A DNA stretch of 64,000 nt from Muribaculaceae bacterium (GTDB taxonomy: Bacteria > Bacteroidota > Bacteroidia > Bacteroidales > Muribaculaceae), in contig JAFYYU010000016.1 of NCBI GenBank assembly GCA_017557425.1, positions 186,001-250,000 of the forward strand, written 5' to 3'. How positions within the stretch are numbered: position 1 is the first letter of the stretch; every line of letters starts with the position of its first letter. Positions 1 through 64,000 of the stretch are shown piece after piece. Both the position numbers and the translations under genes were made by a program. The notes below the pieces were generated by a model. It was given only the letters and a program-made list of their open reading frames with translations. It made no database searches and was not told where the DNA came from.

Positions 1-844
1 CACCCTCGGGGATGTTGATACTCGTCAAATAAGTGCAGTCGTAGAAAGCATAACTTCCAATTGCGTTGACAGTGGCAGGAAGACTCAAACTAGATAAATA
101 ATGGCCATAATAGAATGCGTCCTCATCCACTGCTGTTACTGTATAGGATGCGCGGTTATGGGTGACCGTCTGCGGGATGACGATGTCGCCGCTGTAATCC
201 TCAATGTAGTGGTAGGCATGGGTGACTCTAGCCTTGTTGCCGCCCAAGTCGTCATAGAAGATGGCGTCCTCGACAAAGTCACAGTCCATCTCCACAATGT
301 GATCGAATTCGCCCCAGCAGTCGGAACTGGACTGATAAGCAGTCTTGCAGCCCTGAGGTACAATCAGTGTCGCATTCTCATATGTCGATTGGCTGAAGTT
401 GTTAGTAGACCATGGTCTGGCGCTGGAATTCAGGCAGATGACAGATTTCAAAAAGGTACAGCCTTCAAACACATTGTTATAGATGGTGTATACCGAGGCG
501 GGAATGGTGATATTGGTCAGAATCGAACAGTTCTTGAACGCATAGTTTGATATGTATTGAACTGAGTTGGGAATGACCACACGCCTCAAATTGGAGCAAT
601 CTTGGAATGCCGATGGGCCGATAGTACTTACATTGTAGGTCGTGCCGTTGTAGGTCACTGTTGCGGGAATGTTCACAGTGCCGCTGTAACTGTTGTAATT
701 GGTGTTTTTGTAAGTTACATGAGCATTGGAGCCGCTGATAGTGTAGTAGATGCCGTCTTTCTCAAAGTCGTAGGCACCCGTTTGCAGGGCTGTCATGAAG
801 CTCATGACCATGAGCAGCATTTTCAATAGTAGTTGTCTTTTCAT
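1..844 (-). CDS. BspA-like leucine-rich repeat surface protein, C-terminus beyond window edge
   Basis: Only the first 281 codons are visible; the frame is open to the left edge. It begins at an ATG with a signal peptide (MKRQLLLKMLLMVMSF..., cleavage probably just before YDFEKDG). Repeats of the LRR_5/BspA type follow, seen as segments such as IPATVTYNGTTYNV, IPNSVQYISNYAFKNC and LPATVNAIGSYAFYDC, separated by an irregular stretch around residues 140-215. Such proteins are secreted and surface-exposed in gut Bacteroidales, where some bind host proteins or other cells; nothing here shows the ligand. The missing C-terminus would tell whether a T9SS sorting domain or other anchor is present. It is transcribed away from the cytochrome bd operon. 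The family call is firm, the function is unknown. Confidence 0.8.
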   Translation of the reverse strand, partial: MKRQLLLKMLLMVMSFMTALQTGAYDFEKDGIYYTISGSNAHVTYKNTNYNSYSGTVNIPATVTYNGTTYNVSTIGPSAFQDCSNLRRVVIPNSVQYISNYAFKNCSILTNITIPASVYTIYNNVFEGCTFLKSVICLNSSARPWSTNNFSQSTYENATLIVPQGCKTAYQSSSDCWGEFDHIVEMDCDFVEDAIFYDDLGGNKARVTHAYHYIEDYSGDIVIPQTVTHNRASYTVTAVDEDAFYYGHYLSSLSLPATVNAIGSYAFYDCTYLTSINIPEG

Positions 845-971
845 AATAGTGAATATTTTGGTGAATAATTAGTTGCGGATTTTTCGTTTCGCAAATATAA
901 TATCGATTCTTGAATAGAATGTAATAGTTAGGGTTAAATATCGAACATTTTTAAAAAAAGACGGCAATATT

Positions 972-1001
972 TTTGATATTTAATTTTTTTTACTAATTTT
1001 G
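972..1001 (+). promoter_or_regulatory. Bacteroidota-type promoter for DUF4492-cydAB
   Basis: TTTG at 972-975 and TAATTTTG at 994-1001 with an 18-base spacer, slightly shorter than the usual 19-21. Transcription would start about 25 bases before the DUF4492 start codon. Confidence 0.55.
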
Positions 1002-1029
1002 TCATTTGTTTAACATTGACCTTCATATC

Positions 1030-1263
1030 ATGAGTGACAATCAAGAAAACAGACAAGGCTTCTGGTCGCGCGTGTTCCATCTGTATTACGATGGATTCCG
1101 CAGCATGACCCTTGGCAAGACGCTGTGGCTCATCATTGCCATCAAGCTGTTTATCTTCTTTGTCATCATCAAGATGATATTCTTTCCTAATTTCTTGAGT
1201 ACCAAGTGCGATAGCGAGGAAGAAAAGACCGAGTACGTTCGCCATCAGCTTGTGGACCGATAA
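1030..1263 (+). CDS. DUF4492 small membrane protein, putative bd-oxidase accessory subunit
   Basis: A 77-residue protein with a basic N-terminus (MSDNQENRQGFWSRVF), one strong membrane helix (LWLIIAIKLFIFFVIIKMIFF, about residues 32-52) and a short charged C-terminal tail. I chose the ATG; an in-frame TTG 24 bases upstream would put the start only a few bases after the expected transcription start. Its place 40 bases before cydA and the FWxRxxxLYxDGFRxMxLGKxLW pattern match DUF4492, a family repeatedly found beside cydA in Bacteroidota and Campylobacterota. By analogy with CydX and CydH, single-helix subunits of E. coli bd-I, it may be a structural subunit of the oxidase. That role is inference from context. 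Confidence 0.8.
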   Translation: MSDNQENRQGFWSRVFHLYYDGFRSMTLGKTLWLIIAIKLFIFFVIIKMIFFPNFLSTKCDSEEEKTEYVRHQLVDR

Positions 1264-1303
1264 CAATAGAGACCAATAACCATCACTAATAAATTACATC
1301 AAA

Positions 1304-2881
1304 ATGGAAGAATTAATCAATGTTGTTGACTGGTCGCGGGCGCAATTCGCACTCACGGCCATCTACCATTGGCTGTTCGTGCCGTTGACGCTGGGCTTGG
1401 GCGTCATCGTCGCCATCATGGAGACGATCTACCTTAAGACCAAGAGCGAGAAATGGCTTGCGACAACCAAGTTCTGGATGACCATCTTCGGGGTTAATTT
1501 TGCCATTGGCGTTGCCACTGGCCTTATTCTGGAGTTTGAGTTCGGTACCAACTGGTCCAATTACAGCTGGTTTGTGGGCGACATTTTTGGCGCTCCGCTG
1601 GCGGTAGAAGGCATCCTGGCTTTCTTCATGGAATCAACGTTTATCGCGGTGATGTTCTTCGGTTGGAAGAAAGTGAGCCCTAAGTTCCATCTTGCCGCAA
1701 CGTGGCTGACCGCTATCGGCGCCAGCCTGTCGGCGTTCTGGATTCTCGTGGCTAACGCGTGGATGCAGTTTCCCACGGGCTGCGAGTTCAACCCCGCCAC
1801 TATGCGTAACGAGATGACGAGCTTTGCCGCTGTGGCGCTCTCGCCCATGGCATTGAGCAAGTTTTTCCACACCGTATTGAGTGCCTGGGCGTTAGCAGGT
1901 GTGTTTGTGTGTGGCGTGTGCGGCTGGATGATGTTGAAGAAGCGCAATCTGGACCATTGCTGGCGCAGCCTCAAGGTAGGCGCCTGGGTGGGTGTTATCG
2001 GCATCGTTCTGACGATGATCACGGGTGACACGAGTGCGGTGACTGTGGCCAAGTATCAGCCCATGAAACTGGCGGCGATGGAGGGCCTATATCAAGGCCA
2101 GGAGGGCCAGAGCATCGTGGCATTTGGTATTTTGAATCCCTCGAAACAGGCCTTTGACGAACAGGATCCCTACCTGTTCGACATCAGCATCCCCTATGGA
2201 CTGTCATTCCTTGCCACCCACAATTACAAGGCTTTTGTTCCCGGTATCGAGGACATCATCAGGGGTGTCTCCATTGATGCCGAAGGCAACAGGTTGAACA
2301 CCGTCCCGTACGATGAGCGCATGGAACACGGACGCCAGCTGCAAGAGCTGTTGGCACAGTACAGCACCGCGATGAAGAGCGGCAACACCCTGATGACCGA
2401 CAGCCTGAAGGGTACAATCAACGCTGATTTCAAGTACTTTGGCTACGGATATCTTGATGCGCCCGAGGAGGCAATACCCAATGTGCCCTTGACGTTCTAC
2501 ACGTTCCACTTCATGGTGACCGTGGGCGGATATCTGTTGCTGTTCCTGTTGTTGGCTCTGCTGTTTGTTTATAAACCCGACATCCTGAACAAGGCCAAGT
2601 GGGCAAAATGGTGGCACATCCTGGCCATCATCACCATCCCCTTGACCTACCTGTGCAGTGCCAGCGGCTGGATCGTTGCCGAGGTGGGTCGTCAGCCGTG
2701 GACCATCCAGGACCTCATGCCCAACAAGGTGGCTATCAGCGACCTGAGCGCAGGCTATGTGCAGACGACCTTCTGGATCTTTGCTGTGGTGTTCACCGCC
2801 TTGCTCATTGCCGACATCGGCATCATCTGCAAGCAGATTTCCAAGAAGTCTCAGACCAACTTAGACACCGTTAATGATTAA
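1304..2881 (+). CDS. cydA: cytochrome bd ubiquinol oxidase subunit I
   Basis: The 525-residue subunit carries the hemes and the quinol site of the terminal oxidase that reduces O2 to water in the inner membrane, giving an anaerobe the ability to respire or scavenge traces of oxygen. Expected heme ligands are visible: His22 (E. coli His19), Glu102 and Glu110 in VEGILAFFMES (E. coli Glu99/Glu107), His189 in SKFFHT (His186) and Met404 in FHFMVTVGG (Met393). The Q-loop motif KYQPMKLAAMEG is at 250-261 and the C-terminal GRQPW motif is present. Length is typical. It is followed 18 bases later by cydB and preceded by the DUF4492 gene, so the three probably form one operon. Confidence 0.97.
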   Translation: MEELINVVDWSRAQFALTAIYHWLFVPLTLGLGVIVAIMETIYLKTKSEKWLATTKFWMTIFGVNFAIGVATGLILEFEFGTNWSNYSWFVGDIFGAPLAVEGILAFFMESTFIAVMFFGWKKVSPKFHLAATWLTAIGASLSAFWILVANAWMQFPTGCEFNPATMRNEMTSFAAVALSPMALSKFFHTVLSAWALAGVFVCGVCGWMMLKKRNLDHCWRSLKVGAWVGVIGIVLTMITGDTSAVTVAKYQPMKLAAMEGLYQGQEGQSIVAFGILNPSKQAFDEQDPYLFDISIPYGLSFLATHNYKAFVPGIEDIIRGVSIDAEGNRLNTVPYDERMEHGRQLQELLAQYSTAMKSGNTLMTDSLKGTINADFKYFGYGYLDAPEEAIPNVPLTFYTFHFMVTVGGYLLLFLLLALLFVYKPDILNKAKWAKWWHILAIITIPLTYLCSASGWIVAEVGRQPWTIQDLMPNKVAISDLSAGYVQTTFWIFAVVFTALLIADIGIICKQISKKSQTNLDTVND

Positions 2882-2899
2882 GGAAGGAGGAACCAAGAC

Positions 2900-4039
2900 A
2901 TGACTACATATAATTTATTACAGAATTACTGGTGGCTCATCATGTCGGTGCTGGGCGCGTTGCTGGTGTTCCTGCTCATGGTGCAGGGTGGCCAGTCGAT
3001 GCTCATCCATTACGGCAAGCCCGACAAGCGCGCGTTGCTTATCAACTCGATGGGCCGCAAGTGGGAGTTGACCTACACGACACTGGTGACCTTTGGCGGT
3101 GCATTTTTTGCCTCGTTCCCGCTGTTCTACAGCACGAGCTTTGGCGGCGCTTACTGGCTGTGGATGCTCATCCTGTTCAGCTTTGTGATTCAGGCGATCA
3201 GCTATGAATACCGCTCAAAGCCGGGCAACATTTACGGCTCGCGTTTCTATGACACGCTGTTGTTGATCAACGGCATCGTGGGTCCTGTCCTGTTGGGCGT
3301 GGCCGTTGCGACGATGTTCTTTGGTGCTGAATTCACCGTGACCAAGAGTAACATCCTGAACGTGCAGGGCTCGTCTATCTCGCAATGGGGTCCCAAACAC
3401 GGTATTGAGGCCATCTTCTATTGGAAAAACCTGCTGTTTGGCGTGATGGTGTTCTTCCTGGCACGCACGCTGGCATCGCTCTATTTCATCAACAATATTG
3501 ACGATGCCGAGGTCAATGCCAGCCAGCGTCACCTGCTGCTCATCAATGCCGGCGTGTTCGTTCCTTTGTTCATCGCCGTTGTAGTGGTGATTCTCACCTC
3601 GCCGGGCGTGGGTTATGACGACGGCGGCAACATGGAGTGGGTGGCTTATAAGTACCTGAAGAATTTCTTGGCCATGTGGTGGGCACTGGTTATCCTGCTC
3701 ATCGGTGTGGTGATGGTGCTGTATGGCATTGGCAAGACGCTGATGAAGGGCGATTACAAGCAAGGCATCTGGCCCGCAGGCATCGGCACCGTGCTAGTGG
3801 TGTTGACCTTGTTCTGGGTCATGGGTTACAACAACACGGCCTACCTGCCCTCGCTGCTCGACGTGCAGAGTTCGCTCACGCTGCGCAACAGCTCGTCGAG
3901 CGAGTTCACGCTCACGGTGATGAGCATCGTCAGCATCCTCGTGCCGTTTGTGCTGGCCTATATCGCTTATTGCTGGTACAAGATGGACCATCGCAAACTC
4001 ACGAGCGACGAACTCGACCAAACCGACCACAAGTACTAA
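2900..4039 (+). CDS. cydB: cytochrome bd ubiquinol oxidase subunit II
   Basis: 379 residues, the same length as the E. coli subunit, with eight to nine hydrophobic segments. It pairs with CydA as the second half of the pseudo-symmetric oxidase. An unusually good Shine-Dalgarno (AAGGAGG, about 2882-2890) precedes the ATG, which is uncommon in this phylum and may ensure equal subunit synthesis. From memory, the E. coli protein has an acidic TDGFD motif in helix 1 and WDGNQ in helix 2, linked to proton uptake. Here the aligned segments read MVQGGQSML and KWELTYTT, so the first acidic pair is replaced by Gln and the helix-2 Asp by Glu. A hairpin terminator follows 20 bases after the stop. Confidence 0.95.
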   Translation: MTTYNLLQNYWWLIMSVLGALLVFLLMVQGGQSMLIHYGKPDKRALLINSMGRKWELTYTTLVTFGGAFFASFPLFYSTSFGGAYWLWMLILFSFVIQAISYEYRSKPGNIYGSRFYDTLLLINGIVGPVLLGVAVATMFFGAEFTVTKSNILNVQGSSISQWGPKHGIEAIFYWKNLLFGVMVFFLARTLASLYFINNIDDAEVNASQRHLLLINAGVFVPLFIAVVVVILTSPGVGYDDGGNMEWVAYKYLKNFLAMWWALVILLIGVVMVLYGIGKTLMKGDYKQGIWPAGIGTVLVVLTLFWVMGYNNTAYLPSLLDVQSSLTLRNSSSSEFTLTVMSIVSILVPFVLAYIAYCWYKMDHRKLTSDELDQTDHKY

Positions 4040-4060
4040 ACATTAGGTATTACCATAACA

Positions 4061-4098
4061 TTTTTCAGACAGTAGGGCCTCCTGCTGTCTGAAAATTT
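4061..4098 (+). terminator. intrinsic terminator of cydB
   Basis: Inverted repeat TTTTCAGACAGnAGG / CCTnCTGTCTGAAAA followed by TTTTG; it closes the cyd operon and lies directly before the next gene's promoter. Confidence 0.8.
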
Positions 4099-4131
4099 TG
4101 TACCTTCGCAGTCTAAAAAAATGATACGACA

Positions 4132-5208
4132 ATGAATGTAAAGGTTAACGATATCGTGCGCTTCCTCAATGATGTGGGAGGTGGCCGTGTGTCCAGAATT
4201 GACGGCAAGACCGTCTATGTGGAGGACGAGGACGGCTTTGAGCGTCCTGCGTTGGAGCGTGATGTGGTCGTCGTGGGACAGGCGGGGACCAAGGCATCGG
4301 CCTATGAGCGTCCGTTGGATATCCGCACGCGTCAGGTCGAGCCAGACAAGCCCGCCCCCAAGCCTAAAGCGGAACCCGAGCCCGTACTCCCCGTCGAGGA
4401 GACTCCCGAGGGCGAGGTGCTGAACGTCGTGCTGGCCTACGAGGCACGTGAGATTAAGCACCTGAACACGACCACGTTCTATGCCTCGCTGGTCAACGAC
4501 TCGAACTATTTCCTGTATTTCACCTATATGACCCGTGGCGATGGTGACGGCGAGTGGAACACCCGCTACCACGGCATCGTCGAGCCCAATATCCAGGTGC
4601 AGCTTGAAGAGTTCGGGCACGACGACTTGAACGGCATGACGCACATTGCGGTACAGTATGTGGCTTTCAAGCAGGGCAAGGGCTTTAAGCTGAAGAATCC
4701 CGCCCTCGTTGAGCAGCGCTTAGATGTGACCAAGTTCTACAAGGTGCACTGTTTCCACGAGAACCCATACTTTGACGTGCCCGTCATTGCGGTGGAGATT
4801 GTTACCAACGACCGTCCTGCCCGCATGATGCGCATCGACAGCGGCGAGCTGGAGCGCGCCATGAAGGAGAAGAAGCGTGTGGACCGTCCGCAGCGCAAGC
4901 CCGTTCAAAAGAAGACCGATCCCGCAGGCATCATTGTGCAGGATCTGCACATCACGTCGTTGCTGGACAACCTAGGCGGTATGACGCCCGGTGCCATTCT
5001 GGAGTATCAGATGGACAAGTTCCGCGAAGTGATGGACGCCAATTTGAGTAAGCACGGCCAGCGCATCGTCTTCATCCACGGCAAGGGAGAGGGCAAATTA
5101 CGCCAGCACCTGTTGAGCGAACTCAAGCGCCGTTACCCGCGCTGCACAGCCCAGGACGCCAGTTTCCGCGAATACGGCTTCGGCGCCACCCAGGTCACGA
5201 TACATTGA
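4132..5208 (+). CDS. DUF2027 and Smr-domain protein
   Basis: 358 residues. The N-terminal part (MNVKVNDIVRFLNDVGGG, about 1-65) is a small beta-rich module typical of DUF2027 proteins. A proline/lysine linker (about 70-105) leads to a central domain. The last ~85 residues are a Smr domain, with DLHI near 265 and the HGKGEGKLR loop near 322. Smr domains occur in MutS2 and in stand-alone nucleases that act on branched DNA or on mRNA at collided ribosomes; which applies here cannot be told. A five-codon frame (ATG at 4121, stop overlapping the chosen ATG as AATGA) lies just upstream and could couple translation, but may be chance. Single-gene unit between the cyd terminator and a convergent ATPase gene. 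Confidence 0.85.
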   Translation: MNVKVNDIVRFLNDVGGGRVSRIDGKTVYVEDEDGFERPALERDVVVVGQAGTKASAYERPLDIRTRQVEPDKPAPKPKAEPEPVLPVEETPEGEVLNVVLAYEAREIKHLNTTTFYASLVNDSNYFLYFTYMTRGDGDGEWNTRYHGIVEPNIQVQLEEFGHDDLNGMTHIAVQYVAFKQGKGFKLKNPALVEQRLDVTKFYKVHCFHENPYFDVPVIAVEIVTNDRPARMMRIDSGELERAMKEKKRVDRPQRKPVQKKTDPAGIIVQDLHITSLLDNLGGMTPGAILEYQMDKFREVMDANLSKHGQRIVFIHGKGEGKLRQHLLSELKRRYPRCTAQDASFREYGFGATQVTIH

Positions 5209-5276
5209 CGCTATCCAGGATAATACATTAAAAAGAAAACAATAAGTAAAAACACAAGTTATTGATTTTCAGTTTT

Positions 5277-6434
5277 TTACTTCTCGATATCGTCAATGGT
5301 CACAAGTCGGCCGTTTGCTGTTTGCAGAGCGATTGTTCCCCCATAGATGACATTCAGATTGTCAATTTCAGTGTTTGATATCGAAGCCCATTTGGTCAAG
5401 CCCTTAAAGAAGTCCGGGTGAAATGTCGCTCCAGACTTGATTTCGTAGGCTGTTGGTGTGTCACCATTATCGTAAATCAATAAGTCCACTTCATTGCCTT
5501 GGCTGTCTCTCCAAAAACGTAAATCCGTCTCTTTGCCCTCATTCCATGCCTTCTTGATAAAGCTGTTGATTACCATATTCTCAAATAATGCGCCTCGTGA
5601 GTAATGTGTGCCAAGTTGCTCAGGAGACTTGATGTCCAATAAGGAACAGGCCAATCCCGTGTCAAAGAAATACAGTTTGGGTGATTTCACCAATCGTTTT
5701 GAGAAGTTATTCCAATCGGGACGCAGCAGATAGCAGATGTAGCTGGCTTCAAGGACTGATAACCATGATGTAGCAGTGGGTACGGAGATTCCACATTCCA
5801 CAGCCAACGAAGAAAGGTTGAGCAGTTGGCCAATGCGCCCGGCGCACAACTTTATAAAACGCGTGAACCTGCTGAGGTCACCGATGTTTTTCAATTCTCT
5901 CACATCTCGCTCAACATAGGTCTGAATATAAAAGGGATAAAATTCATCAGGTTGTAGGCCCTTGTCATATAAACGAGGATAGGCTCCATAATAGATTTGC
6001 TCATTGCTGGTTGCGTGAAGCACTCCGCCGTCTTGCATCTCACGTCGTGAGAATGGCAGTAACTTGAGAATGGCTGTTCTGCCTGCTAAGGACTGGTTGA
6101 CACTTTCCATCAACAGGAAGTTGTGGGATCCGGCTAGCAAATACATGCCCGACTCATTTGTCTTGTCCACATGGGTCTGGATATAAGACATCAACGAGGG
6201 AACCCGTTGTACCTCGTCAAGTATCGTCTGGCGAGGGTATGTATCCAGGAATCCACGGGGATCATTAGAGGCAAATTCCCTCATATCCAAATCTTCAAGT
6301 GAGATGTAATGATAATCAGGGAATGCATGCCTTAACAATGTTGATTTGCCAGACTGACGAGGCCCAGTCAATGTGATGACAGGGTACTTTTGGGATAAAC
6401 GCTCAATCGTGGTTTGTAATGTGCGGGTTATCAT
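5277..6434 (-). CDS. AAA-family ATPase with DUF4143 C-terminal domain
   Basis: 385 residues. Walker A is GPRQSGKST (24-32), Walker B is ILDEVQ (71-76), and a sensor-like LLAGSHNF is near 110. The C-terminal half has the DUF4143 pattern (SLAGRTAILKLLPFSRREM junction, then GNEVDLLI and YEIKSG near the end), which resembles a PD-(D/E)XK nuclease-like fold. These proteins are abundant, often horizontally moved, multi-copy genes in Bacteroidales with no settled function; toxin-antitoxin-like or defence roles have been suggested. The gene stands alone, with operator-like direct repeats in its promoter, which suggests tight or self-regulated expression. It points toward the DUF2027 gene. Confidence 0.9.
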   Translation of the reverse strand: MITRTLQTTIERLSQKYPVITLTGPRQSGKSTLLRHAFPDYHYISLEDLDMREFASNDPRGFLDTYPRQTILDEVQRVPSLMSYIQTHVDKTNESGMYLLAGSHNFLLMESVNQSLAGRTAILKLLPFSRREMQDGGVLHATSNEQIYYGAYPRLYDKGLQPDEFYPFYIQTYVERDVRELKNIGDLSRFTRFIKLCAGRIGQLLNLSSLAVECGISVPTATSWLSVLEASYICYLLRPDWNNFSKRLVKSPKLYFFDTGLACSLLDIKSPEQLGTHYSRGALFENMVINSFIKKAWNEGKETDLRFWRDSQGNEVDLLIYDNGDTPTAYEIKSGATFHPDFFKGLTKWASISNTEIDNLNVIYGGTIALQTANGRLVTIDDIEK

Positions 6435-6454
6435 ATTTCCAGTTGTTTTGACCG

Positions 6455-6485
6455 CAAAGATACAACGTGGATTTTAAATTTGCAA
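6455..6485 (-). promoter_or_regulatory. promoter of the DUF4143 ATPase
   Basis: Reading the minus strand, TTG (6483-6485), a 20-base spacer and TATCTTTG (6455-6462). The spacer is filled by one copy of the repeated motif described at 6471-6525. Confidence 0.7.
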
Positions 6486-6525
6486 GAAAATCTTGTAATT
6501 TTCAAGTTAAATTTTAAATTTGCAA
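6471..6525. repeat. operator-like direct repeats in ATPase promoter
   Basis: ATTTTAAATTTGCAA occurs at 6471-6485 and again, identical, at 6511-6525, 40 bases (about four helical turns) apart. Between them lies a related palindromic stretch, CTTGTAATTTTCAAG. One copy fills the space between the -33 and -7 boxes, the other is just upstream. This is the layout expected for repressor binding; the binder is unknown and may be the ATPase itself. Confidence 0.55.
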
Positions 6526-6556
6526 AAATAGTCCGCGTTTTTAAAGTCGATGAAGG

Positions 6557-7267
6557 TTATTTCAGGATGGGGAAACGGAACTGGCGCAGTTGGCGTTCCT
6601 GTTCTTTTTCTTTGCCGTTGCAGTATTGGTTACACAAGGCGTGGAATTGGGGGGAGTGGTTCATGTGGGTGAGGTGGGCCAGTTCGTGGCAGATGATGTA
6701 GCGCACCAGTGGCTCGGGCAGAAACATGAGGTTGCGTGAGAGTTGGATGACACGTTCCTTGGTGCAGTGGCCCAGTTTGCGCATGCCGCGTCCCACTTCA
6801 AAGCCGGCGGGCTGGAGGCCTAACTCGTTGGCCACTTGGTGGGCAAACGGCAGCAATGTCATGCGGGCTCGGTCTTCCATAGCGCGGCTGATGACCTTAG
6901 AGATTGTGCGTTTAATATTTTCGTCATCCAGATCGGCGCTCTCGTGAGCTTGAAGATGCAGGGTGTCGCCTTCCCAACGGTTGAGGATATATCCGGCATG
7001 GGTGTGTTGTGGCTCAATCACCACGCGGCATCTGAAACACTCAATGGCTTGTCCGAATCGGAAAGAGACAGTCTGGGGCTGGGGTAGATGCCTCAATCGC
7101 TCACGGTTATCCTCAATCATGCGTTGCAGGTCGCTCACTTTAACACCCAACGGTGCCCGCATCAACAGATTACCATCGGTATGATAAGAAAACCGCACCG
7201 AGGTCATGCCCCGGCGCAGTTCTACATATACTTTCCCGAATTCTTCGTCTTCGATATACCCTTTCAT
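6557..7267 (-). CDS. DUF45 / SprT-like zinc metallopeptidase (YgjP type)
   Basis: 236 residues ending with the zinc-binding motif ICHELAHLTHMNHSPQFH: His194 and His198 in HELAH, with His204 as probable third ligand. This is the hallmark of the YgjP/DUF45 family. The usual upstream signature near GSC(S/T)...I.LN is present in divergent form (GHCTKERVIQLSRNL, about 166-180). The substrate is unknown for most members. It starts 38 bases after trpS ends on the same strand, with heptamer repeats in the gap, so it is probably read from the trpS promoter. No terminator is evident between this gene and the ATPase promoter. Confidence 0.85.
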   Translation of the reverse strand: MKGYIEDEEFGKVYVELRRGMTSVRFSYHTDGNLLMRAPLGVKVSDLQRMIEDNRERLRHLPQPQTVSFRFGQAIECFRCRVVIEPQHTHAGYILNRWEGDTLHLQAHESADLDDENIKRTISKVISRAMEDRARMTLLPFAHQVANELGLQPAGFEVGRGMRKLGHCTKERVIQLSRNLMFLPEPLVRYIICHELAHLTHMNHSPQFHALCNQYCNGKEKEQERQLRQFRFPILK

Positions 7268-7305
7268 GGGGTAATTCTAAGTCTTTAGTCTTTAGTTGCT
7301 AAAGC

Positions 7306-8382
7306 TTAAAACTTGGTGATGCCCATGATTTCGCGGACGTCGGCAAGCGTCTTGCCGGCACGGGCGCGGGCACGCTCGGCACCCATTTCCAGGACGCGGT
7401 GCAGGTAGGCATCGTCGTTCTCGATGTCGATGATGCGCTCGCGGATGGGGGTTGTCAGTGCCACGATATCCTCGGCGATTTCCTTCTTCAGGTCGCCATA
7501 GCGGATGGAGCAGTTGTTGTAGGCCTCGGTGAAGAACTGGACCTTGTCGGGGGTGCCGACGAGCTTGAGGATGGTGAACAGGTTCTGCACCGGCTCGGCC
7601 ATGGGCTGGTTGGGCTCGGTGGGGCCGCCGTCGGTCACGGCGCGCATCACCTTCTTGCGGATGGTCTTTTCATCATCTACCAGATAGATGCAGTTGCCCT
7701 CGCTCTTGCCCATCTTGCCGCTGCCGTCCAGGCCGGGCACCTTAACGGGTGCGCTGCCGAAGTTGAAGTTCTGCGGCTCCTTGAAATATTCTGTTTTGTA
7801 GAACGAGTTGAACCTGCGGGCGAACCTGCGGGTCAGCTCCAGGTGCTGTTCCTGGTCCTTGCCCACGGGCACGAAGTCGGCGCGCTGGATCAGGATGTCC
7901 ACAGCCATCAGGGTGGGGTAGGTCAGCAGGCCGGCGTTCACGCGCTTGTTGGTGCTGGCGCCGATGATTTCTTTAGCCACGTCTTCGTCATCATCGCCCT
8001 GGTTGGGTGCGGTGATGCCGAGGGCCTTGCGGGCCTTGTCCTTGAAGGCTGCGGTGCGCATCAGCTCGCCGATGCCCACGTGCATGTTGAGCAAGAGGTA
8101 CATCTCGCTCACCTCGGGAATATCACTTTGTACAAAGATGGTCGATTTCTCGGGATCAAGTCCTGCGGCCAAGTATTCGGCCAGGATGTGGCGCACGTTG
8201 GTGTGCAGTTCCTTGGGGTCAGGATTGGTGGTGAGGGCATGCAGGTCGGCAATGAAATAGTAGCTGTCGTAATTGCCTTCGTTCTGCATCTTCACAAAAT
8301 TACTCAATGCGCCCAGGTAGTTGCCCAAGTGCAACTGGCCCGTGGGGCGTATTCCGCTTAAAACAATCTTTTTATTATCCAT
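7306..8382 (-). CDS. trpS: tryptophanyl-tRNA synthetase
   Basis: 358 residues; charges tRNA-Trp with tryptophan using ATP. The class I signatures are clear: PTGQLHLGN (residues 13-21, the HIGH motif) and KMGKSEGN (near 222, the KMSKS loop), with the Rossmann fold between them. Length is slightly above the ~330 usual for bacterial TrpRS because of a charged insertion (DDDEDVAKE) near 130, which is common in this phylum. Its -7 box TACCTTTG lies at 8418-8425 on the minus strand; a run of heptamer repeats occupies the place where a -33 box would be expected. Confidence 0.97.
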   Translation of the reverse strand: MDNKKIVLSGIRPTGQLHLGNYLGALSNFVKMQNEGNYDSYYFIADLHALTTNPDPKELHTNVRHILAEYLAAGLDPEKSTIFVQSDIPEVSEMYLLLNMHVGIGELMRTAAFKDKARKALGITAPNQGDDDEDVAKEIIGASTNKRVNAGLLTYPTLMAVDILIQRADFVPVGKDQEQHLELTRRFARRFNSFYKTEYFKEPQNFNFGSAPVKVPGLDGSGKMGKSEGNCIYLVDDEKTIRKKVMRAVTDGGPTEPNQPMAEPVQNLFTILKLVGTPDKVQFFTEAYNNCSIRYGDLKKEIAEDIVALTTPIRERIIDIENDDAYLHRVLEMGAERARARAGKTLADVREIMGITKF

Positions 8383-8417
8383 ATTCTGATTCTCATTATT
8401 TTCAATAATAATGGGTG

Positions 8418-8425
8418 CAAAGGTA
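8418..8425 (-). promoter_or_regulatory. -7 box of trpS
   Basis: TACCTTTG on the minus strand, 36 bases before the start codon. No TTTG is seen at the proper distance; (ACTAAAG)-type heptamers fill that region. Confidence 0.5.
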
Positions 8426-8430
8426 GTAAA

Positions 8431-8467
8431 AAGTTTTTAGTCCTTAGTCTTTAGTCTTTAGTTTTTA
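8431..8467. repeat. intergenic heptamer repeats (TTTAGTC type)
   Basis: Imperfect tandem heptamers read tttttagtccttagtctttagtctttagt on the plus strand, between the inositol-phosphatase stop and the trpS -7 box. Similar runs occur at 7279-7297 (before the DUF45 gene) and 54375-54448 (mreB-mreC gap). Confidence 0.6.
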
Positions 8468-8479
8468 GCGGAAACCCGG

Positions 8480-9283
8480 TCATTGCACCAGGTCGAGGAG
8501 TTCCGTCGCGATGCCGGGACAAGCGGCCAAGATGCAGATGCCGTGGTCGTTGCGGTAGCGCTTGACGGTGGCGCCGGCCTCCAGTGCGATGAGTTCTCCG
8601 GCACAGGCATCCCACTCCTTGAGGTTGAGTTCCCAGTAGCCGTCGAGCCAGCCGGCGGCGACGTAGCACAAGTCCATGGCCGCCGAACCGAGCCGCCTGA
8701 TGCCTCTCACGCGGGGCATCACACGGGCAAAACGGTCCAAGTTGTTGTCGGGGTTGGTCGCTTTGTCATAGGGGAAGCCCGTAGAAATCACTGCCCGCTG
8801 CAACTCGGTGGTGTCCTTGGCCTGCAAGCGGCCGTAAGGACCGTATGCACCTTTTCCCTTGATGGCATAGAATTCCTCGTCGAGTGTCGGGGCATAGACG
8901 TAGCCCATGCGGGTCTCTCCAGCCACTTTCAAGCCGATGGAAATGCAGTAGGTGGCTATGCCCGCACTGTAGTTTACGGTACCGTCGAGCGGGTCGATAA
9001 TCCATTGGCACCTGGCGTGACGGTGGTCGTCACCGCTCTCTTCGCTCAGGACAGCATGGTCGGGAAACAGGTCATGGATTAAATCTAGGATGAGCCGTTC
9101 GCTGGCTTTATCAGCCTCGGTGACAATGTCGTAGGCGTTGCCCTTGTCCTGGATGCCCAAATCACGCCGCCTGAAGTAGTTTCTCAATACTTTTCCAGCC
9201 TGATGACCCATTTGTTGCGCGAGATGGAGCCATTCAAGTTCTTGTGGAGTGAAATTTTTTTCATCAATAATGTTTTTCATCAT
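8480..9283 (-). CDS. inositol monophosphatase family protein
   Basis: 267 residues with all signatures of the metal-dependent sugar phosphatase superfamily: DIVTEADK (52-59), EESG (81-84), DPLDGT (97-102) with metal ligands Glu81, Asp97 and Asp100, and the C-terminal WDACAG (near 225). It hydrolyses a phosphate monoester, with inositol-1-phosphate, 3'-phosphoadenosine phosphate and fructose-1,6-bisphosphate among the possible substrates. The motif spacing fits the SuhB/IMPase branch better than CysQ, but the substrate is not certain. Two adjacent ATG codons are possible starts, the second being equally good. No -7 box is obvious upstream, so it may depend on read-through from the Lrp gene. 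Confidence 0.88.
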   Translation of the reverse strand: MMKNIIDEKNFTPQELEWLHLAQQMGHQAGKVLRNYFRRRDLGIQDKGNAYDIVTEADKASERLILDLIHDLFPDHAVLSEESGDDHRHARCQWIIDPLDGTVNYSAGIATYCISIGLKVAGETRMGYVYAPTLDEEFYAIKGKGAYGPYGRLQAKDTTELQRAVISTGFPYDKATNPDNNLDRFARVMPRVRGIRRLGSAAMDLCYVAAGWLDGYWELNLKEWDACAGELIALEAGATVKRYRNDHGICILAACPGIATELLDLVQ

Positions 9284-9313
9284 GCTTCTAGTATAATATA
9301 AACCTGAAACTAA

Positions 9314-9341
9314 TAAAAAGGGAGCGATAACCTCGCCCCCT
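9314..9341 (-). terminator. terminator of the Lrp-family gene
   Basis: On the minus strand GGGnGCGA, loop GGTTA, TCGCTCCC, then TTTTTATT. It lies directly after the Lrp stop codon. Confidence 0.75.
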
Positions 9342-9348
9342 TGATTCC

Positions 9349-9831
9349 TTATTCAACCACTGGTTCCTCGCCCTCTGGAGCGATGGGGATTTGGCGTTTG
9401 AACACTTCCTTGAATGTGATCAGCGTCTCGCTGCGTCCCAATCCCATCTTCATGAAACGGTTATGGATGACTTGCAGCAGGTGGTCATTGTTCTTGGCAT
9501 AAAGCTTGATGAACAGGTCATACTTACCTGTGGTGAAGTAGCATTCCACTACCTCGGGAACGGTTTTGAGCCGTGCCACTACTTCATCAAACTTTGAGGG
9601 GTCGTTGAGGAAAAAGCCGATGTAGGCACAGGTCTGGTATCCTACCGAAGCCGGATTGATCAACGAGATGGAACCGTTGATGACACCCATATTATAGAGT
9701 TTCTGAATGCGCTGATGGATAGCAGCACCCGAAACGTTACACGCCCTGGCAATTTCCAGATAGGGCTTGCGGGCATTGAGGGACAACATCTTTAAAATTT
9801 TGTAGTCAAGTGAATCAAGTTTAGTAGCCAT
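9349..9831 (-). CDS. Lrp/AsnC family transcriptional regulator
   Basis: 160 residues: an N-terminal winged helix (LDYKILKMLSLNARKPYLEI, recognition helix around VSGAAIHQRIQKL, 8-60) followed by the RAM ligand-binding domain (about 70-150). Such proteins assemble into octamers or larger and sense amino acids. The gene is alone, with a -7 box TATATTTG at 9947-9954 (minus) and thus a leader of about 110 bases, long enough for feedback binding. The C-terminal tail IPIAPEGEEPVVE is acidic and probably disordered. Targets cannot be read from this window. Confidence 0.92.
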   Translation of the reverse strand: MATKLDSLDYKILKMLSLNARKPYLEIARACNVSGAAIHQRIQKLYNMGVINGSISLINPASVGYQTCAYIGFFLNDPSKFDEVVARLKTVPEVVECYFTTGKYDLFIKLYAKNNDHLLQVIHNRFMKMGLGRSETLITFKEVFKRQIPIAPEGEEPVVE

Positions 9832-10101
9832 AAGTGTTATAGTTTTAAAGTGTAAATGATTCTAATAAATTGATTAGTAATGAATTAAGTTGATTTCTAG
9901 GCAGCAAAACATCACAAATTGGACAATGATGCTGGGGATTCGGCCACAAATATACAACAATATTTCGTAAAATAGTGACAAATTATAATAAAATTTTAAA
10001 AAATCTTTTTACATCGCAACTTTTTATTCTTTGGGTAATGAGATTTATCCCGCCAGTGGTCTTTTTCCCTTGTGGGTATGGCGTATTCGAAGGAGTTTTT
10101 G

Positions 10102-10109
10102 TAATTTTG
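10102..10109 (+). promoter_or_regulatory. -7 box of prmC-ribD
   Basis: TAATTTTG ends only 7 bases before the prmC start codon, so the mRNA would be nearly leaderless. No TTTG is seen at the usual -33 distance. Confidence 0.5.
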
Positions 10110-10116
10110 CCCCATC

Positions 10117-10959
10117 ATGATACTTAAAGAAGCAATAGAACAACTGCGCGACGGATTGGCTGGAATAGTCGAGCCGCATGAGGCGCAAGCGATGATTCGT
10201 GTCATCTGTGAAGACGTTTTCAACTACGATCCCGTCGATGTGGCCTTGCGCCAGGAGAGCGAGTTGCCCGAGTTTGCCCAGCAGCGCGTCAGCGATATCG
10301 TTTCCAGGCTGCAGCGTCACGAGCCGTTGCAGTACATCGTGGGCAGTGCACGCTTTCATGGGCACAAGTTCAAGGTGACACCTGCCGTCCTCATCCCGCG
10401 CCCTGAGACCGAGCAACTGGTGGATCTCATCGTGGACAAGAACCCGTCCAGCGACCTGCGGGTGCTGGATATGGGGACCGGTAGCGGATGCATCGCCATC
10501 TCGCTGGCACGGGCACTGAAGTTCGCGAGGGTCGATGCGCTGGATGTGTCACGTGACGCGTTGTCCGTAGCACGTGAAAATGCCGCCGCTTTGAAGGTCA
10601 AGGTGCGGTTTTTCGAGAGCGACATGCTGCTGCCGCAACCGGCCGCAACCTACGACATCATTGTGAGCAATCCCCCTTATATCTGTTGGAGTGAGCGCGA
10701 GTCGATGGAGCGGAATGTGAAGGATTACGAGCCGGGGCAGGCCTTGTTTGTACCCGATAACGACCCGCTGTTGTTCTACAAGAGCATTGCCCCCTATGCC
10801 ATGCAATCCCTCGAAAAGGGCGGGCGTCTGTATCTGGAAATCAACCAGCGTTTTGGCGCCGAGGTGAAGCGCTTGCTTGGGGAAAACGGCTTTGACGAGG
10901 TGCGCATTATCGAGGACAGTTACGGCAAGGTGCGCTTTGCCGCCGCAGTCAAGGGTTAG
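10117..10959 (+). CDS. prmC: peptide chain release factor N5-glutamine methyltransferase
   Basis: 280 residues. It methylates the Gln of the GGQ motif in release factors RF1 and RF2 using S-adenosylmethionine. An N-terminal helical domain (1-90) precedes the methyltransferase fold, which has the SAM-binding VLDMGTGSGCIAIS (about 112-125) and the catalytic NPPY (near 184). Length is normal. The next gene, ribD, begins two bases after the stop codon, so the two are translationally linked. The mRNA leader is almost absent (see the -7 box). Confidence 0.95.
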   Translation: MILKEAIEQLRDGLAGIVEPHEAQAMIRVICEDVFNYDPVDVALRQESELPEFAQQRVSDIVSRLQRHEPLQYIVGSARFHGHKFKVTPAVLIPRPETEQLVDLIVDKNPSSDLRVLDMGTGSGCIAISLARALKFARVDALDVSRDALSVARENAAALKVKVRFFESDMLLPQPAATYDIIVSNPPYICWSERESMERNVKDYEPGQALFVPDNDPLLFYKSIAPYAMQSLEKGGRLYLEINQRFGAEVKRLLGENGFDEVRIIEDSYGKVRFAAAVKG

Positions 10960-10961
10960 TC

Positions 10962-11999
10962 ATGTTCCCGATTGACGAAAATTACATGCGCCGTGCGCTG
11001 CAGCTGGCGCGCCAGGGAGCGGGTCACACTTCGCCCAACCCGATGGTCGGTGCGGTAATCGTCGCCCCTGACGGCACCATTATAGGCGAAGGATGGCATC
11101 GCAAGTGTGGCGAGGCTCATGCCGAGGTGAATGCTGTGGCCAGCGTAAAGGATCCCAACCTACTTAAAGACAGCACAATCTATGTCACGCTGGAGCCGTG
11201 CTCCCACTACGGCAAAACCCCGCCTTGTGCCCGTTTGCTCATCGAGCGGGGCATTCCCCGTGTAGTGGTTGGTTGCTTGGACCCTTTTCCCGCAGTGTCA
11301 GGCCGTGGGGTGGCGATGTTGCGTGAGGCCGGCGTGGAGGTCGTCACCGGCCTGCTGGAGCAGGAATGCCGAGCCTTGAACCGTCGTTTCTTGACCGCCC
11401 ACACCTTGGGGCGCCCTTGGGTGCAGCTCAAGTGGGCCCAGACCGCCGACGGCTTCATCGGCGTGCCTCCTCATATGGGTGAGAACCCCTTGAGGATGTC
11501 CACCCCCGTAACCATGAAACTGATGCACCGTGAGCGTGCCTTGTGCGATGCTATCGTCGTGGGTGCCGCTACCGCCAATATCGACAACCCGTCCTTGACA
11601 ACCCGTTACTGGCCAGGCAATAACCCGTTGCGCGTGGTGCTGTCGCGGAATTTGTCGTTGACCGGCAATCTGAAACTGCTCAACGACGGATTGCCTACCA
11701 TTATCTATAACGGCCTGAAGAGTGAGGTGACAGGCGCAGCCGAATATGTCAAAATGGATACCGCTGACCCCATGGAATGGCTCGCCGACCTGTATCGCCG
11801 CGGAGTGACCAGTGTGATGGTCGAGGGCGGATTACAGGTGCTGCAGCAGATGATAGACTGTGGCTTGTGGGACGAGGCTCGCATCGAGACCAGTCCCCGC
11901 CGGGTAGGGCAGGGCGTTGCTGCTCCCGCAATCGTTGGCCAGATGGCTTCACGTCACCTTATTGACAGGAACGTGATTACCTGCTTGCTCAATGCATGA
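10962..11999 (+). CDS. ribD: bifunctional riboflavin deaminase/reductase
   Basis: 345 residues catalysing the second and third steps of riboflavin synthesis: deamination of the pyrimidine and reduction of the ribosyl side chain. The deaminase domain has the zinc motifs HAEVNAV (near 52) and EPCSHYGKTPPCA (77-89). The C-terminal reductase domain (about 150-345) has QLKWAQTADGFIG at its start. It follows prmC by two bases. No FMN riboswitch is visible ahead of the pair. The first residues (FPIDENYMRRALQLAR) agree with the usual start. Confidence 0.95.
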   Translation: MFPIDENYMRRALQLARQGAGHTSPNPMVGAVIVAPDGTIIGEGWHRKCGEAHAEVNAVASVKDPNLLKDSTIYVTLEPCSHYGKTPPCARLLIERGIPRVVVGCLDPFPAVSGRGVAMLREAGVEVVTGLLEQECRALNRRFLTAHTLGRPWVQLKWAQTADGFIGVPPHMGENPLRMSTPVTMKLMHRERALCDAIVVGAATANIDNPSLTTRYWPGNNPLRVVLSRNLSLTGNLKLLNDGLPTIIYNGLKSEVTGAAEYVKMDTADPMEWLADLYRRGVTSVMVEGGLQVLQQMIDCGLWDEARIETSPRRVGQGVAAPAIVGQMASRHLIDRNVITCLLNA

Positions 12000-12231
12000 T
12001 GCCCACCATTCAGCGAAACGCCGACTATAGTACCTCACGCGAAGTCGCTAAGACGCGAAGTTTTTTTAAGATTATTCGGTTGATGAAATCACTCATCGCA
12101 TACATGTTGCTAAATGTTATGGTATTATCGATATGGAATCCGCTTCATTGAATATTGATATTTTATCGATTTTGTGGATTAGCGTGGAGGGTTTCCCCAT
12201 GTGTTGTATAACATGTTTTTAATAAGGTAAA

Positions 12232-12247
12232 TGGCATGATTTTTGCG
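12232..12247 (+). promoter_or_regulatory. sigma-54-like promoter
   Basis: TGGCATG, 4 bases, TTGCG: the -24 GG and -12 GC are at the canonical spacing of the TGGCACG-N4-TTGCA consensus. It lies 33 bases before the start codon of the small membrane protein, and no TAnnTTTG box is seen there. Confidence 0.5.
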
Positions 12248-12279
12248 CGCTAAATCATATAAGAAAGGAGGACAATGAG

Positions 12280-12537
12280 ATGTATCTGTATTGGCCATTT
12301 GATGTATTCAGTGATATTTTCTCTACCTTTGGGGTCATCGTCGGTGGCATCATTGCTTTGGTGCTTGCTTTGCTTATTATTACGTTCTATGCCGTGCTGG
12401 CTATTATTGCTGTTATGTTTATTGCATGGGTGGTCGGCTTGATATGGCAAATGGTTTGTCGATTCATGGTATGGATTTTGCCGATTGGCAAGGAATCACA
12501 TAGGTGGTTTAAAAAACAAATCAAATATCAACAATAG
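12280..12537 (+). CDS. small membrane protein of unknown function, two helices
   Basis: 85 residues with two or three closely spaced hydrophobic helices (about 15-40 and 41-70) and a basic C-terminal tail (KESHRWFKKQIKYQQ). A strong Shine-Dalgarno, AAAGGAGGA, precedes the ATG. I do not recognise the family; size and shape recall phage-shock membrane proteins such as PspG, but sequence identity is not apparent. The gene is isolated: a sigma-54-like promoter upstream and a hairpin terminator downstream make it a one-gene unit. Stress-induced membrane protection is a possible role, inferred only from promoter type and size. Confidence 0.7.
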   Translation: MYLYWPFDVFSDIFSTFGVIVGGIIALVLALLIITFYAVLAIIAVMFIAWVVGLIWQMVCRFMVWILPIGKESHRWFKKQIKYQQ

Positions 12538-12538
12538 A

Positions 12539-12573
12539 GCGGCGGTTGAAAAGATCGCCGCCTGTCTTTTAAG
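12539..12573 (+). terminator. terminator of the small membrane protein gene
   Basis: GCGGCG, an 11-base loop, CGCCGC, then TGTCTTTT. Confidence 0.75.
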
Positions 12574-12921
12574 CAATGAACTTGCTCACTTATCTATGTT
12601 ACATAAAAATGTGATTAAATAGAGCAATTACAAAGTACATCGAAAGCTACCATTGACGTAAATGGACAGCCGACATTCTCTTAATGGTTACCATGAAGCC
12701 CCACTTCGTTAAAAAGGTGTAAAAAACCGCATTTTACCGTTTATTATATTTAACGGGAGCGTTGTGAATGCCCCCGTTATAGTATCTTTACGCCCCAAAA
12801 ACGTGATCATCGACATTATTATTAAGAAAAATCGGGCCCGTGGCCGAATTTTTGCACACGGTTTGCACTATTTTTTGTAATTTTGCCGTTTGTTATAAAG
12901 CGAAAGAATTAAAACACGATA
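12574..12921. other. non-coding gap before the DUF6242-bamA operon
   Basis: No gene is seen. It holds a GC-rich hairpin AACGGGnGC/GCnCCCGTT (about 12753-12779) followed by TATCTTTA, and the TAATTTTG box at 12878-12885 that most likely serves the next gene. A TTTG at 12851-12854 is 23 bases upstream of that box, a little far for a -33 element. Confidence 0.5.
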
Positions 12922-14418
12922 ATGACACATAGGACTCCGCTATATCTGCTGTTGACGATAGTCTTTTCACTCTCGTCATTGATGTCGTTTACCTCATGCA
13001 ATAAGGATACGGACGATGACGATGTCTATTCCTACAGCACCAGCACCCAAACAACACTGATTACAGGCTTTGGACTTCAGGACGATTCCGAGGTGCTTGC
13101 CAGCCTTGACTCGGTACATTTTACTGTAGATTACGACAAGGGTTTGATATATAATGCCGACTCGCTGCCCGTGGGCACCGATATCAGCGGCTTGAAAGTG
13201 ACCGTTGAGTTCTTGAACACTGTTTCTTCGGCCATATTCAATATCACGGGTGCCACCAGCCAGGCCGATACCACGATAGAATATACCTCGTCGATGAGCA
13301 CGAAGCTCGACTTCACGGGCAAGACGGTGTTGACAGTGACATCGTATGACAAGAGCCAGGTGAAAGATTATGAAATCAAAGTGCTCGTCCACAAGGTGAA
13401 TCCCGACTTGCTGGTGTGGCCTCAGGAGTGGCGGCGTGACTTGCCGGGATACGATTCCAATGTCGTTGGACATAAAGCGGTGAAACAGGGTGACTTGTAC
13501 CGCATTATGACCTATAACGGGACGGTGTGCAACCTGTTGACAGCATCCAGTCCCAATCAGGGAACCTGGGAAAAGCAAACCCTCAATCTCCCCTTTGTCC
13601 CGCAGGTTTCTTCTTTCACCGCTACCGATGACGCCCTGTTTGTCCTGGCTCAGGACGGCGCGCTCTACACCTCGTCTGACGGTGCCGCATGGAGCACTTG
13701 CGGCGTGACGTGGCACAGTGTGCTGGGAGCCTATGACGGACGCTTGCTGGGCATCGTGGCAGGAACTGATGGCTTCTATCATGACGAGTATCCGCACCAT
13801 GACGGTTTCACCGCCTCGCTTGTCGAGGAAGGCTTCCCTGTGAGCCACTCGTCGTCGATGATCTTTACCGATAACACGTGGACTGTTTCCCAGCAGGCAA
13901 TGCTTGTGGGAGGTTATGACAGCAAGGGTGACCTGTCGAGCGACGTGTGGGGATTTGACGGAATGAACTGGGGCAAAATCAACAATAGCCATAGCCATTC
14001 ATTGCCCGCCCTCGCCGATGCGACGCTCTTCTCGTACTATACTTACAAGACGTTGTCTGGTGTGCGCCGTTATGGCCGCCAGCAGACCTGGTTCGTTATG
14101 GGTGGCCGCAAGGCCGACGGTACGCTTAATGGCAAGATATACCTGTCCAATACCCAGGGCATCATGTGGGCCGAGGCCGACAGCACAATTGCCCAACCCG
14201 GCAATATGCCCAACTTCTATGGCGCACAGGCCTTTGTGAACTTCGAGACATTGACGGCATCCGGCGCCAGTTACATGCCGCGTCGCGTCCAGTCGCTGAT
14301 TACCACTTGGGAGTGTCCCTTCATCTATCTGATGGGCGGCTATAACGATCAGGGTGCCCTGCTGCCCTATACTTGGCGAGGCGTTTATAACCGCATGACC
14401 AATTATCCTGTGTATTGA
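12922..14418 (+). CDS. DUF6242-type lipoprotein with beta-propeller-like C-terminus
   Basis: 498 residues. The signal peptide ends in a lipobox (LMSFTSC, Cys26), followed by an acidic stretch DTDDDDV, so it is a lipoprotein likely exported to the outer membrane or cell surface. An N-terminal region (about 35-165) contains GTDISGLKVTVEF and a VLTVTSYDKSQVKDYEIKV motif, as in DUF6242/DUF5018-type modules. The rest shows repeated blades (DALFVLAQDGALYTSSDGAAW, PSGTCG-type turns, MVGGYDSKGDLSSDVWGFD, FVMGGRKADGTLNG), suggesting a kelch/BNR propeller. It heads the gene string DUF6089-uppS-bamA-ompH, so a role in outer-membrane assembly is plausible but unproven. Confidence 0.8.
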   Translation: MTHRTPLYLLLTIVFSLSSLMSFTSCNKDTDDDDVYSYSTSTQTTLITGFGLQDDSEVLASLDSVHFTVDYDKGLIYNADSLPVGTDISGLKVTVEFLNTVSSAIFNITGATSQADTTIEYTSSMSTKLDFTGKTVLTVTSYDKSQVKDYEIKVLVHKVNPDLLVWPQEWRRDLPGYDSNVVGHKAVKQGDLYRIMTYNGTVCNLLTASSPNQGTWEKQTLNLPFVPQVSSFTATDDALFVLAQDGALYTSSDGAAWSTCGVTWHSVLGAYDGRLLGIVAGTDGFYHDEYPHHDGFTASLVEEGFPVSHSSSMIFTDNTWTVSQQAMLVGGYDSKGDLSSDVWGFDGMNWGKINNSHSHSLPALADATLFSYYTYKTLSGVRRYGRQQTWFVMGGRKADGTLNGKIYLSNTQGIMWAEADSTIAQPGNMPNFYGAQAFVNFETLTASGASYMPRRVQSLITTWECPFIYLMGGYNDQGALLPYTWRGVYNRMTNYPVY

Positions 14419-14425
14419 GAACCAG

Positions 14426-15097
14426 ATGAAGAAATCGTTGTACATAGTGACGTTGATGATGCTGTTTGCCCTGCAATCGGCATTGGCGCAGCAGTACAAG
14501 TATGAGGTGGGCCCCGCATTGGGTATGACAGGCTATTTGGGCGAGTGCAATAACGGCAACTTGTTCAAGCACCCCAGTGTGACGGGAGGTGCCATCTTCC
14601 GCTATGTCCACAACAGCCGTTGGGCATTCAAGGCCAACTTGAACTATGCCAACCTGCGTGGCAACAGCATGTATGACGAGACCTGGTACCCTGACGGCCT
14701 CAATTACACCAATTCAAGCAACCTCATTGACTTGGGCCTCACTGCCGAATTCAACTTCTTGAGTTATGGCCGCGGCCCCGCTTACAAGAAATACAAGCCC
14801 ATCAGCCCCTATATGGTCGCTGGTGTGGGCTTTGTCTTCGCTATGAACAATGGCCATAATCAGGCATCATTCACCATACCTATCGGCATCGGTGTGAAAT
14901 ATAAGTTCAAAGATCGCTGGAATCTGGGATTTGAATTCACGATGCGCAAGGAGTTCAGCGACCGTATCGACGGTTACAGCGACTTGTTCGGCATCAAGCA
15001 CTCGTTTGCCAAGAACACCGACTGGTACTCGTTTGCCATGTTCACGGCATCCTATGAGTTTGGTAAACGGTGCATCAAGTGTAACTATATCGAATAA
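14426..15097 (+). CDS. DUF6089 outer-membrane beta-barrel protein
   Basis: 223 residues with a signal peptide (MKKSLYIVTLMMLFALQSALA, cut before QQYKYE). The mature part alternates aromatic and polar residues as in an eight-stranded porin-like barrel: YKYEVGPALGMTGYLGE at the start, WAFKANLNYANLRGN near 70, and a final strand FTASYEFGKRCIKCNYIE. The N-terminal GxTGYLGExN pattern is characteristic of DUF6089, a Bacteroidota family nearly always encoded just before uppS and bamA. It starts 7 bases after the previous stop. Function unknown; the conserved neighbourhood suggests envelope biogenesis. The two cysteines near the C-terminus (RCIKCN) are unusual for a barrel end. Confidence 0.85.
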   Translation: MKKSLYIVTLMMLFALQSALAQQYKYEVGPALGMTGYLGECNNGNLFKHPSVTGGAIFRYVHNSRWAFKANLNYANLRGNSMYDETWYPDGLNYTNSSNLIDLGLTAEFNFLSYGRGPAYKKYKPISPYMVAGVGFVFAMNNGHNQASFTIPIGIGVKYKFKDRWNLGFEFTMRKEFSDRIDGYSDLFGIKHSFAKNTDWYSFAMFTASYEFGKRCIKCNYIE

Positions 15098-15109
15098 AGC
15101 AATTCAATC

Positions 15110-15877
15110 ATGGCATCACTCAGTGACAAGATACAACAGCTTGACCCGACACGCATCCCGCGTCATGTCGCCATTATCATGGACGGTAACGGCCGATGGG
15201 CCAAGGAACATGGCCAGGAGCGCAGCTTCGGGCACGAGAGCGGAGTGGCTACAGTAAGGCAGGCGACCGAGATCGCCAGTGAAGTCGGGGTGAAGTACCT
15301 GACACTGTACACCTTCTCGACCGAGAACTGGAACCGTCCTCAGGACGAAGTGGATGCCTTGATGAACCTGATTGTCGTGAGCATCGAGCAGCAGACGCCT
15401 GACCTGATCAAGAACAACGTGCGTCTCACTGCCATCGGCGATATGGGTCGTATGCCGGAGTTTGCAGCCAACCGCCTGCGCAAGTGCATGCAGGATACCA
15501 GCCATTGCACCGGACTGGTGTTATGCCTGGCATTGAGCTACTCCTCGCGGTGGGAAATCGTGGAAGCGTGCCGCCAGTTGGCCCGTGAGGCCGCCGATGG
15601 TGCTCTCAATCCCGATGACATTGACGATGCCATGCTGTCGAGCCACTTGGCAACCGCCAGTATGCCCGACCCCGATCTGCTCATCCGCACGGGTGGTGAC
15701 CTGCGTATCAGCAATTACCTGCTATGGCAGATCGCTTATAGCGAACTCTACTTCACTCCAAAATATTGGCCCGATTTCACTAAGGAAGATTTTGTTGAGG
15801 CAATTGCCGACTTCCAGGGGCGCGAACGCCGCTACGGTAAAACTAGCGAACAGGTTAACAACAAACAAGAAGCGTAA
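15110..15877 (+). CDS. uppS: undecaprenyl diphosphate synthase (isoprenyl transferase)
   Basis: 255 residues; condenses isopentenyl diphosphate units onto farnesyl diphosphate to make the C55 lipid carrier for peptidoglycan and surface glycans. The catalytic Asp25 lies in [12 protein letters not shown]; further signatures are [23 protein letters not shown] (about 66-77) and [20 protein letters not shown] split over 182-201. Length is typical. It sits 12 bases after the DUF6089 gene and 7 bases before bamA, joining lipid-carrier synthesis and outer-membrane assembly in one transcript. Confidence 0.96.
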
Positions 15878-15884
15878 TTTTTCA

Positions 15885-18545
15885 ATGAAGAGAACCAATC
15901 ATATTATCCTGTCATCTTTATTGCTGGCTGTCGCCTGTCTCCTGCCGACCGTGATGTTCGGCCAGGAAACTCACACAGTCAACGACACCATCTATAACCC
16001 CAAGGTCATTTTCACGGGCACCCCGTCACAATATGAGATTGCGGGCATCCGCGTCGAGGGCGTTGATAATTATGACGATAACATTATCATCGGCTATTCG
16101 GGCCTGGCCATCGGTCAGCGCATCGACATCCCGGGCGATGACATCAAGGCGGCCGCCAAGCGGTTTTGGCGGCAGGGATTGTTCTCCAAGGTTCAGATTC
16201 TTGTTGAGAAGATTTATTATGACCAAGCCTGGCTGGTGTTCAATCTGCGCCAGCAACCTCGCGTGTCCCAGGTGAACTATAACGGCATGAAGAGCGGCGA
16301 GAAGAAGGATCTTATCGAGCGACTCAACTTTCAGACGGGCAGCCAGATGACCCCCAACATCGCCGACCGCATTAAGCTCATAGTCGAGAAATACTATGCC
16401 AACAAGGGCTTCGGCCAGGCAACGTGCGAGGTGGTGCAGGTGCCCGACCTGAGCAAGCAGAACGAGGTCATCGTCAACATCAATGTGGACAAGCACGAGA
16501 AAATCAAGGTCCACAAGATCTATGTTGATGGCAACGAGGTGCTGAGCGACAGCAAGCTCAAGCGCACGATGAAAAAGACCAACGAGAAGAAGAGCCTGTG
16601 GAAAATCTTCTCGCAGAAGAAGTTCGTCCAGAGCGACTTTGAGGCCGACAAGCAGCTCATCATCGACAAGTATAACGAGAAGGGTTACCGCGATGCCGTC
16701 ATCGTTAAGGACAGCGTGGTACAGTATGACGAGAAGAGTGTTGACGTCTATCTCACTGTCAACGAGGGCAAGCGTTACTATATCTCAGACATCACTTGGG
16801 TGGGCAACACGGTTTACCCGTCAGTCATCCTTGATGAGGTCTTGGGTATCAAGAAGGGAGACGTCTATAACCAGAAACTGCTTAACAAACGCACCCAGGA
16901 AGACGACGATGCAGTGTCCAACCTGTACCTGAACAACGGTTACCTGTTCTACCAGCTCATACCCATCGAGAGCAAGATCGAGGGCGACAGCATCGACCTG
17001 GAGCTGCGCATGTTCGAGGGTAAGCAGGCACGCATCAACAAGGTGGTCATCAATGGTAACGACCGCTTGTACGAGAAAGTGGTGCGCCGTGAGCTGCGTG
17101 TGCGTCCCGGTGACCTGTTCTCCAAGGAGGACCTCATGCGTTCGGCGCGCGAGATTGCCCAGACGGGTCATTTCGATCCTGAGAAGATGGATATCCGCCC
17201 CGAACCGAATGCCGACAATGGTACCGTTGACATCATCCTGAACCTGGAGAGCAAAGCCAACGACCAAGTCGAGCTGAGCGCCGGTTGGGGCCAGACAGGT
17301 GTCATCCTGAAGGCCTCACTGAAGTTCACCAACTTCTCGATCCAGAATCTGCTGCATCCGTCGTCCTACAAGGGATTGATACCGCAGGGCGAGGGACAGA
17401 CTTTCACCATAAGCGCACAGACCAACGCCAAATATTACCAGGCTTACAGCGTGTCGTTCCTTGACCCGTGGTTTGGCGGCAAGCGCCCCAACTCACTGTC
17501 GGTATCGGCATTCTACAGCCGCCAGACGGGTATCAACTCGTCCTACTATAGCCAGTTGTACCAGAATGCGATGTACAACATGTACAACAATTATTACGGC
17601 TATGGTTATGGTGGCTACGGCTACGGCTATGGCGGTTACAGCGGCTACAACTATTACGAGAACGCCTACGACCCCAACAAGTACCTGCAGATGGCGGGCG
17701 TGACGGTGGGATTCGGTAAGCGCCTGAAGTGGCCTGATGACTATTTCACCTTCATGGCAAGTCTGAGTTACCAGTGGTACAGCCTCAAGAACTGGGAGTA
17801 CCTCTATTATATGAAGAACGGTGTTTCCAACTCGTTCGTGTTGGGCTTGACCCTGCAGCGCAACAGTATCGACAACCCGCTCTATACCCGCAAGGGTAGC
17901 ACCTTCACCCTGTCGTTCAACGCCACGCCGCCCGCCAGCCTGTTCGGCAAGAAGAACTGGAAGGCATTGAGCGAGAGTTCGACCGAGGCATCCAAGAAGG
18001 AACTCTACAAGTGGATTGAGTACTGGAAACTCAAGTTCCAGGCCCGTACCTACACGCCGCTCACCGATCCCGACGGCCGCTGGACGCTCGTGCTGATGAC
18101 GCGTGCCGACATCGGACTGCTGGGCAGTTGGAACAAGTGGCTCAAGTCGCCGTTCGAGACCTTCTATGTGGGTGGTGACGGCATGACGGGTTCTTACACC
18201 TATGCAACCGAGACCATCGCACTGCGCGGTTATGAGAATGGCGTGTTCACACCCTATGGTTCTGAGGGCTATGCTTATGACCGCTTCGTCATGGAGCTTC
18301 ACTTCCCGCTGATGCTGTCCCAGAGTGCGACCATTTATCCGCTCGTGTTTGTCGAGGCGGGTAATGCATGGACCAGCGTCAAGGACTTCAATCCCTTCAA
18401 CGTCAAGCGTTCGGCTGGCGTGGGTGCCCGCATCTTCCTGCCCATGATCGGTATGATGGGTATTGACTGGGGCTACGGCTTCGACACGGTCTTTGGAGAA
18501 AAGGGCGGCAGCAACTTCCACTTCATTTTGGGACAGGAATTTTAA
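15885..18545 (+). CDS. bamA: outer membrane protein assembly factor BamA
   Basis: 886 residues from the ATG that gives a signal peptide (MKRTNHIILSSLLLAVACLL, cleavage near MFGQ-ETH); the frame is open further upstream inside uppS, but that part is not coding. Five POTRA domains (about 45-470) precede a 16-strand barrel ending in ILGQEF with the C-terminal Phe expected of Bam substrates. BamA inserts barrel proteins into the outer membrane. Between barrel strands, residues ~555-596 form a Tyr/Gly-rich insert (YGYGYGGYGYGYGGYSGY), probably an extracellular loop. Two OmpH/Skp-type chaperone genes follow, an arrangement conserved in the phylum. Confidence 0.95.
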   Translation: MKRTNHIILSSLLLAVACLLPTVMFGQETHTVNDTIYNPKVIFTGTPSQYEIAGIRVEGVDNYDDNIIIGYSGLAIGQRIDIPGDDIKAAAKRFWRQGLFSKVQILVEKIYYDQAWLVFNLRQQPRVSQVNYNGMKSGEKKDLIERLNFQTGSQMTPNIADRIKLIVEKYYANKGFGQATCEVVQVPDLSKQNEVIVNINVDKHEKIKVHKIYVDGNEVLSDSKLKRTMKKTNEKKSLWKIFSQKKFVQSDFEADKQLIIDKYNEKGYRDAVIVKDSVVQYDEKSVDVYLTVNEGKRYYISDITWVGNTVYPSVILDEVLGIKKGDVYNQKLLNKRTQEDDDAVSNLYLNNGYLFYQLIPIESKIEGDSIDLELRMFEGKQARINKVVINGNDRLYEKVVRRELRVRPGDLFSKEDLMRSAREIAQTGHFDPEKMDIRPEPNADNGTVDIILNLESKANDQVELSAGWGQTGVILKASLKFTNFSIQNLLHPSSYKGLIPQGEGQTFTISAQTNAKYYQAYSVSFLDPWFGGKRPNSLSVSAFYSRQTGINSSYYSQLYQNAMYNMYNNYYGYGYGGYGYGYGGYSGYNYYENAYDPNKYLQMAGVTVGFGKRLKWPDDYFTFMASLSYQWYSLKNWEYLYYMKNGVSNSFVLGLTLQRNSIDNPLYTRKGSTFTLSFNATPPASLFGKKNWKALSESSTEASKKELYKWIEYWKLKFQARTYTPLTDPDGRWTLVLMTRADIGLLGSWNKWLKSPFETFYVGGDGMTGSYTYATETIALRGYENGVFTPYGSEGYAYDRFVMELHFPLMLSQSATIYPLVFVEAGNAWTSVKDFNPFNVKRSAGVGARIFLPMIGMMGIDWGYGFDTVFGEKGGSNFHFILGQEF

Positions 18546-18637
18546 CGGAATTAACTTAATTGAATAAACTATCTGCGGCAATTGCAGTCTAAAAGTCGAT
18601 TATTCACAAACATTATATTTATAACTAGAAAAAGAGA

Positions 18638-19150
18638 ATGAAACGTATAGCTTTAATCGCAGTGGCGCTTGTTGCCGGCTTCATGGCCGCCAACGCGCAG
18701 AAGTTTGCCCTCGTTGACATGGAGTATGTGTTGAAGAACATTCCCGCCTATGAGATGGCCAACGAGCAGTTGAATCAGGTGTCGCAGCGCTGGCAGCGTG
18801 AGGTGGACGAGCTCAAGAAGGAGGCCGACACCATGTACAAGAACTACCAGAGCGACATGGTCTTCCTGACCGATGACCAGAAGAAGAAAAAAGAGGCCGA
18901 AATCACCGAGAAGGAGAAAGAGGCCCAGCAATTGCAGTATAAGTACTTCGGCCCCCAGGGTGAGCTTTTCAAGAAGCGTCAATCGCTCATCAAGCCCATC
19001 CAGGACGATGTGTACGAAGCCTGCAAGAAAGTGTGTGAGGAACGCGGCTTCCAGATGATTATGGACCGTGCCAGCAGCCAGAGCATCATCTTTGCCTCGC
19101 CGCGCATCGACGTGAGCAACGAGGTGCTCGAGAAGATGGGTTACAAGTAA
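18638..19150 (+). CDS. OmpH/Skp-family periplasmic chaperone, copy 1
   Basis: 170 residues: signal peptide (MKRIALIAVALVAGFMAANA, cut before QKFALVD), a short beta strand containing FALVDMEYVLKNIPAYE, a long charged coiled coil (about 50-120, rich in Lys/Glu) and a returning strand FQMIMDRASSQSIIF. This is the Skp fold: a trimer with tentacles that holds unfolded barrel proteins on their way to BamA, encoded 90 bases upstream. It differs from copies 2 and 3 by an R/K-rich coil and a SSQSIIFASPRIDVS C-terminus. Confidence 0.92.
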   Translation: MKRIALIAVALVAGFMAANAQKFALVDMEYVLKNIPAYEMANEQLNQVSQRWQREVDELKKEADTMYKNYQSDMVFLTDDQKKKKEAEITEKEKEAQQLQYKYFGPQGELFKKRQSLIKPIQDDVYEACKKVCEERGFQMIMDRASSQSIIFASPRIDVSNEVLEKMGYK

Positions 19151-19208
19151 TCCCAGCCTGTACCATATTGAATAATAACTATATATAGTAATAATAATTT
19201 TTTTAGAC

Positions 19209-19721
19209 ATGTTTAAAAGATTTATGCTCTTAGCCGTTATGGCTACCACCTTGTGCCTTGGTGCACAAGCCCAGAAATTCGGTTACGTGAACACCAGCGA
19301 GATTTTCAACGTGATGCCTGAGAAGGCTACCGCCGAGAACACCCTCAAGACTGCCAGTGACAAGTACGAGGCCGAATTCAAGAACCTGCAGGACGCCTTC
19401 CAGAAGAAGATGACCGACTATGAGGCTGCCGACAAGGACGCCACCACGCCCCAGGCCATTAAGGACCGTCACAACCAGGAGTTGCAGGACGACTACATGA
19501 AGATTCAGAACTTCCAGCAGACCGCAGCTCAGGATTTGCAGCGTCAGCAGGACACCCTGTTGGCTCCCATTACCCAGAAGTTGCAGAATGCCATCCAGGC
19601 CGTTGGCGCTGAGGGCGGCTACACCTTCATCTTTGACCAGGCTGCCGGTGCCATCATCTACACGGGTACCAATGCCGAGGACGTGAGCGCCAAGGTTAAG
19701 GCCAAATTGGGCATCAAGTAA
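19209..19721 (+). CDS. OmpH/Skp-family periplasmic chaperone, copy 2
   Basis: 170 residues with signal peptide (ends ...LCLGAQA, then QKFGYVNTSEIF). The core is a Skp-like coil (about 45-125) and a C-terminal strand GGYTFIFDQAAGAIIY. It shares the GYVNTxEIFxxMPEKAxAExxLK start with copy 3 much more closely than with copy 1, suggesting that 2 and 3 come from one duplication. A strong terminator follows 50 bases after the stop, ending the bamA-ompH transcript. Confidence 0.92.
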   Translation: MFKRFMLLAVMATTLCLGAQAQKFGYVNTSEIFNVMPEKATAENTLKTASDKYEAEFKNLQDAFQKKMTDYEAADKDATTPQAIKDRHNQELQDDYMKIQNFQQTAAQDLQRQQDTLLAPITQKLQNAIQAVGAEGGYTFIFDQAAGAIIYTGTNAEDVSAKVKAKLGIK

Positions 19722-19770
19722 AAATAGGCTTTAGGTTAATATCAAAGAGCTTACAGCGAATAGCTAAATA

Positions 19771-19806
19771 TAATGCCGCAAGGGACTCCTCTTGCGGCAT
19801 TATTGT
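19771..19806 (+). terminator. terminator of the bamA-ompH operon
   Basis: Perfect 12-bp stem TAATGCCGCAAG / CTTGCGGCATTA with an 8-base loop, followed by TTGTTGTCTTC. Confidence 0.85.
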
Positions 19807-19819
19807 TGTCTTCTTGTAG

Positions 19820-19850
19820 TTGTCTGTTATTGAAAAATGTAGTACCTTTG
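19820..19850 (+). promoter_or_regulatory. promoter of the C1 peptidase gene
   Basis: TTG (19820-19822), 20-base spacer, TACCTTTG (19843-19850). Confidence 0.65.
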
Positions 19851-19883
19851 CTGCAGTATAAGAAATCATTAATATATTGAACA

Positions 19884-21287
19884 ATGAAAAGAAATCTCTT
19901 GATTGCATTGGCGATAGGCCTCGCCTTTGCCGGCTCGGCACAAGACCGCTCACAGGGAGGCATCAGCCCTGACATGATGCGCCAAATCGTCGCCGCTTCG
20001 TCAGCCAAACGAAACAAGGCCATCAGCAATGCCATGGCAACAAACGCCATCGATGACCTGGCCAGGAACTACCGCAACAACAAAGTTACCGACACCCACT
20101 TCAGTATCGAGACGCCCAAACAGTCGATTCACAACCAGCGGCAGAGCGGGCGGTGCTGGATGTACTCCAGTTTCAACGTGCTGCGCGCCAACTTTGCGCG
20201 TCGTCACGCTGACTCCATCGCCGTGGAGTTCTCTCACGACTATCTTTTCTTCTACGACCAGCTCGAGAAAGCCAACCTCATGCTGCAGGGCGTGATCGAT
20301 TGCGCCGACAAGCCCATTGATGATACGCGCGTGCAGTTCTTCTTCCACCATCCCATGAACGACGGCGGCACTTTCTGCGGCGCGGCCGACCTTGCCGAGA
20401 AATACGGCCTCGTGCCAGTGGAGGTGCAGCCTGAGACCTTCTCGGCTGAACGCACCTCACGCATGAGCCAACTCGTCGCATCAAAACTACGTGAATACGG
20501 ACTGGAACTGCGTCAGATGGTCGCTGACAAAAAGAGCAAAAAAGCCATCAACCAGCGCAAGACCGAGATGCTTGGAACGATCTATAACATGCTCTCGCTT
20601 ACACTGGGCGAACCCATCAAGTCGTTCACCTACGCCTTCCGCGACAAGAACGGCAAAGCCGTAGGCCCCGCACGCACCTACACTCCGCTGGAGTTCTACC
20701 GCGAGACCGTGGGCGGCCCCATCAACGGCACGTTCATCATGGCTATGAACGACCCTCGCAGGGAATACTACAAGACCTATGAAGTAGAATATGACCGCCA
20801 CACCTACGACGGACACAACTGGCGCTATGTCAATCTCCCGATGGAGGACATTGCGGCCATGGCCATCGCTTCGTTGAAGGATTCCACCAAGCTCTATGCC
20901 AGCTTTGACGTGGGCAAACAGCTCAATCGCGATAACGGTTACCTCGCCCTCGACAACTTTGACTATGCTACCCTGTTCGGCACTACATTCCCCATGAACA
21001 AGGCCCAGCGCATTTCCACCTTTGACAGCGGCTCAACGCACGCCATGACCATTTGTGCCGTCGATCTTGACGACAACGGCAATCCCATCAAGTGGAAGGT
21101 GGAGAACTCTTGGGGTGGTGACAGCGGACACAAGGGATACATCATCATGACCAACGAGTGGTTCAACGAGTACTCCTTCCGCCTGGTCGTGGACAAGAAA
21201 TACGTGCCGCAAAACATCCTCAAGGCCGCCGAAACCAAGCCCGTAATGGTCATGCCCGAAGACCCGCTCTTCGGCATCGATGACTGA
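19884..21287 (+). CDS. C1 family (bleomycin-hydrolase-like) peptidase, exported
   Basis: 467 residues. A signal peptide (MKRNLLIALAIGLAFAGSA) precedes a papain-fold enzyme of the PepC/bleomycin hydrolase type. The active site is NQRQSGRCWMYSS with Gln87 and catalytic Cys91, His386 in GSTHAMTI and Asn408 in VENSWGG. PepC enzymes are usually cytoplasmic hexameric aminopeptidases; the leader here places this one in the periplasm or outer membrane, as in many Bacteroidales where it may help use dietary or host peptides. It is a single-gene unit with its own promoter and a 16-bp terminator stem. Confidence 0.92.
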   Translation: MKRNLLIALAIGLAFAGSAQDRSQGGISPDMMRQIVAASSAKRNKAISNAMATNAIDDLARNYRNNKVTDTHFSIETPKQSIHNQRQSGRCWMYSSFNVLRANFARRHADSIAVEFSHDYLFFYDQLEKANLMLQGVIDCADKPIDDTRVQFFFHHPMNDGGTFCGAADLAEKYGLVPVEVQPETFSAERTSRMSQLVASKLREYGLELRQMVADKKSKKAINQRKTEMLGTIYNMLSLTLGEPIKSFTYAFRDKNGKAVGPARTYTPLEFYRETVGGPINGTFIMAMNDPRREYYKTYEVEYDRHTYDGHNWRYVNLPMEDIAAMAIASLKDSTKLYASFDVGKQLNRDNGYLALDNFDYATLFGTTFPMNKAQRISTFDSGSTHAMTICAVDLDDNGNPIKWKVENSWGGDSGHKGYIIMTNEWFNEYSFRLVVDKKYVPQNILKAAETKPVMVMPEDPLFGIDD

Positions 21288-21311
21288 TTTAAGGCTGCCG
21301 ACTCAACCATC

Positions 21312-21350
21312 AATCCCCTCACGGACATCATTGTCCGTGAGGGGATTGTT
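21312..21350 (+). terminator. terminator of the C1 peptidase gene
   Basis: Stem AATCCCCTCACGGACA / TGTCCGTGAGGGGATT (16 bp) with a 4-base loop, then TGTTCT; the T-run is weak. Confidence 0.75.
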
Positions 21351-21460
21351 CTAACTTTGTCATGGAGATCGTTTCTCGTCATTGCTGTGATTTTCGGGGA
21401 ATTCAGTGTAATAGCCGTCAGAATTGGTCACAATTAGTCTATGGAATAAAAGAAATGTAC

Positions 21461-21468
21461 TAATTTTG
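21461..21468 (+). promoter_or_regulatory. -7 box for the unknown secreted protein
   Basis: TAATTTTG, 30 bases before the start codon; no clear TTTG at -33. Confidence 0.45.
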
Positions 21469-21498
21469 CAGAAAAGAATCAGTTAAGCGATAACCGAT

Positions 21499-22308
21499 AT
21501 GAAAAGAGTGCTTTTTATTTTATTGGTCATGAGTTTGCCCTTGATGCTATGCGCTCAGGGAAAACTGACTGCCTATTATGCCGATGTTGCTTTTGGCGAT
21601 TACCAGCAAGGTCAGTTGATTGTGGATACCAACGACCCCCTCAACCGCATGGTGGACCATAATAAGTCAGAATATAAATATGAGGGCGATGATTCGGGGG
21701 GCTATTACTCGCAACTGATTCCCAAGTCACAGGTGTCAGTCAAGGAGTACCAAATGACTCCGCTGCCTGTTGAACTGGTGCGTGACGACGCCATCTTTGT
21801 GTCGAACGACGGCTTTATAGTAGCCATTTTCGTCGCTCATGCGGGAGAACACGGTTTCTACAGTTATGATGACGACTTCGTGCCTTATTACGATGCCGAG
21901 GAGACGATGGCCCATCAGGAGTACTTTGCGATCAGTGGGGTGCTTAAATCGCCTTATGTTCCCGAAGGTTTCTTGTTTGAGGAGCCGTTGGAGGTGGAGG
22001 ATGGCAACATCAAACTCTATGTTCATGGGACCCGTTTTAGCTCGATGGAGGATCCGACCGATTTGCGCTATCGTCCTTATAAGATAGGCTTCCTGGAAGA
22101 ACAGTGGACGAAGCCCGAGGATTATGACTATGACAAATCTGCTTATGACCTCGACGGCACTCTGTTGGTTGACCTGATGCGGGTGGTGGATATTCCCACC
22201 TATGTCTCCATTGCCTATATTGGTGCTGAGGATGCGCTCTACATTGATGGTACCTTATATTATAGGCAGATAAATGACGAGGATGCGCCTGATGCTGTGC
22301 GTCAATGA
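21499..22308 (+). CDS. secreted protein of unknown function
   Basis: 269 residues. A signal peptide (MKRVLFILLVMSLPLMLCAQ) is followed by an acidic, Tyr- and Asp-rich mature chain with no cysteine or repeat, for example YYADVAFGDYQQGQL, FYSYDDDFVPYYDAEET and EDYDYDKSAYDLDGT. I do not recognise a family. The mixture of aromatic and acidic residues and the beta-prone pattern suggest a secreted beta-sandwich-like domain. It lies 51 bases before the third OmpH gene and probably shares its transcript, so it might be a client or partner of that chaperone; this is speculation from position only. Confidence 0.7.
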   Translation: MKRVLFILLVMSLPLMLCAQGKLTAYYADVAFGDYQQGQLIVDTNDPLNRMVDHNKSEYKYEGDDSGGYYSQLIPKSQVSVKEYQMTPLPVELVRDDAIFVSNDGFIVAIFVAHAGEHGFYSYDDDFVPYYDAEETMAHQEYFAISGVLKSPYVPEGFLFEEPLEVEDGNIKLYVHGTRFSSMEDPTDLRYRPYKIGFLEEQWTKPEDYDYDKSAYDLDGTLLVDLMRVVDIPTYVSIAYIGAEDALYIDGTLYYRQINDEDAPDAVRQ

Positions 22309-22359
22309 TAATAGTGATGCTGCATAAATTGATAGAAACATTATAAACGATAGAACGAT

Positions 22360-22866
22360 ATGAAACGTGTTTTGATGATGGCCGTGGCACTGTTGCCGCT
22401 GATGCTGATGGCTCAGGCCAAAATAGGTATTGTGAACTCCCAGCAGATATTTGACCTCATGCCCGAAAAAGCGGCAGCCGAGGCACAGCTTAAGGCCTTG
22501 AGCGACAAGTATCATGCCGAGTATGAGCTGTTGAGGGGTGAGTTTGACAAGAAATATGCCGATTATCAGACTGTGGCTGCCGACGCGTCCATGCCCGAGA
22601 CCATCAAGGAGCGCCGTGTGCAGGAACTACAGGAGAGCGACAAAAAGATGCGCGAGTTTGAGCGCAAGGCTGCCGATGACATTGCTGCCATGAGGACCAC
22701 CTTGACCAAGCCAATCATTGACCGCGTGCAGAACGCCATCCGCAAGGCTGGCGAGCAGGGCGTTTTCGACCTGGTGCTTGACACCGCCGTGACCCCCGTG
22801 GCCTATACGGGTCCCGCCACTATCGACATCACACCAATGGTTAAGACATTGTTGGGACTGGAGTGA
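22360..22866 (+). CDS. OmpH/Skp-family periplasmic chaperone, copy 3
   Basis: 168 residues: signal peptide (ending LLPLMLMAQA), KIGIVNSQQIFDLMPEK start, charged coiled coil (about 45-125) and C-terminal strand GVFDLVLDTAVTPVAYTG. It is the paralogue closest to copy 2 at 19209. Separated from the bamA operon by the C1 peptidase and the unknown secreted protein, it has its own terminator, so the three chaperones are expressed from two transcripts. Confidence 0.9.
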   Translation: MKRVLMMAVALLPLMLMAQAKIGIVNSQQIFDLMPEKAAAEAQLKALSDKYHAEYELLRGEFDKKYADYQTVAADASMPETIKERRVQELQESDKKMREFERKAADDIAAMRTTLTKPIIDRVQNAIRKAGEQGVFDLVLDTAVTPVAYTGPATIDITPMVKTLLGLE

Positions 22867-22885
22867 GACGCGATGAGCTATAAAA

Positions 22886-22921
22886 CGAAAAAACCTGTAT
22901 CGCACGATACAGGTTTTTTTG
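22886..22921 (+). terminator. terminator after OmpH copy 3
   Basis: AAAAACCTGTAT, loop CGCACG, ATACAGGTTTTTTT: a classic intrinsic terminator. Confidence 0.9.
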
Positions 22922-22925
22922 TTAA

Positions 22926-23003
<78 letters not shown>

Positions 23004-23033
23004 ATGTAAAGCGTTTTCTTTCAAACGCGGGTG

Positions 23034-23064
23034 CAAAGATAATACCATTTTTGTTCCCGTGCAA
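23034..23064 (-). promoter_or_regulatory. promoter of tRNA-His
   Basis: Minus strand: TTG (23062-23064), 20-base spacer, TATCTTTG (23034-23041), about 30 bases before the mature tRNA. Confidence 0.7.
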
Positions 23065-23105
23065 GAATAAAACCAAAAATTCTTCAGATTTTTTAAACGA
23101 TAGAA

Positions 23106-24296
23106 CTATTGTTCCACTATCTCGGCAGGAGCGATGCGGTCGCTGCCCTTGACAAATTCACCCATCGAGAAAACGCCGCGCAGGTTGACATCATTGTCCA
23201 GCAGCAGGATGTCGGCATCCTTGCCACGTTGCAATGAGCCCTTGCGGTCATAGATGCCCATGATTCTTGCGGGAGTCTCGCTGGCCATGCGTACGGCGTC
23301 CTGCAGGGGCACGTCAACGATGCGTACCATGGTCTTGATAAGACGGTCCATTGTGGCAATGCTGCCAGCCAGGGCGCTGCGGTCAGAGAGCTTGCACACG
23401 CCGTCCTCGATAATGACGCGTGGGTCGAAGGCATGATCACTGTCACTGTCGGTGACGGCAAGCGCGTCGGTACACAGGGCCGTGCGCTCAACGCCCTTCA
23501 TGTGGTAAACCAGATTGAGAAGAGTGGCGGGTACATGAATGCCATCGGCAATCACCTCGACAGCCATGTCTTCAAGCAGATAGACACTCTCGACGGTGCC
23601 GGCATGCTTGAACTCCCGCACGTTGTGGAACCCCGGCATACCGTTGTAGAAATGGGTCGCCAACGTGTAACCGGCGTCCCATGCCGCTTTAACGTGCCGG
23701 TATTCGGCTGCGGTATGTCCGATGGCTGCCACAATACCCTTGCTGGTGATGTACTGTCCCATCTCTACCGCACCAGGCAGCTCGGGAGCTGTGTCCCAAC
23801 GCCTCATGCAGTCAAAGTCTTCAACGATGTGACGGTATTCATCAGGGTCAGGGATGCGGATAACCTCGGGCATCTGGGCACCTGCCTTGCTGGGGTTAAA
23901 GTAGGGTCCCTCCATGTGCATGCCCATGATGGTCGAACCCTCCTCGCGCATGAGTTCGTCACAGGTCTGGCATGCTCGTTCCATCATGTCGATGGGCGAT
24001 GAAGACAAGGTGGCGTAGATGGCTGTAGTGCCGTGAAGCAGGTGGGTGTGGGCCGCAGTCTCAAAAGCCTCGCGGGTGCACTCCTGGAAGTCGCTACCCC
24101 CGCCACCATGGCAATGGAGCTCAACCCCTCCCGGCACAACGTGCATGCCGTGGGCATCGATATGCTTATCCATCCCGTCCATCTGGCGGCTGCTTTTGCT
24201 CACCTCCTTGACACGACTCCCTTCAATGATGACCGAGCCACCATTGATCCACCCCTCGGGGGTCAGGACATGACCGTTAAAAATCTGAGTGAGCAT
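23106..24296 (-). CDS. nagA: N-acetylglucosamine-6-phosphate deacetylase
   Basis: 396 residues from the ATG giving MLTQIFNGHVLTP. A start ten codons earlier is open, but would read through the purine-rich AAGGAGAAAAAG that precedes the chosen start. NagA removes acetate from GlcNAc-6-phosphate, feeding amino-sugar catabolism and cell-wall recycling. Amidohydrolase features: HCHGGGG (metal-binding His pair, about 62-68), HMEGPY (about 126-131, Glu ligand), GHTAAE (about 189) and THFYNGM (about 210). No nagB or PTS gene is adjacent; in this phylum GlcNAc is usually phosphorylated by a kinase. The -7 box TAAATTTG is at 24324-24331 (minus). Confidence 0.93.
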   Translation of the reverse strand: MLTQIFNGHVLTPEGWINGGSVIIEGSRVKEVSKSSRQMDGMDKHIDAHGMHVVPGGVELHCHGGGGSDFQECTREAFETAAHTHLLHGTTAIYATLSSSPIDMMERACQTCDELMREEGSTIMGMHMEGPYFNPSKAGAQMPEVIRIPDPDEYRHIVEDFDCMRRWDTAPELPGAVEMGQYITSKGIVAAIGHTAAEYRHVKAAWDAGYTLATHFYNGMPGFHNVREFKHAGTVESVYLLEDMAVEVIADGIHVPATLLNLVYHMKGVERTALCTDALAVTDSDSDHAFDPRVIIEDGVCKLSDRSALAGSIATMDRLIKTMVRIVDVPLQDAVRMASETPARIMGIYDRKGSLQRGKDADILLLDNDVNLRGVFSMGEFVKGSDRIAPAEIVEQ

Positions 24297-24614
24297 AAAC
24301 AATCTTTTTCTCCTTATTGAATGCAAATTTACAGCATTTTTCTATAGGTTGTACAGTTTTGATACATTTTTTTTAATTTCTTGACAAAAATTTGATATTC
24401 GGCCCGTCTGAGCTGGTGTCCGGCACTTGTTGTTTTGTCTTGATTTTTTGATTGTTTGTCAACGTGATTGAACGATTGGTCACGAAGTGGGCAAAAGGCA
24501 TTTTGGTATGTGTTTTTTTCTTGTTTACTTTGCCGACAGAAGAATTCGAAATTTCGGAATCATTGTTTTTATTCACTTTTATTTAAACTATTCAAAAACA
24601 CCACATTAAAGAAA

Positions 24615-25070
24615 ATGAAGAAGATTGTTTTAGCATTAATTATCGCCCTTACGGGTACGATCGTGATGAATGCGCAGCCTCCCCGTCGCCCTGACATGAA
24701 TCCGGAGCAGATGGTGGAAATGCGGGTTGAGCGCCTGGACAAGGAACTGTCTTTGACAGCTGAGCAAAAGGCTGAAATCACCAAGATTTACAGCGAGGAG
24801 TTCAAGGCCATGGGTAAAGAAAAACCCGCCATGAGAGAACGTGGCGAGAAGCCCGATGAGGCAACGATGAAGGCACGCCAGGAGCAGATGAAGGCCCAGC
24901 TCGAAGCCGTTAATGCCAAGATCGAAGCGTTGCTCACCCCGGAACAGGCAGCAAAATTCGCTCAGATGAAACAGCATGAAGGCAAACGTGGCTTCGGCCG
25001 TCACCATGGCCCGAAGGGTCCCAAGGACGGCAACCATAAGGGTTGCGGCTGCTGTTGTCAAGAATCGTAA
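24615..25070 (+). CDS. Spy/CpxP-like periplasmic protein with LTxxQ motifs and Cys/His-rich tail
   Basis: 151 residues: signal peptide (MKKIVLALIIALTGTIVMNA), then a helical, charged chain with two LTxxQ-like motifs (LTAEQKAEI near 50 and LTPEQAAKF near 108). These define the Spy/CpxP and DUF4890-type families, ATP-independent chaperones or envelope-stress sensors with a cradle-like helical dimer. The C-terminus GRHHGPKGPKDGNHKGCGCC has four His and three Cys before a final CQES end, suggesting metal binding. I chose the ATG that begins the signal peptide. A GC-rich palindrome (about 25125-25147) followed by TTTCTT may terminate it. Confidence 0.8.
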   Translation: MKKIVLALIIALTGTIVMNAQPPRRPDMNPEQMVEMRVERLDKELSLTAEQKAEITKIYSEEFKAMGKEKPAMRERGEKPDEATMKARQEQMKAQLEAVNAKIEALLTPEQAAKFAQMKQHEGKRGFGRHHGPKGPKDGNHKGCGCCCQES

Positions 25071-25264
25071 CAGATGAAGTGAATAATCGTGTGTGTGTTT
25101 TGAAGTGGAGGGTGTTTCCTGTTTGAAGGAGGGGCCCTCCTTTCTTATTGTAAGACGTGCCTAATGCGGCTCAAAAGAATTAGAAGATGTTAAAAAGGCG
25201 GTATTTTTACTTAAAAATGACGGATAGGGAGAGCAAAAATAGCGCTAAAATGAAAAAAAATTGC

Positions 25265-25272
25265 TACCTTTG
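25265..25272 (+). promoter_or_regulatory. -7 box of the glycogen-synthase-like gene
   Basis: TACCTTTG, 26 bases before the start codon; no TTTG at -33. Confidence 0.5.
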
Positions 25273-25298
25273 CATTTATTCTAGAAGAGAACAACAAG

Positions 25299-26102
25299 AT
25301 GGATGTAAAGAAAGTCTTATTTATATCGCAGGAAATCGCGCCTTACGTGCCTGAGCGCCGTTTGTCACAGATTGGCCGTATATTCCCTCAAGGAATTAAG
25401 GAGCAGGGTATTGAGGAGCGCACGTTTATGCCCAAATATGGCATGATTGCCGAACGCAGCAACCAATTGCATGAGATGATCAGGCTCTCGGGTATGAATG
25501 TGATCATTGATGATACCGACCATCCGCTCATTATCAAGGTAGCGACCTTGCAGCAGGCCCATTTCCAGGTATATTTCATTTACAATGAGGACTATTTTGC
25601 CAGTAGCCGCATTGATGAGCTGGAGATGAACTGCTCGATCGAGGATAATGATGAGCGCAGCATGTTCTTTGTGCGTGCCGTCATCGAGTCGATACGCAAG
25701 ATGCGCTGGATTCCCGATATCATCCAGTGCACCGGTTGGATTTCGGCATTGGCGCCTGTTTACATCCGCGCGCTTTATGGTGACGATCCCTCGTTCCGTG
25801 ACGCCAAAATTGTGACGGCATTGTTCAACGAGCAGCTGCCTGCTTCGCTGGATGAACGCCTCAGCGAGAAGATGCGCCAGGACGGACTTCCCAAGAGTGC
25901 CCTCAAGGCGATTGCCGGTAAATCGTTGAGCTACGACGAGCTGATGGCCTATTCGTTGAAGTACAGCGATGCCGTCATCAAGTGTGAGCAGGGGGTGAGC
26001 GACACCGTGCTCGAGGCTGCTGCATCGTTGCCCGCGTTGGATTTTGTCGATGACGATGATGTCAACAAGGTGACGCAGTTCTATTCCTCTCTGTTCGACT
26101 AA
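25299..26102 (+). CDS. glycogen/starch-synthase-like protein, N-terminal domain only
   Basis: 267 residues that match only the N-terminal Rossmann half of GT5 glycogen synthases: KVLFISQEIAPYVPE at the start, GIEERTFMPKYGMI (about 36-49) and IIQCTGWISALAPVYI (about 146-161). The C-terminal GT-B half (about 200 residues) is missing. The ADP-glucose-binding KxGGL near residue 15 of true synthases is replaced by PERRLSQ. Automated annotation would call it glycogen synthase, but catalysis seems unlikely. The gene is intact and not a fragment next to a lost half: a DUF4270 gene follows 54 bases later, probably in the same transcript. A regulatory or ligand-binding role is possible. Confidence 0.8.
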   Translation: MDVKKVLFISQEIAPYVPERRLSQIGRIFPQGIKEQGIEERTFMPKYGMIAERSNQLHEMIRLSGMNVIIDDTDHPLIIKVATLQQAHFQVYFIYNEDYFASSRIDELEMNCSIEDNDERSMFFVRAVIESIRKMRWIPDIIQCTGWISALAPVYIRALYGDDPSFRDAKIVTALFNEQLPASLDERLSEKMRQDGLPKSALKAIAGKSLSYDELMAYSLKYSDAVIKCEQGVSDTVLEAAASLPALDFVDDDDVNKVTQFYSSLFD

Positions 26103-26156
26103 GACTCGACGGTACCACACGTTTTTTAAGTATTTGCTCTTATTCATTACGAGAAT

Positions 26157-27581
26157 ATGAAACATCTTTTCAAGATGATACTGGCAGCGCTTGTGCTGCT
26201 TGGCATGCATTCGTGCACCGATGAGACCATCGGTGTTTCTATCACCGATAGCGTGTCGTCTATTATCGAGGACTCGTCGTTTGTGATTACGGGTCACTCG
26301 GTCCTCAATGACCGTGTGCAGATGCGCACGACAACCAAGATGCTGGGCGACCTCAATGCCGCTGGATTCGGCCGTGTCACGGCATCGGCAGTGACCATGT
26401 GGATGCCGGCGTCCAAAATCGACACCGCCCGCCTCACTGTCCAGTCGCTTGACTCATGCCGCTTGAAACTGCGTTTGCCCGTTTATGGAGGCTATACCGG
26501 TAACGCCCAGGCGCCGATGCGCCTTGACGTTTATCGTCTCAACAAGACGTTGCCCAACCCGATATACAGCGACTTTGACCCGACCGGATATTATGACAGC
26601 AATGACTTGCTCGCTTCAGAGTCCTATTCTCCCACGTCGGGATGGCTCGAGGTGAGCTCAACATCCTATTCTGAATCAACCAGCGGGGATACTGTGCGTG
26701 TCATTTCGGTGCCCATGCCGCTGACGTTGGCCCAAGAGATTTTTAGCGCCTATCTCAGCGATCCGTCACGTTTCTTGAATCCCAGGGATTTTGCAGATCT
26801 GTTCCCGGGCATTTATATCACCAATAGCTATGGCAGCGGGCATGTGCTGAACATCAAGGCCACCGAGTTGGATGTCTATTACCACCGTCATTGTATCGTC
26901 AATGACACGACCGAGGTGGACTCGACTTACAGCCAGACCTATCTGGCCTCTACCCCCGAGGTGGTCTCCAATAACATCATCCGCTATCAGATTGACGATG
27001 CCGTCAAGCAGATGGTCAATGCCGGTGAAGCCATTATCGCTGCTCCCGCGGGCTATGAAGTGCAGTTGCGCTTCCCCATCCAGGACATCATCGATAAGTA
27101 CCGGGCCAATGTGGGCAACAGCCAGTCGATCATCAACAAGTTGTCGCTTGAGTTGCCGGTGAGCATTCCCGAGACCGAGTATGATATCCAGCCGCCCACC
27201 TATCTGTTGATGGTCAAGACGTCCAAGAAGGATGATTTTATCAATGGGGACAGTCTGGTGAACAACAAAGACTCGTTTTATGCCGTGTATGACGCCACTA
27301 CGCGCAGCTACGTGTTCTCGGGTCTGCGCGACTATGTGATCAACATCATCAACAACCAGGGCGGCTTTGCCACCGAGGACGATTTTAACTTCACAGTCAC
27401 GCCTGTTGATTTGACTACCTACACCTATCCGCAGTCCTATTCCTACTATTACTATAGTAGTAGTTCCGCAACGTCGGTAGTGACCAAAATATCGCCCATG
27501 GTATCGCGTCCGGCAATAGTAAGACTGCTGCTGGATAAAGCCAAAGTAAAGATGACTTACAGCAAACAAATTGTGGATTAA
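26157..27581 (+). CDS. DUF4270 lipoprotein
   Basis: 474 residues. A lipoprotein signal ends in LGMHSC (Cys20) followed by TDET, so the protein is probably anchored in the outer membrane. The sequence has the DUF4270 traits: an N-terminal TDETIGVSITDS-like segment, a long beta-rich middle with LDVYRLNKTLPNPIYSDFDP (about 122-141) and a C-terminus SRPAIVRLLLDKAKVKMTYS that ends in a predicted strand. DUF4270 proteins are common in Bacteroidota beside glycogen-synthase-like genes; their function is unknown. A Tyr/Ser run (YSYYYYSSSS) occurs near residue 425. Confidence 0.87.
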   Translation: MKHLFKMILAALVLLGMHSCTDETIGVSITDSVSSIIEDSSFVITGHSVLNDRVQMRTTTKMLGDLNAAGFGRVTASAVTMWMPASKIDTARLTVQSLDSCRLKLRLPVYGGYTGNAQAPMRLDVYRLNKTLPNPIYSDFDPTGYYDSNDLLASESYSPTSGWLEVSSTSYSESTSGDTVRVISVPMPLTLAQEIFSAYLSDPSRFLNPRDFADLFPGIYITNSYGSGHVLNIKATELDVYYHRHCIVNDTTEVDSTYSQTYLASTPEVVSNNIIRYQIDDAVKQMVNAGEAIIAAPAGYEVQLRFPIQDIIDKYRANVGNSQSIINKLSLELPVSIPETEYDIQPPTYLLMVKTSKKDDFINGDSLVNNKDSFYAVYDATTRSYVFSGLRDYVINIINNQGGFATEDDFNFTVTPVDLTTYTYPQSYSYYYYSSSSATSVVTKISPMVSRPAIVRLLLDKAKVKMTYSKQIVD

Positions 27582-27582
27582 G

Positions 27583-27614
27583 TTTGTTGGATTAGAAAAA
27601 TAGTGCTACCTTTG
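27583..27614 (+). promoter_or_regulatory. promoter of tRNA-Thr
   Basis: TTTG (27583-27586), 20-base spacer, TACCTTTG (27607-27614). Confidence 0.75.
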
Positions 27615-27646
27615 CACCCACATTGCAAATCATCGCAGTGCACCAA

Positions 27647-27722
27647 GCCGCAATAGCTCAGTCGGTAGAGCATTTCATTCGTAACGAAAAGGTCGCGGGT
27701 TCGAGTCCCGCTCGCGGCTCCA
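27647..27722 (+). tRNA. tRNA-Thr (CGT)
   Basis: Cloverleaf: acceptor GCCGCAA / TCGCGGC (one mismatch), D arm GCTCAGTCGGTAGAGC, anticodon loop TTCGTAA with anticodon CGT, T arm GCGGGTTCGAGTCCCGC, encoded CCA. Mismatches at the inner end of the acceptor and anticodon stems are mild. CGT reads ACG, threonine. Confidence 0.93.
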
Positions 27723-27723
27723 C

Positions 27724-27774
27724 AACAACGGGGAAACAACTGTCACACGATGGTTTTCCCCGATTGTTTTTTTA
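27724..27774 (+). terminator. terminator after tRNA-Thr
   Basis: ACGGGGAAA ... GTTTTCCCCG stem followed by ATTGTTTTTTT. Confidence 0.8.
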
Positions 27775-27795
27775 AAATGATGAGTAATAGCAGTT

Positions 27796-28539
27796 ATGGA
27801 AATCAGTGTTAAGGATTATATGGAGCGGCAGCCGGGGAATCCTAAGGTGGAGGTGACCGACCAGTTTTACCTGTGGATCGCCTTGCGGCTGGCCAAGCTG
27901 TGGGACGAGTCACCCTGGTTACGCGACCTCGATGACGAGATACGTCGCGATGTCGTACTTGGCGTGACGGGCTATTTCCAGGACGTGGTGGCCGATGGCG
28001 GCATTTGGCGCTCATTCACCCGTTTGCACAATCACAGGCACGGTGCACCATTGCCCCACTATGGCCGCGAAGAGGATTACATCGACTATGAACTGAACCG
28101 TGATGACGTGAAGTTCGTTATCTGGTGGACAATCAATGGCGAGGGTGGTGATGTCCTTGACGCGCATGACGCGGGGTTGGAGGCACTAGCCACTGCGTTC
28201 TATATGTTGCTTGAAGAGGAGTATGAGCAGGCGCCTGTCCCACGGCAGTTTTGCATCGCCAGCGAGGTGGATCTTGACAGCCCACTGGACGCCCAGCGCA
28301 TTTATGATTACGCCTACTGGCTCTACTGGCGCAGCTTCCTGTTGCGGCCATCATCACAAGCCGTGATGCAACGCGCCACGCCCGAAGCCCATGACATCAT
28401 AGCACGTGCCGGGGAGAGCGATGCCCGCCCGCTGCTGCTCGAACTCAACGAGCGCCTGATGTTCAACGAGCCTGCCGGCCCCATCCCCTTGACCACCGCC
28501 CAATGGCTCCACCTCATCATCGACGACGAACTGCCGTAA
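27796..28539 (+). CDS. cytoplasmic protein of unknown function, DUF3843-like
   Basis: 247 residues, no signal peptide, rich in Trp, Asp and Tyr. The start (ISVKDYMERQPGNPKVEVTD) and the stretch YIDYELNRDDVKFVIWW (about 95-111) resemble DUF3843, a Bacteroidota family of unknown function; the match is from memory and moderate. The protein looks all-helical with conserved acidic/aromatic patches. It follows the tRNA-Thr terminator by about 20 bases with no evident -7 box, so its promoter is unclear; read-through is possible. An exact 16-bp inverted repeat follows the stop codon. Confidence 0.6.
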   Translation: MEISVKDYMERQPGNPKVEVTDQFYLWIALRLAKLWDESPWLRDLDDEIRRDVVLGVTGYFQDVVADGGIWRSFTRLHNHRHGAPLPHYGREEDYIDYELNRDDVKFVIWWTINGEGGDVLDAHDAGLEALATAFYMLLEEEYEQAPVPRQFCIASEVDLDSPLDAQRIYDYAYWLYWRSFLLRPSSQAVMQRATPEAHDIIARAGESDARPLLLELNERLMFNEPAGPIPLTTAQWLHLIIDDELP

Positions 28540-28541
28540 CC

Positions 28542-28576
28542 CTCTAGATAATCTAGACCCTCTAGATTATCTAGAG
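28542..28576. repeat. perfect inverted repeat after the DUF3843-like gene
   Basis: CTCTAGATAATCTAGA and its exact complement separated by three C residues. Each arm contains TCTAGA twice, so it can also pair within an arm. No T-run follows on the plus strand, so a simple terminator is doubtful. Confidence 0.7.
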
Positions 28577-28582
28577 AGTCGA

Positions 28583-28620
28583 TAAAAACAAGTCACGCCG
28601 GCCCATTTGGGCTGGCGTGA
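28583..28620 (-). terminator. terminator of secA
   Basis: Minus strand: TCACGCCAGCCC, loop AAAT, GGGCCGGCGTGA (one wobble), then CTTGTTTTTATC. Confidence 0.85.
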
Positions 28621-28643
28621 ACTCGTTGTTGTGGCGTGGTCTT

Positions 28644-31976
<3,333 letters not shown>

Positions 31977-32018
31977 TTCTAGTTATTATGTTTTGTCTGT
32001 TTTATTTTTTTCAAGCTG

Positions 32019-32026
32019 CAAAGATA
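32019..32026 (-). promoter_or_regulatory. -7 box of secA
   Basis: TATCTTTG on the minus strand, 43 bases before the start; no TTTG at the usual -33 distance. Confidence 0.5.
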
Positions 32027-32106
32027 CAATTATTTAACCGATTTATACCTTTAATATAGGGATAAATCGACCGCGATGATGAAAAATGGCGGTTTATTGA
32101 GGTGGG

Positions 32107-33357
32107 TCAATGTTTGGAGGAAGTCGGGCCGCGGGTAGTCTGTCCTCCCAGCAAGACGTTGGTCAGCGAACGCGTCACCAGCGCCGTCATCAACGGGAAG
32201 AAGGCGATGTTGCCCACCTGGGGTTGCCACGGCCAGGCCAGCATCAGCAGGGCGACAACCAGCGCATTCAAGGCGTGCAGCCATCGTGCGGCACCCCGTG
32301 TTTTCTTGAACCAGGGCAATACGGCCAGCAGCAGCAACAGGGGGTGGAGCCACACAATATTGATATTGGGCGAGGTGGCCTCATGGGTGGAAAAGAAGAC
32401 GAGGAAAAAGAGGATGCAACCCGCCAGGCCGCCGATAGTGAACAGGATGGTGTCGAACCAGCGGGACACGTCGCGGCGGCGCCAGTCACGGCACGTAATA
32501 AGCAGTGTCAAGGCCAATACGAGCAGGGCTACCGTCAAGGGGGAGATATACCATGGCGTGGGCGGCCTCACGTTGCCCTCGGTGCTCTTGTCGATGGGTA
32601 CGGTAGTGGCTTTGACAAGCGGGACAGTCTCGCTGCCGGAGGTGATTGTCGCACCTGCTACAGCGTCCATGAGTATCATGGGGATGAACATCGTGGCCCG
32701 TTGGTCGAGAACGGTGTCCACGTCCCAGCCCAGCACCAGGTCGATGCCGAAGCGTTCCCACGCGTAGTTGCGGCAATAGTGTGCCAAAATGTCACGGTAA
32801 GTGACAGCGGTATCCTCCATCGCGGGATATTGCAGTCCCTCACCAGCCGCCATCTCGATGATGTCGCGGGGGCGGGTAGAGCAGTTGTCACTCAAGAATT
32901 TATAGCGATAGGTGCGATTCTCGGGCTGAGCGTTATTCCACAGGAAGTCTCTTACCATGATGGCCTTGTCCTGAGGCAGGTTCAGCTCCTGCTCGACCAT
33001 GCGGCGCTCTTCCATGCCCAGAGTGGCATAGGCCCGTGGAACGGGTTGGCACAGATAGTCGGTCTTGCCAAGCATAAACCGCCACATGAACGCAGGGGCC
33101 TGGAAGTCGAACACGCCATAGTTGAAATACAGATCAACAGGGCCCTGGGTGACGCGAATCTCGCTATGTCCCCAGATGTTGTGCGGCTCACTGCCAGGAT
33201 AAAACGTAACAAGGCTCACGTGCACCGAATCCTCATCCTGCAGCCCTTGTGCCTCGGGGTGGATGTGCCGTGGCAGTTCAGGAGCGGCATCAAGTGTCCC
33301 TGTTGCACACAGGGCGCACAACACCGTCATGCAGTATGTTCTCAGAAGCCGTTGCAT
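32107..33357 (-). CDS. Lnb-type (DUF4105) periplasmic protease-like membrane protein
   Basis: 416 residues. A signal peptide (about 1-24) leads to the Lnb N-terminal/DUF4105 domain, a papain-like fold with a predicted catalytic pair His64 (IWGHSEIRV) and Cys159 (SDNCSTRPRD). Four to five hydrophobic helices follow (about 275-400), placing the catalytic domain outside the cytoplasmic membrane. The exact substrate is unknown; family members have been linked to processing of lipoproteins or peptidoglycan-like substrates, and to maturation of secreted glycosidases. The -7 box TATTTTTG is at 33403-33410 (minus). Its leader region contains the hairpin noted at 33442-33531. Confidence 0.82.
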   Translation of the reverse strand: MQRLLRTYCMTVLCALCATGTLDAAPELPRHIHPEAQGLQDEDSVHVSLVTFYPGSEPHNIWGHSEIRVTQGPVDLYFNYGVFDFQAPAFMWRFMLGKTDYLCQPVPRAYATLGMEERRMVEQELNLPQDKAIMVRDFLWNNAQPENRTYRYKFLSDNCSTRPRDIIEMAAGEGLQYPAMEDTAVTYRDILAHYCRNYAWERFGIDLVLGWDVDTVLDQRATMFIPMILMDAVAGATITSGSETVPLVKATTVPIDKSTEGNVRPPTPWYISPLTVALLVLALTLLITCRDWRRRDVSRWFDTILFTIGGLAGCILFFLVFFSTHEATSPNINIVWLHPLLLLLAVLPWFKKTRGAARWLHALNALVVALLMLAWPWQPQVGNIAFFPLMTALVTRSLTNVLLGGQTTRGPTSSKH

Positions 33358-33441
33358 CTCTATTCTGTAGTGATTCTAGCAAGAATGGTGCCAATCACAA
33401 TGCAAAAATATATCATTTTCTTGAGTGAGCCGAGCAAATGT

Positions 33442-33531
33442 GCCATAAAAAAGGAAAAGTCCGACTCTCACGAGTGGGACTTTAAATTTTATGAATAGAA
33501 TCTGTATAGAAAAGTGCAATCTCTCTTTTGG
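33442..33531 (-). ncRNA. candidate small RNA or attenuated leader upstream of the DUF4105 gene
   Basis: Minus strand: TTTG, 19 bases, then GTCCTTTG (a weak -7 box, about 33536-33543), a ~90-base transcript, and a hairpin AAAGTCCnACTC / GAGTnGGACTTT followed by TTCCTTTTTT. This is a complete promoter-to-terminator unit with no protein reading frame of note. Because the DUF4105 gene lies downstream on the same strand, the hairpin could instead act as an attenuator. Confidence 0.35.
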
Positions 33532-33703
33532 TGGTGCAAAGGACGCACTTTTTTTTAAAGCCACAAAATTTTTGACCTGAAAAACAAGATTATCATGCAT
33601 TTTTTATCCTTTTTCGACAAGTCAGCCAGTGAATTAGCAACAGGCCGTGTCATCTGCTTTCATGGCAATGTTATGTCAAAAAAACAAAAAGTGTATCACA
33701 ATG

Positions 33704-33735
33704 TTTGGCATTTCAAGAAATTGTCACTATATTTG
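33704..33735 (+). promoter_or_regulatory. promoter of the Gln-rich protein gene
   Basis: TTTG (33704-33707), 20-base spacer, TATATTTG (33728-33735); the transcript would have a leader of about 65 bases. Confidence 0.75.
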
Positions 33736-33804
33736 TCACCAAAACAGAGAATAATTAAGCAAAAGGTTCAATAACCAAATTAAAACAATCAAATCAATTC
33801 AATT

Positions 33805-34146
33805 ATGGGATTACTTGACGAGATTACCAAAAAATTAGAGGAGGCCGCAAGACAGGCCCAGCAGCAACAGGGCGGCGGTTCCGTCGGTGGCGATGAAATT
33901 CCCAATCCGTGGGATAATCAAACGCAGCCGCCGCAGCAGCAACAGCAACAGGTTCCTAACTATCCTCCTGGCTACCAACAGCAAGCGCCTAACCAGCAGC
34001 AGTATCAGCAACAATATCAAGCAATCATGCAGCAAATGCAGCAGTTGGTTCAGCAGGCCTATCAACTTGGCTATCAGTATGGCGTTCAGGTTGTCCAATC
34101 GGGTGGCTATCGTGCCGGCTTGATGGACGAGGCCCAAGAAAAGTAA
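33805..34146 (+). CDS. glutamine-rich low-complexity protein
   Basis: 113 residues: a short amphipathic N-terminus (MGLLDEITKKLEEAARQAQ), then long Gln/Pro/Tyr-rich tracts (PPQQQQQQVPNYPPGYQQQ, QQYQQQYQAIMQQMQQL) and a Gly/Tyr-containing C-terminus (YQLGYQYGVQVVQSGGYRAG). No signal peptide or membrane helix. Composition resembles prion-like or condensate-forming segments. I do not recognise a family. It is clearly a gene: full promoter with consensus spacing and a 12-bp terminator stem. Role unknown. Confidence 0.75.
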   Translation: MGLLDEITKKLEEAARQAQQQQGGGSVGGDEIPNPWDNQTQPPQQQQQQVPNYPPGYQQQAPNQQQYQQQYQAIMQQMQQLVQQAYQLGYQYGVQVVQSGGYRAGLMDEAQEK

Positions 34147-34168
34147 GTTTTCTACTTACATCTCACAC

Positions 34169-34211
34169 CACCTTACTGCCTTCTTTATAGGTAGTGAGGT
34201 GTCGTGTTTTC
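34169..34211 (+). terminator. terminator of the Gln-rich protein gene
   Basis: CACCTTACTGCC / GGTAGTGAGGTG (12 pairs with two G-U) followed by TCGTGTTTTC. Confidence 0.7.
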
Positions 34212-34223
34212 AAATAAGGCAGC

Positions 34224-34271
34224 AAAAAGAAAACCCGGTGAATCACAAGTGTTCGCCAGGTTTCTTTTTTT
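34224..34271 (-). terminator. bidirectional terminator after glnA
   Basis: AAACCTGGCGAA / TTCACCGGGTTT stem (minus sense, one mismatch, one wobble) with T-runs on both sides (TTTTCTTTTT on minus, TTTCTTTTTTT on plus). Confidence 0.8.
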
Positions 34272-34287
34272 GGTGACGCAGTGGGCT

Positions 34288-35796
34288 TTAGCCGCACTGG
34301 AAGTACTCGTTGACAAGTTGGGAGGTGCGCTTGGGATCGTGCTCGATGTCGTGGCGCAGGGTGCGGTCATTGAACGAGCGCAGTTGCTGGATGATGCCGT
34401 CGATCATGTTGGCGCTGAAGACGCCTTTCTCCTCAAAGGCGGCGCGCAGTTTCTCCAGGCAGTCGGCACTGGCGACGCAGCTGTCGGGCAGGCAGTCGAG
34501 CTCATTGAGGCGCTTGGCGTTAGCCGCGTCATGGATGTTAACGTCAACATAGGTTTTCTCAGCCAATTCCAGGGCATTCTCCATCTCAAAGCCGTGGCGG
34601 CAGGCAACACACAGGCCGGCAAGCAGCTGGTAGATGTCGGCCGAGCCGTCCGGCGAGCGCATCTCGACGGTTTGTTTTTGCGTCGTATCGAAATTGCTGG
34701 CGGGCTCCAATGGGTTGGCCGTGCGGCACATGTCGGCGCCGGCGGTCCAGCCTAGCGGCACGCGCACGAGCACTGAGCGGTTGCGGTCACCCCAGCACAC
34801 GTTGGTGGGAGCTTCCTGATGAGGCACCAGACGGAAGTACGACATCGGGTTCTTGTTGCCGAAGGCGGTGATGGCGGGTGCCAGATGCATCATGCCGGCG
34901 ATAGCCTTGCGGGCCTCGTCGCTCAACACGCCCTTGTCGTTGATCATCATGTTGCGGCCGCCCTTCATCAAGCGCATGTGGACATGCAGACCCGAGCCGG
35001 CTTTGCCCGTGGTGATTTTCGGGGCAAAAGTAACGTTCAAGTCCTCACGGAAGGCCAGGTTGCGGATGACCCACTTAGCGACCATCAGCTGGTCGGCGGC
35101 ATCCAGTACGGGCACGGGCAGGAACTCGATCTCGTTCTGCTCATAGACCACGCCGTCCTGCTCAAAGTTACCCACCTCGCTGTGGCCGTACTTGATCTGG
35201 CCACCGGCCTTGGCGATATAGTCCATGCAGCGCTGGCGGAAGCCGTTGGTCTTGGCATAAGGCATCGACTCGTGGTAGCCGTGCTGATCACGTGCGGGAT
35301 AGAAAGCGACTGAGGGACGGATGACGTAGTATTCCAGCTCACCCATGGCCTCATATTCCATGCCGGTTACCTCGCGGAAGGCCTGGGCAGCCTTGCGCAG
35401 TGTCTGCTCGGGCGAGCTCTCCAGCGGGTTGCCGTCCTTGTCAAAGAACGAGCACAGCATGCACAGGGTGGGAATTTCGGCAAACGGGTCGAGGAAGGCG
35501 GTGCTGAACCTGGGCAGCACATACAGGTCGCTCGAGCTGGCCTCGATGAAGCTGAACAGGCTGGAGCCGTCCACACGCTCACCACACGAGAGGATGGTGC
35601 GCAGGTAATCCTTGCTGCTGATGACAAAGTTCAAGGTTTTCAACTTGCCGTCACCGCCGGGGTACATGAAGTTGACCATGCGGATGTCGTTCTCCTCAAT
35701 GTAGCGGATGATGTCGGCCTTGGTGAACTCGCGCGGTTCTTTCTGCAGGTAGGCGACTACCTGATTGGCATTAAGTGCCAGGATTTCGTTTTCCAA
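34288..35796 (-). CDS. glnA: glutamine synthetase (type I-like)
   Basis: 502 residues; ligates ammonia to glutamate with ATP, the main entry of nitrogen. Signatures: DGSSLFSF and TAFLDPF (N-terminal beta-grasp), a metal-binding GELEYYV, KAGSGLHVHM (substrate loop), NRSVLVRVPLG and EMRSPDGSADIYQ. The adenylylation loop of enteric GlnA is not recognisable, so control is probably transcriptional or allosteric. No ATG or GTG is found upstream of Met40; an in-frame TAG lies two codons before a TTG that gives MENEILALNAN, so TTG is the likely start. Its promoter lies in a dispersed repeat element (see 35914-36120). Confidence 0.9.
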   Translation of the reverse strand: MENEILALNANQVVAYLQKEPREFTKADIIRYIEENDIRMVNFMYPGGDGKLKTLNFVISSKDYLRTILSCGERVDGSSLFSFIEASSSDLYVLPRFSTAFLDPFAEIPTLCMLCSFFDKDGNPLESSPEQTLRKAAQAFREVTGMEYEAMGELEYYVIRPSVAFYPARDQHGYHESMPYAKTNGFRQRCMDYIAKAGGQIKYGHSEVGNFEQDGVVYEQNEIEFLPVPVLDAADQLMVAKWVIRNLAFREDLNVTFAPKITTGKAGSGLHVHMRLMKGGRNMMINDKGVLSDEARKAIAGMMHLAPAITAFGNKNPMSYFRLVPHQEAPTNVCWGDRNRSVLVRVPLGWTAGADMCRTANPLEPASNFDTTQKQTVEMRSPDGSADIYQLLAGLCVACRHGFEMENALELAEKTYVDVNIHDAANAKRLNELDCLPDSCVASADCLEKLRAAFEEKGVFSANMIDGIIQQLRSFNDRTLRHDIEHDPKRTSQLVNEYFQCG

Positions 35797-35913
35797 TTTC
35801 TAATAAGATGTTAATGGAAACCATTGATGCCTATTTGCTTAAAAATGAGATGGATGCAAGACAAACAAGCACATTGGCCTCACAGGTTAATTTATGTTTA
35901 TGGTTCTGGGGGA

Positions 35914-35945
35914 CAAAGATAGTGCAAGCCGAGCGGAGTGCCAAA
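35914..35945 (-). promoter_or_regulatory. glnA promoter supplied by repeat element
   Basis: Minus strand: TTTG (35942-35945), exactly 20 bases, TATCTTTG (35914-35921). The -33 box and the whole spacer belong to the dispersed element; the -7 box is its edge. The mRNA leader is about 110 bases. Confidence 0.75.
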
Positions 35946-36120
35946 CAAAAAATCCATTTTTTTGTTTGCAATCCCGAGGCGCCGCCTATCTTGGCCGTAA
36001 GGCAACGGTCGTGCAAGCCGAGCGGAGTGCCAAACAAAAAATCCATTTTTTTGTTTGCAATCCCGAGGCGCCGCCTATCTTGGCCGTAAGGCAACGGTCG
36101 TGCAATCCCGAGGCGGGAAA
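35922..36120. repeat. promoter-associated dispersed element, tandem 89-bp copies at glnA
   Basis: Two identical 89-base units (35922-36010 and 36011-36099) and a shortened third (36100-36120). Each starts GTGCAAGCCGAGCGGAGTGC, has a central 11-bp A/T hairpin (CAAACAAAAAA / TTTTTTGTTTG), then ATCCCGAGGCGCCGCC and TATCTTGG. Relatives are at 49797-49895, 53185-53277 and 63454-63548, always directly upstream of a -7 box and in the same orientation to the gene. Confidence 0.85.
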
Positions 36121-37446
36121 TTAAACCTGCTGGCGTAACATGCCCAAGCCGTAGAGCATCACCACCACAAAGCAAACGGCCGGAACCACAAACGATGCAT
36201 TGACCGCGGGCAGAACCTGCAGGTCGCTGTCGATAATCATAGCCTGCACTGCGGGCAACAGACTGCCGCCCAGGATAGCCATGATCAGTCCGGCCGATCC
36301 CAGTTCTGTGTCTTCTTTGACATCGCCCAGCGCCAGTCCATAAATGGTGGGGAACATCAAGCTCATGCAGGCCGACACGCCCACCAGGCAGCACATTCCC
36401 ACATTGCCGCCAACGAAGATAACACCCACCAGCAGAAACAGTGCCAATGCCGCAAACACCGCCAGCAACCGCCCAGGCTTGAAATACTTCATCAGGTACA
36501 TGTTCACAAAGCGCATGAGGCAGAAGAGCACCATCGCCACGATGTTGTAGCGCTGGGACAGCACCTCGGCGGCCTGTTCACTCATCCCTTGTCCCATAAA
36601 CACCCGAGTGCCATACTGGATAATGAAAGTCCAGCAGGTGATCTGGGCTCCTACATAGAAAAACTGGGCGATGACGCCATTCCGATAGGCTTTGTTGGCG
36701 AACAGCCGCTTGAAGGCAGGCATCAACGGTTGACGTCCTTCACGACTTTGCTGCCGCACGCTGGAGATGGGGATCAACAGCATCAACCCCAGCAGCACCA
36801 GTAACACAACGCCCAACAGGGCGTAAGGTTGGACGAGTACGCTCAAGTCGCTCTGCTTGAGTGCCTCAAAACTGGCGTCGTCAAGTGTGGCGCGTTGGGC
36901 TGTGTCGATGGGGGAGAGACGAGCCTGAATGAAAGTCATCGCCACGTACATGCCTGCCAGCGACCCGATGGGGTTGAACGACTGGGCAAGGTTAAGGCGG
37001 CGGGTAGCCGTCTCGCGGTCGCCCATGAGCAGGATATAGGGGTTGGCGGTCGTCTCCAAAAAAGACAAGCCGCACGTGAGGATGAAATAGGCTACAAGAA
37101 ACGGCCAGAAGTTGCCCATCGCCTTGGCGGGTATGAACAGCAGCACGCCCAACGCATACAGCGCCAGTCCCATCACGATGCCGCTTTTGAACGAGTGGCG
37201 GCGGATGAACAGCGCCGCAGGCAACGCCATGCAGAAGTAGCCGCCGTAGAAAGCCACCTGCACCAGCGCACCCTGGGTCACACTCATGCGGAAAATCTTG
37301 GAAAAGGCCTTGACCATCGGGTTGGTGATGTCGTTGGCAAAGCCCCACAGGGCAAAGCAGCAGGTCACCACGATGAAAGGCAGCACGTAGCTGACGCCTT
37401 CGCGGGTGATGAGCAGTCGGGATTTATTCTCGTTGTCGGTTGTCAT
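36121..37446 (-). CDS. fucP: L-fucose:H+ symporter family permease
   Basis: 441 residues with twelve membrane helices of the major facilitator superfamily, FucP branch: FALWGFANDITNPMV (about 32-46) and the GLSFLETTANPYIL segment (about 127-140) are typical. Imports fucose or a related hexose driven by protons. Its start overlaps the mutarotase gene by four bases (ATGA), so translation is coupled. The stop codon lies directly against the repeat element upstream of glnA. No fucose isomerase, kinase or aldolase gene is in this window; substrate assignment rests on family and neighbours. Confidence 0.88.
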   Translation of the reverse strand: MTTDNENKSRLLITREGVSYVLPFIVVTCCFALWGFANDITNPMVKAFSKIFRMSVTQGALVQVAFYGGYFCMALPAALFIRRHSFKSGIVMGLALYALGVLLFIPAKAMGNFWPFLVAYFILTCGLSFLETTANPYILLMGDRETATRRLNLAQSFNPIGSLAGMYVAMTFIQARLSPIDTAQRATLDDASFEALKQSDLSVLVQPYALLGVVLLVLLGLMLLIPISSVRQQSREGRQPLMPAFKRLFANKAYRNGVIAQFFYVGAQITCWTFIIQYGTRVFMGQGMSEQAAEVLSQRYNIVAMVLFCLMRFVNMYLMKYFKPGRLLAVFAALALFLLVGVIFVGGNVGMCCLVGVSACMSLMFPTIYGLALGDVKEDTELGSAGLIMAILGGSLLPAVQAMIIDSDLQVLPAVNASFVVPAVCFVVVMLYGLGMLRQQV

Positions 37447-37781
37447 TTCGTGTCAAGTTTGAAGATGCGTTCCATCAGTTGCCACTTGGCGGTCGAGGGC
37501 GCATTGGGGTCGCAGCCCTGGAAACGCGCCACATAGGCTTCCCACTCAGCCTGGCGGGGCAGGGTGGCAAGGCGGGCGTTGTCGGCCTCCCAGTCAAAAT
37601 CGTCAACCGTGTCACAAATCATGAACAGGCGGTTGCCGTGGATGTAGATCTGCATATCAAGGATGCCCACGCTGCGGATGCCCTTCTGGATTTCGGGCCA
37701 AACATGGGCGTGCGCTTCGACGTATTTCTCAATCATCTCGCGGTCGTCCCGCAATTCAAGGGTTTGACAATAGCGTTTCAT
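37443..37781 (-). CDS. L-rhamnose/L-fucose mutarotase family protein
   Basis: 112 residues of the RhaM/DUF718 family: a dimeric ferredoxin-like barrel that interconverts alpha and beta anomers of 6-deoxy sugars. Visible traits are MKRYCQTLELRDD at the start, HAHVWPEI with the catalytic His (about 23-30), YIHGNRLFMI and the C-terminal MERIFKLD. Although family members are named for rhamnose, the overlap with fucP and the proximity of the GHMP fusion point to fucose here. Part of a three-gene minus-strand operon. Confidence 0.88.
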   Translation of the reverse strand: MKRYCQTLELRDDREMIEKYVEAHAHVWPEIQKGIRSVGILDMQIYIHGNRLFMICDTVDDFDWEADNARLATLPRQAEWEAYVARFQGCDPNAPSTAKWQLMERIFKLDTK

Positions 37782-37838
37782 GATTGCATATTTGGATGGA
37801 ATATCAGGTTCGTTTTTGAATATTGGATTCTCATGAGG

Positions 37839-39008
37839 TTAAAAATCGCTGCGGCGGATGGTGAGGGAGATAGCCCCATCGGGGAAACTGTCGCGGCCGC
37901 GGCACACGAGTGCTAGATAGCCGCCTCCACCAGCACCGGGCATCTTCCAGGCCATCACGCCAGGCATGACGCTGTAGCGGTCGATGTACTCCTGAACACC
38001 AGGCTGGATCATGGCGGGGAACATCGCTACCTGGGCCTCGAACGAGGCTTTGTAGGCGGCGGCAAAGGCGTCAAGGTCCATCCGTTGGATTGCCTCCCAG
38101 CAGCGGTCGGCGGCAGCGGCTAGGGCGCGCACTTTCTCGGGGGTGATATCCTTGCCCTCGACGACGCTGCAACCGGGGCGGCGCGGGAACATCGGTATCA
38201 TGCACAGGTGATCCTCCAGCCAACCCAACAGGGTGGAGTCCTGAGTATATTCGATTTTCTCGGGCCAGTAATTGCCATTATAATAATGTCGGGCAAGACC
38301 GGGCACACAGATGCCGATGGCGTCCTGTGCGCCGCTCACAATGCCGTCGCTGCGCTCGGGGTCGTTTTCGAGGCAGAAGACCAGCCGCGCCAGCATCTCG
38401 GGGTCCATGTTGGGGAGTTGCATGGGCCACACGCGCTTGATGGTGTTGCGCGTGCTGGTGGAGAGGCCGCAGCGCTCACGTATCTCAAACGTCGGCTCCA
38501 ACGAGATGGTCAGCGCCCAGCCTGGGGCATGGCACGACACATAGGGTTGGTCAATCCACGTTCCGGCAAGGTCCAGGCGGGTGGGCAACTGGCAGGTGGT
38601 CCGCTTGAGGTCAGTGCTGCTGCGGGCCTCAAGGCCTTGGCTAGGCTCACGCTTAAGCACGATGTATTCCATGCCGCGCTCTAGGCACAACGCCCGCTTT
38701 TCCTCACGGTCACCGTCCTCATTCACCACCAGACAGTCAGGCTGTACGAGGTCGAGGGTGGGCAGGAAATCCAGGTAGCCGTCACCCTGATTGATGTAAG
38801 CCTCCTTGACATAGCGGATGGCTTGAACCATGAACAGCCGCTCCCGCTCGTTGTAAAGCGTCTTGTGCCCCTTGAGGGCCTCGATGGTCTTGTCACTGCC
38901 GATGCCGACGTACAGGTCGCCATACTGCGACGCCTGCCTGAAGAACTCCACATGACCCGAATGCAGCAGGTCATAGCAGCCCGATACGAAAACTTTCCTA
39001 TTAGCCAC
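37839..39008 (-). CDS. cytidylyltransferase-like / GHMP-kinase-like fusion protein
   Basis: 389 residues in two parts. Residues 1-140 form a nucleotidyltransferase fold with the HxGH motif HSGH (16-19), as in TagD and the RfaE C-domain. Residues ~140-389 resemble GHMP sugar kinases: PTRLDLAGTWID (about 141-152, motif 1), GAQDAIG (about 246) and MPGAGGGGYLAL (about 363-374, motif 3). The ATP-binding motif 2 (PxxxGLGSS) is absent and the domain is about 100 residues shorter than real kinases, so it may bind a sugar without phosphorylating it. It heads an operon with the mutarotase and fucP, suggesting a role in fucose handling. Confidence 0.8.
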   Translation of the reverse strand: MANRKVFVSGCYDLLHSGHVEFFRQASQYGDLYVGIGSDKTIEALKGHKTLYNERERLFMVQAIRYVKEAYINQGDGYLDFLPTLDLVQPDCLVVNEDGDREEKRALCLERGMEYIVLKREPSQGLEARSSTDLKRTTCQLPTRLDLAGTWIDQPYVSCHAPGWALTISLEPTFEIRERCGLSTSTRNTIKRVWPMQLPNMDPEMLARLVFCLENDPERSDGIVSGAQDAIGICVPGLARHYYNGNYWPEKIEYTQDSTLLGWLEDHLCMIPMFPRRPGCSVVEGKDITPEKVRALAAAADRCWEAIQRMDLDAFAAAYKASFEAQVAMFPAMIQPGVQEYIDRYSVMPGVMAWKMPGAGGGGYLALVCRGRDSFPDGAISLTIRRSDF

Positions 39009-39033
39009 GTTTCATTTGGTTTTTTAAGACCTA

Positions 39034-39065
39034 CAAAGGTAGTCACTCTCTCTCAAAAAAACAAA
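39034..39065 (-). promoter_or_regulatory. promoter of the fucose-related operon
   Basis: Minus strand: TTTG (39062-39065), 20-base spacer, TACCTTTG (39034-39041). Confidence 0.75.
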
Positions 39066-39090
39066 CCCCGGTACCATTTGCCTAAATGAA

Positions 39091-39125
39091 GCCGTTCATT
39101 GTCACGTCTTGTAACAATGAACGGC
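39091..39125 (-). terminator. hairpin after trpB2
   Basis: Perfect 12-bp stem GCCGTTCATTGT / ACAATGAACGGC; followed on the minus strand by TTCATTTAGG, so termination may be partial. Confidence 0.6.
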
Positions 39126-39162
39126 CCAGTGTTTTATAATAACTTTTTTATTTGGTTGCGCG

Positions 39163-40521
39163 TTAGCTGTCCGGCACGCCTTGGAGTGTCCGTGCAATAT
39201 CGTCGTCGCTGATCTTATAGTTCATCAGGTCCCCGTTCAGGTACTGGTCATAGGCGCTCATGTCGATCAGGCCATGCCCCGAGAGGTTGAACAGGATGAC
39301 CTTTTCTTCGCCCGTCTGCTTGCATTTTTCGGCCTCACGGATGGCTGCGGCAATGGCATGGCTGGACTCGGGGGCGGGAATGATGCCCTCGGTGCGCGCA
39401 AAAAGCATTCCGGCATCAAAGGATTCGAGCTGCGAGATATCGACGCCGCGCATGAGCCCGTCCTTGAGCAGTTGGGAGATAATCATTCCGGCGCCGTGAT
39501 AGCGCAGGCCGCCGGCATGGATGTTGGCGGGCTTGAAGGTGTGTCCCAGCGTAAACATCGGCAGCAGGGGAGTATAGCCTGCCTCATCGCCGAAGTCGTA
39601 ACGGAATTCGCCGCGCGTGAGTTTCGGGCAGCTCTCGGGCTCGGCGGCGATGAATTCTGTGTGTTTACCGTCTTTAAGGTTGTGGCGCATGAAGGGGAAG
39701 GCGATGCCGCCGAAGTTTGAACCGCCACCGAAGCAGGCAATCACCACATCGGGGTATTCACCTGCCATCGCCATCTGTTTCTCGGCTTCCAGTCCGATAA
39801 TCGTCTGATGCAGACCCACGTGGTTGAGCACCGAGCCCAACGTATACTTGCAGTTCGGGGTCGTCGTGGCCAGTTCCACGGCCTCAGAGATGGCGGTGCC
39901 TAGCGAGCCGGGGTGGTGCGGGTCACGTGTGATGATATCCTTACCAGCACGGGTGGACATCGATGGCGACCCCGTTACAGCGGCGCCGAAGGTGCGCATG
40001 ATCGACGAACGGTAGGGCTTCTGCTGCATCGAGATTTTCACTTGATAGACAGCGGCTTCGAGGTCAAATACCCTTGCGGCGTAGGCTAGGGCGGCACCCC
40101 ATTGTCCGGCACCGGTTTCGGTGGTGACGTTGGTGGTCCCTTCCTGCTTGGCATAATAGCACTGTGCCAGTGCCGAGTTTATTTTGTGGGAACCCAACGG
40201 GTTCACCGATTCGTTCTTGAAGTAGATGTGTGCCGGCGTCTGCAACGCTTCCTCCAGGGAATAGGCGCGCACGAGCGGGGTGGAACGGTAGAAGCGGTAT
40301 TTGTCCAGCACTTCCTCGGGTATAGGAATGAAATCATGTTCGGTATCAAGTTCCTGAACACAGCATTCACGCGGGAAAATATGGGCCAGATCGTCCACAC
40401 CAAGCGGCTGCCGGGTGGCAGGGTGGATGGGAGGCATCGGTTTGGTGGGCATGTCTGCCTGGATGTTGTACCATGCTGTGGGCAACTCGTTTTCTTGAAG
40501 AATAAATCTTTTCTGTTTCAT
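39163..40521 (-). CDS. trpB: tryptophan synthase beta chain, TrpB2 type
   Basis: 452 residues, the longer TrpB2 class (TrpB1 is ~395). It uses pyridoxal phosphate to join indole and serine to tryptophan. The PLP lysine is Lys113 in NPLGSHKINSA; the phosphate-binding loop CFGGGSNFGG is near 266. N-terminal extension (1-75) and GHTFKPANIHAGGLRYH (about 325-341) are TrpB2 traits. TrpB2 enzymes usually work without TrpA, salvaging free indole, which suits a gut resident. It is alone, without other trp genes, and lies behind a leader peptide and attenuator. Confidence 0.93.
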   Translation of the reverse strand: MKQKRFILQENELPTAWYNIQADMPTKPMPPIHPATRQPLGVDDLAHIFPRECCVQELDTEHDFIPIPEEVLDKYRFYRSTPLVRAYSLEEALQTPAHIYFKNESVNPLGSHKINSALAQCYYAKQEGTTNVTTETGAGQWGAALAYAARVFDLEAAVYQVKISMQQKPYRSSIMRTFGAAVTGSPSMSTRAGKDIITRDPHHPGSLGTAISEAVELATTTPNCKYTLGSVLNHVGLHQTIIGLEAEKQMAMAGEYPDVVIACFGGGSNFGGIAFPFMRHNLKDGKHTEFIAAEPESCPKLTRGEFRYDFGDEAGYTPLLPMFTLGHTFKPANIHAGGLRYHGAGMIISQLLKDGLMRGVDISQLESFDAGMLFARTEGIIPAPESSHAIAAAIREAEKCKQTGEEKVILFNLSGHGLIDMSAYDQYLNGDLMNYKISDDDIARTLQGVPDS

Positions 40522-40549
40522 TGTTGATAATGATTAAATATTGATATTT

Positions 40550-40581
40550 AAAAAGGCCTGTCGCAAGAACGACAGACCTTT
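40550..40581 (-). terminator. attenuator (terminator) in the trpB2 leader
   Basis: Minus strand: AAAGGTCTGTCG, loop TTCTTG, CGACAGGCCTTTTT, within the leader and 29 bases before the trpB2 start. The 5' arm can pair instead with CGCCTGACC (40614-40622), an antiterminator. Confidence 0.85.
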
Positions 40582-40624
40582 AATTTCTTTATTGTAATCT
40601 TATGATTCCATACGGTCAGGCGAC

Positions 40625-40681
40625 TCACGACTTTTTCAATCTCGAGCAGCGCCACCACCAATATGATGAAATCATTGTCAT
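40625..40681 (-). CDS. trp leader peptide with three consecutive Trp codons
   Basis: An 18-residue peptide, MTMISSYWWWRCSRLKKS, starting about 20 bases after the predicted transcription start. Trp codons are at 40652-40660. No conventional Shine-Dalgarno is seen. When charged tRNA-Trp is scarce a ribosome would stall at WWW, leaving CGCCTGACC free to pair with GGTCTGTCG and so prevent the terminator hairpin. This is the architecture of enteric trpL, here in front of trpB2. The peptide itself is unlikely to have another function. Confidence 0.85.
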   Translation of the reverse strand: MTMISSYWWWRCSRLKKS

Positions 40682-40706
40682 AGTCTAAATATTTATGTTG
40701 ACGCTG

Positions 40707-40737
40707 CAAATATATATACGTTTCGGCTAATAGACAA
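40707..40737 (-). promoter_or_regulatory. promoter of the trp leader and trpB2
   Basis: Minus strand: TTG (40735-40737), 20-base spacer, TATATTTG (40707-40714); transcription should start near 40700. Confidence 0.75.
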
Positions 40738-40849
40738 GAATTATTATGGAAAAAATACTGATTAACCGCTATAACTACTGAAATCGGTTAGAATTGCCGC
40801 CTTCACTAAAGGAAAGAGAGTTCATAAAAATAGGGTAATTGTGCTTTTT

Positions 40850-40881
40850 TTTGGATTTATTCGGGAAAAAGACTAACTTTG
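40850..40881 (+). promoter_or_regulatory. promoter of the HerA-like ATPase gene
   Basis: TTTG (40850-40853), 20-base spacer, TAACTTTG (40874-40881). Confidence 0.75.
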
Positions 40882-40927
40882 TGACCGACTACGGAACATA
40901 ACAATAACCCATCAATACAACTACATT

Positions 40928-42511
40928 ATGTACACTCAAGAGAACGGATTTTACATTGCTCATGGGCCCAATGGACCTATCAGCATTTTGGGCAACATGG
41001 CCAACCGCCACGGTTTGATTGCCGGAGCGACAGGTACTGGTAAAACGGTGACCCTGCAAGTGATTGCCGAGAGTTTCTGCAAGGCCGGCGTGCCCTGTTT
41101 TATGGCCGACATGAAGGGCGACCTGTCAGGTGTGAGCCAGCCCGGCAAATTGTCGGGATTTATCGAGAAGAGGATCCCCGAGTTCGGCATGAACCAGGAG
41201 GACCTTACCTTTGAAGGCTGTCCCGTCAGGTTTTATGACGTGTTTGGCGAGCAGGGAATTTGCATGCGTGCCAGCCTGGGCGAGATGGGTCCGGATCTGG
41301 TGGCCCGCATTCTGAGTTTGAACGAGACCCAGACAGGCGTGCTCAATATTTTGTACCGCATTCTCGATGAAAAAGGCGTCCTGCTTGACGACATCAAAGA
41401 CTTGCGTTCGGCACTGGATTGGCTCTCAAAGCATGCCAAGGAATACACCACGCAGTATGGCAATGTGACCACGGCAAGCATCGGCGCGATACAGCGTGCC
41501 ATCCTGCAACTCGAGAACCAGGGTGCCGACAAGTTTTTCGGCATCCCGTCATTTGACATCCAGGATCTGTTTGCCACACGTGATGGCAAAGGTGTGTTGA
41601 GTGTACTTGCTGCCGATAAACTCATGCTGCAGCCCAAACTGTATTCTACATTCCTGCTCTGGCTGCTGAGCGAGCTTTATAGCACGCTGCCCGAGGTTGG
41701 CGATCTGGACAAGCCCAAGCTGGTCTTCTTCTTTGACGAGGCCCACATGCTGTTTGAGGACACGACTAAGGCGTTGAGCGACAAGATCGAACAAGTGATC
41801 CGTCTTATCCGCAGCAAGGGCGTAGGCATCTTTTTCATCTCACAGTTGCCTACTGATATCCCCGACATCATTTTGGGGCAGTTGGGCAATAGGGTTCAAC
41901 ATGCCCTGCGTGCCTACACGCCACGCGACCAGAAGGCTGTCAAGGTGGCAGCCGAAACTTTCCGCGCCAATCCCGAGTTCAAGACCGAGGAGGCCATCCT
42001 GCAACTGGAAACGGGTGAGGCTCTCGTGTCGTTCCTCGACGAGAAGGGTGCTCCCGGCATGGTAGAACGTGCCAAGATATTGTTCCCTCTGAGCCAGATT
42101 GGCGCCATTACCGAGGGACAACGCCTGGACATCATGAATGCAGCCAGCGATATCAATGCCAAGTATAAGCAGGCTGGGGAGAGGGAAAGCGTGTTTGAGG
42201 TCTTTGCCCGTGAGGCCGAAGCCGAAGCCAAGGCTGCCGAAGAAGCCGCTGCGGCCAAGGAAGCCGAGAAAGAGGAGAAAGCAAAGAAAAAAGAGAAAAC
42301 TATCTGGGACAAGGTGTGGAAGGCCGTTGTCACAGCGGTGACAGGCACGCTGGCCACCATCCTGGGCAAGACGGTTTCTGACACCATCACCGGTAAGAAA
42401 AGCAAAAACACCAGTGTCAAGGATGCTGCCGGGCGTGCGGTAAAGAACGCCACCAGCGCTGCCGGACGTCAGATCCTGCGTGACATCCTGGGCAACGTCG
42501 TCAAGAAATAA
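40928..42511 (+). CDS. HerA-like DUF853 ATPase (YjgR family)
   Basis: 527 residues. Walker A GATGTGKT (33-40), ADMKGDLSG (about 60-68, typical of DUF853) and Walker B LVFFFDEAHMLF (about 262-273) define a hexameric HerA/FtsK-type ATPase. The C-terminal ~100 residues change character: an Ala/Glu/Lys-rich coil (about 425-460) followed by a basic, Ser/Thr/Lys-rich tail. Function of YjgR-type proteins is unknown; DNA or protein translocation is assumed from HerA. Single gene with consensus promoter and a 16-bp terminator. Confidence 0.9.
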   Translation: MYTQENGFYIAHGPNGPISILGNMANRHGLIAGATGTGKTVTLQVIAESFCKAGVPCFMADMKGDLSGVSQPGKLSGFIEKRIPEFGMNQEDLTFEGCPVRFYDVFGEQGICMRASLGEMGPDLVARILSLNETQTGVLNILYRILDEKGVLLDDIKDLRSALDWLSKHAKEYTTQYGNVTTASIGAIQRAILQLENQGADKFFGIPSFDIQDLFATRDGKGVLSVLAADKLMLQPKLYSTFLLWLLSELYSTLPEVGDLDKPKLVFFFDEAHMLFEDTTKALSDKIEQVIRLIRSKGVGIFFISQLPTDIPDIILGQLGNRVQHALRAYTPRDQKAVKVAAETFRANPEFKTEEAILQLETGEALVSFLDEKGAPGMVERAKILFPLSQIGAITEGQRLDIMNAASDINAKYKQAGERESVFEVFAREAEAEAKAAEEAAAAKEAEKEEKAKKKEKTIWDKVWKAVVTAVTGTLATILGKTVSDTITGKKSKNTSVKDAAGRAVKNATSAAGRQILRDILGNVVKK

Positions 42512-42541
42512 CGATGGCCCGCTAGGGTAGGCCATCTGAAA

Positions 42542-42580
42542 CAATCGGTCCTTGAGGAAGCCTCAGGGACCGATTGTCGC
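42542..42580 (+). terminator. terminator of the HerA-like gene
   Basis: CAATCGGTCCTTGAGG / CCTCAGGGACCGATTG, 16 pairs with one wobble and a 3-base loop; only a weak T-run follows. Confidence 0.75.
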
Positions 42581-42829
42581 ATCATTGATGTCTGGTTTGT
42601 TGTGCTTTTGTAATGGTTGTCGTTTTAGGGTCACTCACAAGGCTTGCCGGCTGCTTCGATAGCAATGGTTAGTTTGTATTTGGTATGGTTTGTTTTATCA
42701 ATTAATTAATGTGCGGCAAAAGTCGTTGTTTTAAGTGTGTTTACAGCCGGCCAAGCCTGACGAGTGAATTAACATTATTATTAAGTCATTTATTCTTCAC
42801 ATTATATTATATCATTTATACTTGTTTTA

Positions 42830-43366
42830 TTATTTCATGGGTCCAAACTGTTCAAAGCGCCCGTCGTTGTAGAACACGACAATGTTGACTACGCTGCGGG
42901 CGTCGGGCGACGAGGTGCCGCGTTGGGGCATCCTGGCGGCTGTGTTGCTGCGCATGATGCTCTGGATCGTTTCGTTCATTAACGAGGCGTTGGGAATGCG
43001 TTGGGCCGACTTGGCTGACGTGTGGTAAGCCATCGGCTCATCGTCGTCAAACGATATGGCCCGTTGCTGTCCCATGTCATCGTTCTGGTTTCCATTTTGC
43101 TTGACGGGGTCTAATCCGTTGTCACCATTATCTCTGACATCTGTCCCGTTCATGATCATCTCGCCATCACCAAACATGAGCCACATCACATTCAGGGTGG
43201 GGTAAGCCCGGTGGATTTTGCCGATGACCTCATCGCTCACTTTCTTGTTACGGCCGTTGAGCAACTGGGATAGGGTAGGACGAGGTATCTCACATGTGTC
43301 AGCAAACTGAGAATTGGAAATCCCAGTCTGATCAAGAAACATTTTTAACCTCGTCACAATATCCAT
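42830..43366 (-). CDS. XRE-type helix-turn-helix regulator
   Basis: 178 residues. An N-terminal helix-turn-helix (about 5-60) has FADTCEIPRPTLSQLLNGRN as recognition region and VMWLMFGDGEM closing the domain, a common Bacteroidales form. The remainder is polar, Asn/Asp/Gln-rich and probably disordered (about 75-160), ending in a conserved-looking NIVVFYNDGRFEQFGPMK strand. The -7 box TAATTTTG is at 43423-43430 (minus). It faces a 1.1 kb non-coding block; targets unknown. Confidence 0.85.
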   Translation of the reverse strand: MDIVTRLKMFLDQTGISNSQFADTCEIPRPTLSQLLNGRNKKVSDEVIGKIHRAYPTLNVMWLMFGDGEMIMNGTDVRDNGDNGLDPVKQNGNQNDDMGQQRAISFDDDEPMAYHTSAKSAQRIPNASLMNETIQSIMRSNTAARMPQRGTSSPDARSVVNIVVFYNDGRFEQFGPMK

Positions 43367-44502
43367 TTAAGAACAATTTTTAGTTCGCGCTCAACAGCGT
43401 GAGAATTCAATTTTTATCATGCCAAAATTATCTGGCTTGATTCTGCGACCTGGAAAACCTCCCAAAATCGCCCAAAATCTCAAAAAACCGCTGTTTGCGT
43501 TTTTGAATTTTCGGATTGCAAATTTAGAACGAAAAAACGAAACCACCAAATTAAAAAACGAAAATTTTATAATTTACAATTAAATTTGTCAAAACTTGAC
43601 AATTATTACCCCGTTTCAGACGTAAATAAATCGACTTAGACAAACACTTTAAATCATATACTATAAACATCTAATAAATAGGTAATTAAATGTTACATAT
43701 TATGTATCTGGCAGTGCATTGGTGGCACAATGTGCGTTATTTATAGCAGAACTCGAGTTTTTGAATATAAAACACTAAAAATCAGCAAATTGTAGCATAA
43801 TTTAAAAAATGTTAATCGAAAAATTTATTCGTTTTGTAAACTTTACGGGCGTAAATTCGCATTTTTTACTCGATAGACGCATCTGTAAACACCCCTGATC
43901 GGGCGAAAATCGCTGTTTCGGATCTGTATCGGCATATTTTTAAACGCAAACCAGGGCATGTTTTCAAAGCCGAATTTGGGGTTGGTAAAATACCATTTTT
44001 GATTTTCTGGATGCTCAACTCGATTTCCTTGCGATATTTTGCAGCAACCCCTAATTCGCCCCGATTTTTTGAAATACGCGTGAATCTGACGAGTTTACCA
44101 AATTGTAAATATTTGGCAAATTCCTTTTATTTAAAGTACATTTAATACGTTTTTATGATGGAATGAACTAGAGATTTGAGGGGTGTCGAAAAGTCCTAAA
44201 TTGGCTATTTTTCCTGGTTTGACGTTTTAATCTTCTTTTTTCGGTATTTGATGCCCAAAAAACGACTTTTTGACCAAAATTTTGAAGGATAATGTTCCCG
44301 CTTAAATTGTTGTTTTGCCCCAATTCTGCAGGCAATTGAAGTGGGTCTAAAGTATAACATGACCTGAAATTTTGGGGTATTTTCAACCTCAAAATATGGG
44401 CATAATTTGATTGTGAATTGGCTTTATGGTGCAAATTTTCTGACCCAAAAATCGTGTGATTTTTGGATTTACCGCATTTTTCTGGGTTCAGAAATGAGAG
44501 TT
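43367..44502. other. AT-rich non-coding block between XRE gene and uvrA
   Basis: No credible protein frame or RNA fold is seen. It contains the XRE promoter at its left end, a 7-3-7 palindrome TTGTCAA-AAC-TTGACAA (43586-43602), many A/T tracts and recurring CCCAAAAnTCG-like words (for example 43460-43480, 44452-44465). A frame of 88 codons on the minus strand (44168-44434) lacks codon bias and homology. No DnaA-box cluster was recognised. Confidence 0.6.
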
Positions 44503-47337
44503 TTATTGGCCGAGTTCGGTTTTCAGGAAGTGTGCGGTTGCCGATTGGGGTGACTGTGCGACTTGCTCAGGTGTGCCGCATGCGATGACCTGTCCACCAC
44601 CCCTGCCCCCTTCGGGTCCCATGTCAATGATGTGGTCAGCGCACTTGATGATGTCCATGTTGTGTTCGATGACGATGACGGTGTTTCCCTTGTCGACGAG
44701 TCGGTTGAGTACACCCAGCAGCACCTTGATGTCCTCGAAGTGCAATCCCGTGGTCGGCTCGTCAAGGATATATACCGTCTTGCCGGTGTCCTTCTTGGCA
44801 AGTTCGCAGGCCAGTTTTACGCGTTGGCATTCTCCGCCCGACAGTGTGCTGGACGGTTGTCCTAACTTGATGTATCCCAGCCCCACGTCCTGAAGGACTT
44901 TGATCTTTCTCAGGATCGAGGGCACCGCGTCAAAGAACTCTACCGCCTGGTTGATGGTCATGTCAAGTACATCGGCAATGGACTTGCCTTTGAATTTCAC
45001 CTCCAACGTCTCACGGTTGTACCGCTTGCCGCCGCACTCCTCACAGGGGACCAGTACGTCAGGCAGGAAATTCATCTCAACGGTCTTGTAGCCGTTGCCG
45101 TTGCACTTCTCGCATCGCCCTCCACTGGTGTTGAATGAGAAGCGTCCGGGCTTGTAGGCACGGATTTTGGACTCGGGCAGGTTGACGAACAGGCTGCGGA
45201 TATCGGTAAACACGCCGGTATAGGTGGCCGCATTGGAGCGCGGAGTGCGCCCCAGGGGCATCTGGTCAACGGTGACCACCTTGTCCACGTTTTCAAGTCC
45301 CTCGACGCTGTCGTAGGGCATTGGTGCGGTATTGGAGCGGTAGAGCCGTTGGCTCAGGATGGGTTGCAGCGTGGCATTGATGAGCGTTGACTTGCCGCTG
45401 CCGCTGACGCCTGTCACACAGATGAAAGTGCCCAAAGGCAGTGTGACATCGACGCTCTTGAGGTTATTGCCTCGGCACCCCGTCAGGCGCAGGCTCTTGC
45501 CGTTGCCGGGACGCCTGTGTTTCGGTACTTCGATAGAGCGTGTGCCGTTCAGGTAGTCGGCGGTGAGCGTGTGCTGTTTGAGCAGCTGTGCCGGTGTGCC
45601 TGTGAACACGATATTGCCGCCCTTGCGTCCGGCCAGCGGACCGATGTCGATGACGTAATCGGCCTGGAGCATCATTTCCTTGTCATGCTCGACGACAAGG
45701 ATGGTATTGCCGTCGTCGCGCAGGGTCTTCAACGAGTTGATGAGCCGCTGGTTGTCGCGCTGGTGCAGGCCGATGGAGGGCTCGTCAAGGATATAGAGGA
45801 CATTGACCAGGCGAGAGCCGATCTGTGTGGCCAGCCTGATGCGCTGACTTTCTCCGCCTGATAGCGAAGCTGAGCTGCGGTTCAATGACATGTAGTCAAG
45901 CCCCACTTCCAGCAGGAAGTTGAGCCGGGAACTGATTTCCTTGACGATTTCACGGGCAATTTCCCACTGTACGGGGGTGACGTGGTTGTGAAGGTCCTCT
46001 ATCCAGTCCCGCAATTCGCTGATGTCCATTGCCGCAAGCTGAGCAATGTTCTTGCCATTGAGCCTGAAATGCAATGCCTCGCGGTTGAGTTTCGCTCCTC
46101 CGCACTCGGGACAGACGGCGCGTGAGAGGAATTGCTCGGCCCACTTCTGGGCTCCTGCGGTGGCCGTATCGTCCTGTAGCATCTCGATGTACTTGACCAC
46201 GCCATCAAATGTAAGGAAATAGTTGCTCGTGCTCAGTGTCTCGGTACGCAGGTTCAAGCGCTCATTGGTGCCGTTCAGGATGTCGTTGAGAGCCTCCTCG
46301 GGCAGTTCGCATAGCGGCGTATCGAGCGTGTAGCCATATTTCTCGCAGATAGCGGCGATTTGCCAGAATATCTGCACATTCTTGTATTTGCCCAGTGGAT
46401 TGATGCCTCCCGCCTTGATACTCAAGGTCATATCGGGCATGATTTTGCCCCTGTCGATGATGTTGACATAGCCAAGGCCCTTACAATGGGGACAGGCGCC
46501 TAATGGGGAGTTGAATGAGAAATTGTGCGGGGCGGGTTCCAGATAGGACAGCCCCGTGGCGGGATCCATGAGCGAGCGGCTGTAGTAACCCACCTCGCCG
46601 CTCTCGGCATCAAGAATCATCAGTTGCCCGTTGCCCTGCTTGAAGGCCAGGTCAGCCGTCTCGGCCAGGCGTTTGCTGTCCTTTTCATTGACTTTGAGCC
46701 GGTCCACGACAAGTTCCACGCTGTGGTTGACATAGCGGTCCAACTTCATGCCGAAGGTGATCTCGCGCAGCTCGCCATCGACGCGCACGTTGATATACCC
46801 CTTTTTGCGCAGGTTCTCAAACAGGTCTTTGTAGTGTCCCTTACGGTTCTTGACCATTGGGGCGAGGACATAGATGCGTCGCCCGTTGTAGCGCTCGAGA
46901 ATCAGGCTCAGGATCTTATCGATGGTGTATTTGACCATCTTCTCCCCCGACAGGTAGGAATAGGCATCGGCAGCGCGGGCATACAATAACCTGAGGTAGT
47001 CATAGACCTCGGTCGTCGTGCCCACGGTGCTGCGGGGGTTGCGGTTCACGGTCTTCTGCCCGATCGAGATGACAGGGCACAGGCCGGAGATTTTGTCCAC
47101 GTTAGGACGTTCCAGCATGCCGAGCATGTTACGGGCATAGGAAGAGAATGTTTCCAGATAGCGTCGTTGCCCCTCGGCAAACACCGTGTCAAATGCCAGC
47201 GACGATTTGCCGCTGCCACTCAAACCGGTGATAACGGTGAGCTTGTCGTGGGGAATTTCCACGTCGATGTTCTTGAGGTTGTGAACCTTGGCACCGAGCA
47301 CCTGGACGCATTCTATTTCTTGCCCGTTGAGTTTCAT
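44503..47337 (-). CDS. uvrA: excinuclease ABC subunit A
   Basis: 944 residues; the damage-scanning ATPase of nucleotide excision repair, acting as a dimer with UvrB. Two ABC modules: first Walker [10 protein letters not shown] (38-46) and signature [12 protein letters not shown], second Walker [10 protein letters not shown] (near 638) and [12 protein letters not shown]. Zinc-binding CxxC pairs occur in [27 protein letters not shown] and [10 protein letters not shown]. Size is normal. Adjacent lytic transglycosylase ends 31 bases upstream of its start, so the two may be cotranscribed. Confidence 0.97.
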
Positions 47338-47368
47338 GAGTTGGCTCTATGTCTTGCAGCTGTCGGGT

Positions 47369-48328
47369 TTAGTCGATGACCCAATCCTTGTTGTAAACGG
47401 TGAAGGTGCGTTTGCTGCGGTACAGCTCACTCTGCTTGGGAATGCGCACCTTGTAGGTCTTGCCCGAGGCGTTGGTGAGTTTGGTGGAACGTATCCACGG
47501 GTTGGCCTCGCGCAGTTGTGCATAGGTGATGCCCTTGCCCTTGGCCCAGTCAATCCAGCTGGCCACGGCTCCCGTGACCTCAACTGTGGTATAGTCCACC
47601 GGCTGGTACAGGTGCTTGCGGGAGAAACGGTAGCCGTAGCGTTTGGGTGATTCCATCACCAGCTTGTAGGCGATGATGCGGAACACATATCGTGAAGTCT
47701 CTTGGACCAGATACAGGTCAAAGGAGTTGTCCACCTTCTGCTTCGACAGCTCGTTGGAGAGCTTTTGCATTCCCGCGTTGTAGCTTGCGGCAACAGTGGG
47801 CCAGTGGCCGTATTTCTTGTAGGCCGCCTTCAGATACTTGCAGGCGGCAATGGTCGATTTCTCGGGGTCGTAGCGCTCGTCCACCTCGTCGCCCACTTCT
47901 AGGCCGTAATCACGGCCTGTCCCTGCCAGCAGTTGCCACATGCCCGCCGCCTTGGCGCTGGAGTAGGCATTATAGTCCATAGAACTCTCGGTAACGGCCA
48001 GGTACAGGAAATCTAGAGGCACGCCCTGCTCCTTGAGCAGCTTGGCAAGAACGGGGAAATAGCGGTTGGCGCGCTTGAAACACAGTTCGGTCGTCGTCTG
48101 ACCGTAGATGATGCCGGTCAACTCGCGGTCCAGGCGTTCGGCCATGTCCAGGCGGTCAAAGCTCACCTTTTCACCCGCAAACGTCACGCTTGTCGGGATG
48201 TCAGGGCTTGCCGTCGTGCTGAATACGGGCGACGCTGTTGATGTCTTGCTGTATTCTCTTTTGAGTTGTGCATGGCCTGTGATGGATAGGGTCATCAGCA
48301 AGGCGGCCATCAATATGATTCTCTTCAT
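47369..48328 (-). CDS. SLT-type lytic transglycosylase (MltD-like), exported
   Basis: 319 residues from the ATG that begins a signal peptide (MKRIILMAALLMTLSITGHA); the frame is open further upstream, but without a leader-like sequence. The SLT domain has the catalytic Glu114 in LAVTESSMDYNA, then SSAKAAGMWQL and AASYNAGM, all typical. It cleaves peptidoglycan between MurNAc and GlcNAc, leaving anhydroMurNAc. The C-terminal 60 residues (TYAQLREANPWIRSTKL...KVRIP) look like a degenerate LysM cell-wall-binding module. Lies between uvrA and the T9SS cargo gene, on one strand. Confidence 0.9.
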   Translation of the reverse strand: MKRIILMAALLMTLSITGHAQLKREYSKTSTASPVFSTTASPDIPTSVTFAGEKVSFDRLDMAERLDRELTGIIYGQTTTELCFKRANRYFPVLAKLLKEQGVPLDFLYLAVTESSMDYNAYSSAKAAGMWQLLAGTGRDYGLEVGDEVDERYDPEKSTIAACKYLKAAYKKYGHWPTVAASYNAGMQKLSNELSKQKVDNSFDLYLVQETSRYVFRIIAYKLVMESPKRYGYRFSRKHLYQPVDYTTVEVTGAVASWIDWAKGKGITYAQLREANPWIRSTKLTNASGKTYKVRIPKQSELYRSKRTFTVYNKDWVID

Positions 48329-48374
48329 TAGGTTGTCGATTCTCTGTTGCCCGCTGCAACAATTAACTGTTGAT

Positions 48375-49733
48375 TCAATATCCGCCTCCAGTGTCCATTC
48401 CGCCGCCTCCCGACGTGCCATTGGCGCCTTTCTTGTAACGCAGGATGGTGATGTCACCGCGCTTCTTGTATTTCACGCCATCGCTGCCGGTTGCCGTCAC
48501 CACATAATAATAGACGCCAGTGTCAACCAGGCGGCCCTTATAGGTGCCGTCCCATCCGCTGCCGGGGTCGGTGAATTCACACACGCACGTTCCCCAGCGG
48601 TTGAAAATCCAGCAGTGAAAATCTACAAGAGACTTGTAGGAAACCTTCCACACGTCGTTCACGCCCTCGGTCGAACCTGGAGAGAACACATTGGGGCATA
48701 CCAGCTCGCTCTCGCTCACGGTGATGGTGTAGGTCTCGCCATAAAACTCGCATGTGCCGGCAGCGTTAGCCACCCTGTAGCGCATGTAATAGGTGCCGGC
48801 GTCGTTAAAGGTGTAATCCACCTCGTCCTGGTTGTATTGCAGGATGATGTCCTCAAAATCGGGGTCTGAAGCCATTTCCCACACGCGGTACACCACGGCA
48901 TCGGTGGGATAGCCCGTGAACACAATGTGCACCGGCGCCGAGCCGCCCAACCCGTTGTCAAGGCCTTTCTCATTGTTGTTGCCTCGCATCTCCTGCACGG
49001 CACTCGAACCACAGCTCACGGCTTGCGTCTGGTAGTACTGGCTCTCGATGGTCTCTTCAAGTACCCACTGCCTCAGGAACTGGTCTCCAGATAGCAGGAA
49101 AACCGTGTTGCACAGCGGCGGATCGATTTGGATGCCTTCGTCCAGGCTCTCAAAGGAGTCCACGATGGGCTGCTCCTGCCAGTGTGTGCTGTCGTCCCAT
49201 ACCAGGGTGTTGTAGGTCAACGTGATCTCGCGGTCAAGCACTCTGGAGTGTCCGTTGACGGTGGTGTAGGGAATCTTGTGCGCGGTGCCGTCCACCCTGA
49301 AGCTCAGCAGGCTACAGGGCGTGTCATCGATAAAGAACATGTCGTTGAGTTCCAGGTAGTAGTCGGCATAGTTGACCACCCAGCAGTAATATGGATGGTT
49401 GCTACCTTCTTGGATCTTGTAACCGATATTGGGTGTGATCTTATCCAGTGTGGTTGCCATACCGTTCCAGCGCAGATCGGTAACCGGCTCGATAACAAGA
49501 CTGCCGTTTTGATAGTAAAAGTTTTCCCATGTCGCCGGTTCACCGGTCGACGAGTTGAAGGACATGCTTACCCCCTGGGTGTCATAAACCACAAAGATCT
49601 TATCCAGACCCGTGGTTGGCTCGGGGGTCACCTCGATGACAGGATAATCACCCACATTAGTAAACGTCACCTGAGCGCCCGCTGACAACAAAGCCAGCGC
49701 GGCCGCCATGAGCGAAATCAACTTCTTGTTCAT
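48375..49733 (-). CDS. secreted protein with T9SS type B (gliding-type) C-terminal domain
   Basis: 452 residues with signal peptide (MNKKLISLMAAALALLSAGA); the ATG is preferred over a GTG three codons upstream. The N-terminal part (about 25-330) is beta-rich without a recognised domain, apart from an Ig/PKD-like segment (YPTDAVVYRVWEMASDPDFE, about 275-294). The C-terminal ~85 residues are the type B sorting domain: CPNVFSPGSTEGVNDVWK, IFNRWGTCVCEF, WDGTYKGRLVDTGVYYYV and the GDITILR end. This targets it through the type IX secretion system. A Gly-rich tail (GTSGGGGMDTGGGY) extends beyond the domain, which is unusual. Confidence 0.85.
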   Translation of the reverse strand: MNKKLISLMAAALALLSAGAQVTFTNVGDYPVIEVTPEPTTGLDKIFVVYDTQGVSMSFNSSTGEPATWENFYYQNGSLVIEPVTDLRWNGMATTLDKITPNIGYKIQEGSNHPYYCWVVNYADYYLELNDMFFIDDTPCSLLSFRVDGTAHKIPYTTVNGHSRVLDREITLTYNTLVWDDSTHWQEQPIVDSFESLDEGIQIDPPLCNTVFLLSGDQFLRQWVLEETIESQYYQTQAVSCGSSAVQEMRGNNNEKGLDNGLGGSAPVHIVFTGYPTDAVVYRVWEMASDPDFEDIILQYNQDEVDYTFNDAGTYYMRYRVANAAGTCEFYGETYTITVSESELVCPNVFSPGSTEGVNDVWKVSYKSLVDFHCWIFNRWGTCVCEFTDPGSGWDGTYKGRLVDTGVYYYVVTATGSDGVKYKKRGDITILRYKKGANGTSGGGGMDTGGGY

Positions 49734-49796
49734 AGTGCGCACTTGATATTTCTTTTATATAATAACGTGCAGCCTCGCTGGTTATTGCCCTGACAA

Positions 49797-49895
49797 GGAA
49801 ACAATAGTGCAAGCCGAGAGGAGAACAAAAGAATTCATTCTTTTTTATCCCGAGGCGACGCCTATTGTGCCCAAGCCGAAGGCGCAGGGAAACAA
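49797..49895. repeat. promoter-associated dispersed element at the T9SS cargo gene
   Basis: Copy of the element seen at glnA: GTGCAAGCCGAGAGGAG, a degenerate A/T hairpin (ACAAAAGAATTCATTCTTTTTT), ATCCCGAGGCGACGCC. ACAATAG at its gene-proximal edge is matched by CTATTGT (49862-49868) at the far edge. GGAAACAA occurs on both sides (49797-49804, 49888-49895). On the minus strand TTTG (49826-49829) lies 19 bases from TATTGTTT, a weak -7 box. Confidence 0.75.
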
Positions 49896-49945
49896 GCCTG
49901 AACAATGTACCATGAGGGGCACTAGACTTGGAGCATACTACTGCC

Positions 49946-52528
49946 TTAAAGGATGACGTTGATGATGATGTTGATGATGGCGTTGATATCGGCGATGTTC
50001 ACCTCGCCGTCACCATTCACGTCGGCACGGCCTTCATAGGTGTCGAGATCCCCCAGGATAACGCCAATCACACAATTCACATCAGCGATGTTCACCTCGC
50101 CATCGGCGTTCACGTCACCTGGATTGGTAATCACGTCATATAAGCCAGTTAGATAGCCTGGGTCGCTCGGGCCGCCGTCGATGTGGGCACGGGTGGCATC
50201 CACATGGTTTTCATCATAAACTGTCCCTTGCCCTCCCACAAGATGGGTGCAGCCCAAAAACATTTCACCGGATTCAGTGACGGCATCAACATTCCAGTCA
50301 TTACCGGCATAGATTGTTTCCAGATGACTGCAGCCCTTGAACATGCCACCCATGTCTGTCACATTTGCGGTGTTAAAGCCACTCAAGTCAAGTGATGCCA
50401 ACGATTCGCAGCCCTGGAACATGTATTCCATTTCTGTTGAGTTAGAGGTGTTGAGTTTGCTCAAGTCCATGGAAACCAATGATTTGCAGTCATCAAACAG
50501 ATAGCCCATGTATTTCACATTCGAGGTATTGAAGCCACTTATGTCAAGGGACATCAATGAACGGCAGCCAGCAAACATGCCTGCCATGTCTTTCAAACTA
50601 TCTGCCTTGAAGCCATTCAGATTCAGAGAAGTCAAAGTATCGCAGTCCGAGAACATACGTGCCATACTGGTCACTTTCGCAGTGTTGAAAGCACTCAAGT
50701 CAAGCGAAAGCAATGAATCGCAGTCATAGAACATGGCCCACATGGTTGTCACATTCCCGGTATTGAAATTGCTCAAATCGATGGATTTCAACGTTTTACA
50801 GCCAGCGAACATTCTTCTCATGTCGGTCACTGAGTCGGTCTTCAGATAATTGATTCCAGTAATGGAGTCAAGCCTATTCATTCCGCTGAACCAACCGAAA
50901 GTGGAAGTTGGGCGGGCAGCGACAAACGTGCTGTCAAACACCACCTGGGTAATGCCGGCAGCACCATTAAACCAACCAGGATTGGTTGCCCCGGTATTCA
51001 GCAAATAGGAAGTGCCCGGGCGGGAGTATCGCAAATTGTCATTATAGAACGTCAACGTCGTCGTTTGATCAGTGGAAAGAGTTGCATAGGCCTCCCTCTT
51101 TATGCTCAGGTAGCCCGGATTGGAGGGGCCACCGTCTATATGGGCATAGGCGGCATCCATGTGGTTTTCATCATAAGTTGTGCCCTGCTCACCCACAAGA
51201 CTGGTACAGCCATAGAACATGCCACCGGATCTTGTCACCGAATCTGTCGACCAGCCATTGCCAGCGTAGATAGTTTCCAGATGATTGCAGCCCCAGAACA
51301 TTGACTCCATGTTTTTTACATTCTCGGTGTTGAAACTTCTCAGGTCAAGAGATGTCAAAGATTTGCAGTCTGAAAACATGGCTGCCATTTCTGTCACATT
51401 CGAAGTATTGAAACTACTCAGGTCAACGGATGTCAAATGTGTACAATTTGAGAACATGCCTATCATGTTTGTCACATTTGCGGTATTAAAGTTACTCAGG
51501 TCAAGGGAAGTCAAAGAGTCGCAGTATAAAAACATTTGTGTCATGTTGGTTACATTCGAGGTGTTGAAGCCACTCAAGTCTAGGGATGTCAATGATCTGC
51601 AGCCTTCAAACATACAAGCCATGTCGGTCACATTCTCGGTGTTGAAACTGCTCAGGTCTAGGGCTGGCAATGAAAAGCAGCCACCGAACATGCCTAACAT
51701 GTTTGTCACCTTCGAGGTGTTAAAACAACTTAGGTTAAGGGAAGTCAATGATCTGCATTGATCGAACATTAACCTCATGTCTGTCACATTCGCGGTGTTG
51801 AAGCCACTCAGGTCAAGGGAGGTCAAAGAATAGCAGCTTGCAAACATTTCCCACATGTTTGTCACCTTTGAGGTATTAAAGCCACTAACGTCAAGGGATG
51901 TCAATGATTCGCAGTCATGGAACATGCCAAACATGTTTGTCACATTCGAGGTGTTAATGCCGCTCAGGTCAATGGATACCAGAGAACGGCTTTCAGCGAA
52001 CATAAATTCCATATTTGTCACATTCGCGGTGTTGAAGGCACTCACGTCAAGGGATGTCAAAGCATAGCAGTTTGCGAACATGGCTCTCATGGTTGTCACC
52101 TTCGCAGTGTTAAAACCGCTCACGTCTAGAGAAATCAAGGATTTGCAGCCGTTGAACATACCTTCCATGTCGGTCACCGAATCGGTCTTTAAGTATTTGA
52201 TCCCGGTAATGAAGCCAAGCTTGTCCATCCCTAGAAACCAAACACGAGTGGAAGTGGGATGGGCATCGACAAATGTGGTGTCAAACACCACCTTGAAAAC
52301 TTTGTCTCTGTTCTCAAGCCATTTGGGAACACTGTCCTGTGCATTCACCAAATAGGACGTGCCCTGGCGGGAACTGCGCTGATCATCGTAGAAAAAGGTC
52401 AACGTGCTGTCGGCTTCGGTAAACACCGAGTAGGCCTCTTGTCCCAAGGCGGCAATTGATGTAAGCGTCAGCATCAGCAGCATCAGGCATCGGCCCATAG
52501 TTATCTTGAAAAATTGTGGTCGTTTCAT
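49946..52528 (-). CDS. BspA-like surface protein with duplicated DUF285 repeat arrays and dockerin-like end
   Basis: 860 residues. After a signal peptide (about 1-30, ending SIAALGQ) the protein has two homologous halves. Each has a head (starts AYSVF or AYATL, includes GTSYL, VVFDxTFV and GIxYLKTDSV), an array of 26-residue repeats of the form TNMxxMFxxCxSLTSLDLS-GFNTANV, and a cap (HLETIYAGN, GCTxLVGxQGT, IDGGPSxPGYL). The first array has eleven repeats plus a capping one, the second six plus one. The C-terminal ~60 residues are two calcium-binding dockerin-like loops (DVNADGEVNIADV, DVNGDGEVNIADI). DUF285/BspA repeats are surface adhesins; no T9SS domain is visible. Confidence 0.9.
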   Translation of the reverse strand: MKRPQFFKITMGRCLMLLMLTLTSIAALGQEAYSVFTEADSTLTFFYDDQRSSRQGTSYLVNAQDSVPKWLENRDKVFKVVFDTTFVDAHPTSTRVWFLGMDKLGFITGIKYLKTDSVTDMEGMFNGCKSLISLDVSGFNTAKVTTMRAMFANCYALTSLDVSAFNTANVTNMEFMFAESRSLVSIDLSGINTSNVTNMFGMFHDCESLTSLDVSGFNTSKVTNMWEMFASCYSLTSLDLSGFNTANVTDMRLMFDQCRSLTSLNLSCFNTSKVTNMLGMFGGCFSLPALDLSSFNTENVTDMACMFEGCRSLTSLDLSGFNTSNVTNMTQMFLYCDSLTSLDLSNFNTANVTNMIGMFSNCTHLTSVDLSSFNTSNVTEMAAMFSDCKSLTSLDLRSFNTENVKNMESMFWGCNHLETIYAGNGWSTDSVTRSGGMFYGCTSLVGEQGTTYDENHMDAAYAHIDGGPSNPGYLSIKREAYATLSTDQTTTLTFYNDNLRYSRPGTSYLLNTGATNPGWFNGAAGITQVVFDSTFVAARPTSTFGWFSGMNRLDSITGINYLKTDSVTDMRRMFAGCKTLKSIDLSNFNTGNVTTMWAMFYDCDSLLSLDLSAFNTAKVTSMARMFSDCDTLTSLNLNGFKADSLKDMAGMFAGCRSLMSLDISGFNTSNVKYMGYLFDDCKSLVSMDLSKLNTSNSTEMEYMFQGCESLASLDLSGFNTANVTDMGGMFKGCSHLETIYAGNDWNVDAVTESGEMFLGCTHLVGGQGTVYDENHVDATRAHIDGGPSDPGYLTGLYDVITNPGDVNADGEVNIADVNCVIGVILGDLDTYEGRADVNGDGEVNIADINAIINIIINVIL

Positions 52529-52569
52529 TGTCAAAAGTTTATGTTGTTTAATTCCATTGATTGACACGA

Positions 52570-52577
52570 CAAAAATA
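52570..52577 (-). promoter_or_regulatory. -7 box of the BspA-like gene
   Basis: TATTTTTG on the minus strand, 42 bases before the start codon; no -33 box at the usual distance. Confidence 0.45.
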
Positions 52578-52665
52578 GTATTTTTCCCTCAAAATAAGAG
52601 TAACAATGGAACTTTTCTTTTGACTTTCGGTTGAATAGAGCCAACTGTCAGGAAATGAAAAATAT

Positions 52666-52697
52666 TTTGCTTTTCCGCTTAGCTTTCACTACCTTTG
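52666..52697 (+). promoter_or_regulatory. promoter of the C_GCAxxG gene
   Basis: TTTG (52666-52669), 20-base spacer, TACCTTTG (52690-52697). Confidence 0.75.
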
Positions 52698-52728
52698 CGG
52701 TAGATTATACATATTATATATTTGAAGA

Positions 52729-53133
52729 ATGATGGAAGAGAACGACATGATGAACGGGATGCCGCGTCGCGAGCGGGCGGTGATGTATAAGCGTAGCTAT
52801 AACTGCTGCCAGGCCGTGCTGTTGGCCTTCGCCCCTGAGTTGGGATTGCCCGAGGAAAAATTACTGGCGATGGGTGCCTGTTTCGGCAGCGGAATGGGGT
52901 GCATGGAGGAGACCTGCGGCGCCTTGTGCGGCGCGCAGATAGCGCAGGGGTTGTTGAAATTTGACAACCGCCGCATGAACCCCCAGGCCAGCCAGTTGAG
53001 GGCCGAGTTTGAGCAGCGTTGCGGCGCCACGCGGTGCAAGGACCTGAAGGGCGTGGGCAGTGACCGCGGTGTGCTGTGCTCCTGTGAGGACTGTGTGCGT
53101 CATGCTGTGGAATCGTTGGAACAGATGCTGTAG
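52729..53133 (+). CDS. C_GCAxxG_C_C family redox protein
   Basis: 134 residues with a cysteine pattern typical of the C_GCAxxG_C_C family: YNCCQAVL (about 24-31), MGACFGSGMGCMEETCGA (about 47-64), CGATRC and CSCEDCV near the C-terminus. The family, widespread in anaerobes, probably binds a metal or cluster, or does redox chemistry; no reaction is established. Either of two consecutive ATGs may be the start. It has its own consensus promoter, and a short perfect hairpin (GAGGGC TTGTT GCCCTC, 53192-53208) lies before the mreB promoter element. Confidence 0.87.
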   Translation: MMEENDMMNGMPRRERAVMYKRSYNCCQAVLLAFAPELGLPEEKLLAMGACFGSGMGCMEETCGALCGAQIAQGLLKFDNRRMNPQASQLRAEFEQRCGATRCKDLKGVGSDRGVLCSCEDCVRHAVESLEQML

Positions 53134-53184
53134 TTTTTTCTAAAAACTACATGAAAACATAGCGATATATTGCCGAATAATCAC

Positions 53185-53277
53185 TAATGTTGAGGGCTTG
53201 TTGCCCTCGAAATTAGGCGGCGTCTCAACAAAAACAAAAATTATTTTTGTTTTTGTGTTCGACTTGCACTAATTTTG
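53185..53277. repeat. promoter-associated dispersed element at mreB
   Basis: In plus orientation: CTAATGTTG, hairpin, CGAAATTAG, GCGGCGTCTC, an A/T hairpin (AAACAAAAATTATTTTTGTTT), GTTCGACTTGCAC and then the -7 box TAATTTTG. Same order as the glnA, nifJ and T9SS-cargo copies. The inverted copy CGAAATTAG (53208-53216) pairs with CTAATTTTG (53269-53277). Confidence 0.75.
53246..53277 (+). promoter_or_regulatory. mreB promoter supplied by repeat element
   Basis: TTTG (53246-53249), exactly 20 bases, TAATTTTG (53270-53277). Confidence 0.75.
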
Positions 53278-53344
53278 CAGTCCAATAAAAGAGAGAGTTT
53301 TTTAATAGATTCATAACTAACTATCAAACATACAGATAACAATC

Positions 53345-54367
53345 ATGGGATGGTTTTCATTCACACAAGAGATCGCTGTCGATTTAGGAACAGCCAACAC
53401 CATTATCATCCATAACGACCGCATCGTCATCGACGAGCCGTCGGTTGTAGCCCTTGACTCCAAGACCAACAAGCCCATTGCCGTGGGTGAACGTGCCCGC
53501 GAGATGCACGGCAAGGTCCACGAGGGCATCCGCACCGTGCGCCCCTTGAGCGACGGTGTCATTGCCGACTTCAACGCTGCCGAGCACATGATTCGCGGCA
53601 TGATCAAGAAGGTGAGCGCCAAGAATCACTGGTTCTCGCCCTCGCTGCGCATGGTCGTGTGTGTCCCCTCGGGTTCGACCGAGGTCGAGATCCGCGCCGT
53701 GCGTGACTCGAGCGAGCATGCCGGTGGACGTGACGTCTATATGATTTATGAGCCCATGGCTGCCGCGCTGGGTATCGGCCTTGACGTGCTGGCGCCCGAG
53801 GGCAACATGATTGTTGACATCGGTGGCGGTACGACCGAGATTGCAGTTATCTCGCTGGGCGGTATCGTGAGCAACAAGAGCATCCGCACCGCCGGTGACG
53901 ACCTGACCGAGGACATCCAGGAGCACATGCGCCGCGCCCACAACGTGCGCGTGGGTGAGCGTACTGCCGAGGCCATCAAGATCAACGTCGGTTCGGCATT
54001 GACCGATCTGGGCCCCGATGCCCCCGAGGACTTCATCATCCATGGCCCCAACCAGGTCAACTCGCTGCCCCTCGAGGTGCCCGTGACCTACCAGGAGGTG
54101 TGCCACTGCATCGAGAAGTCTATCTCCAAGATCGAGGCTGCCGTACTGAGCGCCCTGGAACAGACTCCTCCCGAGCTGTATCAGGACATCGTCCACAACG
54201 GCATCTTCCTGACCGGTGGCGGCGCCCTGCTGCGCGGTCTTGACAAGCGCTTGACCGACAAGATCGGTATCGAGTTCCATGTTGCCGAGGATCCCCTGCA
54301 CGCTGTGGCCAAGGGTACCGGCATCGCCCTGAAGAACATCAAGCACTTCAAGTTCCTCATGCGGTAA
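53345..54367 (+). CDS. mreB: rod-shape actin homologue MreB
   Basis: 340 residues. The actin-fold ATPase assembles into membrane-bound filaments that guide the elongasome. Phosphate 1 is VDLGTANTIIIH (about 13-24), phosphate 2 IVDIGGGTTEIAVIS (about 158-172) and the adenosine loop ITGGGALLRG-like LTGGGALLRGLD (about 285-296). N-terminal MGWFSF provides the amphipathic membrane anchor. Rod-shape genes mreC, mreD, mrdA and rodA follow. Its promoter lies in a dispersed element. The gap to mreC contains heptamer repeats but no terminator. Confidence 0.97.
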   Translation: MGWFSFTQEIAVDLGTANTIIIHNDRIVIDEPSVVALDSKTNKPIAVGERAREMHGKVHEGIRTVRPLSDGVIADFNAAEHMIRGMIKKVSAKNHWFSPSLRMVVCVPSGSTEVEIRAVRDSSEHAGGRDVYMIYEPMAAALGIGLDVLAPEGNMIVDIGGGTTEIAVISLGGIVSNKSIRTAGDDLTEDIQEHMRRAHNVRVGERTAEAIKINVGSALTDLGPDAPEDFIIHGPNQVNSLPLEVPVTYQEVCHCIEKSISKIEAAVLSALEQTPPELYQDIVHNGIFLTGGGALLRGLDKRLTDKIGIEFHVAEDPLHAVAKGTGIALKNIKHFKFLMR

Positions 54368-54374
54368 TTTTTTC

Positions 54375-54448
54375 AGGTTTTAGGTTTTAGGTTTTAGGCT
54401 TTAGGAAATGATACTTAAAACTTAAAACTGATAACTTAAAACTCAAGA
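54375..54448. repeat. heptamer repeats in the mreB-mreC gap
   Basis: Four AGGTTTT-type heptamers (54375-54405) followed by ACTTAAA-type units (54412-54443). No hairpin with a T-run is seen, so mreC probably continues the mreB transcript. Confidence 0.65.
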
Positions 54449-54455
54449 ACGCACG

Positions 54456-55460
54456 ATGAACAATCTGCTCAACTTTTTCGTCAAACACAGTGCGTGGTTC
54501 ATTTTCGCAGTTTATGTGATATTGAGCCTCGTGCTGCTGTTTAGGGATAACCCTTACCAGCAGAGCGTCTATCTGACGTCGGCCAACTCAGTGAGCGCCG
54601 CGGTGTATAAGGCGTTCAACGGCGTGACGTCCTACTTCCACCTGCGGGGCATCAACGAGAGCCTGCAGGAACGCAACGCCGCACTGGAGATGGAACTGAT
54701 TGAGCTGCGGGAGCAGTTGAGTGAGATGGCGCTGCTCTCGCCCGACTCGCTGCACCAGCCCGCTCTGGGGCACTACAACTTTGTGATGGCGCATGTGATC
54801 AGCAACAGCATTGCCAACCCCAACAATTATATCACCATCGACCGGGGACATCTGGACGGCGTGAGCCCCGAGATGGGCGTCATCGACCAGAACGGCGTAG
54901 TGGGCATTGTCAACGTGGTTGGACCACATGCCTCACGTGTGATCTCGTTGTTGAATCCTCACATCAGGCTCTCGTGTAAGTTGCGCGCCAGTGGTTTCTA
55001 TGGCAGTCTGGTGTGGGATGGCAAGAGCCCACAGCATGCGGTGCTGGAGGAATTGCCCAAGCATTTGACTTGGCACAAGGGTGACACCATTGTCACGAGC
55101 GGCTATTCGGCCGTGTTCCCCGAGGGCATCATCGTGGGTGTCGTCGAGGGTTTGGCACGTGACTTGAGCGACAGTTTTGTATCGTTGCGCATCAGGCTGA
55201 CAACCAACTTCAGCCAACTGAGCAATGTGCGAGTGATCACCAACAGCATGAAGGAGCAGATCGATGCCCTGCGTCGTGCCGAGCAGGGTATCGACACCGT
55301 TGCCGGCATCAAGACCCGTCCCGAAATCAAGCCTGAAATCATCGACGTGGTTCCCGAAAAGGAACAGCCCAAGAAAGCCCCGGAACCCGTCCAGCAGGTC
55401 CAGCCTGTCCAGCAAGTCCAACCCGTTGAGCCAGAACCAGAAACAGAAGAACAGCCATGA
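54456..55460 (+). CDS. mreC: rod shape-determining protein MreC
   Basis: 334 residues: one N-terminal membrane helix (about 11-30), a coiled coil (NESLQERNAALEMELIELRE, about 66-85), and the periplasmic double beta-barrel domain (about 100-270, with IDRGHLDGVSPEMGV and GDTIVTSGYSAVFPEGI). It links MreB to PBP2. The last ~50 residues form a Pro/Gln/Glu-rich tail (QQVQPVQQVQPVEPEPE), probably disordered in the periplasm. Its stop overlaps the mreD start by four bases. Confidence 0.94.
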   Translation: MNNLLNFFVKHSAWFIFAVYVILSLVLLFRDNPYQQSVYLTSANSVSAAVYKAFNGVTSYFHLRGINESLQERNAALEMELIELREQLSEMALLSPDSLHQPALGHYNFVMAHVISNSIANPNNYITIDRGHLDGVSPEMGVIDQNGVVGIVNVVGPHASRVISLLNPHIRLSCKLRASGFYGSLVWDGKSPQHAVLEELPKHLTWHKGDTIVTSGYSAVFPEGIIVGVVEGLARDLSDSFVSLRIRLTTNFSQLSNVRVITNSMKEQIDALRRAEQGIDTVAGIKTRPEIKPEIIDVVPEKEQPKKAPEPVQQVQPVQQVQPVEPEPETEEQP

Positions 55461-55975
55461 CCAAGACCGTAATACAATTCATCGCATTGTTCCTGGTGCT
55501 GCTGGTACTGCAACTGGTGTGCAACAAGATTGTCCTGTTCAACATTGCCATGCCCGTGGTGTTTATCTATCTGATACTGCGGCTGCCGGTCAATCTGCAC
55601 ACCGGCTGGGTGTTGACCATCGCTTTCTTCATGGGCTTGATTCTTGACATCTTTGACAACACGCCGGGCATGAATGCGCTGGCCTGCACCATGATGGCAG
55701 CCGTGAGACGTCCCGTATTCAACCTGTTCGTCTCGCGTGAGAACGACGTGAACATCCCGTTGCCCTCGGTAGCTTCGATGGGCGTGGGTGACTACTTCAA
55801 GTATATGGCGACACTCGTGACGCTGTATTGCGCGTTAATCTTTGCCATTCAGGCCTTCACGCTGCACAACATCCTGCTCACCCTCGCGCGCATCGCTGGC
55901 AGCAGTGTTCTGTCGATCATCATCATTTTCGGGTTGGAAAGTCTAGTGAGCACGCGCCGTGAGAAAAGATTATAA
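55457..55975 (+). CDS. mreD: rod shape-determining protein MreD
   Basis: 172 residues with five to six predicted membrane helices and the short hydrophilic ends typical of MreD. MGLILDIFDNTPGMNALACT (about 56-75) matches the GxxxDxxxxxPxGxNAL pattern of the family. It overlaps mreC by four bases (ATGA) and the next gene by 17 bases, so the cluster is tightly coupled. MreD is poorly understood; it works with MreC to control PBP2. Confidence 0.9.
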   Translation: MTKTVIQFIALFLVLLVLQLVCNKIVLFNIAMPVVFIYLILRLPVNLHTGWVLTIAFFMGLILDIFDNTPGMNALACTMMAAVRRPVFNLFVSRENDVNIPLPSVASMGVGDYFKYMATLVTLYCALIFAIQAFTLHNILLTLARIAGSSVLSIIIIFGLESLVSTRREKRL

Positions 55976-57890
55976 CCTGGAGAAGCGCAAGCTGGTCATT
56001 GGCGGCTTTATCGTGGCGATTGTGTTGATATACATCGCCCGCCTGGTGCAGTTGCAGGTGTTGGACAGCAGCTACAAGGCCAATGCCGACAACAATGCCT
56101 TCATGGAGAAAGTCATCTACCCGTCGCGTGGACTGATCTATGACCGCAACGACTCGCTGGTGGTGTATAACATTCCCGAGTATGACTTGGTGATGATTCC
56201 CAAGGATGTGACGCCGTTTGACACCATCGACTTTTGCAACACGATAAATATCACCCGTGAGGAGTTTGACCGCCGATGGGAAGAAATGAGGAAAGGCCGC
56301 AGTTATTCGGCGTTTACCCAGCAGGTGTTCATGAATCACCTCACCCCCGAGGACTATGGCCGCCTGCAGGAGAAACTCTACCGTTTCCCGGGCTTCTTTG
56401 TCGTGCAGCGCATCCTCAGGCAGTATAATTACGCGGTTGCAGCCAATGTGTTGGGCGACATCCGCGAGGTCAACGCCAAGGACATTGAGAATGATGATTA
56501 CTATCGTCCTGGCGACTACACGGGTGACCTAGGTATCGAAAAGAGCTACGAGCGATGGTTGCGTGGCGTCAAGGGTAAGGAAATCCTCATCCGTGACGCG
56601 ACGGGTAAAATCAAGGGTCACTACAACGATGGTGCCAACGACGTGTCACCCGTGGCGGGCAATAACCTCAAACTGAGCATCGACATCGGCCTGCAGGCCT
56701 ACGGAGAGATGCTCATGCAGGGCAAGGTGGGGGCCATCGTGTGCATCGAGCCCAAGACGGGCGAGATTTTGGCACTGGTGTCCAGCCCCAGCTATGACCC
56801 GGCACTGCTCATGGGCAAGGAACGCGGCAAGAATTACCGCGACCTGGTCAACAACAGGCTCAAGCCGCTGTATGACCGCTCCATCATGGCGGCCTATCCC
56901 CCGGGATCGACCTTTAAGCCCACCCAGGGCCTGATTTTCCTTGAAGAGGGTACCATCACGACGAGTACGGCATTCCCGTGTCATCGCGGATACGTCAATG
57001 CAGGATTGCGGGTGGGCTGCCACGGTCATGGCTCTCCCATCCCCTTGAAACCTGCGTTGCAGACGTCGTGCAACGCTTATTTCTGCTGGGGTTTCAAGTA
57101 CATGATGGACAAGCGCTCCAAATATGGCTCAACAGGCAAGGCATTTGAGGTCTGGAAGAACCACATGGTATCGATGGGCTATGGTTACAAACTGGGCATC
57201 GACATGCCGGGCGAGAGCCGCGGTTTTATCCCCAACACGGCCTTCTATGACAAGATCTACGGCGCCGGAAAGTGGGTAGGGCAGACCATCATCAGTGACG
57301 CCATCGGCCAGGGCGAAATCCTTGCTACGCCGCTGCAAATCGCCAACCTTAGCGCCACCATCGCTAACCGAGGCTACTACATCACCCCGCACGTGGTGAA
57401 GAATATCGAGGGCGTCGGCGTGCTCAAGAAGAACCTGGAGCGTCATGACACCGACATCGACAAGCGCTACTACTCCGATATTGTCGAGGGTATGCGCATG
57501 GCGGTGCTGGGTGGTACCTGTACGGGCGCCAACATCCCTGGACTGGACGTGTGCGGCAAGACAGGAACGGCCCAGAACCCCCATGGCCGCGACCACTCGG
57601 TATTCATGGGCTTTGCACCCATGAATGATCCCAAGATCGCCGTCTGCGTCTATGTCGAGAATGCAGGCTTCGGCGCCACCTACGGTGTACCTATCGGCGC
57701 ATTGATGATTCAGCGCTACCTGCTCGGCAATTCTGCCGGCTTGCAGGCTCGTGGCCGTGCGATGGCCAGCCGACACACCGTCACCTATCCCAAGGTGAAG
57801 AAAACAACCACTTCTGGCAATCAGGCCGACAAGAATAAGAAGACTACACCATCAAACAAACCCGTTTCAAGCGATGGAAGTAAGGAATGA
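55959..57890 (+). CDS. mrdA: penicillin-binding protein 2 (elongasome transpeptidase)
   Basis: 643 residues starting with GTG inside mreD. One N-terminal helix (about 13-32), a pedestal domain, then the transpeptidase with PPGSTFKP (Ser in SxxK, near 319), SCN (QTSCNAYF, near 371) and KTG (CGKTGTAQNP, near 532). It cross-links lateral-wall peptidoglycan with RodA. Downstream of the last motif the C-terminus is Lys/Thr/Ser-rich. rodA begins 17 bases before its stop codon. Confidence 0.95.
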   Translation: MRKDYNLEKRKLVIGGFIVAIVLIYIARLVQLQVLDSSYKANADNNAFMEKVIYPSRGLIYDRNDSLVVYNIPEYDLVMIPKDVTPFDTIDFCNTINITREEFDRRWEEMRKGRSYSAFTQQVFMNHLTPEDYGRLQEKLYRFPGFFVVQRILRQYNYAVAANVLGDIREVNAKDIENDDYYRPGDYTGDLGIEKSYERWLRGVKGKEILIRDATGKIKGHYNDGANDVSPVAGNNLKLSIDIGLQAYGEMLMQGKVGAIVCIEPKTGEILALVSSPSYDPALLMGKERGKNYRDLVNNRLKPLYDRSIMAAYPPGSTFKPTQGLIFLEEGTITTSTAFPCHRGYVNAGLRVGCHGHGSPIPLKPALQTSCNAYFCWGFKYMMDKRSKYGSTGKAFEVWKNHMVSMGYGYKLGIDMPGESRGFIPNTAFYDKIYGAGKWVGQTIISDAIGQGEILATPLQIANLSATIANRGYYITPHVVKNIEGVGVLKKNLERHDTDIDKRYYSDIVEGMRMAVLGGTCTGANIPGLDVCGKTGTAQNPHGRDHSVFMGFAPMNDPKIAVCVYVENAGFGATYGVPIGALMIQRYLLGNSAGLQARGRAMASRHTVTYPKVKKTTTSGNQADKNKKTTPSNKPVSSDGSKE

Positions 57891-59346
57891 AGATGAGAAT
57901 ACCAACCTATTGAGGTCGGTGGACTGGTTTACCATCGTCCTGTACCTCATCATGGTCGTTGCGGGAGCGGTGAGCATCTATGCCGCTACCTACGACTATG
58001 ACAAGGCGAGCATGTTTGACCTGAGCGAGTACTCGGGCAAGCAGTTCTTGTGGGCGGGTCTCTCGTTCCTTATCGGCTTCTCGCTCTTGCTCATCGACAG
58101 GCGCATCTATGAGGCCTATGCCTATCCGATATACGGGTTCTTGATATTGCTGTTGATTGCCACCGTCTTTCTTGCGCCTGACATCAAGGGGTCGCGTTCG
58201 TGGCTGGTATTCGGGCCTGTGAGCCTGCAACCCGCCGAGTTTGCCAAGACGGCGACAGCCCTGGCGTTAGCCAAGCTCTTCAGCACTTACGGCTTCACGC
58301 TTAACGGGTGGCGCAACTATGCCATTGCCATCGGCATTATCCTGTTGCCCATCCTGTGCATCATCTTGGAACGTGAGACGGGCTCGGCGCTGGTTTACAC
58401 AGCGCTCATCTTTGTCCTTTACCGAGAGGGCATGTCAGGCTTCATCTTGTTTGCAGCCTTGATGGCCGTGGTCTATTTTGTTGTGGTGCTTATGTTTGCC
58501 GCTGTGACCTTCATGGGCATTCCGTTGGGCATGGTCATCGCGTTTATCCTGGTGATGGCGCTCATCGTGGCGATGCTGCTCATTTACTGCCGCTCGTGGA
58601 TTCTGGGGCGCAACGTGCTGCTGGGATATCTTGCCGCAGGAGCCCTTGCGGGAGGCCTGACATTGGCGGGTGTTCACGTCAACGGCTACGCCTTCTTCCT
58701 GCCGGTCATCATCCTGTCACTGCTCTATCTGCTCTACGGCATGCTGCATGACATCAACCTCAAGAAGGTGCTCATTACCGTCTGCTTTGCGGCGGCATCA
58801 TTGGTTTTCCTGTTCACGGTGAGTTTCGCCTTCAACAACGTGCTGGAACCGCACCAGCAGACGCGTATCAAAGTCACCCTGGGCATTGAGGAGGACCTGC
58901 GTGGAGCAGGCTATAACGTCAACCAGAGCAAGATTGCCATCGGTAGCGGTGGCATCACAGGTAAAGGCTTCCTGAACGGCACCCAGACCAAACTCAAGTA
59001 CGTGCCCGAGCAGCACACCGACTTCATCTATTGCACCATCGGCGAGGAGAAGGGGTTTGTGGGCAGCGTGGCTGTGCTGCTTCTGTTCCTGGCTCTCATT
59101 TTACGCATCATCACGCTGGCTGAGCGCAACCACTCGACCTTCGCGCGGGTCTATGCCTATAGCGTCGCGTCTTACCTCATCTTCCATGTCGCCATCAACA
59201 TTGGCATGGTCATCGGCCTATGCCCCGTCATCGGCATCCCGTTGCCGTTCTTCAGCTACGGCGGCTCCTCGCTGTGGGGTTTCACCATCCTGCTGTTTAT
59301 TCTGCTACGCCTCGACGCCGACCGCGGCAACTACGGCACCTGGTAA
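57874..59346 (+). CDS. rodA: peptidoglycan polymerase RodA
   Basis: 490 residues of the SEDS family, which polymerises lipid II with PBP2. Ten or more membrane helices. Conserved segments are PAEFAKTATALALA (about 112-125), ERETGSALVYTA (about 169-180), EQHTDFIYCTIGEEKGFVG (about 373-391) and a C-terminal GIPLPFFSYGGSS (about 450-462). It is longer than the ~370-420 of most RodA proteins because of a hydrophobic insertion (about 195-280), usual for this phylum. Starts within mrdA; an Imm32 gene follows after 17 bases. Confidence 0.95.
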   Translation: MEVRNEDENTNLLRSVDWFTIVLYLIMVVAGAVSIYAATYDYDKASMFDLSEYSGKQFLWAGLSFLIGFSLLLIDRRIYEAYAYPIYGFLILLLIATVFLAPDIKGSRSWLVFGPVSLQPAEFAKTATALALAKLFSTYGFTLNGWRNYAIAIGIILLPILCIILERETGSALVYTALIFVLYREGMSGFILFAALMAVVYFVVVLMFAAVTFMGIPLGMVIAFILVMALIVAMLLIYCRSWILGRNVLLGYLAAGALAGGLTLAGVHVNGYAFFLPVIILSLLYLLYGMLHDINLKKVLITVCFAAASLVFLFTVSFAFNNVLEPHQQTRIKVTLGIEEDLRGAGYNVNQSKIAIGSGGITGKGFLNGTQTKLKYVPEQHTDFIYCTIGEEKGFVGSVAVLLLFLALILRIITLAERNHSTFARVYAYSVASYLIFHVAINIGMVIGLCPVIGIPLPFFSYGGSSLWGFTILLFILLRLDADRGNYGTW

Positions 59347-59363
59347 CCAACATATCTTAGATT

Positions 59364-59621
59364 ATGAAAATGTCATTGGATATTCCCGACTATTCTCCCG
59401 AAACCGGAGTTGTGCTGAATTGGGAGGGTAATGCTGAAATCAAGGTCTCAACCGTGGATGGAGAAGTCTTGATTGAGGCCAATGCAGATGGACTCACCTC
59501 TTTGGCGAATCACTTGCTGAATTTAGCCCAGACCGCCGTCCCGTCAGGCGCTCATATTCATCTTGACGAATATAACTCTCTTGAGGACGGCTCATCACCT
59601 TTAATCATCGAGAAACTATAA
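59364..59621 (+). CDS. Imm32-family immunity-like protein, no toxin beside it
   Basis: 85 residues. The segment VLIEANADGLTSLANHLLNL (about 34-53) and HIHLDEYNSLEDGSSPLIIE (about 64-83) match Imm32, a family of predicted immunity proteins for polymorphic toxins. No toxin, VgrG, Rhs or other effector gene is near. The gene starts 17 bases after rodA and would be transcribed with the mre operon. Start could be the second Met two codons later. It may be an orphan immunity gene acquired for defence, or a repurposed protein. Confidence 0.75.
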   Translation: MKMSLDIPDYSPETGVVLNWEGNAEIKVSTVDGEVLIEANADGLTSLANHLLNLAQTAVPSGAHIHLDEYNSLEDGSSPLIIEKL

Positions 59622-59661
59622 CAGACATCAAAGGGGCGGTATCCTTGATGGTTTATGAGTT

Positions 59662-59708
59662 ATTGCGAAAATTTCGTTGCGAACTTTTCGTTACGAAATT
59701 TTCGCAAT
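59662..59708. repeat. 16-bp perfect inverted repeat with adjacent -7 box
   Basis: ATTGCGAAAATTTCGT and its exact complement with a 15-base loop that contains a third related motif (TGCGAACTTTTCG). On the minus strand TACTTTTG, a -7 box (59710-59717), lies one base away. No gene follows on that strand, only the 3' end of Imm32 on the opposite one. Confidence 0.7.
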
Positions 59709-59787
59709 GCAAAAGTACAGTAGTTTTCATTGGCAAATCTTTTGGGAATAAACAATGAGTTTATACCATTGGGGTATAGATATAATG

Positions 59788-59824
59788 CAAAAATCAGGGC
59801 TGGAACGTTGCGTTCCAGCCCTGA
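59788..59824 (-). terminator. terminator of nifJ
   Basis: Minus strand: TCAGGGCTGGAACG, loop CAA, CGTTCCAGCCCTGA, then TTTTTG. Confidence 0.9.
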
Positions 59825-59850
59825 CAGTTATTTAATGGTTGTATTGGCGA

Positions 59851-62800
59851 TTAAGCCTCGGGATCAACGCCCCACTGCTGGCGAGCCAGACGGCGGTAGT
59901 TGTTGTAACGCCACTGGGCATTCTCCTTTGCTGCAGCGAAGAGCTCGGCTGCCTCGTCGGGATACTGCTTCAGCACTGATGCATAGCGAACCTCGCCCTT
60001 GAGGAAGTTCTCAAACTCGTCCCAGTTGGGCTCGGGGCTGTCGAGGGTGAAGGGATTCTTGCCCTCGGCCTCCAGCTGCGGGTTGTAACGCCACAGGTGC
60101 CAGTAACCGCATGCTACAGCAGCCTTCTCCTCGGCCTGTGCCTTACCCATACCGGCCTTGATACCGTGGTTGATACACGGAGCGTAGGCGATGATGATCG
60201 AAGGACCGTCATAGGCCTCAGCCTCGCGGATAGCCTTCAGACACTGAGCGTCGTTGGCGCCCATAGCGATCTGTGCGGCATAGACGTAACCATAGGTGGT
60301 AGCAATCAGACCCAGGTCTTTCTTGCGGACGCGCTTGCCGGCAGCGGCAAACTTGGCGATGGCGCCGATGGGGGTAGCCTTAGAAGCCTGACCACCGGTG
60401 TTGGAGTAAACCTCGGTGTCGAGCACGAGGATGTTGACGTTCTTGCCGCTGGCAATCACGTGGTCCAGACCGCCGAAGCCGATGTCGTAGCTGGCGCCGT
60501 CACCACCGATGATCCACTGTGAGCGCTTAACCAGGTACTGACCCAGTTCACGCACCTTGATGTCGGCGGGATTGTCGCTGTGCTCGATGGCCTCGAGGAT
60601 CTTGTCGCTGAGCTCGCGGGTCTTGTCACCGTCGTTGAAGTTCTCGATCCATTCCTGATAGAGAGCCTTAACGTCGGCAGCAGCGGTAGCGTCGTCGATA
60701 GCCTCCTTGACGAAGCCAAGGACGCGGGTGCGCATCTTCTCGTCGGCGATGGTCATACCCAGGCCGAACTCGCAGAAGTCCTCAAACAGGGAGTTGGCCC
60801 AAGCGGGACCGTGACCCTTCTCGTTAACGGTGTAAGGAGTTGAGGGAACCGATGCACTGTAGATAGACGAGCAACCGGTAGCGTTGGCAACGATCTGACG
60901 ATCACCGAACAACTGGCTGATCAACTTCACATAGGGAGTCTCACCGCAACCCGAGCAGGCACCCGAGAACTCAAACAGCGGCTGAGCGAACTGTGAGTTC
61001 TTGACGTTGGACTTGGTGTCCACGAGGTGCTGTTTGCTCTTGACGTTGGCGATAGCATAGTCCCAAAGCTTCTGGTCCTCTTCGTGGCCCTCCATGGGAA
61101 CCATCTCGAGAGCCTTCTCGCCCTTCTTGCCCGGGCAGACGTCGGCGCAGTTGCCGCAAGCCAAGCAGTCCATCACGTCAACAACCTGTACGAAGGTCAT
61201 GCCTTCGAAGCCCTTGCCGATGGCTTTGAGCTTGTCGCTCTCCTTGAAGGGCGATGCGGCAGCCTCGGCCTCGTCCATGACGAAGGGACGGATGGCAGCG
61301 TGCGGGCAGACGAGCGCGCACTTGTTGCACTGGATACAGTTCTCAGCCTTCCATACGGGAACGAAGGCGCCTACACCGCGCTTCTCATAGGCAGCGGTAC
61401 CGGCATCCCAAGTACCGTCCTCGCGGCCCTTGAATGCGCTCACGGGCAGCAAGTCACCGTTCTGGGCGTTGATGGGACGTACCACGTTGTGTACGAACTC
61501 GGGAGCGTTGTCGGCGGCGGGAGCCTCGACGGTGAGGTTGCTCCAAGCAGGATCAACGGGCAGCTCGGTGTACTCGTTACCACGGTCAACAGCCTGATAG
61601 TTCTTGTTCACCACGTCCTCACCCTTGCGGCCATAGGACTTCACGATGAACTTCTTCATCTGCTCAATGGCCAGGTCAACGGGGATCACCTCGGTGATGC
61701 GGAAGAACGCGCTCTGCAGGATGGTGTTTGTGCGGTTGCCCAGACCGATCTCCTGAGCGATCTTGGTGGCGTTGATGTAGTAAACCTTGATGTTGTTGTC
61801 GGCGAAGTACTTCTTCACGTTGTTGGGCAGGTTCTCGGCCAGCTTGTCGGCGTCCCAAACGGTGTTGAGCAGGAAGGTACCACCCTTCTGCAAACCGCGG
61901 GTCATGTCATACATGTGCAGGTAGGCCTGAACGTGGCAAGCCACGAAGTTGGGCGTGGTTACCAGATAGGTCGAACGGATGGGCTCGTCACCGAAACGCA
62001 GGTGCGAGCAGGTGAAACCGCCCGACTTCTTGCTGTCGTAGGAGAAGTAGGCCTGGCAGTGCTTGTCGGTGTTGTCACCGATGATCTTTACACTGTTCTT
62101 GTTGGCACCCACGGTACCGTCAGCACCCAAGCCGTAGAACTTGGCCTGGAACATGCCGGCACCACCCATGGCAACCTCTTCCTTCATGGGCAGCGAGGCG
62201 AAGGTTACATCGTCCTCGATACCGATGGTGAACTGGTTCTTGGGCATCGGCAGGGCCAGGTTCTCGTAAACCGAGAGAATCTGGGCGGGCGTGGTGTCCT
62301 TGGAACCGAGGCCGTAGCGGCCACCCACGATAACGGGGGCATTCTCGGTGCCATAGAAGCAGTCTTTCACGTCAAGATACAGGGGCTCGCCGTTGGCGCC
62401 GGGCTCCTTGGTGCGGTCGAGCACAGCGATGCGCTTGGCAGTGCTGGGAACGGCTGCGAGGAAGTGCTTGGCGCTGAAGGGGCGATACAGATGCACGGCT
62501 ACGAGGCCGACTTTCTCACCCTTCTCGATGAGGTAATCAACGGTCTCGCGGATGGCCTCGGTCACACTGCCCATGGCGATGATGACGCGATCGGCATCCT
62601 TGGCGCCGTAGTAGTCAAACAGACCATACTTGCGGCCGGTGATCTCGCTGATCTTGTTCATGTAGTCCTCGACGATGGCGGGAACAGCGGTATAGTAGTC
62701 GTTGCACGACTCGCGGTGCTGGAAGAACACGTCAGGGTTCTCGGCAGTACCACGGGTTACGGGCTTGTCGGGGTTCATAGCACCCTTGCGGAACTTGGCC

Positions 62801-63405
62801 AGCTCTTCCATGTCGATGAGGGGACGCAGGTCTTCCTGGTCCATGGCCTCAACCTTCTGGATCTCGTGCGAGGTGCGGAAGCCGTCAAAGAAGTTGACAA
62901 AGGGCACGTGAGCCTTGATGGCGCTCAGGTGGGCAACACCGGCGAGGTCCATGACCTCCTGCACGCTGCCCTCGGCAAGCATGGCAAAACCGGTCTGGCG
63001 GGTAGCCATCACGTCCTGGTGGTCACCAAAGATGCACAGGGTGTGGCTGGCCAACGTACGGGCCGAAACGTGGAACACGCCAGGAAGCAGCTCACCGGCA
63101 ATCTTGTACATGTTGGGAATCATCAGCAGCAGACCCTGCGACGCAGTGTAGGTCGTGGTCAGGGCACCGGCCTGCAGCGAACCGTGAACGGCACCTGCGG
63201 CGCCACCCTCGCTCTGCATCTCCTGTACCATAACGGTCTCACCAAAGATGTTCTTGCGGCCTGCGGCAGCCCACTCGTCCACGTGCTCGGCCATCGTCGA
63301 TGACGGAGTGATGGGGTAGATAGCGGCTACCTCGGTGAACATGTAACTGATGTGAGCAGCAGCCTGGTTGCCGTCACACGTCATGAATTTCTTTTCCTTA
63401 CTCAT
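59851..63405 (-). CDS. nifJ: pyruvate:ferredoxin (flavodoxin) oxidoreductase
   Basis: 1184 residues, the single-chain form of PFOR. It converts pyruvate and CoA to acetyl-CoA and CO2, reducing ferredoxin, and is the central oxidative step in strict anaerobes. Domains in order: pyrimidine-binding domain with EVAAIYPITPSSTM (about 28), gamma domain (about 430-600) with GADGTVGANKNSVKIIG, two 4Fe-4S sites (CIQCNKCALVCP near 689, CLACGNCADVCPG near 745), and a TPP-binding domain with CSGCGETPYV, GDGASYDIGF and SNTGGQASK. All cluster cysteines are present. Its promoter is within a dispersed repeat element. Confidence 0.97.
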   Translation of the reverse strand: MSKEKKFMTCDGNQAAAHISYMFTEVAAIYPITPSSTMAEHVDEWAAAGRKNIFGETVMVQEMQSEGGAAGAVHGSLQAGALTTTYTASQGLLLMIPNMYKIAGELLPGVFHVSARTLASHTLCIFGDHQDVMATRQTGFAMLAEGSVQEVMDLAGVAHLSAIKAHVPFVNFFDGFRTSHEIQKVEAMDQEDLRPLIDMEELAKFRKGAMNPDKPVTRGTAENPDVFFQHRESCNDYYTAVPAIVEDYMNKISEITGRKYGLFDYYGAKDADRVIIAMGSVTEAIRETVDYLIEKGEKVGLVAVHLYRPFSAKHFLAAVPSTAKRIAVLDRTKEPGANGEPLYLDVKDCFYGTENAPVIVGGRYGLGSKDTTPAQILSVYENLALPMPKNQFTIGIEDDVTFASLPMKEEVAMGGAGMFQAKFYGLGADGTVGANKNSVKIIGDNTDKHCQAYFSYDSKKSGGFTCSHLRFGDEPIRSTYLVTTPNFVACHVQAYLHMYDMTRGLQKGGTFLLNTVWDADKLAENLPNNVKKYFADNNIKVYYINATKIAQEIGLGNRTNTILQSAFFRITEVIPVDLAIEQMKKFIVKSYGRKGEDVVNKNYQAVDRGNEYTELPVDPAWSNLTVEAPAADNAPEFVHNVVRPINAQNGDLLPVSAFKGREDGTWDAGTAAYEKRGVGAFVPVWKAENCIQCNKCALVCPHAAIRPFVMDEAEAAASPFKESDKLKAIGKGFEGMTFVQVVDVMDCLACGNCADVCPGKKGEKALEMVPMEGHEEDQKLWDYAIANVKSKQHLVDTKSNVKNSQFAQPLFEFSGACSGCGETPYVKLISQLFGDRQIVANATGCSSIYSASVPSTPYTVNEKGHGPAWANSLFEDFCEFGLGMTIADEKMRTRVLGFVKEAIDDATAAADVKALYQEWIENFNDGDKTRELSDKILEAIEHSDNPADIKVRELGQYLVKRSQWIIGGDGASYDIGFGGLDHVIASGKNVNILVLDTEVYSNTGGQASKATPIGAIAKFAAAGKRVRKKDLGLIATTYGYVYAAQIAMGANDAQCLKAIREAEAYDGPSIIIAYAPCINHGIKAGMGKAQAEEKAAVACGYWHLWRYNPQLEAEGKNPFTLDSPEPNWDEFENFLKGEVRYASVLKQYPDEAAELFAAAKENAQWRYNNYRRLARQQWGVDPEA

Positions 63406-63453
63406 AAATTTTGAAAACTGATATTGTTAGTTCTTAGTCGTTTTTACAGGGTG

Positions 63454-63485
63454 CAAAGGTAGTGCAAGTTGAGCGGAGTGCCAAA
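63454..63485 (-). promoter_or_regulatory. nifJ promoter supplied by repeat element
   Basis: Minus strand: TTTG (63482-63485), exactly 20 bases, TACCTTTG (63454-63461); leader about 45 bases. Confidence 0.8.
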
Positions 63486-63548
63486 CAAAAAACAATTTTT
63501 GTTTGCAATCCCGAGATGCAGCCTGCCTTAGACTGCAGGTCAAAGGTA
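63454..63548. repeat. promoter-associated dispersed element at nifJ
   Basis: GTGCAAGTTGAGCGGAGTGC, A/T hairpin (CAAACAAAAAACAATTTTTGTTTG split by its loop), CAATCCCGAGATGCAGCC and CTGCCTT, the inverted copy of the -7 region. The octamer CAAAGGTA stands on both sides (63454-63461 and 63541-63548), as a target-site duplication would. Confidence 0.8.
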
Positions 63549-63611
63549 CGCAATAATCCTATAATAAGGTAAAGCAAGGGGAAAATCAGTTGGTGGATGG
63601 TGGGGTAAAAA

Positions 63612-63641
63612 ACAAAAAAATCCCCGGCTCGCGCCGCGGAT
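63612..63641 (-). terminator. terminator of the candidate small RNA
   Basis: Minus strand: ATCCGCGGC, loop GCGA, GCCGGGGAT (one mismatch), then TTTTTTGTTTTTT. Confidence 0.8.
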
Positions 63642-63757
63642 TATTTTTGAAAAATCTAATTAACCTCTAATACCATTAACATAAACCTTAAAACTAAATC
63701 TTAACCATATCAGGAAACCCCATGCCTCACGGCATCAATTCCCTGTCGATGAAAAAT
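63613..63757 (-). ncRNA. candidate small RNA upstream of nifJ
   Basis: About 145 bases between a -7 box TACCTTTG (63763-63770) and a strong intrinsic terminator. Near its 5' end is a stem AGGGAA...ATGCC-GTGA-GGCAT...TTTCCT. The middle is U-rich with repeated GGTT words and has no open frame of note. It resembles a free-standing small RNA and not a leader, because nifJ has its own promoter after the terminator. A 16-bp palindrome, TATGTTATATAACATA, lies at 63779-63794 next to the -7 box. Identity unknown. Confidence 0.5.
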
Positions 63758-63873
63758 CGATGCAAAGGTAATGCCAAATATGTTATATAACATAATTTTT
63801 CGAACAAAAAACACCGAAAATTAACATTATTTAATATTTATAGACGATTTTTGCGGTTTTTGGGGGCAAAATT

Positions 63874-63910
63874 AACCCATCAGCTACCTGATTTGGTGAA
63901 CTGATGGGTT
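63874..63910 (-). terminator. terminator of the right-edge gene
   Basis: AACCCATCAG / CTGATGGGTT with a 17-base loop, followed on the minus strand by AATTTTGCC. Confidence 0.75.
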
Positions 63911-63927
63911 GATGTCTCGATGAGATG

Positions 63928-64000
63928 TTACTGGTTGCCCAAAATCAAATATTGATAGGGTTGCAGGGTGATGTGCCTGCTCAGCTGCATCTGCTCGCCG
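63928..64000 (-). CDS. C-terminal end of a gene cut by the right edge
   Basis: The last 23 codons of a minus-strand frame are visible, ending GEQMQLSRHITLQPYQYLILGNQ before TAA, with a terminator about 20 bases later. The ending, with a strand-forming LQPYQYLIL, recalls the C-terminal beta domain of alpha-amylase-type glycoside hydrolases, but the piece is too short for a family call. Confidence 0.55.
   Translation of the reverse strand, partial: GEQMQLSRHITLQPYQYLILGNQ

Follow-up and report, generated by a model that had tools for sequence, protein, structure and literature searches.

A Predicted Tryptophan Attenuator With a Stop-Codon Antiterminator Upstream of Stand-Alone trpB2 in a Muribaculaceae Bacterium

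Within the 64,000-nucleotide stretch of contig JAFYYU010000016.1 analyzed here (hereafter the window), the region upstream of trpB2 carries a real leader of the attenuator type: its parts are present in the sequence, it folds beyond chance, it matches an Rfam family and it is kept in relatives. The prediction that a stand-alone TrpB2 is controlled by a ribosome-mediated tryptophan attenuator is well supported by comparison, and we consider it very probable that the leader is a transcription attenuator of the Bacteroidales Trp-leader lineage, working through the ribosome and gating the indole-to-tryptophan step. The leader family itself is known; what is new is the target gene, a genome in which tryptophanase is present and trpA was not found, and an antiterminator built on the leader stop codon.

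Architecture of the Leader

All elements lie on the minus strand and follow one another as the earlier note had described, with a promoter, an 18-codon leader carrying three Trp codons, a terminator with a U-run and trpB2; the coordinates were rechecked. The promoter (40737–40707), recognized from the sequence, is of the Bacteroidota type, with TTG at 40737–40735, a 20-nt spacer and TATATTTG at 40714–40707, the latter fitting TAnnTTTG, the Bacteroidota promoter consensus. The leader peptide (MTMISSYWWWRCSRLKKS) runs from the ATG at 40681 to a TGA ending at 40625, and its codons 8–10 (40660–40652) all specify tryptophan; tandem regulatory codons in a short ORF, here WWW, are one mark of a ribosome-mediated amino-acid attenuator. 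The leader has no Shine-Dalgarno sequence, which is ordinary for Bacteroidota.

In the minimum-free-energy (MFE) fold, an outer protector helix (within 40675–40602) joins the codons before the Trp codons (40675–40666) to a segment past the stop (40611–40602), and an inner protector, or “pause,” hairpin (40653–40619) sequesters the stop-codon segment. The intrinsic terminator (40581–40550) consists of the stem 40581–40569/40564–40552 and a U-run at 40554–40550, which counts only five residues, three of them paired in the stem. It is followed by trpB2 (40521–39163), assigned by the models NF009057 and TIGR01415 and encoding a stand-alone TrpB-like tryptophan synthase of 452 aa. The MFE of the leader was −50.6 kcal/mol against −31.5 ± 4.2 in 200 shuffles (z = −4.5), none of which equaled it. 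A simple scan of positions 39000–42000 revealed no excess of promoter-like sites (4 vs. 3.0 in shuffles) or of terminator-like sites (2 vs. 3.0), and it listed the terminator of the trpB2 leader only as its complement on the plus strand (40558–40575).

Comparative Tests of the Predicted Pairings

The model R1 was built from 15 trpB2 leaders, namely, that of the window and those of 14 of the 80 trpB2 loci, five of the 14 (L002, L003, L005, L006, and L025) belonging to genomes of the genus. The alignment A3 held 75 matches, of which two proved to be opposite-strand artefacts; 73 were kept, 70 of them with a recognized core, and 44 were nonredundant, 43 of these with the core. The two artefacts remain in the column counts for the protector, terminator and antiterminator and were removed from the duplex, ribosome, promoter and peptide tests. 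Of the 73 leaders, 72 had enough flank to look for a TAnnTTTG motif; 67 of these have one no more than 60 nt ahead of the model start, against a mean of 2.1% of upstream control windows.

The protector and the terminator were evident in this alignment, which was itself fitted to their structure: the two helices of the inner protector had 77.9 and 94.0% paired cells, with changes on both sides in 8 of 12 pairs, and the terminator helix had 97.1%, with such changes in 11 of 13 pairs. The outer helix gave an unconvincing fixed-column count (only 53.8% paired), which we put down to a floating register; in an alignment-free test on the 44 nonredundant leaders, its own arms paired better than swapped ones (z = −7.9), the automatic segmentation having miscut a few rows (such as L007).

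The antiterminator first suggested for this leader, CGCCTGACC (40622–40614) with GGTCTGTCG (40578–40570), is present but turned out to be incomplete, the weak middle of a longer pairing. Duplexes of this type, between the segment after the stop and the 5′ arm of the terminator, were hardly specific to their own leader, with p = 0.59 for 15 leaders, 0.15–0.21 for 44, 0.04–0.07 for 73 (a few rows being miscut in these two sets) and 0.04 for 43 once the core was included. Because the signal for this duplex alone was so small, a longer pairing was sought. It was found in the complementarity of GTCGTGAG (40631–40624), which overlaps the leader stop TGA (40627–40625), to CTTGCGAC (40567–40560) in the loop and 3′ arm of the terminator, nested around GACC:GGTC. 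The predicted 5′ strand (40631–40614) thus combines the core GTCGTGAG with CG..C.GACC at 40622–40614, and the 3′ strand (40578–40560) combines GGTC at 40578–40575 with CTTGCGAC; the free energy of the duplex in the window is −19.5 kcal/mol.

In the 43 nonredundant leaders with the core, own antiterminator strands paired better than permuted ones (z = −5.65; p = 0.0002, which is the lowest value attainable with 5000 permutations), the relatedness of the leaders being only partly removed. The signal was clear in the 27 trp-operon leaders (z = −4.6) and weak in the 16 trpB2 leaders (z = −1.7, p = 0.05). In the alignment, which was not fitted to the antiterminator, 86.2% of its cells were paired, compared to at most 55.6% when the strands were slid. 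Cells changed on both sides numbered 25, against 13.1 in shuffles, a count reached in none of 500; pairs changed on both sides showed no excess (5 vs. 4.0, reached in 148 of 500). Matching changes include ATCGTGAG with CGAT, GTCGCGAG with GCGAC and ATCGTAAG with CTTGCGAT. The first pair of the core is lost in 16 of 71 rows, and among 53 control terminators there are two whose pairing with the core equals in strength that of the core's own terminator. In silico, the leader therefore has the mutually exclusive protector, antiterminator and intrinsic terminator of an attenuator.

Folding With a Positioned Ribosome

The 43 leaders were also folded with an assumed ribosome footprint masked from −16 to +13. 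With the ribosome on the last Trp codon and 4–6 nt of the terminator 3′ arm made, a mean of 13.7–14.3 antiterminator pairs formed, compared to 0.2 with the ribosome at the stop codon and 1.3–1.9 without a ribosome. When the A-site was moved along the leader, more than 80% of leaders formed the antiterminator as long as the A-site was no more than 3 codons to either side of the last Trp codon; the proportion was 49% at −4, 67% at +4, and 23–24% at −5 and +5. At +10 nt of the 3′ arm, the terminator prevailed even with a stalled ribosome (mean of 7.3 pairs vs. 4.0 for the antiterminator), so that the commitment to antitermination would have to be kinetic.

Distribution in the Genus and in Related Bacteria

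The genus set comprised 101 genomes (that of the window included), which were searched with R1 under stricter filters, with TrpB2 and with trpA. TrpB2 of 89–100% identity was found in 29 genomes and the leader in all 29, six of these matches (the window and the contigs of the five genus loci named above) having helped to build R1 and thus matching by construction. The leader lies 23–51 nt upstream of trpB2 on the same contig in 27 of the 29, in one case lacking the peptide; in G115 and G019, the two are split between separate contigs and lie at the ends of these. Another 44 genus genomes have TrpB2 of 52–79% identity, and none showed an R1 match at trpB2 under the stricter filters. A closer inspection of 23 of these other-type loci yielded neither an R1 match (E up to 0.1) nor a short ORF with Trp-Trp within 300 nt, apart from a 44-codon ORF in L142 that was judged spurious. 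The conservation in front of trpB2 on which the earlier note had made its reading depend is thus limited: within the genus, it covers all genomes with the same type of TrpB2 and none with the other types. Likewise, the WWW-type peptide expected before trpB2 in Bacteroidales is of restricted occurrence, a Trp-rich short ORF being found at only 14 of the 80 trpB2 loci.

Six genus genomes have trpB1, and in each of them a short ORF with Trp-Trp or Trp-Trp-Trp lies upstream of it; these leaders score 17.9–52.6 bits with R1, only two exceeding 23. For 50 of the 80 trpB2 loci, mostly from rumen Prevotella-like bacteria, the genomes were tested for trpA, which was over the cut-off in 41, and with R1, which matched 44 at E up to 0.01. 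Of 32 Prevotella-like leaders outside trpB2 that were inspected (R1 scores of 42.4–107 bits), 30 precede trpB1, and most of their peptides resemble (W)WW(R/Q).SR(L/F)KKS. In L209 (G125) and L196 (G149) the leader stands before trpD of a rearranged trp operon in which trpB1 comes after trpA, and the leader therefore keeps its place before whichever gene comes first in the operon. Parsing gave two or more Trp codons for 36 of the 37 trpB2 leaders and 35 of the 36 trpB1-type leaders, the remaining two being unparsed.

The idea that the trpB2 leader generally accompanies tryptophan auxotrophy was rejected: among the 50 genomes tested for trpA, nine outside the genus have such a leader, and eight of these nine also have trpA, which means that leader and auxotrophy do not necessarily go together. 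The idea of TrpB2 as the sole TrpB was likewise set aside for G127 and G128: TrpB1 was not found in them, but their trp contigs break off just before trpE, the first gene seen (named by eye), or inside it.

Several variant leaders were observed. Three retain promoter and terminator and have lost the Trp peptide (L154, 2481–2609, in G114; L059, 2305–2451; and L080, upstream of 2501), the loss in L080 being judged by eye at an R1 score of only 13.8 bits. They are natural deletions, in which trpB2 should be permanently low. L036 has a weak R1 match (32.6 bits) and no Trp-rich ORF. The peptides of L007, L008, L010 and L013 read CWCW or YWCW, with Cys codons interleaved with two Trp codons, which possibly widened the range of what the leader senses. 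In G132, two copies of the leader (L212 and L222) occur about 17 kb apart on one contig, one before trpB1 and one before trpB2.

TrpB2 and the Physiology of the Host

The enzyme scored 688.4 bits with NF009057 (cut-off 366) and 587.8 with TIGR01415 (cut-off 518.85); with the trpB model TIGR00263 it reached 150.1, far under the cut-off of 392.45. Its nearest solved chains, 6hul, 4qys and 6hte, are named tryptophan synthase beta chain 1 or 2. Neither trpA nor a PF00425 (chorismate-binding) protein was found in the genome of the window by searches that were positive in 14 of 14 control genomes; since this genome is a draft (85% complete, 4.5% contamination), both absences are provisional. The genome encodes tryptophanase TnaA (NF053783, 897.3 bits, cut-off 750; L223, 2382–3758), and no short ORF with Trp-Trp was seen in the 384 nt upstream of the gene. 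A member of the tryptophanase family, fragments counted, is present in 73 of the 101 genus genomes and in 27 of the 29 with the leader; none met the own cut-off of TIGR02617, and only the protein of the window's genome was classed further.

With no trpA or PF00425 protein found and tryptophanase present, the predicted TrpB2 probably recaptures indole when tryptophan is scarce and is off when it is plentiful, so that the proposal of indole salvage under tryptophan starvation fits the genome. TrpB2 represents a second class of tryptophan synthase beta chains, and a Trp-codon attenuator on trpB2 where trpA was not found would be regulatory evidence that it makes tryptophan there.

It is unlikely that the attenuator is real while TrpB2 does something other than make tryptophan from free indole, with another substrate or another use. 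Such a role would agree with the use of O-phosphoserine reported for TrpB2 enzymes (Busch et al., 2014, cited in PMC11917138) and with the presence of trpA in most of the non-genus genomes that have a trpB2 leader; however, control by Trp codons implies a product linked to the charging of Trp-tRNA, and trpA, over the cut-off in 5 of the 101 genus genomes, was found in none of the 29 drafts of the leader-bearing type.

Origin and Genomic Location

The unit of leader and trpB2 occupies a single location in the genus: it is flanked by a HerA-like ATPase gene in 28 of the 29 genus genomes (not in G098), and a fkp-like gene flanks it in 25 of the 26 other genomes whose downstream side was fetched (in G124 the contig ends). 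The TrpB2 phylogeny was a quick tree of 124 rows (6 identical rows dropped) with midpoint root and many open forks, in which L004 carries the label “none” despite the leader on a separate contig of its genome, G115. In it, the leader-bearing clade of the genus nests among Prevotella-type TrpB2 (SH-aLRT 99 and 96), separate from 23 other TrpB2 of the same genus (SH-aLRT 99). With R1, the genus's own trpB1 leaders score 17.9–52.6 bits, while the 32 Prevotella-like leaders outside trpB2 reach 42.4–107. The simplest reading is that leader and trpB2 moved jointly from Prevotella-like bacteria, a direction that we infer. An in-place replacement of trpB1 by trpB2 was not supported, as the trp-operon loci L148–L153 showed no match to the trpB2-flanking proteins (8–16 kb per locus).

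Two further features of these regions were noted. A contig break between terminator and trpB2 (the end of L094, and L004, 1–119, in G115) has the inverted ends GTGTCCACTAAAAA and TTTTTAGTGGAC, and looks like the insertion of a mobile element between attenuator and gene. In the window itself, two 89-nt direct repeats, 97% alike, lie at 35914–36091, just downstream of a fucP-like gene.

Such a history might have left a relic: leader and terminator would have accompanied trpB2 out of an ancestor of the trp-operon type and would no longer regulate, the terminator merely lowering expression. A single transfer into one mostly conserved genomic location could explain the presence of the leader in all 29 genomes, and terminator-only forms do exist (in G114, L059 and, by eye, L080). 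However, the Trp codons, the protector, the terminator and the antiterminator complementarity are kept together while the sequence of the terminator drifts, and the WWW peptide is retained in 28 of the 29 clade members, G114 alone having kept the terminator and lost the peptide. We therefore regard loss of regulation as quite improbable.

Proposed Mechanism

According to the attenuation model that we favor, when tryptophan is plentiful the ribosome would reach the TGA inside GTCGTGAG and cover this segment, and the terminator (40581–40550) would halt transcription before trpB2. When charged tRNA-Trp is scarce, the ribosome would stall on the Trp codons 8–10 and open the protector hairpins; the freed GTCGTGAG...GACC could then pair with GGTC...CTTGCGAC, that is, with both arms of the terminator and its loop, leading to read-through into trpB2. 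If the leader is not translated, the protector would hold the stop-codon segment and the terminator would form. An action of the leader on the translation of trpB2 or the stability of its mRNA, instead of on transcription termination, for which the distance of only about 100 nt between leader stop and trpB2 ATG may speak, is scarcely credible given that stem and U-run are conserved (97.1% paired cells) and that the alternative pairing targets the terminator hairpin, not the start of trpB2.

Following read-through, TrpB2 would make tryptophan from indole. The host seems to lack de novo indole synthesis and has tryptophanase, and for this reason the switch would recapture indole upon tryptophan shortage and prevent a futile cycle otherwise. 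As a whole, we put forward tentatively, as a possibility that we take seriously but would not yet call probable, a joint picture in which an antiterminator architecture of the Bacteroidales' own, with a stop-codon segment that invades the terminator loop and 3′ arm and is masked by the terminating ribosome, moved with trpB2, probably from Prevotella-like bacteria, into tryptophanase-carrying relatives that had lost the trp operon, where the recycling between tryptophan and indole would be the only tryptophan-making step. This suggests that tryptophanase-bearing bacteria of the gut and rumen may gear the recycling of indole to how much tryptophan they themselves have, and it offers a concrete and testable antiterminator for a leader family of Bacteroidota.

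Relation to Known Systems

The closest known family is Bacteroid-trp (RF01692), a motif of Bacteroidetes to which Table 1 of Weinberg et al. (2010; PMC2864571) assigns a likely cis-regulatory role. In a search of 201 nt, its model matched 40701–40571 over its full length (model positions 1–131) with 39.1 bits and E = 0.0017; a search of the whole own genome gave no matches at E up to 0.001. As the score is below the Rfam gathering score of 49 bits, the leader is a homologous variant and not a member by the Rfam rule. Matches to RF01692 were found in 3 of 61 genomes (own and relatives) at L082–L084, with 50.2, 49.7 and 48.5 bits, two of them over the cut-off, and each of these leaders precedes a gene that passes the trpB model TIGR00263. 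Reciprocally, R1 recovered the three trpB1 leaders at full length (E = 3e-11 to 1e-8), which argues that the window leader is homologous to RF01692 as a divergent variant. A chance match was also considered: of 10 related trpB2 loci, only 3 gave a match to RF01692 (E up to 1; 37.7–40.4 bits), each of them where the leader was expected. The two kinds of leader share the full-length alignment, a WWW peptide that ends near a AGUCGUGAG-like core, the 5′ arm of the terminator and the occurrence of a Trp-codon peptide before a tryptophan gene in Bacteroidota. They differ in that RF01692 leaders precede trpB1 or the trp operon, whereas the leader studied here precedes trpB2. Moreover, the RF01692 model stops in the 5′ arm of the terminator while the antiterminator of the window extends beyond, and therefore it cannot describe the antiterminator found here.

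The mechanism had been equated earlier with that of the enteric trpL. Ribosome-mediated tryptophan attenuation is indeed supported by our comparison, but the kinship is with RF01692: the enterobacterial Trp leader was absent from the 10 matches of a scan of 4227 Rfam families at E up to 10, which gave no T-box match either. Both systems have tandem Trp codons, protector, antiterminator, terminator and the logic of stalling. In the window, by contrast, the antiterminator strand holds the leader stop codon and reaches via the loop into the 3′ arm of the terminator, and the gene is trpB2.

Among the matches listed in open-licence literature, no paper describes an attenuator before trpB2 in Bacteroidota. 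In Corynebacterium diphtheriae, candidate attenuators were described before trpB1EDGC and trpB2A (PMC1262725). Such actinobacterial trp attenuators share with our leader the double or triple UGG codons of the leader peptide; their “trpB2A” is an operon with trpA in another phylum, whereas here trpB2 stands alone in genomes in which no trpA was found. With regard to the enzyme, the TrpB paralogs of Thermococcus kodakarensis are reported to act in indole salvage (Hiyama et al., 2014, cited in PMC11085991), a case that shares with the one predicted here a TrpB2-class enzyme used on free indole. The excerpt of PMC11085991 describes no RNA control for it, whereas in the bacterium studied here an attenuator would tie TrpB2 to the supply of tryptophan.
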